The notes under the pieces: model-generated
The model's database searches: none
What the model was told of the DNA's origin: nothing
Seen by the model: only the letters and a program-made list of their open reading frames with translations
Part shown: piece by piece, positions 1 to 37,252 of the stretch
Position numbering within the stretch: the first letter of the stretch is position 1
How the letters are laid out: every line of letters starts with the position of its first letter
Assembly (NCBI GenBank): GCA_003222055.1
Contig: QHUT01000073.1
Location: 1 to 37,252 of the forward strand
Length of the DNA stretch: 37,252 nucleotides
Reading direction: 5' to 3'
Source: Gemmatimonadota bacterium
GTDB taxonomy: Bacteria > Gemmatimonadota > Gemmatimonadetes > Gemmatimonadales > GWC2-71-9
Translations under genes and position numbers: made by a program

Positions 1-1211
1 GCCTGACGATTCTCGAGCAGGAAGTATTCACCCCGAGGGTTCGATCCAGAGACCGGAAGGTAGAACGCCGTGTCAGAAGTCGGTGCCGCGCCGAAGCTGT
101 GGGTGCCAGCGCTTCCGAGCGGCACGATCGTCACCCAGCCCAGCTGGCTGAGCGACCACGCGTCCATGCGCGATGGGCTGAGGGGCGATGCCCAGTTGCC
201 GGTGCCCATGAGGCTCCACTCCCCGACGCCTTGACTGGTGTAGCGGGTATCGTACAGATCGGGCAGCCCGAACCCGTGGCCGGTCTCGTGCACCACTGTC
301 CCCACCGGCATGATCTGGCTCGGGTCGCAACCGTCCAGACCGCCCACGCCGCTGTCGAGGATGTAGTCCGCGACCTTGATAGGCACACCCTGACTGTTCA
401 CGGAGTGCGTTGTGTAGGGCACGACGATGTTCAATGCGTTCTTCAGGTAGGAGCGGCGCGGCCAGAGGTGGTTGTTCGTGGCGCCGCCGCAGGCGCCGTC
501 GACGGCGGGGTGAATAAAGGCCACGAGATCGACGTAGCCATCGCCGTCGGAGTCGTATTGCGTCCAGTCCACCTGATTATCTAGCTTGCGCAGCGCCTCC
601 CGTAACCCGGCCTGCATCCGCGCCCACGCCTCCGAACTGAACAGCCCGTTGCAGTTCGTGGTGCCGAAGGAACTCCCGCTGCACGTGCCCGGGACACCGG
701 TGTAGGTCACTTCGTTGGAGTCGAGCGCTGCATACCCGTAGGATTGACCCTGCACGCTCAGGAGACCGTTCGACATCTGCTCGTAGAAGGAGCGGTACGT
801 GTACGGACGGCCAGCGGAGGCGCCCGTGGGGGAGGCCGCGAACAGCACCTGATTGTACTGGGTAGCGTTGCGCAGCTCCGTCGCAGGCGTGTCCTTGAAC
901 TTGAAGAGGATCGCCGGGACCCGGAGCACGCCGGACACCGCCGCACTCGAGGCGAGCGGCACGCCGGCGGCGAGCGACGCACCGGCGGCCGCCATCGGGG
1001 CGTTCAGGGCGCCGAAGCTGCGGCGCGACAGGAGTTTCGCCCGCAGCGCACGCACCGCGCGGGCCTGGCGACGCCACACGCCGTCCTTGCGGAAATCGAG
1101 TCCCTTGATTTCGCGGCGAATCCGAGGAGGAGGCGCCTGCTGAGCCCCAGTCGCCCCGGGCACGCTCAGCGCACAGACCACGGCCACCAACACCAGCGAA
1201 CGGGGCGTCAC
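1..1211 (-). CDS. Secreted M6-type zinc metallopeptidase (C-terminus outside window)
   Basis: Partial gene: the frame is open from a GTG at 1211 to the window edge, giving about 403 residues of N-terminal sequence. A GAGG ribosome binding site lies about 7 nt upstream of the GTG. The first residues form a signal peptide (hydrophobic LVLVAVVCALSV then GATGAQQ), so the product is exported. Near residue 306 it carries HETGHGFGLPD, the HExxHxxGxxD zinc-binding motif, followed by SLMGTGNW, the Met-turn-like motif typical of M6 (immune inhibitor A-like) domains. A DSDGDGYVD stretch before it looks like a calcium-binding loop. Expected role is extracellular proteolysis. The missing C-terminus would show whether a sorting or cell-surface domain follows. 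The family call rests on motifs and is fairly sure. Confidence 0.85.
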   Translation of the reverse strand, partial: MTPRSLVLVAVVCALSVPGATGAQQAPPPRIRREIKGLDFRKDGVWRRQARAVRALRAKLLSRRSFGALNAPMAAAGASLAAGVPLASSAAVSGVLRVPAILFKFKDTPATELRNATQYNQVLFAASPTGASAGRPYTYRSFYEQMSNGLLSVQGQSYGYAALDSNEVTYTGVPGTCSGSSFGTTNCNGLFSSEAWARMQAGLREALRKLDNQVDWTQYDSDGDGYVDLVAFIHPAVDGACGGATNNHLWPRRSYLKNALNIVVPYTTHSVNSQGVPIKVADYILDSGVGGLDGCDPSQIMPVGTVVHETGHGFGLPDLYDTRYTSQGVGEWSLMGTGNWASPLSPSRMDAWSLSQLGWVTIVPLGSAGTHSFGAAPTSDTAFYLPVSGSNPRGEYFLLENRQ

Positions 1212-1259
1212 GGGAAATCCTCGGAGCGTGAGCGGGAACCGGCGGCTACGGCAATGCGC

Positions 1260-2654
1260 CTAAGCCGGCGACGTCGGCGGGGCTGTGTCATGCCTCATAC
1301 GGCGACCCGCGAGTAGTACCCCAAGAAGCATGAATCCGACCACGCCGCCGACAACTTTCGCCCGGTAGAGCCACGGCAGCGCTTCATCGGCCGGGGTGAC
1401 GAAGCCGAGCACGATGGAGAAGAGGACAGCGGCGGACCCGACCAGCCCGGCCAGAGCCGTCGTGACCGTCCGCTGGCGACGCAGCCGCAGGTACGCCAGA
1501 AATAGATACAGATAGGGGATGAAAAACAGGATCAGGGTGGTCTGCGTGAGCACCAGATAGGCGTTCTTCACCGTCGTGCCGACGAGACTCGCGATTACGA
1601 AGACCGTCGCAATCGCACCCTGAACGAGCAGCCCGACGTACGGCGTCTGCCACAGCGGATGGATCCGCCCGAACACCGCGGGCAAGGCGCCATCCACGCC
1701 CGCGACATACGGCAGCCGCGCAGAGCCCGCGAGCCATGCGCCTACACCACCCAGGTTCCCCAGCACGAGCAGGATGGCGACGATTGCCGCCACCGGCGCG
1801 AGCCAGCCCGCGCCGAGCCGCTCGACCAGGGCGGCGGTCGCCTGCGGCATGCCGTTGGTGATGCTCACGGTGTCGTGCGGCAGGGCGACCAGCATGGCCG
1901 CCGTTCCGAGGACGTACATCGCGACGATCGCGAGCCCCGAGACCGCGATGCCGCGGCGCAGGGTGCGCGCGGGGTCGTGGATCTCGTCGCCCAGCGTGGG
2001 CGCCAGCTCGAGCCCGGCGAAGGCGAACGTCATGGTGGCGAACAGGTTGATGGACTGCAGGTCGAGGGTTGCAGGAACCAGGCCGCGTGCGGTGACGGGC
2101 GTCGCGCTGCCGTGCGTCGTGAGCGACCAGATCGCGAGCACCACGAAAATGAGCCCCGGCAGCCACGTGCCGTGGCCGCCCAGATTCTGTAGCCGCTTTC
2201 CCACGCGCAGGCCCACGACGTTCATGCCCACCGCCAGCCATAGCCCGGCGAGCGACAGCGCCGCGATGAACACGTTGTTGTCGCCCAGGTGCACGAAGCG
2301 CGGGCCGGCGGCGTACGCGGCGATCGCCGCCGTGGTGACGAGCAGCGATGGGAAGTAAAACAGGTTGTTGACCCAGTACCCCCATCCGGCCATGAAGCCA
2401 TGCAGCGGCCCGAAGGCGCGCCGCACCCACCGATAAATGCCCCCCGCGCCCGGATCGATGTCGGCGAGCTCCCGTACCGCGATCGCCGACGGCAGGAAGA
2501 AGACCACCATCGCGAGCAGCCAAAATCCCAGGCTCGCAAGCCCGAACTGGCTCGCCGCCGTGGTCAGCCAGCGGAGCCCGACGATCGCGCTGATGTTGAA
2601 CAGCACCACGTCGCGCAGCCGCATGACCCGAGGGAGCTGGTCCGGCGCGGTCAC
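1260..2654 (-). CDS. APC-superfamily amino acid permease
   Basis: A 464-residue inner-membrane protein with about 12 hydrophobic segments. The N-terminal stretch MRLRDVVLFNISAIVGLRWL and the following PGAGGIYRWVRRAFG, with GWGYWVNNLFYFP, match the amino acid-polyamine-organocation (APC) permease pattern, in which helix 1 and helix 6 line the substrate site. The substrate cannot be told from sequence; amino acids or polyamines are usual. The start is GTG at 2654, which overlaps the TGA stop of the upstream PAP2 gene in a 4-nt GTGA junction, so the two are probably translationally coupled. It ends 48 bp before the peptidase start. Transmembrane topology was judged by eye only. Confidence 0.85.
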   Translation of the reverse strand: MTAPDQLPRVMRLRDVVLFNISAIVGLRWLTTAASQFGLASLGFWLLAMVVFFLPSAIAVRELADIDPGAGGIYRWVRRAFGPLHGFMAGWGYWVNNLFYFPSLLVTTAAIAAYAAGPRFVHLGDNNVFIAALSLAGLWLAVGMNVVGLRVGKRLQNLGGHGTWLPGLIFVVLAIWSLTTHGSATPVTARGLVPATLDLQSINLFATMTFAFAGLELAPTLGDEIHDPARTLRRGIAVSGLAIVAMYVLGTAAMLVALPHDTVSITNGMPQATAALVERLGAGWLAPVAAIVAILLVLGNLGGVGAWLAGSARLPYVAGVDGALPAVFGRIHPLWQTPYVGLLVQGAIATVFVIASLVGTTVKNAYLVLTQTTLILFFIPYLYLFLAYLRLRRQRTVTTALAGLVGSAAVLFSIVLGFVTPADEALPWLYRAKVVGGVVGFMLLGVLLAGRRMRHDTAPPTSPA

Positions 2655-3361
2655 GGCTCGGTCGGATGCACCTTCGCCGCCAGCCAGCCGATGCCCGTGC
2701 CGAGCGCCGCTCCACCCGCGACGTCCGTCGGGAAGTGCTTGCCCGCGGAAACGCGCAACGCCGCCACACCGAGCGACGCGGCATACAGCAGTACGGCATT
2801 GCGGGTGCGGTGCGGCAACCGCTCCCGCCCGGCCATCACGACGTACGCGGTGGTCGCGGCGAAGGCGAGCGCCGCGTGCCCCGAGGGGAAGGAGCGTCGG
2901 CTGTCCCGGTCGGAAGCCGCCGCCGCCGCGTCGGCCGTGTAGAGCACCGGCCGGCTACGGTGGGCGAGCACCTTGAGCCATTGCGACGTCGCCAGCGACC
3001 AGGCGAGTGCGTTCGCGTACACCGCCGCGTGGCCGCGCACCTGAGCCGGGGTCGCCCCAGCGAGCGACGCGAGGCCCGAGCCGGCGACGACGCCCGCGAG
3101 CAACACGCTGCTCGCCGTCCCGGCGGACCCCGAGAACGTGTGGAGCGCGGCGCGATCGATGCCGGGCAGCGAGACGGGGTCGCACGGCAGCGCGCACGGC
3201 GGCGGGCCGTGGGGGAGCCCCGCAGCGTAGGGGATGATGGACAGCCCGCCGGCCGCCACGACCGACGCCGCATCCCACCAGCCGACGCGATACGAAACCT
3301 GCGCCGCCGCCGGTCGCGCGGCGACGGTGCACAGAGTGATCGCCACGACAAGCCGGCGCAT
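2651..3361 (-). CDS. Secreted PAP2-family phosphatase
   Basis: A 236-residue protein with an N-terminal signal sequence ending in AAAQ. It holds the three PAP2 (type 2 phosphatidic acid phosphatase) motifs: KVLAHRSRP (motif 1), SFPSGH (motif 2) and RVSAGKHFPTD (motif 3, with the catalytic His). Family members remove phosphate from lipid or isoprenoid phosphates or from soluble phosphoesters in the periplasm. It is divergent from the ceramide operon, with 147 bp between the starts, so a role in recycling a lipid phosphate is possible but unproven. It is coupled by a GTGA overlap to the downstream permease. The ATG at 3361 has no strong ribosome binding site. Confidence 0.85.
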   Translation of the reverse strand: MRRLVVAITLCTVAARPAAAQVSYRVGWWDAASVVAAGGLSIIPYAAGLPHGPPPCALPCDPVSLPGIDRAALHTFSGSAGTASSVLLAGVVAGSGLASLAGATPAQVRGHAAVYANALAWSLATSQWLKVLAHRSRPVLYTADAAAAASDRDSRRSFPSGHAALAFAATTAYVVMAGRERLPHRTRNAVLLYAASLGVAALRVSAGKHFPTDVAGGAALGTGIGWLAAKVHPTEP

Positions 3362-3442
3362 GCAGGTTCTCGTTCGAAACGGGCGGTCTTCAACTTACGT
3401 ACCGTGGCAGATCGGTGCTCAAGGGTCGCATCTCTCGTCCCC

Positions 3443-3471
3443 TTGCGGTTTTAGATCACCGCCACTAGCAT
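3443..3471 (+). promoter_or_regulatory. Candidate sigma70-type promoter for the ceramide operon
   Basis: TTGCGG at 3443-3448 and TAGCAT at 3466-3471 are separated by 17 bp and lie 37 bp upstream of the GTG of the serine palmitoyltransferase gene, in the divergent intergenic region. The match is partial, and the family of sigma factors in this organism is unknown. This is a prediction only. Confidence 0.35.
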
Positions 3472-3508
3472 GTAGGCTGCATTTTCCCATCACCGCCCTG
3501 GGGGCCCC

Positions 3509-4714
3509 GTGAACACCGAGACCCTGCAGCACGTCGCATTGTTCGACAAGTGCAAGACCTTCACCAAGGCCCGGGAACTGCAGGCCGTGGGCTTGTACCC
3601 GTACTTCCGGCCCATTTCCCACTCCGAAGACACCGTCGTCGTCATTGAAGGCAAAGAGCGGATCATGATGGGCTCCAACAACTATCTGGGGCTCACGCAT
3701 CATCCGGCGGTGCTCGCGGCGGCGAAGCAGGCGCTCGAGCGCTATGGGTCTGGCTGCACCGGCAGCCGGCTCCTGAACGGCACGCTGGACTTGCACGAGC
3801 GGCTCGAGCAGGAGCTGGCGCAGTTCTTCGGGAAAGAAGCGTGTCTGGTCTTCTCGACCGGCTACCAGGCGAACCTGGGGCTGATTTCGGGGCTGGTGGG
3901 TCGGGGCGACGTGGTGTTCCTCGACAAGCTCGACCATGCGTCGATCGTGGACGGCGCCAAGATGTCCTACGGCGAGACGGTGCGCTTCAACCACGGCGAC
4001 CTGGCGCAGCTCGAGCGCAAGCTGCAGCAGGTGCCGGGGGGCACCGGGATCATGGTCATCGTCGACGGCGTCTACTCCATGGAGGGAGACATCGCCGACG
4101 TGCCCGGCCTGCTCAAGATCTGTCAGAAGTACGGGGCGGCGCTCGCGCTCGACGATGCGCACGCCGTGGGCGTGCTCGGCCCCCACGGCGACGGCACGGC
4201 GGCGCACTTCGGCCTCACCGACGAGGTGGATATCATCGTCGGGACGTTCTCCAAGTCGCTCGCCTCGATCGGCGGCTTCGCGGCGGGCTCGGAGAGCGTC
4301 ATCCATTTCCTGAAGCACAACTCCCGACCGCTGATCTTCACGGCCGCGCTGCCGCCGGCGAACACGGCGGGCGTGCTCGCCTCCCTGGACATCCTGCAGC
4401 GCGAGCCCGAGCGGCGCGAGTGCTTGTGGCAGAACACGCGGCGGCTCCAGAACGGCCTGCGCTCGGTCGGCTTCGACATCGGCCCGACCGAGACGCCGAT
4501 CGTACCGGTGCTCATCGGCCCCCTCGAGAAGACGTTCCTGTTCTGGCGGAAGCTGTTCGAAGCGGGTGTGTTCACCAACCCGGTGGTGCCGCCCGCCGTG
4601 CCGCCCTCGCATTGCCGGCTGCGCACCAGCCTGATGGCGACGCACACGGCGCAGCAGATCGACCATGCGTTGGAGGTGTTCGCCCGGCTCGGCAAAGAGC
4701 TGGGGGTCATCTGA
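3509..4714 (+). CDS. spt: Serine palmitoyltransferase (alpha-oxoamine synthase family)
   Basis: A 401-residue PLP enzyme of the alpha-oxoamine synthase family (SPT, KBL, BioF, ALAS). Visible motifs are [12 protein letters not shown] near residue 82, the cofactor-stacking His143 in LDHAS, DDAHAVG at 215-221, and TFSKS with the Schiff-base lysine K249. Fold and length do not separate SPT from glycine C-acetyltransferase or BioF. The call rests on the next two genes, which are the bacterial ceramide synthase and ceramide reductase types. The reaction would be L-serine plus a long acyl thioester to 3-ketosphinganine, the committed step of sphingolipid synthesis in the cytoplasm. No dedicated acyl carrier protein is present here. 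The start is GTG at 3509 after a G-rich stretch. It is first in a four-gene operon with 4-nt overlaps. Confidence 0.85.
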
Positions 4715-5823
4715 GCCTTCCGGAGATCGCGCCCGTCACCGACGGGCGCGGTCTCGCGCAGTTCGTCGCCTTCCCCTACGACCACTACCGCGGCGACCCG
4801 CTCTGGGTGCCGCAACTGCGGATGGACGTCCGCACCCTGCTCACCCCGGGCAAGAACCCGTTCTTCCAGCACGCCCAGGCGCAATACTTCCTGGCGCGGG
4901 TCAACGGGAGGACGGTCGGGCGGATCGCGGCCATCAAGAACGACGCGCACACCCGTGAGCACGGCGACCGGGTCGGGTTCTACGGCTTCTTCGAGTGCAT
5001 CGACGATCCGACGCCGGCGCGGGCGCTGTTCGACACCGCCGCCACCTGGCTGCGCGCGCGTGGCATGCGGGTGATGCGCGGGCCCATGAGCCCGTCCATC
5101 AACGACGAGTGCGGACTGCTGGTGGCGGGCTTCGACACGCCGCCCACCCTGATGATGCCTCACAACCCGCCCTACTACGTCGGCCTGCACGAGGGCTACG
5201 GCTTCGCCAAGGCGAAAGACCTGCTCGCCTTCGAGAGCCCCAACGCCCAGATGCCCGAGCGGATCGCGCGCGCGGCCACGGTGATCGCGGAGCGCAAGAG
5301 CATCACGCTGCGGCCGTTGAACATGAAGCGCTTCAAGCAGGAAGTAGAGCTCGTCAAGGCGCTCTACAATCAGGCGTGGGAGAAGAACTGGGGGTTCGTT
5401 CCCCTCACCGACGCGGAGATCGACCACCTGGCCAAGCAGCTCAAGCCGATCGTCGAGCCCGACCTGGTGTGCTTCGCGGAGCGGCAAGGCGCGGTGATCG
5501 GATTCGCCGTGGCCCTCCCCGATTTCAACGTCGCCCTCAAGCACAATCCCTCGGGGCGCCTGTACGGCCTGCCGAAGGTCCTCTGGCATGCGCGCAAGAT
5601 TCATCGCTGTCGCATCCTCCTGCTCGGCACCCTGAAGGAGTATCGCATGAGCGGAGTGGACGCCCTCATGTACCACTGGATCTGGACCAAGGGCGCGACC
5701 CACGGCTATCACTGGGGCGAGGGAGGCTGGATCCTCGAGGACAACGTCCCCATGGTCAACGCCGCGGTGCAGCTCGGGTTTCGTCCGTACAAGACGTACC
5801 GGATCTACGACAAGCCGCTGTGA
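4711..5823 (+). CDS. bcerS: Bacterial ceramide synthase (GNAT-like N-acyltransferase)
   Basis: A protein of about 370 residues resembling the GNAT-fold ceramide synthase described in Caulobacter, which N-acylates the sphingoid base. N-terminally it has [16 protein letters not shown], then GRIAAIKN and a FGFFEC-like segment, which here reads [11 protein letters not shown] (first GNAT domain). A second half contains [18 protein letters not shown] and ends with [21 protein letters not shown]. It lies directly between spt and cerR, which strongly supports the role. No ATG, GTG or TTG is in frame near the conserved N-terminus. The best start is CTG at 4711, overlapping the spt TGA as CTGA, with GGGGG 4 nt upstream. 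The next standard start (GTG at about 4786) would cut into conserved sequence. The exact start is therefore uncertain. Confidence 0.8.
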
Positions 5824-6785
5824 AGGCGTTCGTCACCGGCGGGACGGGTTTCGTCGGGGCGCACCTGGTCCGGGCGCTTCGCGCCCAGGGCGACGCGGTG
5901 ACGTGCCTGGTTCGTAGCCCCGCCAAGGCGCAGGCGCTGGGATGGGCCGACGTTCGCCTGGTCCGAGGCGACTTGGACGACGCACGGGCGCTGCGCGATG
6001 GGTGCACCGGCGTGGAAGTGATCTACCACGTCGCGGGACGCATCAGCGCGCGCGGTCTCGACGAGTTCATGCGCGCCAACCGCGACGGCACGGCCAATGT
6101 GCTGGAAGCCGCGGCCGAGCAGCCGCCGCGGCGCTTCGTGCTGGTGTCGTCGCTCGCGGCTGCCGGGCCGACGCAGCCGGGGGCGCCCGTCGACGAGACG
6201 CGGCCGCCCTCCCCCGTCACGCCGTACGGCCAGAGCAAGCTCGCCGCGGAGGTGCTGGTGCGGGCGATGGCGTTCCCCTGGACCATCGTGCGCCCGCCGA
6301 CCGTGTACGGCGAGCGGGATCGCGAGGTGCTCAAGCTGTTCAAGCTGGCGCGGCTCGGGCTCGCCCCGGTGTTCGGTGATGGATCCCAGGAGCTGTCGGT
6401 CATCTACGCGGGGGATCTCGCGGCCGCGCTGGTGGCGGCCGCCGCGCCCGCCGCGGCAAATCGGGTGTACTACGCCGCGCACCCCGCGGCGACGACGAGC
6501 CGCGCGCTGGTGCGGGCGATCGGGCGCGCGGTCGGCCGAGAGCCCCGCGTCGTATCGCTGCCGGCCCCACTGGTCAGGGGCTTGTTGTGGACGATCGGCT
6601 CGGTGGCGCACCTCGCGGGCCGGGCGACGCTGCTCTCGTCGGACAAGGCGGCCGAGTTTCTCGCCCCCGCGTGGACCTGCCGCCCCGACGCGCTGATGCG
6701 CGACACGGGATGGCGGCCCGATACCGACCTCGAAACCGGATTGCGACGCACCGCGCAGTGGTACCGGAAAGAGGGGTGGCTGTGA
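5820..6785 (+). CDS. cerR: Ceramide-pathway NAD(P)-dependent reductase CerR-type (extended SDR)
   Basis: A 321-residue extended short-chain dehydrogenase. VTGGTGFVG at the N-terminus is the dinucleotide-binding GxxGxxG loop, and YGQSK near residues 136-140 is the catalytic YxxxK. The C-terminal part (DTGWRPDTDLETGLRRT) is typical of epimerase-like SDRs acting on hydrophobic substrates. In Caulobacter an epimerase-like SDR, CerR, reduces the 3-keto group during ceramide formation, and this gene follows bcerS with a GTGA overlap. On sequence alone it could be any NAD-dependent epimerase or 3-beta-HSD-like enzyme; the operon position decides the call. The start is GTG at 5820. Confidence 0.8.
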   Translation: MKAFVTGGTGFVGAHLVRALRAQGDAVTCLVRSPAKAQALGWADVRLVRGDLDDARALRDGCTGVEVIYHVAGRISARGLDEFMRANRDGTANVLEAAAEQPPRRFVLVSSLAAAGPTQPGAPVDETRPPSPVTPYGQSKLAAEVLVRAMAFPWTIVRPPTVYGERDREVLKLFKLARLGLAPVFGDGSQELSVIYAGDLAAALVAAAAPAAANRVYYAAHPAATTSRALVRAIGRAVGREPRVVSLPAPLVRGLLWTIGSVAHLAGRATLLSSDKAAEFLAPAWTCRPDALMRDTGWRPDTDLETGLRRTAQWYRKEGWL

Positions 6786-7744
6786 GCACGTTGCACGACG
6801 CCAGGACGCCACGTCTCACGACGCTGCTTGCAACGTTGCGTCGTGGCGTCGTGGAACGCCTCGAAGCGGTGGACGTCGTCACCCTCGTCTACGTCGCCGT
6901 CGCGACGGCGGCGGTCCTCGCGTTTTCGGGTCACGACCACGCCGGCTGGGACCTGCTGCTCACCGCGCACGCCCAGATCCTGATCCTGGTGCTGATCGCT
7001 CCCGCAGCCCGGCAGGCGGGCCCCGTGGGTCGATTCCTGGGCGACTGGTACCCCATGCTGCTCCTGGGAGGGCTGTACGCGGAGGTCGGCGTGCTGAACG
7101 TGGACCTCGCGTACCAGCACGACCTGGCCGTCCAGCGGCTAGAGGTGTGGGCGTTCGGCTCCCAGCTCTCGTATCGCTGGATCCGCGAGATGCCGAATCC
7201 GCTGCTCTCGTGGTTTCTCCACGGCTGTTATCTCGCGTACTACGCCATCCTGTACGCCTCGCCGCTCGGGCTGTGGCTGAGCGGACGCCGCAGCGCGGCG
7301 CGACGCACGATCTTCGCCGTGATGGTCACCTTCTATCTGTGCTACGTGGTGTTTCTGTTCTTCCCGGTGGCGGGCCCGCGCTACGCGTTCGATCTCGCGC
7401 ACAACGCGGCGACGAGGGTCTGGCCGGCGCGCGCGACGCAGTGGCTGCTCGATCGAGGCGACTCATGGGGGGCGGCCTTTCCGTCTTCACACGTCGCGGC
7501 GGCGGTCGTCGCCGCCGTGTGCGCGCTGCGGTACTGGCGTCGCCTAGGACTGGTGCTCACGCCGTTCACGATCGGGCTGGTGCTGTCGGTGGTGTACGGT
7601 CAGTTTCACTACGCGGTGGATGCGGTCGCGGGCCTCATCGTGGCGGGCGCGGTGCTTGCCTCGCACACCATCTACTACGCGACGGCCCCCGCCGCCGCAC
7701 CGGCCGCTCTCGCCGAGCGCGGGCTCGAAACCGGGCGGGCCTAA
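6782..7744 (+). CDS. Membrane PAP2 protein resembling AUR1/inositol-phosphorylceramide synthase
   Basis: A 320-residue multi-pass membrane protein. After several hydrophobic segments it has FFPVAGPRY (motif typical of AUR1-type proteins), [11 protein letters not shown] near residue 235 (the SxH core of PAP2 motif 2) and [13 protein letters not shown] near residue 276 (motif 3 His and Asp). Fungal AUR1 and its Bacteroidetes relatives use this fold to move a phosphoryl headgroup from a phospholipid to ceramide. Position as the fourth gene of the ceramide operon, with a GTGA overlap at cerR, supports headgroup transfer to ceramide. The headgroup could be inositol-phosphate or something else. A plain lipid phosphatase is the alternative. 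Its TAA stop overlaps the stop of the convergent gene. Confidence 0.75.
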
Positions 7745-8343
7745 CCCCGGAGAGCGGCCGCGCGCGAGGCGACCGTGTCGAGATCGCCGCCCAGCGCGTC
7801 CATCTTCAGTTGGAAGCGGCAGTCGACGACCAGCAGGCCGACGACGTACGCCGTGAGGTTGACCAGGAAAATGACGTTGAAGATGAGCGGATACGGGAGC
7901 CACACGCCGAAGTAGAGGGCGAACCGTTTCACGCCGGGGTCGACTTGCGAGCGGTCCGCGATGCTCGTCATGAGCAGGATCGCCGCCAGCGCGAGGAGCA
8001 CGAGTTTCCACGGCGCGAGCCCCGCCCACCCGAAGCCGGCGAAGATCACAGCCTCCGAGAGCCGATCGACCCACGTGTCGAGCCGCCGTCCCGCCTCCGA
8101 CGCGAGGCCGTACTCCCGCGCGAGGCCGCCATCGATCCCGTCGAGCACCTGGCCCAGCGCCATCAGGCCGAGCCCCCAGCCCAGCCGCCCCGCCGCGACC
8201 GCTGCGCCCGCCGCCACGCTCGCGGCAAATGCCCCCCAGGTCACCTGCGCCGGCGACAGTCCGAGCGTCACGTGACAGAACCGCAACAACGGCCGGATTA
8301 CGCGATCGAGCGTCCGCCCGGCCGCCGGGGCGAAGTCAAACAC
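7741..8343 (-). CDS. CDP-alcohol phosphatidyltransferase (second copy, short)
   Basis: A 200-residue membrane enzyme with a perfect CDP-alcohol phosphatidyltransferase signature: in DGIDGGLAR followed by eight residues, then GRRLDTWVD, it matches D-x2-DG-x2-AR-x8-G-x3-D-x3-D, the two-metal active site. These enzymes displace CMP from a CDP-alcohol with an alcohol acceptor at the inner membrane. The substrate cannot be read from the sequence; headgroup or phosphatidylinositol-phosphate-like synthesis fits the neighbourhood. The start is GTG at 8343, overlapping the upstream gene by 8 nt. It is the last gene of the headgroup operon, and its TAG overlaps the stop of the ceramide operon. Confidence 0.85.
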
Positions 8344-8779
8344 GATGCTGGAGCCAGTAGACGCCGACGTTGGCCACGAGCAGCACGGCGAAGCATATCC
8401 TTTCTTTCAGCTTGTCTGGAATGCCCGTCAGCCACCCGCGTGTGACCCAGAGAGAGTACGGGTAGAACGGCATCTTCTCGAACCGCACACTGTAATCCAT
8501 CGCCACGTGAATCGCGAAGAACAGGATCGGCAGCGGCGTTCCAAGAAATACGCACAACGGCACGATCCACAGGAGCGCCACGGGCTCCTGCAGCGAGGAG
8601 CGCCAGTAGTAGCCCCGTTTGTCCCGCAGGCCGACGGCGCGGAGGTAGAACGGCGCCTTGACGACGTGGTCGATGTCGGCGCCCATCCCGAACGCGTAGG
8701 CGAGCACTTTGTCCCGCCCCTCCAGACCCATCGCTTGCACCCCCAGCGTGGTGGCGAGGAAGTGCGTGAAGACCGTCAT
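8336..8779 (-). CDS. Small membrane protein with a GADIDH motif, YdjM/DUF457-like
   Basis: A 147-residue protein starting [18 protein letters not shown], with [16 protein letters not shown] near residue 33 and [11 protein letters not shown] further on. His and Asp placed next to hydrophobic helices recall the YdjM/DUF457 group of predicted membrane-bound metal hydrolases (H...PDIDH...H..D pattern), but the similarity is weak and is judged by eye. It starts with ATG at 8779 in an ATGA overlap with the upstream gene and overlaps the downstream CDP-alcohol transferase, so it belongs to the headgroup operon. A metal-dependent lipid hydrolase or an accessory subunit is possible. I do not claim a function. 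Confidence 0.6.
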
Positions 8780-9780
8780 GGCGTGGCGGCCCCGGCCGGC
8801 GCCGCCCGGCGGCGCCCCGAAAGCCACACGAGGCCCACTCCCGCGCCGATCCACGCGAGATCGCGCACCCGGCTCACGATGGCGGTATAGACACCGAGTG
8901 CCGGGTCGAGGCCCAGCAGCTGGAACAGGAGGTAGAGCGCGCCTTCCTTCGTACCCGCCTCGAACGGGACCACAAACAGCGCGTTCTGGACGAGCTGCGT
9001 GAGGCCACCGATGACGTACGCCCGGGCGTAGCCGATGTCGAGGCCCACCGACAGGGCGATGAGGAGGTACTCGGCCATGAAGAGGCAGCGGCTGGCGTAC
9101 TCGAGCGCCAGAGCCTGGAGGAAGCGGCGTGGGCTCGCGTGGTAGAACTGAGTGATCTGCTCGTCCATCGACGCGAGCGTGGCGCGCTTGGGCTCGAGTC
9201 GCCGGGCCAGCCCGTGAAGGAGCGGCGTCCGGTGCAGCAGGTCGAGCGCGCCCGCGAGCATGCCCCGCTGGTGGCCCGTGAGCAGCAGCAGCGTCAGCGC
9301 GGCGAGCACGAGGAAGGCCGCGGCCAAGAGCGCGACGAGCACGGGGGCATGGGGCAGGAGAATCAGCCCTAGCACCACGGCCGTGAGAAAGCTCAGCAAC
9401 ATGCCGAAGGTGTGCAGCATCTGATAAATCACCGCCGACCCGGCGGCGCGCCGCAGGCCGAGCCAAGGCGCGACGGCGGCGATCTTGAACGGCTCGCCCC
9501 CTACGTTCACGAGCGGCGTCATGAAGTTGAGCGAAAAGCTGGCCACGGTGATCGCCCAGGTGCGCCAGAACGGCGGGCGGCTCGGCTCACCCGCCATCAC
9601 GAGCCACCACGCGCCGGCGTTGCAGGCGCACACCGTGCCGTACAGCAGCAGGATCGGCACGAACATCCAGCCCGTCCGCCGCGCGTCCGCGAGCAGCGCC
9701 GTCACGCCGATCCGCGCCACCAGATAGGCGAACACCGCGGAGCCGACCACGAACAGCAGGGCCTGGAGCCGACGACTCAC
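8776..9780 (-). CDS. Lysylphosphatidylglycerol synthase-type transmembrane protein (UPF0104/AglD family)
   Basis: A 334-residue polytopic membrane protein with about eight helices. SFSLNFMTPLVNVGGEPFKI early on, and NALFVVPFEAGTKEGALYLLFQLLG late, are typical of the transmembrane (flippase-like) domain shared by MprF, AglD and UPF0104 proteins. In MprF this part translocates lipids across the inner membrane; here the cytoplasmic aminoacyl-transferase domain is absent. In this operon it could flip the finished or intermediate lipid (inference). The start is GTG at 9780, forming GTGA with the stop of the upstream oxidoreductase, and it ends in an ATGA overlap with the next gene. Confidence 0.75.
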   Translation of the reverse strand: MSRRLQALLFVVGSAVFAYLVARIGVTALLADARRTGWMFVPILLLYGTVCACNAGAWWLVMAGEPSRPPFWRTWAITVASFSLNFMTPLVNVGGEPFKIAAVAPWLGLRRAAGSAVIYQMLHTFGMLLSFLTAVVLGLILLPHAPVLVALLAAAFLVLAALTLLLLTGHQRGMLAGALDLLHRTPLLHGLARRLEPKRATLASMDEQITQFYHASPRRFLQALALEYASRCLFMAEYLLIALSVGLDIGYARAYVIGGLTQLVQNALFVVPFEAGTKEGALYLLFQLLGLDPALGVYTAIVSRVRDLAWIGAGVGLVWLSGRRRAAPAGAATP

Positions 9781-10826
9781 ACGCCGTCCGGGATCGCCAC
9801 GGTCGCGCCGCTCCGGGCCGCCGCGTACGCGTGCTCCACCACGCTCGCCACACGGGCGATGTCGTCCAGGAATCGCGTGCCGGCGTCCCCCGAGTCGAGC
9901 GCGGCGACGAACGCCTCGAACAGACAGGCGAACCACCGGGGATACGCCGTCTTGTCGAGCTCGGCCGCGAAGTCCAGTCGCTCAACGGCGCCCCCGCGCT
10001 CGAGTCGCAACTCTCCGTCCACCCATTCGATCGTGCCGGCATCCCCGACGAAGCGGATGCGGTTCTCGCGGGTGCGTCCGGCCCACGTGAAGAACATCGT
10101 CGCCAGCCGGCCGGGATATTCGAACCGCAGGGCCGCCGTGTCCTCGACGTCGTATCCCGCATGCCGCAGTCGGCCCGTCCAGGCACCCACCGCAGCCGGC
10201 ATACCCGCGACGTCGAGCAGCTGGTAGACGAGATGCGTGCCGTGGTCGAGCAGCACGCCGCCCCGCCCCGTCGCGCTGGTGCCCCGCCACGGCGTGCGCC
10301 CGGCTTCCCCTCCTCCGGCGCGGCCGGGATCGGCCGCGAGTCGGTGGACCGAAAACTCGGCCAGGTGCCAGCGACCGATGGCCCCGGCCGCGAGCCACTC
10401 TTTTACCCGCAGCCATACCGGGTTGTAGCGGTACTGGTGGCACGGCATCACGATGCGCCCGCTGGCGCGGGCAGCCGCGGCGATCCGGGCTGCCTCGGCA
10501 CGGGTGAGCGCCACCGGCTTCTCGCACACCACGTGGTACCCCTGCTCGAGTCCCCACACGATGAGCTCGAGATGGGACGCGGTCGGCGTACAGATGTCGA
10601 TGAAGTCGAGCGGGGCGAGGTCGCGCAACGCCGCGCGGTCGCGCAGCAGGGGGATCCCGTCCACCGGCGGAACGGCGGGCGCGCTGTCCACGACGGCGAC
10701 GACCTCGACGCGGCCGCGCAGGGCGGCGCTCCGCAACGCGGGCAAGTGCGACTGCCGCGCGATGCCCCCCGCCCCGATCAGGGCACCGCGGTACCGCCCC
10801 GGCTCAGGTGACGCGGGCGTAGGCAT
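9777..10826 (-). CDS. Gfo/Idh/MocA-family NAD(P)-dependent oxidoreductase
   Basis: A 349-residue soluble enzyme. Visible motifs are ALIGAGGIARQSHLPAL (Rossmann dinucleotide loop), CEKPVALTRAEA (the EKP motif whose Lys acts in catalysis) and GGVLLDHGTHLVYQLLDVAG (the DxxxH pair of the Gfo/Idh family). Members oxidise or reduce sugars, inositols and related polyols at one carbon. Next to an aminotransferase and nucleotidyltransferase it may make the ketone to be aminated, or adjust the headgroup polyol (inference). The ATG at 10826 has GCGGAG 5 nt upstream, which fixes the start inside the end of the preceding gene (23-nt overlap). Confidence 0.85.
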   Translation of the reverse strand: MPTPASPEPGRYRGALIGAGGIARQSHLPALRSAALRGRVEVVAVVDSAPAVPPVDGIPLLRDRAALRDLAPLDFIDICTPTASHLELIVWGLEQGYHVVCEKPVALTRAEAARIAAAARASGRIVMPCHQYRYNPVWLRVKEWLAAGAIGRWHLAEFSVHRLAADPGRAGGGEAGRTPWRGTSATGRGGVLLDHGTHLVYQLLDVAGMPAAVGAWTGRLRHAGYDVEDTAALRFEYPGRLATMFFTWAGRTRENRIRFVGDAGTIEWVDGELRLERGGAVERLDFAAELDKTAYPRWFACLFEAFVAALDSGDAGTRFLDDIARVASVVEHAYAAARSGATVAIPDGV

Positions 10827-11706
10827 TGTGCTCCGCGTCGAGCAGGCCGCCCAGCGCGGTGGCATTCCACTCGTGCATCCAGAGCAGCACCACGAGCAGG
10901 AGGCTCATCCACACCGCCTCGGTCCACAGGAACGCGGACGGGCGCCCGGCCACTCCCGCGATTCCGAGCACGGCGAACCGGATGTTCTGCCCCAACCAGG
11001 CGCACAAGGGCAGCACGGCGTCCTGGCGCGCGCGGTACTCCATCCGGAACGGCGTCGAGATACCGCCCCGCCGCAGCGCGCGGATCAGCTTCACCGAGCG
11101 GGGGAACAACTGGACCTGTCGCACCACGTAATCGCGGTACACGCGTGCGCCGAACCGCTCGAGCAGCGAGCCACGCGGGGTGGGGTGCAGGTCTTCGGGG
11201 AGGTCGAGCTCACCCCGGCCGCCTACCCCGATGTAGAGGAACGCGTTGCGCACGAAGTCGATGGCCGCGCTTTGGAACGTGTGCGCGAGCCCGGCCGCCG
11301 CGACGAGCAAGCAGGCGCCCGGCCACCAGTAGCCCGAATGGCCGAGTCTGTACATCAGATGGAAGTACAGGTTGACGAAACGAAGGTTGTCGTTGATCCC
11401 GTCGAGGGCCCGGCCGAACCGCGTGGACGTGCCGCGCAGCCGTGCCAGCTGCCCGTCCGCCGAGTCGAACACATCCGACACGATGAACAGTCCGAAGCCG
11501 ATCAGGTTCGTCCAGTGGTCCCGGTAGGCGAACAGGTGGCCGGCGACCAGCCCGATGACGAGCGACCACAGGGTCACCTGATCGGCGGAGATGCCGGTGG
11601 GCTGCAACGCCCGGGCGATGCGAATGCCAATGGGCCGGAAGAAGTGGAGGTCCACCCACTCCTCGACCGACCGTCCCTTATGCGACAAGTCGTTCGGTGG
11701 CTTCAC
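10804..11706 (-). CDS. CDP-alcohol phosphatidyltransferase (first copy, long)
   Basis: A 300-residue membrane protein. The segment with DSADGQLAR, eight residues, then GRALDGIND matches the complete CDP-alcohol phosphatidyltransferase signature D-x2-DG-x2-AR-x8-G-x3-D-x3-D. It is much longer than the usual 180-230 residues; the extra C-terminal 110 residues carry a charged stretch (ELDLPEDLHPTPRGSLLERFG) and two late hydrophobic segments. The substrate is unknown. Because a nucleotidyltransferase is encoded three genes upstream, a CDP-activated polyol made by this operon is a natural donor. The GTG at 11706 has AAGGA 8 nt upstream and overlaps the aminotransferase gene by 29 nt. Confidence 0.85.
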   Translation of the reverse strand: MKPPNDLSHKGRSVEEWVDLHFFRPIGIRIARALQPTGISADQVTLWSLVIGLVAGHLFAYRDHWTNLIGFGLFIVSDVFDSADGQLARLRGTSTRFGRALDGINDNLRFVNLYFHLMYRLGHSGYWWPGACLLVAAAGLAHTFQSAAIDFVRNAFLYIGVGGRGELDLPEDLHPTPRGSLLERFGARVYRDYVVRQVQLFPRSVKLIRALRRGGISTPFRMEYRARQDAVLPLCAWLGQNIRFAVLGIAGVAGRPSAFLWTEAVWMSLLLVVLLWMHEWNATALGGLLDAEHNAYARVT

Positions 11707-13012
11707 TGAGCACGTCCTTCATGATGGCGAGGGCGCCCATCGCCTGATCCTCCTCGATGACCAGCGGCGGGTTGAGGCGGACCTCGGGGTTGTAGATCAT
11801 CGCGAGCACGCCGCGCGACAGCAGCGTGTCGAAAATCCAGCGAGTCGTCTTCTTGTCGAGCAGCTTCCGCGTGCCCGGCACCACGAGGTCCATCCCCAGC
11901 AGCAGGCCGCGGCCTCGCACGTCCGAGACGATGGGCAGCTGCGCCGGCCAGCGCTTGAGCTCAGCGAGCATGCGGTCGCCCACCCGGCGCGCGTGCTCCA
12001 CCAGGTTTTCCTCGACGATCGTCTCCACTGTCACCCGCGCCGCCGCGGCCGCCAGCGGATTGCCGCCGTACGACGACGAGCTGCCGCTCGGGTTGGCCCA
12101 GGGCCGCGAGAACGCGATCTCTTCGCGGGCGATCACGCCGCTCATCGGAAACCCGCCCCCGAATCCCTTTCCCACCGTCAGGATGTCGGGCAGCACGCCC
12201 TCGTGCTCGATCGCGAACATCTTGCCGGTGCGGCCGAATCCGGTAATCATCTCGTCGCAAATCAGGAGGGCGCCCAGCTCGTCGGCGAGCTCGCGCAACA
12301 GCTGCAGGTAGCCGGGCGGCGGCACGACGTTGCCCGCCGTGCCCTGGATCGGCTCCACGATGATGGCCGCCACCTGCTTGGTGGTCTCGACCTCGATCTT
12401 CTTGCGCAGGAAGTCGACGCAATGCCATTCGCATGACGGGAAGGTTTTCCCGAACGCACACCGGGCGCATGAGGCGTAGGGCGAGAGGTACGCCCCCGGC
12501 ATGAGCGGTCCGAGTGCGTGTTTGAAGCTCGATCCCAGGACCGGCAGCACGCCGCCGGTCTTGCCATGGAACCCGCCCCAGAACCCGATCACTTCCGTAT
12601 GTCCCGTGCGCGCCTTGGCGAGCCGCAGCGCCGCCTCCACGGCCTCGGCCCCGCTCGAGTAGAACTGACTGCGGTTCAGGTCGCCGGGAGCGAGCTCGGC
12701 GAGCAGCTTGACCAGCGCCGCCCGGTGCTCGGTGGTGAAGCTCCCCACGTGCACGCGGCCGATCTGCCGCTGCATCGCGGCGACGTACTTGGGATGCGCG
12801 TAGCCCAGGCTCGCCACGCCCACCCCGGCGAGCAGATCGATGTAGCTGTTGCCGTCCACGTCGTACAGGACGGCGCCTTCGCCACGGTCGATCGACAGCT
12901 GGCTGAACAGCGCCACGCTCTGCGTGCCGGGCGCCAGGTACAGCGCCTCGGCGTCGAACAGCGCCTTGGACCTGGGGCCGGGAATCTGGAGCCTGCGCAA
13001 GGTATGGGTCAC
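11678..13012 (-). CDS. Class III PLP-dependent aminotransferase
   Basis: A 444-residue enzyme of the ornithine/GABA aminotransferase class. It shows GVGVASLGYAHP, SSGAEAVEAALRLAK, FWGGFHGKTGG, ICDEMITGFGRTGK (Asp binding the PLP nitrogen) and VGKGFGGGFP with the Schiff-base lysine. An unusual insert has four cysteines in CARCAFGKTFPSCEWHC, which could bind a metal. Class III enzymes aminate aldehydes, ketones or sugar rings. In this operon the likely product is an amino-bearing headgroup precursor (inference). Acetylornithine or LysJ-type activity is the alternative, but no arginine- or lysine-pathway partners are here. The start is GTG at 13012, sharing GTGA with the stop of the ATP-grasp gene. 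Confidence 0.85.
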   Translation of the reverse strand: MTHTLRRLQIPGPRSKALFDAEALYLAPGTQSVALFSQLSIDRGEGAVLYDVDGNSYIDLLAGVGVASLGYAHPKYVAAMQRQIGRVHVGSFTTEHRAALVKLLAELAPGDLNRSQFYSSGAEAVEAALRLAKARTGHTEVIGFWGGFHGKTGGVLPVLGSSFKHALGPLMPGAYLSPYASCARCAFGKTFPSCEWHCVDFLRKKIEVETTKQVAAIIVEPIQGTAGNVVPPPGYLQLLRELADELGALLICDEMITGFGRTGKMFAIEHEGVLPDILTVGKGFGGGFPMSGVIAREEIAFSRPWANPSGSSSSYGGNPLAAAAARVTVETIVEENLVEHARRVGDRMLAELKRWPAQLPIVSDVRGRGLLLGMDLVVPGTRKLLDKKTTRWIFDTLLSRGVLAMIYNPEVRLNPPLVIEEDQAMGALAIMKDVLSEATERLVA

Positions 13013-13854
13013 GAATGTTTCCGGTGAGCGAACCGATGGGTAATGTAGGCTGCGATGGCGTGCGCCGCCGCCTCGCGGAACGGGGCGAAGCTGGGCCAGT
13101 CGTTGATGTCGATCAGGACCGGCCGGTCGGGCTCCGGGAACGCGACGTCGCCGCCGAATACCTCGAGTCCGAGAATCGCGGCCGCCTCGAAGGCGAGCGC
13201 CTTGAGGCGGTTCTCGTCCACCAACGGGCGCTCGCCGGCGAATCCCGCGTCCGCACCGTACCAATTGAAAAACCGCCCGTCGGTCACGCCATAAAACTTC
13301 ACCACGGGCCCGGGCACATGCTCCTGCAGGGCCACCCAGGGAATGCCGCGGGCGGTGAAGGCGCGCAGGGTCTCCGCCAGACCGTCCAGGGTCGTCGCGA
13401 CCACATCCTCCGGACGCTCGGCGTGTACGTCGCCGCGCTTGATCCAGAGCTTCTGGTGATCGGGACTGACCGCGCTGAGATGGCCGGGTGGCGGGAGCGG
13501 GGCGGAGCTGGCGAGGATGAGCGTGCGGGGAAACGGCAGCGTACTGTCGCCGAGTCGCCTGACGAGCCGGTACCGGTGGCAATTCAACGCGCTCGACGGG
13601 CGGTTCACCACCACGATGCCGTCGGACTCGAGGGGCATGAGCTGCTCCGCCGCCAGCGAGCCCTGGCACATGTTGAGGTAGAGCGCCGCCGCCGGGAGGC
13701 GACCCTGCTCCACCTCGCGCTCCGTGGTCTTGGTGGCGCGCCAGCCCTCGGCCTCGAGCAGCCCGACGGTGGCGTCCAGGATAGCGGTGTCGTTCACGCG
13801 GTGCTGCTGCGGCGAGTACGACGGGCTGCGGTAAATCGCGACCAGTTGGGCCAA
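13009..13854 (-). CDS. ATP-grasp enzyme of unknown substrate
   Basis: A 281-residue protein. The C-terminal half has LWIKRGD, QEHVPGPVVKFYGV near residue 177, GGDVAF (D236) and VLIDINDWPSF (D249, N251), the ATP- and Mg-binding elements of an ATP-grasp fold. The DIN-x-x-P ending recalls inositol-trisphosphate 5/6-kinase and RimK-like ligases. The N-terminal part (ALYLNMCQGSLAAEQL) is not recognised. It could ligate an amino acid to an amine or phosphorylate a polyol; the position next to an aminotransferase fits either. The start is TTG at 13854: a GAAAGG site lies 6 nt upstream and no ATG or GTG fits. The gene starts just after the stop of the nucleotidyltransferase. Confidence 0.75.
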   Translation of the reverse strand: MAQLVAIYRSPSYSPQQHRVNDTAILDATVGLLEAEGWRATKTTEREVEQGRLPAAALYLNMCQGSLAAEQLMPLESDGIVVVNRPSSALNCHRYRLVRRLGDSTLPFPRTLILASSAPLPPPGHLSAVSPDHQKLWIKRGDVHAERPEDVVATTLDGLAETLRAFTARGIPWVALQEHVPGPVVKFYGVTDGRFFNWYGADAGFAGERPLVDENRLKALAFEAAAILGLEVFGGDVAFPEPDRPVLIDINDWPSFAPFREAAAHAIAAYITHRFAHRKHS

Positions 13855-13857
13855 GGT

Positions 13858-14568
13858 TTACCTTTCGCGCGCGGCGAGCCACGCGTTCGCAGTCTCAAGA
13901 TCCGATGGCCGATCGATATCGATGATGCGCGGCACCTCGACCGCCGCCACCCGCCGCCCCTCCGCCACCAGCCCCTTGAGGAAGGCACGCATCTTGTGCA
14001 AGCCGCGGGCGACGGCGTCCGCCGCGGCCACACGGGCGGCCGCGCTCAGGCCGTACACTCCGCCGGTGACGCACACGGGCGCCACCGGCTCGTCGCTCAC
14101 GGCGCGCACATCGCCGTCCCCGCGCCGGCTCACGTACACCGGAGACTCGTCGTCCACGTACGGCGTCACAGCGAGCACCAGCTCGGCGCCCTCCTCGAGA
14201 AACCGCCCGGCCGCCCCGTACACCGCCTTCCAGTCCTCCGGCCGCATCACCGTGTCCACCATGCTGCAGAACACCGGCCCCGCGGCCATTCCCCGCAGGC
14301 CCTCGACCAACGTGTGCAGCGAGGAGGGCGTCCGGCAGGTCACCACTGTAAGGGGTGCGCCGAACCGCCTTCCGTCAAGCAAGCGCCGGACGGCCGGGAA
14401 ATCCGCACGAACTGCACACGTGAGGCTGGAGCACCCCAACGCGGCGAAGGTCTCGAGCAGGCCAACGATCTGCGGCCTGCCCGCCACTTCGACGAGCGGC
14501 TTGGGGACGGCAATCCCGCCCGCCGCGAGACGCGAACCCTCGCCGCCGGCGAGGATGAGTCCGAGCAC
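13858..14568 (-). CDS. Nucleotidyltransferase (sugar- or polyol-phosphate type)
   Basis: A 236-residue soluble enzyme opening with LGLILAGGEGSRL and then PKPLVEVAGRP, the nucleotide-binding signature of sugar-phosphate nucleotidyltransferases (NTP_transferase family, including inositol-1-phosphate and glycerol-phosphate cytidylyltransferases). CSMVDTVM supplies a metal-binding Asp in the middle. The reaction is expected to be NTP plus a phosphorylated sugar or polyol to NDP-product and pyrophosphate. With two CDP-alcohol transferases in the operon, CTP is the natural guess (inference). The start is GTG at 14568, 2 nt after the HAD stop; AAAGG touches the GTG directly and another GAAAGG lies further upstream, so initiation probably depends on coupling. 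Confidence 0.8.
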   Translation of the reverse strand: MLGLILAGGEGSRLAAGGIAVPKPLVEVAGRPQIVGLLETFAALGCSSLTCAVRADFPAVRRLLDGRRFGAPLTVVTCRTPSSLHTLVEGLRGMAAGPVFCSMVDTVMRPEDWKAVYGAAGRFLEEGAELVLAVTPYVDDESPVYVSRRGDGDVRAVSDEPVAPVCVTGGVYGLSAAARVAAADAVARGLHKMRAFLKGLVAEGRRVAAVEVPRIIDIDRPSDLETANAWLAARER

Positions 14569-14570
14569 CT

Positions 14571-15263
14571 TTAGGCGAGCACCCTTTCGACGTCCACGAA
14601 GCGGGCGATGCGGGCGGTGGGGACCGGCGCCTGTTCCCCCGCCCCCGGGGGCAACGGTCGCTCCGGCGGAGCGAGCCAGCAGGTGCGCATACCGAGGGCG
14701 GCGGCGCCGCGAATGTCCGCCTCGAAGTTGTCCCCCACCATCCAGGCGCGCTCCGGACGCGCGCTCAACGTGGCCAGCGCGCCGAGGAAGATGCGTGGAT
14801 CGGGCTTGCTCCATCCGACCACCGCGGAGTCGCTGACTGCAGCGAACAATCTCGCCAGGCCAAGCTCTTCCAAACAAGGCTCGAGGTTGCCGGTAAAGTT
14901 CGACACAACCCCCAGCCGGTAGCGCCGGGCCAGCCGCTCCAGGACCGGACGGTTGCGCTCGACGACGGCCAGCGCGTCGCCGTGCAGGCGCCGGGCGACC
15001 GCCGCCGGATTCACCTGCGCACGGTCGGGAAGGACCTCACCCAACAGGCGGGCTTGGGTCTCGATCGCGGCGCGGAACCCGAGCGCCGCGATACCCGGCA
15101 ACCGCGCCAGGGCCTGGTCCGACAGCTTGAAGAACGAATCGAAGGCCGCGAGGTCGAGGGTGCCCCCTTCGGCGCGATACGCCATGTGAAACCGGGGGCT
15201 CCAGTGCACGCCGTCCGCGTCGAGCGTGCCGCCGAAGTCCAGCAGCACGACTTCGGGGGTCAC
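14571..15263 (-). CDS. HAD-superfamily hydrolase
   Basis: A 230-residue protein with the HAD motifs: LLDFGGTLD (nucleophile D9), VVSNFTG (motif II), SKPDPRIF (Lys, motif III) and VGDNFEADIRGA (motif IV). The residue two after the nucleophile is Gly11, whereas classical phosphatases have Asp there as acid/base, so phosphatase activity may be weak or different. In the operon it could dephosphorylate a polyol- or lipid-phosphate intermediate (inference). The start is GTG at 15263, 1 nt after the stop of the copper-protein gene. The closest typical relatives are HAD-IA hydrolases of the YjjG/haloacid type. Confidence 0.8.
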   Translation of the reverse strand: MTPEVVLLDFGGTLDADGVHWSPRFHMAYRAEGGTLDLAAFDSFFKLSDQALARLPGIAALGFRAAIETQARLLGEVLPDRAQVNPAAVARRLHGDALAVVERNRPVLERLARRYRLGVVSNFTGNLEPCLEELGLARLFAAVSDSAVVGWSKPDPRIFLGALATLSARPERAWMVGDNFEADIRGAAALGMRTCWLAPPERPLPPGAGEQAPVPTARIARFVDVERVLA

Positions 15264-15264
15264 T

Positions 15265-16332
15265 TCAGCGGTGATGCTCGTGCCCGGCCATCTTCATGGG
15301 CATCACGGTGCCTGCCATGTTCATCTCGTGTCCACCGGCCAGACGCATGTAATGGAGGTAGTCCTGGTGGTAGAGCGAGTCGCGCGGCTCGGCGGCCGGC
15401 CACGTGACGCCGCGATCGGGCACGAACAGGCCGCCCACCACGCCCATGCCGCCGTCGGGAATCGGCTGACCGGTCGGGTTGTCGTACGATACCGTCACGC
15501 GATAGCGGTGCTCGGGCACCACGTGCACGCCGAGCCGGGTCCATCCATAGAGGAAAGCGACGGGAACCGACTCGATGTGGCCGCCCGCGTCGGCCACGGG
15601 AGCCGCACGGTAGATCACCTCACCCGTCGTCGCGTCCGCAAATTCGATCAAGCGGCCGTAGTCGTGCATGTGCCCCCCCAGACCGACGATCTTCCCCGGC
15701 ACGATCGGGTTCCCTTCGTACGATCGCGACGAGCGGCCCGGCGGGAGCGTGAACGACTTGTCGCCGACCGGGAACGCCACGTCCATCTGCCAGGGTGAGG
15801 CGCTGAACAGCGGCCACGGCCGGCCGGTCGGCGTGAAATTCATGGCGAGCCGGACGCGCGCCTGCGGGTAGGACGCGCTGGTCAGGTTCTCGACCATCGC
15901 GCTGGCGACGACGTGCTCCCCGCGCTTGAGCGGCAATCCGAACAGCAGCCGCGGCAGGCGAATCGCGCCGGTCTCGTGCCCGGCCGCGAGCAGGCGCCGC
16001 GAGATCGGGAGAAACAGCTCGCGATGATCGGGGTCGATGAGATTGAAGTGATGGATCAGCTCATCGGGCAGCGGGTGTCCGGCGCTGTCCACGACTTGCA
16101 CCCGGAAGCCATAGATGAATCCCGTCTCCGGAATCTCGAGCGTCGCGACGGGCGGCTGCGCGATCATGTGATGCGGCGTGTTGGCCGGCAGATCCGTCGG
16201 GGCGAGATCGATGACGAGCATGCCTGCTGCCGCGTCGCGAAAGATGCGGGCGGCAGCGGCGTCCGGCATGGGAAGAGCCCCGTCGCTCGACCGAGCGAGC
16301 AGGAGGAGACCGAGGAGCAGGCGGTTGATCAT
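15265..16332 (-). CDS. Secreted copper-type protein, PHM/DBH monooxygenase-like
   Basis: A 355-residue protein with an N-terminal hydrophobic export signal (MINRLLLGLLLLARSS). ELIHHFNLIDPDHR near residue 95 has the His-His pair, and LGGHMHDYGRLIEF near residue 218 the HxH pair, in the order and spacing of the two copper sites of peptidylglycine/dopamine monooxygenases. The tail is rich in Met and His (MNMAGTVMPMKMAGHEHHR), as in copper-binding proteins. The gene lies 61 bp after a cupredoxin gene and 1 bp before the HAD gene. Hydroxylase activity is not proven; a copper chaperone or a sensor of similar fold is possible. The ATG at 16332 lacks a clear ribosome binding site. Confidence 0.6.
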   Translation of the reverse strand: MINRLLLGLLLLARSSDGALPMPDAAAARIFRDAAAGMLVIDLAPTDLPANTPHHMIAQPPVATLEIPETGFIYGFRVQVVDSAGHPLPDELIHHFNLIDPDHRELFLPISRRLLAAGHETGAIRLPRLLFGLPLKRGEHVVASAMVENLTSASYPQARVRLAMNFTPTGRPWPLFSASPWQMDVAFPVGDKSFTLPPGRSSRSYEGNPIVPGKIVGLGGHMHDYGRLIEFADATTGEVIYRAAPVADAGGHIESVPVAFLYGWTRLGVHVVPEHRYRVTVSYDNPTGQPIPDGGMGVVGGLFVPDRGVTWPAAEPRDSLYHQDYLHYMRLAGGHEMNMAGTVMPMKMAGHEHHR

Positions 16333-16393
16333 GGCGCGGGGGAGGCCCCGGGGGTGGCCGGGGCCGTTTCACGCTGCAGTCGAGCCTCGCCGG

Positions 16394-16852
16394 CTATTGC
16401 ACGGTGATCGTTATGTGCATGCCCAGCGCCACGTGCGGCATACAGTAGCCCTTGTAGACGCCCGCCGGGGCGCCCGCAAAGGACACGTCGTATTTCTCGT
16501 TGGGCTGAGTGAGGAACGGTCCCGTGAGGTCACCCATCGGGTTCGGCATCCCCTTCTTCAGCGCGTCGGCGCCGCCCTTCGGCACCGAGTCGCCGTAGAA
16601 GGCAACATTGTGCGGGCCGCCGGATACATTGATGAAACGAACCGTCGTGCCGGTCTTGATCGCCAGCTTGGTTGGCTCGAACGAGGCCTGGCTCGTGCCG
16701 TTGCCGGTCATCTTCACTTCGACCACGGCGCCGGCCGGCTCGGCGGTCGGTGCCGGCGTGGCAGCCTCGGCCTGAGACGCCGTCGACTTCTTCTCGCCGC
16801 CGCAGGCGACGGCCGTGAACGCGACGAGCGTGGTGAGCAGGGTGAACCGCAT
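16394..16852 (-). CDS. Cupredoxin (plastocyanin-like) lipoprotein
   Basis: A 152-residue exported electron-transfer or copper-binding protein. A lipobox (FTAVAC) at the N-terminus predicts lipid anchoring, followed by an Ala/Glu/Thr linker and one cupredoxin domain. The type 1 copper ligands are visible: His in GGPHNV, then Cys, His and Met in GYCMPHVALGM. The ATG at 16852 has a strong GGAGGGAGT site about 6 nt upstream. A perfect Rex-type palindrome lies 36 bp before the start, so expression probably follows redox state. It may be first in a transcript continuing through the copper protein at 15265 and the headgroup genes. Confidence 0.85.
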   Translation of the reverse strand: MRFTLLTTLVAFTAVACGGEKKSTASQAEAATPAPTAEPAGAVVEVKMTGNGTSQASFEPTKLAIKTGTTVRFINVSGGPHNVAFYGDSVPKGGADALKKGMPNPMGDLTGPFLTQPNEKYDVSFAGAPAGVYKGYCMPHVALGMHITITVQ

Positions 16853-16888
16853 TGCAAACTCCCTCCGGGACGATAGACGAGATGGTGC

Positions 16889-16906
16889 TTGTGAACGCGT
16901 TCACAA
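16889..16906. promoter_or_regulatory. Perfect 18-bp Rex-type operator
   Basis: TTGTGAACGCGTTCACAA is an uninterrupted palindrome and matches all fixed positions of the Rex consensus TTGTGAA-N4-TTCACAA, the NADH/NAD-sensing repressor site. It also fits the looser CRP/FNR pattern TGTGA-N6-TCACA, so that family remains an alternative. It lies between divergent genes, 36 bp from the cupredoxin start and 86 bp from the rhodanese-MBL start, and abuts AATATATT (16905-16912), which could be a -10 element on either strand. Confidence 0.65.
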
Positions 16907-16992
16907 TATATTCGCGAGTCCCGAAAACGGGAGCCCTCCCGTGACGTGCGGGCGTTGCGCATTCGCCGCGCGTCCGCGACACTGATCTCGTC

Positions 16993-18144
16993 ATGCCGGA
17001 GCCATCCGTCCCGCGTATCCCCGCCGCCGACTTGGCGCGCCGCCTCGACCAGGGAGAGCGCCTTCAGCTGCTCGACATCCGAACGCCCGAACGCGTCGCC
17101 CGCGGCCGCGTCACGCTGGGCGCGACCCTCGACTTTCGAGCCCTGCCCGCCTCGGCGATGTACGAGCTCCAGACGCTCGAGTCGCTGCGACTCGATGCCG
17201 CGACTCCGGTGGCGGTGATCTGCGGTCACGGCAACTCGAGTCAGCAGGCCACGCAGTACCTGCGCCAGCGTGGCTTCGATGCGCTCTCGGTGACCGGCGG
17301 CATGGCCGCGTGGGAGACGGTGTACCTGCCGCGCCGCCTGTCCCCTACCCCGGCGCTCCAGCACGTCGTGCAGCTCGATCGCGTCGGAAAGGGCGCCCTC
17401 TCCTACGTGCTGGTGAGCGACGGCGATGCCGTGGTGGTGGACCCGGGTCGTCACCTCGAGCCGTACGAAACGCTGGCCCGCTCCCTCGGCGCCACGGTCG
17501 CCGCGGTGATCGACACCCACATGCACGCCGACTACTTGAGCGGCGCCCGCGCCGTCGCGCGGCACTGGCGGGTCCCCTATTTCCTCCATCCCGACGACGC
17601 CCGCTCCCCCTACGATGGCGCAGAGGGTCGCGTCGCGTACCAACCCCTCAGTGACGGCGACACCATCGCGTTCGGTCGGGCCACGCTCGTCGCCACGCAC
17701 GTCCCAGGACACACGCTCGGGAGCGTCGCGCTGTTGGCCGACGAGGCGTTGGCGCTCACGGGTGACTTTTTGTTCGTGCGGTCGGTGGGCCGCCCCGACC
17801 TGGGCGGACAGCGCGACGCCTGGGCAGCCCGGCTGTGGGACAGCCTCGAGCGCGTGCGCCAGACCTGGCCGGGGGACCTCCTCGTCCTCCCCGCCCACTA
17901 TGCAAGCGAAACGGAGCGTCGCGCCGATCGCAGCGTGGCCGCGCGGTTCGACGTGGTCGCCGCGACCAACGAGGCAGCGGCCATCCAGGAGAAGCGCGAG
18001 TTCCTCGCCTGGGTGGCGGACCATACCGCAGCCGCGCCCGAGAGCTACCGCACGATCAAGCTCGCGAATCTGGGACTGGTGGAGGTCGCGGACGCCGACG
18101 CGGAGGCGCTGGAATTCGGGCCAAACCAATGCGCCGTCGCATAG
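16993..18144 (+). CDS. Rhodanese-metallo-beta-lactamase fusion, persulfide dioxygenase-like
   Basis: A 383-residue cytoplasmic protein. Residues 1-110 are a rhodanese domain with Cys77 in CGHGNSS as the persulfide-carrying nucleophile. Residues from about 125 form a metallo-beta-lactamase domain with THMHADYLSG (HxHxD), VPGHTLGS, LTGDFLFV and LPAHY metal ligands, like ETHE1/persulfide dioxygenases and glyoxalase II. The expected role is oxidising glutathione or low-molecular persulfide to sulfite, or sulfur transfer. Most fused enzymes of this type have rhodanese at the C-terminus, so the order here is reversed. It is divergent from the cupredoxin across the Rex-type site. The ATG at 16993 lacks a strong ribosome binding site. 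Confidence 0.8.
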   Translation: MPEPSVPRIPAADLARRLDQGERLQLLDIRTPERVARGRVTLGATLDFRALPASAMYELQTLESLRLDAATPVAVICGHGNSSQQATQYLRQRGFDALSVTGGMAAWETVYLPRRLSPTPALQHVVQLDRVGKGALSYVLVSDGDAVVVDPGRHLEPYETLARSLGATVAAVIDTHMHADYLSGARAVARHWRVPYFLHPDDARSPYDGAEGRVAYQPLSDGDTIAFGRATLVATHVPGHTLGSVALLADEALALTGDFLFVRSVGRPDLGGQRDAWAARLWDSLERVRQTWPGDLLVLPAHYASETERRADRSVAARFDVVAATNEAAAIQEKREFLAWVADHTAAAPESYRTIKLANLGLVEVADADAEALEFGPNQCAVA

Positions 18145-18192
18145 GACGGTAGAGGGTGGCAGAGGTCACCACCTCTACCGTCCTCTACCGTC
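18145..18192. terminator. Hairpin of 10-bp repeats, likely bidirectional terminator
   Basis: Right after the TAG of the rhodanese-MBL gene, 18145-18166 and 18171-18192 form a 22-bp inverted repeat with 3 mismatches and a 4-nt CACC loop. The arms are built of the 10-bp unit GACGGTAGAG, or CTCTACCGTC in reverse. It lies between convergent genes (the cupin gene ends at 18205). No T-run follows, so termination is inferred from position and strength only. Confidence 0.45.
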
Positions 18193-18207
18193 TTCTGCCG
18201 TCCTCTA
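18171..18207. repeat. 10-bp tandem repeat, intergenic copy
   Basis: About 3.5 copies of CTCTACCGTC with small changes (CTCTACCGTC, CTCTACCGTC, TTCTGCCGTC, CTCTA). The right part also serves as one arm of the adjacent hairpin. The same unit occurs in a coding region at 35371-35414. Confidence 0.8.
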
Positions 18208-18549
18208 TTGCACCGGCGCTTGCAGCACGACGTACACCCAGTCCGAGCCACCCAGTGTGTGCAACCCGTATGGCACGCCGGCCGGAATGTGGACCAGATC
18301 GCTCGCCGACACCTCGATGCGATCGCCGTCGAGCAGCATCACGCCGCGCCCGGAGATCGTGAAAACGAGGATCCCGGTATCGTCCTCGACCGAAATAGGC
18401 ACGGCGGCGCCGGGCCGCATGACCATGTGCTCGAAGGTCAGCCCGTGGAGCATGCCGGGGAGGTTCAGCACCGTGTGGCGGCGGAGCTCGTCGGCCGTGC
18501 TGGGAAGCTTCGTCAGGCGACGGTAAGTGTAGCGCGGCACGGTTCCCAT
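18205..18549 (-). CDS. Small cupin-domain protein
   Basis: A 114-residue protein that forms one beta-barrel cupin domain. It has PGAAVPISVEDDTG, ILVFTISGRGVMLLDGDRIEVSASDLVHIPAGVPYGLH, which carries the G-x5-P-x-G and final His of cupin motif 2. Motif 1 is weak (few His), so metal binding is uncertain. It may bind a small ligand or be a sensor. It is convergent with the rhodanese gene and divergent from the VWA gene. The ATG at 18549 has no clear ribosome binding site, which lowers certainty about the start. Confidence 0.7.
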   Translation of the reverse strand: MGTVPRYTYRRLTKLPSTADELRRHTVLNLPGMLHGLTFEHMVMRPGAAVPISVEDDTGILVFTISGRGVMLLDGDRIEVSASDLVHIPAGVPYGLHTLGGSDWVYVVLQAPVQ

Positions 18550-18737
18550 CCAGTAGGGCGCGACGACCTACAGCCGGCGGTGCGGGCGCACCCCAAAATG
18601 CGGGCCCGCACGCGTTTACCGCAACCCCTTCGCGCACCGTCACGTAGCGCTTCCGCCCCGACGGGCTCCCCATGTCCTGTGTGCAACACACCGGGCCAGC
18701 GACGTCTCTCTGGCGTCTCTCACAGGAGCCGATCGTC

Positions 18738-20912
18738 ATGCTGTCCACGCCTCGTCTGCTCGCGCTGCTCTGCCTCCTCACCGCGCCGCTCGCGCCGGGA
18801 GCGGCCCAGGGATGGATCGAGCCGATGCGGCCGCTGCCCGCGTTTCCGCGCGGCGCGGTCGCCAAGGTGCGCAGCGCCGTCCAGGTCACGCTCACCGGAC
18901 GCGCCGCGCGGGTCACGGTAGAAGAATGGTTCCATAACTCCGGCCCCGTGCTCGACGAGGGCAACTACCTCTATCCGCTGGCGGGCGAGGCGGTGTTCAG
19001 CGATTTCTCGCTGTGGCAGGGCGATCGCGAGCTGAAGGGCGAGCCGATGGATGCGAATCAGGCGCGCGCGATTTACGAAGACATCGTGCGACGCAAGCGC
19101 GACCCCGCCCTGATCGAGCTGGCCGGCCACGGCCTGCTGCGGGCGCGCGTGTTCCCGATCGCAGCGGGAGAAACCCGTAAGATCACGCTGCGTTACACGC
19201 AGATGCTCGATCGGGTGGGAGATGCATGGCGCTTCCGGTACAGCGCGGGCAGCGGACCGGGCATCGCGCCGTCCCGGAGCCTGCGGCTCCAGGTCGATTC
19301 CGCGGGCCGGTTCGGCGAGCCCTATTCGCCGACACACCGGGTGAATGTGACCCGCGACGCCGACCGGCTCGAGATCACGCTCGCCGACACGAGCGCCCGC
19401 GGCGACGTCGAGCTGTTCCTGCCCCTGGCCCGCGGCCTCGTGGGCCTGTCGCTCGTCGCGAGCCAACCCGCCGGCGAGGACGGATACTTCATGCTGCTGC
19501 TCGAGCCGGGCCGCGCGAGCGAGGCTCCGGCGCTGCGGCGCGACCTCGTCGCGGTCCTCGACGTGTCCGGATCCATGTCCGGAGACAAGCTCGAGCAGGC
19601 GAAGGCGGCGCTGGTGCAGTTGCTCGGTGCGCTGCGGGCGGGGGACCGGTTCCGGGTGATCGCGTTCTCGGGCGGGGTCGAGCGGTACGCGGCGGCGTGG
19701 ACCGACGTGTCTGGAGAGAGCGTACGAGCGGCGCAGGAGTGGGTGCGGCACCTCGAGACGGGGGGAGGCACCAACGTAGCGGGTGCGCTCGCCGAGGCGA
19801 TCGCCGCGCCGCCCGCCGAGGGGGCTTTCGGGGTGGTCGTGTTCCTGACGGACGGCGTGCCCACCGTGGGCGAGACCGACCCCGAGCGCCTCGCCGACCA
19901 GGCGGAGCGCGGCCGCGGGCCGTTCCGGGTTTTCGCGTTCGGCATCGGGTATGACGTGAACACGTACCTGCTCGACCGGTTGACCGAGCGCGCCCGTGGA
20001 ATCACGACGTACATCCGACCCGGGGGCGATATCGAGCAAGCCGTGGGCTCGCTCGCGGCCAAGGTGTCGTCGCCGGTACTCACCGACCTCGCGCTCGCGG
20101 CCGACGGCGTCGACCTGTATGATCTGCAGCCGCAGCGCCTGCCCGACCTGTTCGCGGGCGACGAGCTCGTCGTCTTCGGGCGGTACCGGGGAGCGGGGAG
20201 GGGGGAGCGGTCCCTTACCGTGACGGGACGGAGAAACGGTCGCGAGGAGCGATTCGCGACGGCGGCGCGGTTCGACGGCGAGCCGTCGGGGGTCGGCTAT
20301 CTCCAGCAACTCTGGGCGGCCCGTAAGGCGGGGGCGCTGTCGCGGGAGATCCGGCTGCACGGTCCGAATCCCGAGATCGTGGACGAGCTGAAACGACTCG
20401 CGCTGCGCTATGGCATCCTCACGGAGTACACCTCGTACCTGGTGCAGGAGCCGAGCTTCGCGGCGCGCGCTATCCCGCTGCAGGCGCCGGCACCGCGCGA
20501 TCAGGCGGGAGCGGCTGCAGTGCGACGCTCGGATGAGGCCCGCAGGCTGGCGGGTTCGATGAGCCTCAGCGCCGTCGTGGTGACCGGCGCGCCCTCGGCG
20601 GACTCGCTCGCCGCGTTGGGGCGTGGCAAGGAGAGTCGCTCTCAGCAGGTGGGCGGGCGGGTGTTCGCATGGCGCGATAGCGTATGGACCGACATCGCAC
20701 ACGGCGACTCGTTGCGCGTGGTGAGCGTCGCGGCCTTCAGCCCCGCGTACTTCGCGCTGCTGCGCGCTCTTCCCGAGCTGGTGCAGCCGGCGAGGCTCGA
20801 GCCCGCGGTGCTGGTGGCCGGGCGCCGCGTGAGCGTCAAGATTGAGGCCGGGGGCACGACCGAATGGGCGGGGGGCGAGCTCGCGAAACTCGTGACTGAC
20901 TTCAGGGAATGA
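18738..20912 (+). CDS. Secreted VIT/von Willebrand factor A protein
   Basis: A 724-residue exported protein. A signal peptide ends near GAAQG. A VIT domain follows (WFHNSGPVLDEGNYLYPLAGEAVFSDF, then ARAIYEDIVRRKRDPALIE), then a VWA domain with the intact MIDAS motif DVSGSMSG near residue 275, GGGTNVAGAL and VFLTDGVPTVGE. VIT-VWA proteins bind other proteins in a metal-dependent manner at the cell surface. The C-terminal part includes SLSAVVVTGAP near residue 615, similar to the start of TonB-receptor plug domains. The ATG at 18738 has AGGAG 9 nt upstream. It precedes an ECF sigma/anti-sigma pair, so it may belong to the same surface-signalling unit. Confidence 0.85.
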   Translation: MLSTPRLLALLCLLTAPLAPGAAQGWIEPMRPLPAFPRGAVAKVRSAVQVTLTGRAARVTVEEWFHNSGPVLDEGNYLYPLAGEAVFSDFSLWQGDRELKGEPMDANQARAIYEDIVRRKRDPALIELAGHGLLRARVFPIAAGETRKITLRYTQMLDRVGDAWRFRYSAGSGPGIAPSRSLRLQVDSAGRFGEPYSPTHRVNVTRDADRLEITLADTSARGDVELFLPLARGLVGLSLVASQPAGEDGYFMLLLEPGRASEAPALRRDLVAVLDVSGSMSGDKLEQAKAALVQLLGALRAGDRFRVIAFSGGVERYAAAWTDVSGESVRAAQEWVRHLETGGGTNVAGALAEAIAAPPAEGAFGVVVFLTDGVPTVGETDPERLADQAERGRGPFRVFAFGIGYDVNTYLLDRLTERARGITTYIRPGGDIEQAVGSLAAKVSSPVLTDLALAADGVDLYDLQPQRLPDLFAGDELVVFGRYRGAGRGERSLTVTGRRNGREERFATAARFDGEPSGVGYLQQLWAARKAGALSREIRLHGPNPEIVDELKRLALRYGILTEYTSYLVQEPSFAARAIPLQAPAPRDQAGAAAVRRSDEARRLAGSMSLSAVVVTGAPSADSLAALGRGKESRSQQVGGRVFAWRDSVWTDIAHGDSLRVVSVAAFSPAYFALLRALPELVQPARLEPAVLVAGRRVSVKIEAGGTTEWAGGELAKLVTDFRE

Positions 20913-20919
20913 CGCGAAT

Positions 20920-21015
20920 GCGGAGTGCGGAATGCGGAATGCGGAATTTCAGGGAAGGGTCGTTCACCACGTGACGCTTACCGTGACATTCCGCATTCCG
21001 AATTCCGCATTCCGC
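20920..21015. repeat. Large inverted repeat of 7-bp units upstream of the ECF sigma gene
   Basis: The 28-bp arms at 20920-20947 and 20988-21015 match as inverted repeats at 26 of 28 positions, with a 40-nt loop. Each arm is made of tandem GCGGAAT units. It starts 7 nt after the stop of the VWA gene and ends 10 nt before the sigma-factor GTG, so it may end the first transcript and hide the start of the second. Confidence 0.8.
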
Positions 21016-21025
21016 GCTTAGCCCC

Positions 21026-21529
21026 GTGCCCCAGGATCTCGCGGAGATCTACCGCACCACGTACCGCGCGCTCGTGCGGTTCCTGTACCGCAAGGTGTGG
21101 GACGCCGAGCGTGCGGAGGACCTGGCCCAGGAGGCGTTTGCTCGAGCCGTGGTGCACAAACCGGACAATGCGAGGGGGTGGCTCTTCATCGTGGCGGCGA
21201 ACATGGCGCGGGACGACGCACGGCGCGCGGCGCGGGAGCGCCGCCACCTGACGCTGCTCACGGCCGAGCCGCAAGCGAGCGAGCCCGCTGCGGACGACGC
21301 GCTCCACGTGGAGAACGAGCGCACCCGCGTCCGCGCCGCGCTGGAGCAGCTCACGCCCCGCGACCGGGAGGTACTGCTGCTGTGGGACTCGGGTGTTTCG
21401 TACGAAGCAATCGCCGCTCAGACGGGGCTCGCGCGCGGCGCGATCGGCACCACGCTGGCCCGGGCGCGCCGGCGGCTGGTCGAGGCCTACGAGGCGGGAC
21501 AGCGGGGTGAGCATGTCGCACGTGGATGA
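21026..21529 (+). CDS. ECF-type RNA polymerase sigma factor
   Basis: A 167-residue sigma factor. Region 2 is YRTTYRALVRFLYRKVWDAERAEDLAQEAFARA followed by ARGWLFIVAANMARDDARR; the DLAQEAFARA helix contacts the -10 element. Region 4 is LTPRDREVLLLWDSGVSYEAIAAQTGLARGAIGTTLARARRRL, the helix-turn-helix that reads the -35 element. It should direct polymerase to stress or surface-function genes and be held by the next gene's product. The start is GTG at 21026, only 10 nt after the GCGGAAT inverted repeat, with no clear ribosome binding site. The stop overlaps the anti-sigma gene by 17 nt. Confidence 0.9.
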   Translation: MPQDLAEIYRTTYRALVRFLYRKVWDAERAEDLAQEAFARAVVHKPDNARGWLFIVAANMARDDARRAARERRHLTLLTAEPQASEPAADDALHVENERTRVRAALEQLTPRDREVLLLWDSGVSYEAIAAQTGLARGAIGTTLARARRRLVEAYEAGQRGEHVARG

Positions 21530-22523
21530 CGGCCTACTGCACGCGTATCTCGACGGCGAGCTCTCGCCGGCCGAGGCCCAGGGGGTCGACGCACACCTGG
21601 CCCAATGCTCCGAATGCCGCCGCCGGCTCGAGGAAGAGCGCGCGCTGATCGCGCGCGCCGCCGAGCTGCTGGCACTGGCCGCACCACCGGACCGCGAGCT
21701 GCCGCCATTTCGGGCTGGGGACGTGAAGCCTCCCACCCGGCTGTGGTGGCACGTGCGCCTCCCGCTCGCATGGGCGGCGACGGTCTTGCTCGCCCTCGGA
21801 ATCGGGACCTACCTCGGCCGGGGAGTCGAACGGGCCCGGCAACCCGACACGACCGCCTACGCCCCACCGGCCGAGCGCCGTGCGCTCGACGCGCGGGCGA
21901 GCCCCGAGCTCGCAGAGAAGGAATCGCGCGTCAAGCTGCGCGGCTCGGCACGCACGCCGCCCGCAGCTCGGCCGCCCGCACCCGCCCCGGCGCGCGCTGT
22001 GGCGGACAGCATCGCGCCACTGCGCCGGGAGCCGTTGCTGGCACGGGCAGACACGCCCGCCGCGTACGCGTACGGCGAGCGAGCTGCCGACTCAGCAGCG
22101 AGGATCACCCACGGAAAAGCATCGCAGGACGAACGCGACCGGTGGCAGAAAGGCGATGCGATCAGCGTCGACAGCGCACGACGCGTACTCGGCGTCGACC
22201 CGCTGGTCGTCCCCGGTGTCCCGATCGAGGCGTTCTACCGGGGCCGGAGCATCGGTTACTCCGGCGTCGTGATCGTCGAGCAGGCCCTCGACTCGAATAC
22301 GATGATCGAGGTGATCAATGCGCGGTCCGCTCCCGCGCTTCTCAACGAGGTCGTGGTCACGGGGGCGCAACCGGTTCGGTCCCGACCCGCCGAGGCTGCC
22401 CCTCCTCCCGCCCCTCGACCGGCGCCCAGTCCAGGCGCCGGGCTCTTCCACGACGTGCGGGGCCCGCTGTCCGCGGATTCACTCGCCACGCTGCGCCGCC
22501 TGCTTCAGCCGCTGCGGCCGTAG
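21513..22523 (+). CDS. Anti-sigma factor with zinc-finger domain and proline-rich periplasmic part
   Basis: A 336-residue inner-membrane protein. The N-terminus has the zinc-binding anti-sigma pattern MSHVDDGLLHAYLDGEL and HLAQCSECRRRL (HxxxCxxC). A single transmembrane segment, LPLAWAATVLLALGIGTYLG, lies near residues 85-105. A long Ala/Pro/Arg-rich stretch follows, then a short C-terminal domain with ALLNEVVVTGAQP. It should bind the ECF sigma factor encoded just upstream and release it on a periplasmic signal. The ATG at 21513 lies within the end of the sigma gene; an in-frame GTG at 21507 is the other possible start. Confidence 0.85.
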   Translation: MSHVDDGLLHAYLDGELSPAEAQGVDAHLAQCSECRRRLEEERALIARAAELLALAAPPDRELPPFRAGDVKPPTRLWWHVRLPLAWAATVLLALGIGTYLGRGVERARQPDTTAYAPPAERRALDARASPELAEKESRVKLRGSARTPPAARPPAPAPARAVADSIAPLRREPLLARADTPAAYAYGERAADSAARITHGKASQDERDRWQKGDAISVDSARRVLGVDPLVVPGVPIEAFYRGRSIGYSGVVIVEQALDSNTMIEVINARSAPALLNEVVVTGAQPVRSRPAEAAPPPAPRPAPSPGAGLFHDVRGPLSADSLATLRRLLQPLRP

Positions 22524-22557
22524 GCGACCGGTACTATTGGAGTAACCGCGGGCCCGC

Positions 22558-22941
22558 TCACTGCACCACGATCGTGCCGCGCATTGCCTGCGCAACGTGG
22601 ATGGTGCAGTGATAGGTGTATGTGCCTGTCTGCAGCGTCTGCGTATAGGTGCCCGACATCATCGTGCTCGAACTGAGGGGGAGCAAGCCCCCCGGCCCGG
22701 TGTCCCATGTCACGTTGTGCCCGTTCGACGGCGTTGCCCAAGTGAACGTCACCTGTCCCGCCGGTACCGTGTCCAGCGCCGGGCTGAAGAAGTCGTTTCC
22801 AACGGTGATCGTCGTGCTATGCCCGCCGCCCCCGCCGCCCCCGCCGCCCCCTGTGCTGTACGGCGACGTGGACCCGCCGCACGACACGAGCAGCACCGCT
22901 CCCGCGATCCCTGACACCAGCGACAGCCACTTCGACCGCAT
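22558..22941 (-). CDS. Cupredoxin lipoprotein with poly-glycine linker
   Basis: A 127-residue exported protein. A lipobox (LLVSC) is followed by GGSTSPYST and a run of ten Gly, then a plastocyanin-like domain: ITVGNDFFSP, His in GHNV, and Cys, His and Met in YHCTIHVAQAM. The type 1 copper site should carry one electron. The linker is coded by repeats of CCGCCCCCG, so its length may vary in frame. The ATG at 22941 has GGAGGG upstream. It lies 125 bp after actF on the same strand and could serve alternative complex III as acceptor (inference). Confidence 0.85.
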   Translation of the reverse strand: MRSKWLSLVSGIAGAVLLVSCGGSTSPYSTGGGGGGGGGGHSTTITVGNDFFSPALDTVPAGQVTFTWATPSNGHNVTWDTGPGGLLPLSSSTMMSGTYTQTLQTGTYTYHCTIHVAQAMRGTIVVQ

Positions 22942-22963
22942 GAACCCTCCGGCGTGACACGTG

Positions 22964-22989
22964 GGGGACGTCGGACGACAGGACGCCCC
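22964..22989. other. Weak hairpin between actF and the cupredoxin gene
   Basis: GGGGACGTC (22964-22972) and GACGCCCC (22982-22989) can pair with one bulge. There is no T-run. It might reduce read-through from actF into the cupredoxin gene, or it may be chance in GC-rich DNA. Confidence 0.25.
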
Positions 22990-23066
22990 TTACTACCCGC
23001 CGGAGACGCCAACGGGACCGCGACCGAGCCTCGCGGATGTCAGGAAGGCGTGAGCCAGCGGATCGG

Positions 23067-24275
23067 CTAGTGTCGCTCGCGCTCCACGGCGTCCGCCGCG
23101 AGGCGGGGCGAGAGCATCGGGTAGCGCGCGCCGAACCAGCCGAGCGACAGCAGGAACAGCCCGCCAAACAGCAGCGCCACGCCGATTTCGGGAACGCCGA
23201 GCGCCGGCCCTGCCCCGCCGTTGATCGACGGCACGATCTCGAGGTAGCGTTCCAGCCAGATGCCGAGCAGGCTCACGAGCGCGAACGTCGTGAGCGAAAG
23301 AGAGGACGTCTTGGGCTTGACGCCCAGCAGCCCGATGAACGGCACGACGAACACCAGGAGGAACACCCACACGCCCAGCGGCTTCCACGGACCGATCAGC
23401 CGGTAGAAGATGAAGAACGTTTCCTCAGGCAGGTTCCCGTACCAGATCACCAGAAACTGCGCCCACATGAGGTACGCCCAGAAGACCGTGAACCCGAAGC
23501 AGAGCTTGCCCAGGTCGTGCTGCTGCTTGGATGAGAACAGTGCGTCGAGTCCCATGCGCCGCCGCAGCGCGATCGCGAGCACGGCGAGCGCCATGAGCGC
23601 GGCGAGGAAGCAGCCCATGAAGTAGAACGCGCCGAACAGGCTACTCACCCACTTGTGGGCGAGCGACATGATCAGATCGAACGCCAGAAGGCTGTAACCG
23701 AAGGCGTACGCGACGACGAGCACGGCGGCATCACGAGCGATCGCGTCCCGGTTCTCGAGCCGGTCCGCCGGGCGGCCGTCGGCCAACTCGCGGACGTCGG
23801 GCGCCAGGTCGTGCTGCACGAAGCGCCACGACAGCCAGGTCAGGAGCGCGTAGATGGCGCCATTCCGGAGAAAGAACGTCTTGGTTGTGAGCCAGGCGCC
23901 CAGGTCCGGGCGCCGATCGTGCAGCCACCCGAAGACGTGAGCGCGCCCCACGATGAGCCCGATGAACAGCGCGAGGGAGACCCAGAGGAAGGCCCCGGCC
24001 GCCTCGGCCAGCCGGATGACCACGCCGGACCAGTGCCCCTTGGCGAGCTTCAGCGTGGCGGCGAACACCACCATGCCCTGCGCCAGACCGGTCCAGAACA
24101 TGAAGTTGAAATGCCACGACTGCCACGCGCGCGCTGCGTCACCGCCGGCGAGGGTCCACAAGAACGCGGCGCCCCCGACCAGGGCGAGCACCGTCCCGAA
24201 GAGCGTGAAGGTCCGGGCCGGGAAACGCCGCGCCTTCTCGACCAGCTCGGCGCGCGACACGCTCGCCGCGGTCAT
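23067..24275 (-). CDS. actF: Alternative complex III membrane subunit ActF
   Basis: A 402-residue polytopic inner-membrane protein with about ten hydrophobic segments, last of six act genes. WHFNFMFWTGLAQGMVVFAATLKL and RDAAVLVVAYAFGYSLLAFDLIMSL, with FWAYLMWAQFLVIWYGNLPEETFFIFYR, are typical of ActF, which with ActC forms the quinol-facing, NrfD-like membrane core. The complex passes electrons from menaquinol or ubiquinol to cytochrome c or cupredoxin. The ATG at 24275 overlaps the actE stop (ATGA). The length is normal for the family. Confidence 0.9.
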   Translation of the reverse strand: MTAASVSRAELVEKARRFPARTFTLFGTVLALVGGAAFLWTLAGGDAARAWQSWHFNFMFWTGLAQGMVVFAATLKLAKGHWSGVVIRLAEAAGAFLWVSLALFIGLIVGRAHVFGWLHDRRPDLGAWLTTKTFFLRNGAIYALLTWLSWRFVQHDLAPDVRELADGRPADRLENRDAIARDAAVLVVAYAFGYSLLAFDLIMSLAHKWVSSLFGAFYFMGCFLAALMALAVLAIALRRRMGLDALFSSKQQHDLGKLCFGFTVFWAYLMWAQFLVIWYGNLPEETFFIFYRLIGPWKPLGVWVFLLVFVVPFIGLLGVKPKTSSLSLTTFALVSLLGIWLERYLEIVPSINGGAGPALGVPEIGVALLFGGLFLLSLGWFGARYPMLSPRLAADAVERERH

Positions 24276-24820
24276 CGTCTTCCGGTGGGGCTCTTGGCCC
24301 CTGCCTGCAGCGTGCGCACGTAATTCACGAGGTCCCAGCGATCGGCGCCGCGCACTTTGTCGCCGTACACGGGCATCAGGCCCCGCCCCATCACCTGCCC
24401 GCTCACGATGACCGCGTAAATGTAGCCGTCGGTGCGTCGGGCGATCGTATCGTTCACGAGCGAGCGTACGCCGAAGAAGGGACCGCCCGCCGCCGAGGAA
24501 ATCGGGCCGTCGCCGTGACCCGTCGGGCCGTGACAGACGAGGCAGTAGGTCTCGTAGAGGAAGCGCCCGTGGTTGATCGACTCGGAGGTGCGGGTGCGGG
24601 GATTCGCCAGCCGGTCCGCCGTCTGGAGGCTCATCAGCGGCTCCGCGCCGGTCATGGGGACCGTCCCAGGCACCGGGGGGATCGGGCGGGCGTACGGCTT
24701 AATGCTGCGCTGATGACGCATCGTGGCGAACCAGCCGATGCGATGCACGACATCGTCGGGATTGCAGGCGAGGGTGGCAAGCGCGGCAAGGGCGGCAAGG
24801 GCCGCACCGGGTCTACGCAC
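24272..24820 (-). CDS. actE: Alternative complex III monohaem cytochrome c ActE
   Basis: A 182-residue exported c-type cytochrome. The lipobox LATLAC makes it a lipoprotein; the signal peptide is a repetitive ALAALAALATLAC coded by 9-bp tandem units. One haem-binding motif, CLVCHG in YETYCLVCHGPTGHGDGP, and a distal Met in RGLMPVYGDKV are present. ActE takes electrons from the ActB/ActA part and passes them to the acceptor. The GTG at 24820 has GGAGGA 8 nt upstream and overlaps the end of actD by 8 nt. Confidence 0.9.
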   Translation of the reverse strand: MRRPGAALAALAALATLACNPDDVVHRIGWFATMRHQRSIKPYARPIPPVPGTVPMTGAEPLMSLQTADRLANPRTRTSESINHGRFLYETYCLVCHGPTGHGDGPISSAAGGPFFGVRSLVNDTIARRTDGYIYAVIVSGQVMGRGLMPVYGDKVRGADRWDLVNYVRTLQAGAKSPTGRR

Positions 24821-25354
24821 GGCGCACTTCCTCCGCCCCGGCCCCACGGAGCAAAGACTCGACCTGGCTCTGGCGCGCCGACTCGCTCGGGACGAAGATC
24901 CCGAACTTGTCGTTGGTGAACCGCGCATCGTAGGCCACCGTGCCCAGGCGCCGCGCGGCGAACAGCGCGTTGAAGGCGATGCCGAGAATGGTGGAGAGCG
25001 CACCGAACAGCACCGTCATCTCGAACATGATGACGACGTACGGCGGGATCGAGCCGATCGGCTTGCCGCCGAGCACGATGGGCCAGTCGTACGACATGTA
25101 CAGCGTGAGCCAGGCGCCGATCGCACACCCGGCGATGCCGCCGATGAGCGTGAACATCCGCACCGGGCTCACCGGCTGGTCGAGCGCGTCCTCCAGCTCG
25201 TGGCGCGGGACCGGCGAGTAGACCGTGAAGTCGCTGTGCCCGCCCTTGCGAAGCTGCCGAATCGCCTCGAGCACCGCGTCCAAGTGCCCGAAGACCCCGA
25301 GCACCCCCGGTGTGGGGGGTGGATGGAAGATGGCGGTCAGCGGGTTGACGAGCT

Positions 25355-25358
<4 letters not shown>
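24813..25358 (-). CDS. actD: Alternative complex III subunit ActD
   Basis: A 181-residue inner-membrane protein (DUF3341 type). The N-terminal cytoplasmic part (FGHLDAVLEAIRQLRKGGHSDF, VYSPVPRHELEDAL) precedes two helices, FTLIGGIAGCAIGAWLTLYM and MTVLFGALSTILGIAFNAL. It is a small structural subunit of the complex. The start is GTG at 25358, forming GTGA with the actC stop. It begins VKLVNPLTAIF, consistent with the family. Confidence 0.85.
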
Positions 25359-26698
<1,340 letters not shown>

Positions 26699-26702
26699 CG
26701 CC

Positions 26703-29684
26703 TCAGCCCTCCACCACGGCGCCGTGCACCACCTTCGCGAGGTAGGTGATCGCCGGCTGCGTGTTCAGGTCCGCGAGCACGTGGTAGCCGCGCGGGTCAC
26801 GGGCGAGCGCCGCGACCCGCGAGCTACTGTCGCGCAGGTCGCCGAACACGATGGCCTCCGACGGACACGCCTGTGCGCACGATGGCGTGATGTCGCCGTC
26901 CTGGACGTTGCGATCTTCGAGACGGGCCCGGTTCTGCGCGCCGCGGATCCGCTGCACGCAGAACGTGCACTTCTCCATCACGCCCTTTTCGCGCACCGTG
27001 ACGTCCGGGTTGAGCAGCATGTTGAGAGGATCGGGCCAGCTCTCCCACTCGCCGCCCGGCTCGGCATAGTTGTACCAGTTGAAGTAGCGGACCTTGTACG
27101 GGCAGTTGTTGGCGCAATAGCGAGTCCCGACGCAGCGGTTGTAGACCTGGCCGTTCAAGCCGTCGGCCGTATGATACGCCGCGTACACCGGGCAGACCGG
27201 CTCACACGGGGCGTTGCCGCACTGCTGGCACAGCATCGGTGTGACGACCGCACCAGTGGGTCGGCCCGCCTCCCCACCGGTGTAGTAGCGCTCGATCCGC
27301 AGCCAGCTCATCTGCCGCCGGCGCACCACCAGCTCCTCGCCCACGGTCGCGAGGTTGTTCTCGGCGTAGCACGCCGTCACGCACGCCGAGCACCCGGTGC
27401 ACTTCGCCAGGTCGATCGCCATGCCCCAGCGCGGATGCGGACGCGCGTAATCTCCCAGGGACGCCGCGTCGTGCTGGGCCTCCGCCCAGTCCGCGAGCGC
27501 CCTGTCGGCATAGGGCGGCGTCTCCCGCTCCAGGAAGGCGTGCGCGCCGGGCTTGAGCTGCTGCGCCCGGGTGAGCGACAGGACTTCGATCACGCCGCGT
27601 CCTTGCTCGCGCGCATCTCCTTCGAGCGTCGCCAGACGGCGGTGGTCGCCGGTCTTCGCCACGGCGACGCTCACGGCGAAGACACGCCCGCCGTACGCGG
27701 CGGGTGCGTCACTGAGGAGCTCGAACGCGTTGAACGAGCGGTCCTTGGCGTAGCGGCCGTAGGCCTTGTGGCCCTGCCCGGTGGGGATGGCCAGCACGTC
27801 GGGGCGGACGCCCGGGGTGATCCAGACGGGCGCCCGCAGCGCGCCGTGCGGCGACGTGAGACGCAGCACGTCGCCGTTCGCCAGCTGCCACTTGGCGGCC
27901 GTCTCCGGGTGCACCTCGACCCACCCGTGCCAGGTGATCTTCGACACGGGATCGGGGAGCTCCTGCAGCCACGGCTTGTTCGCCCCGCGACCGTCGTGCA
28001 GCGCGATGGACGGGAACACGATCAACGTGGTGCCTTGCGCCGGCGTCGGGGCGGCGCTCCCCAACACCTGCCCGACGGCCGCGTTCAGGCGCACCGCCTG
28101 GACTGGCACCCCGGCGTACACGCCGCCGTGCTGCAGGGCGTCGTCCCAAAACTCTTCGAAGCTCCGGCCCCGGCCGTACCGCCGGTGCAGCTCCTGCCAG
28201 CGGCCCTGCAGATAGTCCTTGAACGTCCCGGGCTTGCCCGCGAGCCGCAACAGCACGTCGCCGGCGTGCATCGTGTTCGCGAACACGGGCGCCATCACCG
28301 GCTGCTGCAGCGCGTGCACGCCGCTGCGCGGCTCGGAATCGTTCCACTGCTCGAGCGGGTGGAGATCGGGAAGCACGAGGTCGGAGGCGGCGGCGGTCTC
28401 GTCCAGATAGGACGAAAAGCTGACCTTGTACGCGACGTGCCCGAGCGCCTGGGAGAACGCGGCCGGGAGCGAGTGCGCCGGGTTGGCGCCATGCACCAGC
28501 AGCAGCGCCACCCTGCCCGCGCTCAGGTCGCCCGCCAGGTCGGTGAGCTCCTGGAACGAGCCACCGCCCGCGAGCGCGTGGTTGGGCCCGAATTGCACGG
28601 TCTTCCCCACCTGCCCCGCCACGTAGTTGAGGATGTTGACGGCGGCGACGATCTCCGCGCCATTGGGGTACTGCGCCGCGATCCCGCCGGCCACGGCGAG
28701 GCCGCCCCGCGAGGCGGCGAACTCGCGGGCGAGGCGCGTGATCACCGTGGCCTCGATCCCGACCGCCGCCGCGACCCGTTCGGGGGCGTTGGCATCGAGC
28801 GCAGCCCGCACGCGTCCCACGTCCGCGGGCAGCGGGGCGAGGCGGCGGGCGACGATGACGTGCGCCATCGCGAGCGCGAGCATGCCCTCGGTCCCCGGCG
28901 CCGCGGCAATCCATTCATCGGCGCTCATGCCCGTGAGCGCGAGGCGCGGGCCGACGTAGACGAACTTGGCCATGGACGCGTCGCGGCCCCCCGTGAAGGC
29001 ATGGGCCCGGGTGAAGCTGTTCTGGTAACCCACCGGCGAGAGCCACGTCTCCATGAAGTCGGCGCCGAACGACACGATGTAGCGCGCGTTGGCAAAGTCG
29101 TACCAGGGAATCGCGGGCGTGCCGAACGCGATGCGGTTCCCCGCGCGCAGCGCTTCGAACGCGAACGGCTCGTAGGTCACATGCCGGCCGCCGACCTGCC
29201 TGATCCAGGCGTCGACCAGCTCGCCGAACGACCCGCTCTCGAGCCCCGTGACGAACGCGATCCCCTTGCCGCGCGCCTCCTTCAGTTTGGCCTGTAGCCG
29301 CCCGACGGCGTCGTCCCACGACAGCTTCTGCCACGCGCCGTTCGCGCCGCGGGCCATCGGATCCGTGACGCGATCGGGGTTGTACAGGCCCTGCAGGGCC
29401 GCTTGCCCGCGCGCGCACAGCCGGCCCTGGTTGATCGGGGACTCGGGGTTGCCCTCGAGCTTGATCACGCGGCCCTCGCGCACCTTGGCGTGCAGCCCGC
29501 AACCGGCCGCGCATTCGCGGCACGTGGTCGCGTAGTAGGTGGCGATACCGGGGACCTGATGCTCCGGGGGCACGAGGTAGGGGACGAGCTGTTCGGTGGG
29601 CTCCGGGCCGATGCCGCACCCCGTCAGGGCGGCGGCGCCGCCGCCCGTGGCGCCCAGGACTTTCAGGAACCGTCTGCGGTCCAT
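26703..29684 (-). CDS. actB: Alternative complex III molybdopterin-like/iron-sulfur subunit ActB
   Basis: A 993-residue protein beginning with a twin-arginine signal (MDRRRFLKVLGATGGGAAALTGCG), so it is exported folded. Residues to about 720 are a molybdopterin-oxidoreductase-like domain; near its start four Cys in TTCRECAAGCG and LCARGQAA match a [4Fe-4S] pattern. The C-terminal part is ferredoxin-like, with CTGCSACVTACYAE, CQQCGNAPCEPVCP, CVGTRYCANNCP and CTFC plus CAQACP, giving four cluster motifs that carry electrons from the quinol site to the haems. In studied complexes the first domain holds no molybdenum cofactor. The ATG at 29684 lies 11 nt after the actA stop. Confidence 0.92.
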   Translation of the reverse strand: MDRRRFLKVLGATGGGAAALTGCGIGPEPTEQLVPYLVPPEHQVPGIATYYATTCRECAAGCGLHAKVREGRVIKLEGNPESPINQGRLCARGQAALQGLYNPDRVTDPMARGANGAWQKLSWDDAVGRLQAKLKEARGKGIAFVTGLESGSFGELVDAWIRQVGGRHVTYEPFAFEALRAGNRIAFGTPAIPWYDFANARYIVSFGADFMETWLSPVGYQNSFTRAHAFTGGRDASMAKFVYVGPRLALTGMSADEWIAAAPGTEGMLALAMAHVIVARRLAPLPADVGRVRAALDANAPERVAAAVGIEATVITRLAREFAASRGGLAVAGGIAAQYPNGAEIVAAVNILNYVAGQVGKTVQFGPNHALAGGGSFQELTDLAGDLSAGRVALLLVHGANPAHSLPAAFSQALGHVAYKVSFSSYLDETAAASDLVLPDLHPLEQWNDSEPRSGVHALQQPVMAPVFANTMHAGDVLLRLAGKPGTFKDYLQGRWQELHRRYGRGRSFEEFWDDALQHGGVYAGVPVQAVRLNAAVGQVLGSAAPTPAQGTTLIVFPSIALHDGRGANKPWLQELPDPVSKITWHGWVEVHPETAAKWQLANGDVLRLTSPHGALRAPVWITPGVRPDVLAIPTGQGHKAYGRYAKDRSFNAFELLSDAPAAYGGRVFAVSVAVAKTGDHRRLATLEGDAREQGRGVIEVLSLTRAQQLKPGAHAFLERETPPYADRALADWAEAQHDAASLGDYARPHPRWGMAIDLAKCTGCSACVTACYAENNLATVGEELVVRRRQMSWLRIERYYTGGEAGRPTGAVVTPMLCQQCGNAPCEPVCPVYAAYHTADGLNGQVYNRCVGTRYCANNCPYKVRYFNWYNYAEPGGEWESWPDPLNMLLNPDVTVREKGVMEKCTFCVQRIRGAQNRARLEDRNVQDGDITPSCAQACPSEAIVFGDLRDSSSRVAALARDPRGYHVLADLNTQPAITYLAKVVHGAVVEG

Positions 29685-29695
29685 CGCGTCGGGCC

Positions 29696-30310
29696 TCAGT
29701 AGTGACACAGCGTGCAGTCGCGCGACACGTTGCGCTGGAGGTGGCAATTGACGCACCAGCCCATCTTGAGCGTGGCCACCTGGTAGACCTGCGGCATCGC
29801 GCGGACGTCCCCGTGACAGTTGATGCAGCTGTCGGTGCCCAGAACTTTGATATGCCGCATGTGTGGAAAGCGCACGAAGCCGGGGAGCGCGTGCACGCGC
29901 ACCCAGCGCGGCGGCTGCTTGTTGATCCACGCCCCCTGCACTTTCTTCACCTCCGCCACCTCGGCGCGGCGCGCGGCCGAGTCCTGGGCAGGATGCACCT
30001 CACCGCCGAACGCCCGCTTCCCCCCGCCGATCATCTGGTGGCAACCGAAGCACGTCTGTACCGCGGGGATGCCGGGCTCGCTTGAGGCGCTCACCGTGCT
30101 GTGGCAATACAGACACGGCACCTGCTCCTGGCCGGCGTGGACGTCGTGACGGAAGAAGATGGGCTGTCGCGGACCCTTGAGCCGCCCCGTATCGCTGATC
30201 ACGGGGGCCTTGACGGTTGCGGCGGGTTGACCGGTTTGTGCGGCGGCGGGGACGGCGATCGACACGGCGATCGCCACGCCCACCCCGACCCTACCACCCC
30301 TCTTCGTCAT
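29696..30310 (-). CDS. actA: Alternative complex III pentahaem cytochrome c ActA
   Basis: A 204-residue exported cytochrome with five CxxCH haem motifs in order: CLYCH, CFGCH, CINCH, CVNCH and CTLCH, the last ending the protein. A signal peptide precedes AAAQTGQ. QPIFFRHDVHAGQ and FVRFPHMRHIKV supply extra haem-ligand His. ActA takes electrons from the ActB clusters towards ActE or an external acceptor. It is first in the six-gene act operon. The ATG at 30310 has no strong ribosome binding site. Confidence 0.93.
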   Translation of the reverse strand: MTKRGGRVGVGVAIAVSIAVPAAAQTGQPAATVKAPVISDTGRLKGPRQPIFFRHDVHAGQEQVPCLYCHSTVSASSEPGIPAVQTCFGCHQMIGGGKRAFGGEVHPAQDSAARRAEVAEVKKVQGAWINKQPPRWVRVHALPGFVRFPHMRHIKVLGTDSCINCHGDVRAMPQVYQVATLKMGWCVNCHLQRNVSRDCTLCHY

Positions 30311-30368
30311 CCGGAGCGCTCGATGGCGACTGGATCGTTGTGCGTGTGGAACGGCTCGCGGGCGCCGG

Positions 30369-30398
30369 AATGTAGCGCCGGCGCGGAAGCGCGCACAA
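30369..30398 (-). promoter_or_regulatory. Candidate promoter for the act operon
   Basis: On the minus strand TTGTGC (30398-30393) and TACATT (30374-30369) are 18 bp apart and 59 bp upstream of the actA ATG, in the 99-bp gap to the preceding gene. Prediction by eye; experimental support is absent. Confidence 0.3.
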
Positions 30399-30409
30399 GT
30401 AGGGCGCGG

Positions 30410-30880
30410 TCACTCCGGCCGCGCCAACAATTGATGTTTCAGCGTGACGACGCCGACGAACGCGTCGACCGCGTCCAAGTCGGGAAACTCCATCCAGCAC
30501 CAGCGGACCCCGCCCGCCATGCGCCCGTCGCGCACTGCCTGCCGCGACGCCCGCGGCAGGCCGTCGGTCACGGCGAGCTCGCGCTCCTCGCTCTCGCTCA
30601 AGATGAACGTGCCCGAGAGACCGGTCTCCATCGGATGGAGGTAGGCGAGCTTGCGCCCGCCGACCTCGTACATCCACACCCACTTCCACGCCGTCCCCAT
30701 GAACACCACCTGCTCCGTCACATGGCGGAGCGCCCGGATCGCTTCGCGCGCCTTCTTGAAACGCTGGGCGGCGCGGGGCGGCAGGTCCTTGAGCGGCGCG
30801 TCGGACTTGGGACGCTTGCGAGGGCTGCTGTAGAGATTGGTGGCCCAATACCCCGGCGGCTGGTGCTCGATCGGGATCAT
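30410..30880 (-). CDS. DUF3788-like small protein of unknown function
   Basis: A 156-residue soluble protein without signal peptide. It contains WKWVWMYEVGGRKLAYLHP and ends WMEFPDLDAVDAFVGVVTLKHQLLA, a layout that resembles DUF3788 (a central aromatic-rich strand and a C-terminal helix with Lys); the call is by eye. No catalytic motif is recognised. The start ATG at 30880 has AGGTG upstream; a GTG at 30886 is also in frame. It lies 6 nt after the large Asp-box gene and before actA, so it may share a transcript with the former. Confidence 0.55.
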   Translation of the reverse strand: MIPIEHQPPGYWATNLYSSPRKRPKSDAPLKDLPPRAAQRFKKAREAIRALRHVTEQVVFMGTAWKWVWMYEVGGRKLAYLHPMETGLSGTFILSESEERELAVTDGLPRASRQAVRDGRMAGGVRWCWMEFPDLDAVDAFVGVVTLKHQLLARPE

Positions 30881-30886
30881 GATCAC

Positions 30887-33800
30887 CTATTGTAAACGAC
30901 GGGTGAGCGAACGGAAGCGCCGATCGAGCGCGCGCCCCTCCGCTTGCCGCGTGGCGAGCACGCCCAGCCACTCCCGCACGGCGGCCTCGACCTGCGCCGT
31001 GGGCTCCACGTCGGCGCCCTCGATCACACCGTACAGGTCGACCAGCTGACCGTTCAGACGGGCCAAGCTGGCGTCGCCGTTCTCGAGGGCCGCGGCCTGA
31101 CGGTCGAGCGAATCCAGCGCGGTCGCGAGTGCTGTTCCCGCTGCCTGCTCGCGCGCGCGCCCGATGGCGCCCCGCAAGCCCTGCAGCGCCGCGAGCGCAG
31201 TCGAGTCGCGCCACAGTGCGTCCACGACGCGCAACGCCAGGGCCAGCTGGCGACCGAGCGCTCCCGACGCCACCACCACGCGCGGATCCATCGTCACGCT
31301 CAAGGCTCGCGTGAGCGTCGCCCCGTCGAGCGTGAGACGGACGGTGTACCGGCCCGGCAGGACCCAGGGACCACGCGGCTCGCGCGGCGTGTCGTGGTAC
31401 ACGGCCGAGATGGGGTACTCGTGCCGCAGGGCGGCCGGAGGTGGATAACGCAGATCCCAGACGAAGCGATGCATCCCGGCGCCGCCGCCGAGGACAAGCG
31501 ACGAGCGCATCCACCAGGACGGAATGTTCAACCCCGAGTCCTGCGGCGGCACGGTGTCGGCGCTCGAGAAGCGTCGTACGACGCTCCCGGTCCGGTCGAG
31601 AATCTCGAGCGCGACCGGCCCCACGGCGGGCCGCGGCAGATAGTAGTCGAGAATCGCGCCGTCTGGAGGATTCTTCCCGACCGGCTCGTCGATCGGGAGC
31701 GGTGTGTCGGTGTTCTCGTTCCAGCGGACCCGGACGGCACCGGCGGGCCGGTACAGGTAGGCCGCCGACGCCGTCGCGGCCTCACCCGCCTGGCGCAGCG
31801 GCGTGATGTCGTCGAGGATCCAGAAGCCGCGGCCGTGCGTTCCGACGACCAGATCGCTGTCGTGTACGACGAGGTCACGCACCGACGTGGGCGGCAGGTT
31901 GAGCCGCAGGGGCTGCCAGTGGCCGCCGTCGTCGAACGAGACGTAGACGCCGCGTTCGGTGCCCGCGTACAACAGTCCACGCCGCGCAGGATCTTCGCGA
32001 ACGGCGTTGACGACGGCGTTCGTCGGCAGGCCCTGCACGATTTCCATCCAGGTGCGGCCGCCGTCGCCGGTGCGATAGACGTGCGGTCGCAGGTCCGCGA
32101 GCCGGAAGCGATTCACCGCCGCGTACACCACGAGCGTGTCGAACCGCGAGGCCTCGAGCAGCGAGACCTTGCTCCACGGCGTCAGCGCGGCGGGCGTGAC
32201 GTCCGTCCACGTCCGGCCGCCGGTGTGCGTCACGTGGATCAGGCCGTCGTCGGTACCGGCCCAGAGCAGGCCGGCCTTCCGGGGGGACGGCGCGACGGTA
32301 TAGATCACTCCCCGGTGCTTGCCTTTCTCGGGGTCGAGCGACGCGAACGCGCCGAGGTTCTCGGGCACTGCATATGTCGCGCGCGTCAGATCGGGACTGA
32401 TGGTCCGCCAGCTGCGGCCGCCGTTGGTCGTCTGGAACAGCACGTTGGCGCCGAAGTACAGCACGTGCGGGTCCAGCGGCGAGAAGAGCAACGGCATGGT
32501 CCGCACCCAGCGGTACTTCCCGGCCCGCACCGGCTCGGGCGACACGTCCTGCACCTGGCCCGTGCTCCAGTCGAAGCGGCTGACCCTGCCACCGTACACG
32601 ATGGTGGGGTGCAGCGGATCGGGTGCGATGTAGCCGTACTCCTCGGCGCCGACCGGATGCCACTCCCGGAACGTGATCTGACCGTCGTCGCCCCGGCTCA
32701 CGATCCCGACGGAGCCGCTCTCCTGCTGCCCGCCGTACACCCGATAGGGAAAGCGACGGTCGGTTGCCACGTGGTAGAGCTGCGCCGTCGGCTGGTTGTA
32801 CCACGAGCTCCAGGTCTCGCCGCCGTTCACCGTCACCACCGCGCCCTGATCACCCGCGAGCAGGATGACCGTGGGGTCGTCCGGATCGATCCACAGGCGA
32901 TGGTAGTCGTCCCCGCCGGGGGCGCCGCGGAACGCGGTGAACGTGTGCCCGCCGTCCACCGACTTCCACGTCACCACGTTGGCGACGTACACGACGTCGG
33001 CGTTGGTGGGGTCGACCTTGACCTCGTTGAAGTCGCCGTCCCGCCCCCACAGGCGCTCGTCGGCGTTCGCGAGGCGCCAGCTCTCGCCGCCGTCATCCGA
33101 GCGGTACAGCCCGCCCCCCTTGGTCGCGCCTACCACGGCGTACATCCGACCCGGCGCGCTCGCCGACGTGGCGATCCCGATGCGGCCGAGATGCTCCGCG
33201 GCGCCGGGGAGGCCGGCCCCGACCTGCCGCCACGTGGTGCCGCCGTCCGTGGACCGATACAGGCCGTTCGCCTGCGACAGCGTCCATGAGCTGCCGATCT
33301 CCCACGGCGCCTGCCGCGCGGCCCACAACACCGCGAACACCGTCTGGGCGTTCGCGGGATCGAACGCGAGGTCCACCGCACCGGTGTTCTCGTCCTTGTC
33401 GAGCACCTTCTGCCACGTGTCGCCGCCGTCGATGGAGCGGTACACGCCGCGCTCGGAGTTCGGGCCGTACGGAGACCCGAGCACCGCCGCGAACACCCGA
33501 TTCGGATCCCGGGGATCGACCACGATCGCGGGGATCTGGAGGCCGTCCGTCAAGCCGAGGTGACGCCAGGTCGTTCCGCCATCGGTCGATTTGTAGATCC
33601 CGTCGCCGACCGAGAGGTCGGGACGCTGCAGGCCTTCCCCGCTTCCGACATAGAGGGTGCGCGGATCCGATGGGGCGATCGCAATCGCCCCGATGGAGCC
33701 GGTCGGCTGATCGTCGAAGATCGGAGTCCAGGTGCGCCCGTAGTCCCGGCTCCGCCACACGCCGCCGTTGTTGACGCCGATGTAGAACACGGGCGGCCGA

Positions 33801-33967
33801 CCCGGGACTCCGACCGCGGCGACGGTGCGGCCGCCCCGGAACGGACCGATCTGGCGCCAGCGCATTTCCCCGAACAGGGCCGGATCGTACTGCTGGGCGC
33901 GGACCGCAGGCCCCACGCCCGCGACCGACATGGCACAGAGGATGACCACCTGACTCAGACGAGCCAC
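30887..33967 (-). CDS. Secreted Asp-box (sortilin/VPS10-like) beta-propeller protein
   Basis: A 1026-residue exported protein. A signal peptide (VVILCAMSVAGVGPAVRAQ) is followed by a large propeller region with about eleven Asp-box-like motifs of the form S/T-x-D/N-x-G-x-x-W, such as YKSTDGGTTW, YRSIDGGDTW, YRSTDGGTTW, FQTTNGGRSW and YRTGDGGRTW. The last 300 residues form another domain (PAGAVRVRWNENTDTPLP, GAGMHRFVWDLRYP, then a helical end). Such proteins are common in Gemmatimonadota and Acidobacteriota and are often annotated as glycosyl hydrolases, without proof. GTG at 33967 with GGGAG 7 nt upstream is preferred over GTG at 34003 because it begins directly at the signal peptide. It follows the OSBS/NSAR gene by 13 nt. 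Confidence 0.85.
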   Translation of the reverse strand: MARLSQVVILCAMSVAGVGPAVRAQQYDPALFGEMRWRQIGPFRGGRTVAAVGVPGRPPVFYIGVNNGGVWRSRDYGRTWTPIFDDQPTGSIGAIAIAPSDPRTLYVGSGEGLQRPDLSVGDGIYKSTDGGTTWRHLGLTDGLQIPAIVVDPRDPNRVFAAVLGSPYGPNSERGVYRSIDGGDTWQKVLDKDENTGAVDLAFDPANAQTVFAVLWAARQAPWEIGSSWTLSQANGLYRSTDGGTTWRQVGAGLPGAAEHLGRIGIATSASAPGRMYAVVGATKGGGLYRSDDGGESWRLANADERLWGRDGDFNEVKVDPTNADVVYVANVVTWKSVDGGHTFTAFRGAPGGDDYHRLWIDPDDPTVILLAGDQGAVVTVNGGETWSSWYNQPTAQLYHVATDRRFPYRVYGGQQESGSVGIVSRGDDGQITFREWHPVGAEEYGYIAPDPLHPTIVYGGRVSRFDWSTGQVQDVSPEPVRAGKYRWVRTMPLLFSPLDPHVLYFGANVLFQTTNGGRSWRTISPDLTRATYAVPENLGAFASLDPEKGKHRGVIYTVAPSPRKAGLLWAGTDDGLIHVTHTGGRTWTDVTPAALTPWSKVSLLEASRFDTLVVYAAVNRFRLADLRPHVYRTGDGGRTWMEIVQGLPTNAVVNAVREDPARRGLLYAGTERGVYVSFDDGGHWQPLRLNLPPTSVRDLVVHDSDLVVGTHGRGFWILDDITPLRQAGEAATASAAYLYRPAGAVRVRWNENTDTPLPIDEPVGKNPPDGAILDYYLPRPAVGPVALEILDRTGSVVRRFSSADTVPPQDSGLNIPSWWMRSSLVLGGGAGMHRFVWDLRYPPPAALRHEYPISAVYHDTPREPRGPWVLPGRYTVRLTLDGATLTRALSVTMDPRVVVASGALGRQLALALRVVDALWRDSTALAALQGLRGAIGRAREQAAGTALATALDSLDRQAAALENGDASLARLNGQLVDLYGVIEGADVEPTAQVEAAVREWLGVLATRQAEGRALDRRFRSLTRRLQ

Positions 33968-33980
33968 GGTTCGACTCCCG

Positions 33981-35108
33981 CTAGAGGGTGCGTGTCGCGG
34001 CACGGAAGCGCCCGGGGTCGAGCAGGCGCGCGACCGACACGCCCGGGACGCTCATCCGACCGTCCTTGCTCATCGTCAGCTTGACCACGTCCGACGCTCG
34101 CCCGAACCAGCGGGCGCTCGGCTCCAGATCCGAGGGATAGACGCACGACGGGAGCGCGGCCACCGCGATACCGACCTGGGAACCGATGCCCGACTCCGGC
34201 ATCGTGCCGGCCCAGAGCCGGGCCCCGCACTCCGCGGCTACGCGATAGATGCGACATGCCTCGGCCAGCCCGCCGATGCGATGCACCTTGATGTTCCACA
34301 CCATCGGCCCCTCGAGCGCGACGATCTGGCGGGCGATCCCGGCATCGCGCAGCGTCTCGTCGAGACAGAGCGGGGTCTCGAGGGCGCGCGCCAGCCGGGC
34401 GTGGCCCACGAGCTCGTCCGGCGCGAGCGGCTGCTCGATGTAGAGGAGGCCGGCGGCATCGAGGGCGCGCAGCGCGCGCTCGTCGCCGGGCCATTCGTAC
34501 GCGCCGTTGGCATCCACCGTGAGCGGCAGGTCCGTCCCCGCCATCCCCGCGCGCGCGGCCCCGACCGCGACCTCGTCCCATCCGGGCGCAACCTTGATTT
34601 TCACACGCCGGTAGCCGTGTTGCAGCGCGTCGTACACACGACGCGTGAGGGTGTCGGGACGGCGATCCTCGGGGATACCGAGGGCCACGCCGCAGAGGAA
34701 GCTCGCCGCCGGCGCGACGCCCAGCCGTTCCGCCACCAGTTGGGCGAGCCCAGTGCCACGGCGGTGGGCCTCGAGATCCCACGCCGCGGTCTCGACGCCC
34801 GCGCGCGCGAACGGATTCCCCCGCACGTGCTCGCGCAGGGCGGCGTCCACCGCCTCCGGAGAATCGAACTCCCGTCCCGCAATGCGCGGCACCAGCACCC
34901 GGGTGAGCAGATCACGCGCGCTGCCCAGAGTCTCTTCCGAGTAGAACGGCAGCTCGTCGGGCGCCGCTTCGCCGTAGCCGACGTGCCCGTCGCCGTCGTG
35001 GAGCACGACGACGATCGAGCGGCGCGCGTCGATGCGGCCGCCGGAGATGATGAACGGCTCCAGGAACGGAAGCTCCAGCTCGTGCAGCTCAACCCGGGCG
35101 AAGCGCAT
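33981..35108 (-). CDS. Enolase-superfamily enzyme, o-succinylbenzoate synthase/N-succinylamino acid racemase type
   Basis: A 375-residue enzyme with the muconate-lactonizing subgroup active site: K170 and K172 in VKIKV, D199 in TVDANGAY, E225 in YIEQP, D250 in CLDET, and K274 in WNIKVHRIGG. GTMPESGIG near residue 302 resembles the GGMxExGIG loop of the OSBS/NSAR group. MenC would form o-succinylbenzoate for menaquinone; NSAR would racemise N-succinyl amino acids, and one protein may do both. No other men gene is nearby. The ATG at 35108 overlaps the upstream gene by 20 nt. Length fits NSAR-type OSBS better than short MenC. Confidence 0.85.
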   Translation of the reverse strand: MRFARVELHELELPFLEPFIISGGRIDARRSIVVVLHDGDGHVGYGEAAPDELPFYSEETLGSARDLLTRVLVPRIAGREFDSPEAVDAALREHVRGNPFARAGVETAAWDLEAHRRGTGLAQLVAERLGVAPAASFLCGVALGIPEDRRPDTLTRRVYDALQHGYRRVKIKVAPGWDEVAVGAARAGMAGTDLPLTVDANGAYEWPGDERALRALDAAGLLYIEQPLAPDELVGHARLARALETPLCLDETLRDAGIARQIVALEGPMVWNIKVHRIGGLAEACRIYRVAAECGARLWAGTMPESGIGSQVGIAVAALPSCVYPSDLEPSARWFGRASDVVKLTMSKDGRMSVPGVSVARLLDPGRFRAATRTL

Positions 35109-36255
35109 GGGCCCGCACGTCGAGGAAGTGCAGCTCGCCGTCGCGCCGCTCGATCTCGCCGCGCGCCTCGAGCTCCAGCACGCCGGCGATCAGCCCATCG
35201 TCTGGCGCGAACACCAGCGCATGCAGGGCCCGCGCGGTGCGCGAGCCGTGCGTCGCGGGATACTGGGACAGCGGCAGCTGGAAGAACGTGTGCAGCTCGA
35301 CGCTCTCGCAGCCGCGGCGGGCGTAGTCGAGGATCATGCGACCGGAGCAGATGTTGCCGGTGCCGGTGAGAGGGCGGTAAAGGGCGGCAGAGGGCGGTAG
35401 AGGGCGGTAGAGGTCTAATACCCGCAGATTCCGGTCACTCAAGTCCCATCCGCCATAGGCCATTCCCCGTTCGGGATCGAACAAGCGATTGAAGCACACC
35501 AGCGCATCCGCCCCCGCCCCTGCCGCCGTCTGCATCATGTCGAGTTGAAAGCCGTCGTCGAACCGTGCATTCATGAGCTTCACCGCCACGCGCACCGACA
35601 GCGGGGCGGCGGCGCGGATCCGGTCCGGCACTTCCCGCAGCCAGCGAAGGATCTGCGCGCGATCGTCGGCGAGCGTGTCGCCGGCGAGCGTCGGTGAGAA
35701 ATCCTTCTCCACGATCAGCGGCGCCGTGCCCCAGGCCTGCGCCACCCGGGCGGTCGTGTGGCGATATTCGGCGTCGCGGAACGGCTCGTGGAGCCGCGGC
35801 AGGTGATACTTCACCGACGGCACCACGAGCGGGCCGCCGGCACGCGTCAGGTCCCGGCCGGCGCGTACCAGAGCGACGTACTCGTCGAGCGTGCGGTCCC
35901 AGCCCCGGCCTTTCCACGTCACCGTCCAGCCCGGCCGGCCGTCGGCGGCCCCGCGCCGCTCCACCCGCATGCGGGTTTCGTGAATCGCCCAGGCCGCCAT
36001 CGCCTGTACCCCGGCTTCGTCCTCCGCGATGACCGTCTTGAGCACCACGAACGCCAGCCCGGCGGCGGCGTCCTCCTCCAGCTGGCCCGCGTTGAGCGAC
36101 AGCTGCCCCGAGCCCTTGCCGATGGGATGCGGCAGCGTCTCCCCGGCGTAGCGACCCGTCAGATCGATCCGATACGCGGCGCGCACGTGCGCGGCGAAGT
36201 CGGGCGGCAGCCCCCGCTTGAACCGCTCGAAGTCGTGCTCGAGCTTCGCGCGCAC
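35089..36255 (-). CDS. Dihydroorotate dehydrogenase-like TIM-barrel protein carrying an internal repeat
   Basis: A 388-residue protein that resembles the flavin-binding TIM barrels of dihydroorotate/dihydropyrimidine dehydrogenases: KGSGQLSLNAGQLEEDAAAGLAFVVLKTV early, VEKDFSPTLAG, VRVAVKLMNARFDDGF, then GTGNICSGRMILDYARRGCESVELHT, the phosphate-binding end. No catalytic Cys or Ser of pyrimidine enzymes is obvious, so the substrate is unknown. Residues LYRPLPPSAALYRPL are coded by the 10-bp repeat at 35371-35414 and look like an insertion in a loop. The start is GTG at 36255 with a weak ribosome binding site, 11 nt after the FAD-oxidase gene. Confidence 0.65.
   Translation of the reverse strand: MRAKLEHDFERFKRGLPPDFAAHVRAAYRIDLTGRYAGETLPHPIGKGSGQLSLNAGQLEEDAAAGLAFVVLKTVIAEDEAGVQAMAAWAIHETRMRVERRGAADGRPGWTVTWKGRGWDRTLDEYVALVRAGRDLTRAGGPLVVPSVKYHLPRLHEPFRDAEYRHTTARVAQAWGTAPLIVEKDFSPTLAGDTLADDRAQILRWLREVPDRIRAAAPLSVRVAVKLMNARFDDGFQLDMMQTAAGAGADALVCFNRLFDPERGMAYGGWDLSDRNLRVLDLYRPLPPSAALYRPLTGTGNICSGRMILDYARRGCESVELHTFFQLPLSQYPATHGSRTARALHALVFAPDDGLIAGVLELEARGEIERRDGELHFLDVRAHALRPG
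35371..35414. repeat. 10-bp tandem repeat inside a coding region
   Basis: About 4.4 copies of AGGGCGGTAG (AGGGCGGTAA, AGGGCGGCAG, AGGGCGGTAG, AGGGCGGTAG, AGGT). Read on the coding strand it gives CTCTACCGCC units, the same family as the hairpin at 18145-18207. The reading frame stays open through it. Confidence 0.85.
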
Positions 36256-36266
36256 GGGCCGGTCGG

Positions 36267-37252
36267 CTAACCCCGGAGCGATGGCCCAGGGCCAAAGCGC
36301 GCCAGGCGAAACTGCGCGTCCGGAGTCCCGTCGCCGAGTACGAGCCGCGCCACCAGCTCACCCAGCGCCGGGCCGTGCTTGAACCCGTGCCCCGAGCCTC
36401 CGCCCACGAGCCAGGCGTTCGCCGCGGCCGGGTGGCGATCGATGATGAAGTGCTCGTCCGGCGAGTTCTCGTACTGGCACACGCGTGCTTCGACCAGCGG
36501 AGCGTCCTTGAGCGCCGGAAAGCGGAATGCCAGGTAGTCGCGGGCGCTGCGTAGCGCCTCCGCCGACGGCACACGCTCGCCGGCGGTGGGGTCGAACGCC
36601 GGCCCCCGCGCGTCGTCCGCCACCTTGAACCCCCGCCATTCGTTCCCGGGGATCCCGTACATGAAGTGATTGGCGTGGTCGGCCCACACGGGGAGCGCCT
36701 CCTCGGTGAAGCGCGCGTCACCGGGCGGCGTGCCGAAGAAGAACACTTCCTGACGCGTCGCTCGCACGCGATCGCCGATTACCTCCGGAAACAGCTTCCC
36801 GAGCCACGGCCCGCAGGCGAATACGTACACGTCTCCCGCCAGCGTGCTGCCATCGCTGCAGCGCAGGGCCTCGCCCGGCGAGGGTGGTTGGACCGCGACC
36901 TGACGATACATGCCGCCGGCCGCCAGCAATCCCTCGAGTACCGCGGCACAGGCGCGGCGCGCCGTGAGATAGCCGCCGTCCCGCTCGAAGATCGCCCAGC
37001 GCACGCGCGCGCAGTTGATTTGCGGGTAGCGTTTCGCGGTCTCGGCACCGCTCAGCTCCTCGAAGCGACATCCAGCCTCCTTGAGCAGCGGCAGCGCAGC
37101 CTTCTCGTACGAATCGTCGTCCTCGACGAGCCACAGTACGCCGATCGGGTGGAGGAGACGCTGCTTCCAGCGTCGCTCGTGCTCCCGCCACAGCGCGAGC
37201 GCGCGCACCGCCATGTGCGTGTAGACCGCCCGCGGGCCATAGGTGGCGCGGA
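36267..37252 (-). CDS. MSOX-type FAD-dependent oxidase (N-terminus outside window)
   Basis: Partial: the frame is open to the window edge, giving 328 residues; the N-terminal FAD-binding GxGxxG is missing. RATYGPRAVY at the start, CQYENSPDEHFIIDRHP and GGGSGHGFKHGPALGE are hallmark stretches of monomeric sarcosine oxidase-like enzymes; the Cys in CQYENSPDEHF is the residue that binds FAD covalently in MSOX. The enzyme should oxidise an N-methyl or cyclic amino acid with oxygen. It heads the tail gene set with the TIM-barrel and OSBS/NSAR genes; a shared amino-acid pathway is possible. Confidence 0.88.
   Translation of the reverse strand, partial: RATYGPRAVYTHMAVRALALWREHERRWKQRLLHPIGVLWLVEDDDSYEKAALPLLKEAGCRFEELSGAETAKRYPQINCARVRWAIFERDGGYLTARRACAAVLEGLLAAGGMYRQVAVQPPSPGEALRCSDGSTLAGDVYVFACGPWLGKLFPEVIGDRVRATRQEVFFFGTPPGDARFTEEALPVWADHANHFMYGIPGNEWRGFKVADDARGPAFDPTAGERVPSAEALRSARDYLAFRFPALKDAPLVEARVCQYENSPDEHFIIDRHPAAANAWLVGGGSGHGFKHGPALGELVARLVLGDGTPDAQFRLARFGPGPSLRG

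Follow-up and report, generated by a model that had tools for sequence, protein, structure and literature searches.

A predicted Rex operator at the promoter of a plastocyanin-like copper protein gene in a Gemmatimonadales bacterium

The palindrome upstream of a cupredoxin gene in this member of the Gemmatimonadota is very probably an operator of the NADH-sensing repressor Rex, which would keep the gene off at low NADH/NAD+ and let it be expressed when NADH builds up. We infer Rex binding, the response to NADH and repression at the cupredoxin site from the sequence and its conservation. The window, that is, the whole stretch of 37,252 nucleotides that was analysed, carries the following features:

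16889 to 16906, no strand: predicted Rex operator TTGTGAACGCGTTCACAA, from its sequence and its conservation in orthologues
16394 to 16852, minus strand: cupredoxin of 152 aa (PF00127, E 8e-16), from the family match, the copper ligands and a lipobox-like TAVAC signal
16860 to 16866, minus strand: ribosome-binding site GGAGGGA, from the sequence, its position being conserved in orthologous rows
16905 to 16910, minus strand: -10-like element TATATT, which shares 2 bp with the operator, from the comparison of relatives
16928 to 16933, minus strand: -35-like element CTCCCG within the conserved CTCCCGTTTT, from the comparison of relatives
16993 to 18144, plus strand: divergent fusion of rhodanese and metallo-beta-lactamase domains (persulfide-dioxygenase-like), from family matches; a neighbour of the cupredoxin gene in three genera only
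16344 to 16365, minus strand: GC hairpin GGCCCCGG-CCACCC-CCGGGGCC 3' of the cupredoxin gene, a remnant terminator lacking a T-tail, from the comparison with relatives
15265 to 16332, minus strand: secreted-looking, His/Met-rich protein of 355 aa, the next gene downstream, from the sequence; its adjacency to the cupredoxin gene is not general
23067 to 30310, minus strand: alternative complex III-like (act) genes, encoding a multihaem cytochrome, a Mo-like/FeS fusion, an NrfD protein and a monohaem cytochrome c

In a scan of the window, TTGTGAACGCGTTCACAA agreed with the Rex consensus TTGTGAANNNNTTCACAA without mismatch (14/14 fixed bases), and the operator consensus TTGTGAAnnnnTTCACAA is likewise matched at 16889-16906. 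Half-sites and spacer form a single perfect 18-bp palindrome, located between the two divergent genes at 36 bp 5' of the cupredoxin ATG and 86 bp 5' of the ATG of the rhodanese fusion. The fit at every fixed base and the placement in a divergent region, both claimed in an earlier note on this DNA, are thereby confirmed. Scanning the whole window with up to three mismatches revealed no second Rex-type site, and shuffled sequences are expected to give 0.15.

The operator lies at the -10 element and start of a cupredoxin promoter predicted by conservation. The CTCCCG/TATATT pair is present in 25 of the 52 related loci that carry the site, at a spacing of exactly 17 bp in 19, and its conserved direction is towards the cupredoxin gene. 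A sigma-70 promoter scan of the region gave no match because the promoter departs from the consensus; the element emerged from the comparison of relatives. Across these, the operator overlaps the -10 element or comes shortly after it. In one genus (g3) it is shifted by about 10 bp, one helical turn, with the promoter spacing unchanged and the predicted start still covered. This geometry fits a repressor that would sit on the predicted start site. We also observed a block resembling GCGAAAACGCAACG at about 16949-16968 in the window; in many relatives it recurs at a distance of 16-29 bp upstream of CTCCCG.

The genome itself (3.69 Mb, 96% complete) was searched by pattern and by family queries. 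It encodes a single canonical Rex of 206 aa, whose N-terminal domain scores 73 bits against a cut-off of 27 and which lies above several curated Rex cut-offs. Moreover, the protein aligns over its full length with the solved structures of Thermus Rex and others (3ikt, 1xcb, 2dt5; E 7e-48), homologous regulators from other organisms with other target sets. Genome-wide, there are two perfect Rex-type sites and two with one mismatch. The other perfect site abuts rex itself, 1 nt from its start codon. The sites with one mismatch precede atpA and a gene that, from its sequence, we take to be AtpZ-like; the latter lies upstream of other F0 genes and has no match in NCBIfam. The ATP synthase genes atpZ and atpA are classical Rex targets. 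Thus, the two checks proposed earlier, for a rex gene in the genome and for further sites before respiratory genes, both turned out positively. In relatives, additional Rex-type sites precede nuoA, isocitrate lyase and actA-like multihaem cytochromes, and those before nuoA and the actA-like cytochromes in some relatives support a respiratory regulon.

The site is conserved together with the cupredoxin gene. Searching 500 bp upstream of 77 cupredoxin loci of the family with at most one mismatch allowed, we found it in 52. All of these carry GTGAA and TCACAA unchanged, whereas the four spacer bases are variable; the inner bases A7 and T12 are kept in 52/52 and 51/52 sites. Because invariant GTGAA/TCACAA halves around a free N4 are the Rex pattern, we count this footprint in favour of Rex. 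Shuffled cupredoxin upstream regions contained the site in 0 of 15,400 cases, and we reject a chance origin on this result and on the low expectation in window shuffles. In two sister families of the same order, the site precedes the best cupredoxin orthologue in 8 of 9 genomes, and four lower-scoring paralogous cupredoxins of these genomes have no site upstream. About one third of the family loci have no site before the cupredoxin gene, including those of a genus that has rex (g34), and it is also gone at loci of rex-less genomes (e.g. G087 and G099). Among named genomes, those most closely related are metagenome-assembled ones of Gemmatimonadetes, to judge from their record names mostly from soil-depth samples. 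Separately, at loci L188 and L210 (genus g13), perfect sites precede isocitrate lyase and an aminotransferase that is presumably akin to serine-glyoxylate aminotransferase; a glyoxylate link to Rex is possible there.

Presence of the site also tracks rex across the phylum. We surveyed 295 genomes, each at least 90% complete, of which 271 carry rex and 24 do not. Perfect sites occur in 240 of the 271 and in 2 of the 24 (Fisher p 1.2e-16, a value that overstates the strength of the association because related genomes are not independent). The reversed pattern, used as a control, was found 0 times in the phylum. Perfect sites are absent from the remaining 31 genomes with rex. Four of the rex-less genomes (G103, G105, G317 and G338), all devoid of the site, were assigned to this class by elimination. 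Congeners of both exceptions that carry a perfect site without rex (G120 and G138) do have the gene, and its apparent absence probably reflects assembly gaps. One entire genus, with at least six near-complete genomes (g80: G130, G158, G166, G177, G223 and G270), possesses neither rex nor perfect sites, an apparent loss of the whole Rex regulon. Another genus (g75; G110 and others) reaches up to 17 perfect sites per genome, against 1-4 elsewhere, and possibly has an enlarged regulon.

Other readings of the palindrome have to be weighed against these data. Its 14 fixed bases include a perfect CRP core (TGTGA-N6-TCACA) and the genome encodes three proteins of the CRP/FNR type that match HTH_Crp_2 clearly, which could suggest that an activator of this family acts on the cupredoxin or the dioxygenase gene. 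However, a CRP/FNR site is expected near -41.5 or -61.5 with the inner six bases free, whereas this one covers the predicted -10 and +1 and conserves the inner AA/TT, which CRP does not need. Overlap with the cupredoxin promoter is a repressor position and disfavours activation; the companion sites at rex and the atp genes also argue against such an activator. On the inner bases, the position and the co-occurrence with rex, we reject a CRP/FNR site as highly improbable. Neither of the two conditions that the earlier note gave as refuting its Rex reading, a genome lacking rex or a CRP/FNR-family protein at the site instead, is thus borne out by the sequence data. Alternatively, Rex may bind and have the rhodanese/dioxygenase gene as its main or an extra target, tying persulfide removal to NADH. 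The short distance to this gene and the retention of the pair in g1, g4 and g7 would agree with that; but these are the only genera where the two genes adjoin. In other relatives the site accompanies the cupredoxin gene, the dioxygenase gene being kilobases away or not found nearby, and the conserved promoter faces the cupredoxin. Since the dioxygenase neighbour is not conserved, we assign the site to the cupredoxin gene and regard the dioxygenase gene as quite an unlikely target.

How far Rex control of the cupredoxin promoter would extend downstream is a further question. All genes down to about 10.8 kb lie on the minus strand, with gaps of 61 bp and then 1 bp after the cupredoxin gene, so that one long transcript could run through the 355-aa gene into the headgroup genes. 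In addition, the hairpin behind the cupredoxin gene has no T-tail left in either this species or its 98%-identical sibling, and a simple terminator scan found no match there because a T-run is missing. Nevertheless, the GC hairpin itself is kept, the linkage of cupredoxin and headgroup genes is confined to the closest relatives, and most relatives examined have a T-tailed, terminator-like GC hairpin straight after the cupredoxin gene. When 73 loci were counted automatically, 61 showed a perfect hairpin of at least 7 bp, and in 39 TTT follows shortly. A Rex-governed long transcript therefore seems unlikely to us; transcription may reach the headgroup genes by read-through in this species, but such an arrangement is not an old one. 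The earlier note had linked copper-protein expression, and perhaps the whole headgroup operon, to the NADH/NAD ratio: the rex gene, the companion sites, the footprint and the co-occurrence strongly favour the former, and the restricted linkage and the intervening hairpin leave the latter weakly supported. As for the 355-aa protein, it has no family match, and its His/Met-rich C-terminus GHEMNMAGTVMPMKMAGHEHHR and GHMHDYGR motif suggest that it may bind copper.

The proposed Rex switch resembles known ones, and the genes that follow the companion sites in this genome make up the textbook set. In Streptomyces, Rex was bound at the rex, atpI and nuoA operons, and S. avermitilis Rex footprints ATGTGAACGCGTTCACAA at cydA1 (PMC5355995). 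This cydA1 ROP and the rex ROP TTGTGCACGCGTTCACAA are each identical to TTGTGAACGCGTTCACAA at 17 of 18 bases (PMC5355995). A regulon with rex, ATP synthase and complex I is common to both systems, as is, for the promoter predicted here, an operator placed on it or downstream of it. Unlike in Streptomyces, the predicted target in this Gemmatimonadota species is a blue-copper carrier and not cytochrome bd. Phrase searches of openly accessible literature yielded no report joining Rex or its regulon with a cupredoxin or blue copper protein, Rex with plastocyanin, or a Rex repressor with Gemmatimonadetes. The switch would be of a known type, with an apparently unreported target. For a soil phylum that has received little study, it provides a regulon open to testing and points to NADH build-up as the likely signal for production of a copper electron carrier. 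We would only tentatively go further, to a picture that we think rather doubtful as a whole: across Gemmatimonadales, Rex would tune the respiratory copper link, with the soluble carrier as the NADH-tuned step, in an order-wide regulon with rex and ATP synthase, in some members also complex I and alternative complex III, that here begins to read into lipid-headgroup genes.

The cupredoxin is of the plastocyanin/auracyanin type, with which it shares PF00127 and the C-x2-H-x4-M loop. Its type-1 copper ligands (His81, Cys137, His140 and Met145) are invariant in six homologues, and its best PDB matches are plastocyanins; it differs from these in scoring below the curated plastocyanin cut-off and in a lipoprotein-like signal, from which we predict a lipid anchor. 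At low NADH/NAD+, a Rex dimer would cover the -10 element and start site and block transcription. When respiration becomes limiting, NADH would accumulate and release Rex from the operator, allowing synthesis of the lipid-anchored copper protein and of additional Rex and ATP synthase. This carrier would then most likely shuttle electrons from alternative complex III to one of the three haem-copper oxidases that the genome encodes. The act cluster, lying about 6 kb away, is the likely electron donor; it unites multihaem cytochrome, Mo-like/FeS fusion and NrfD genes, not every subunit being assigned, and lacks a Rex site in the window even when up to three mismatches are allowed. These bacteria thus probably make the copper carrier when respiration backs up. 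A second, shorter cupredoxin gene with no Rex site nearby (PF00127, E 7e-7; 22558-22941, minus strand) lies just after the act genes.
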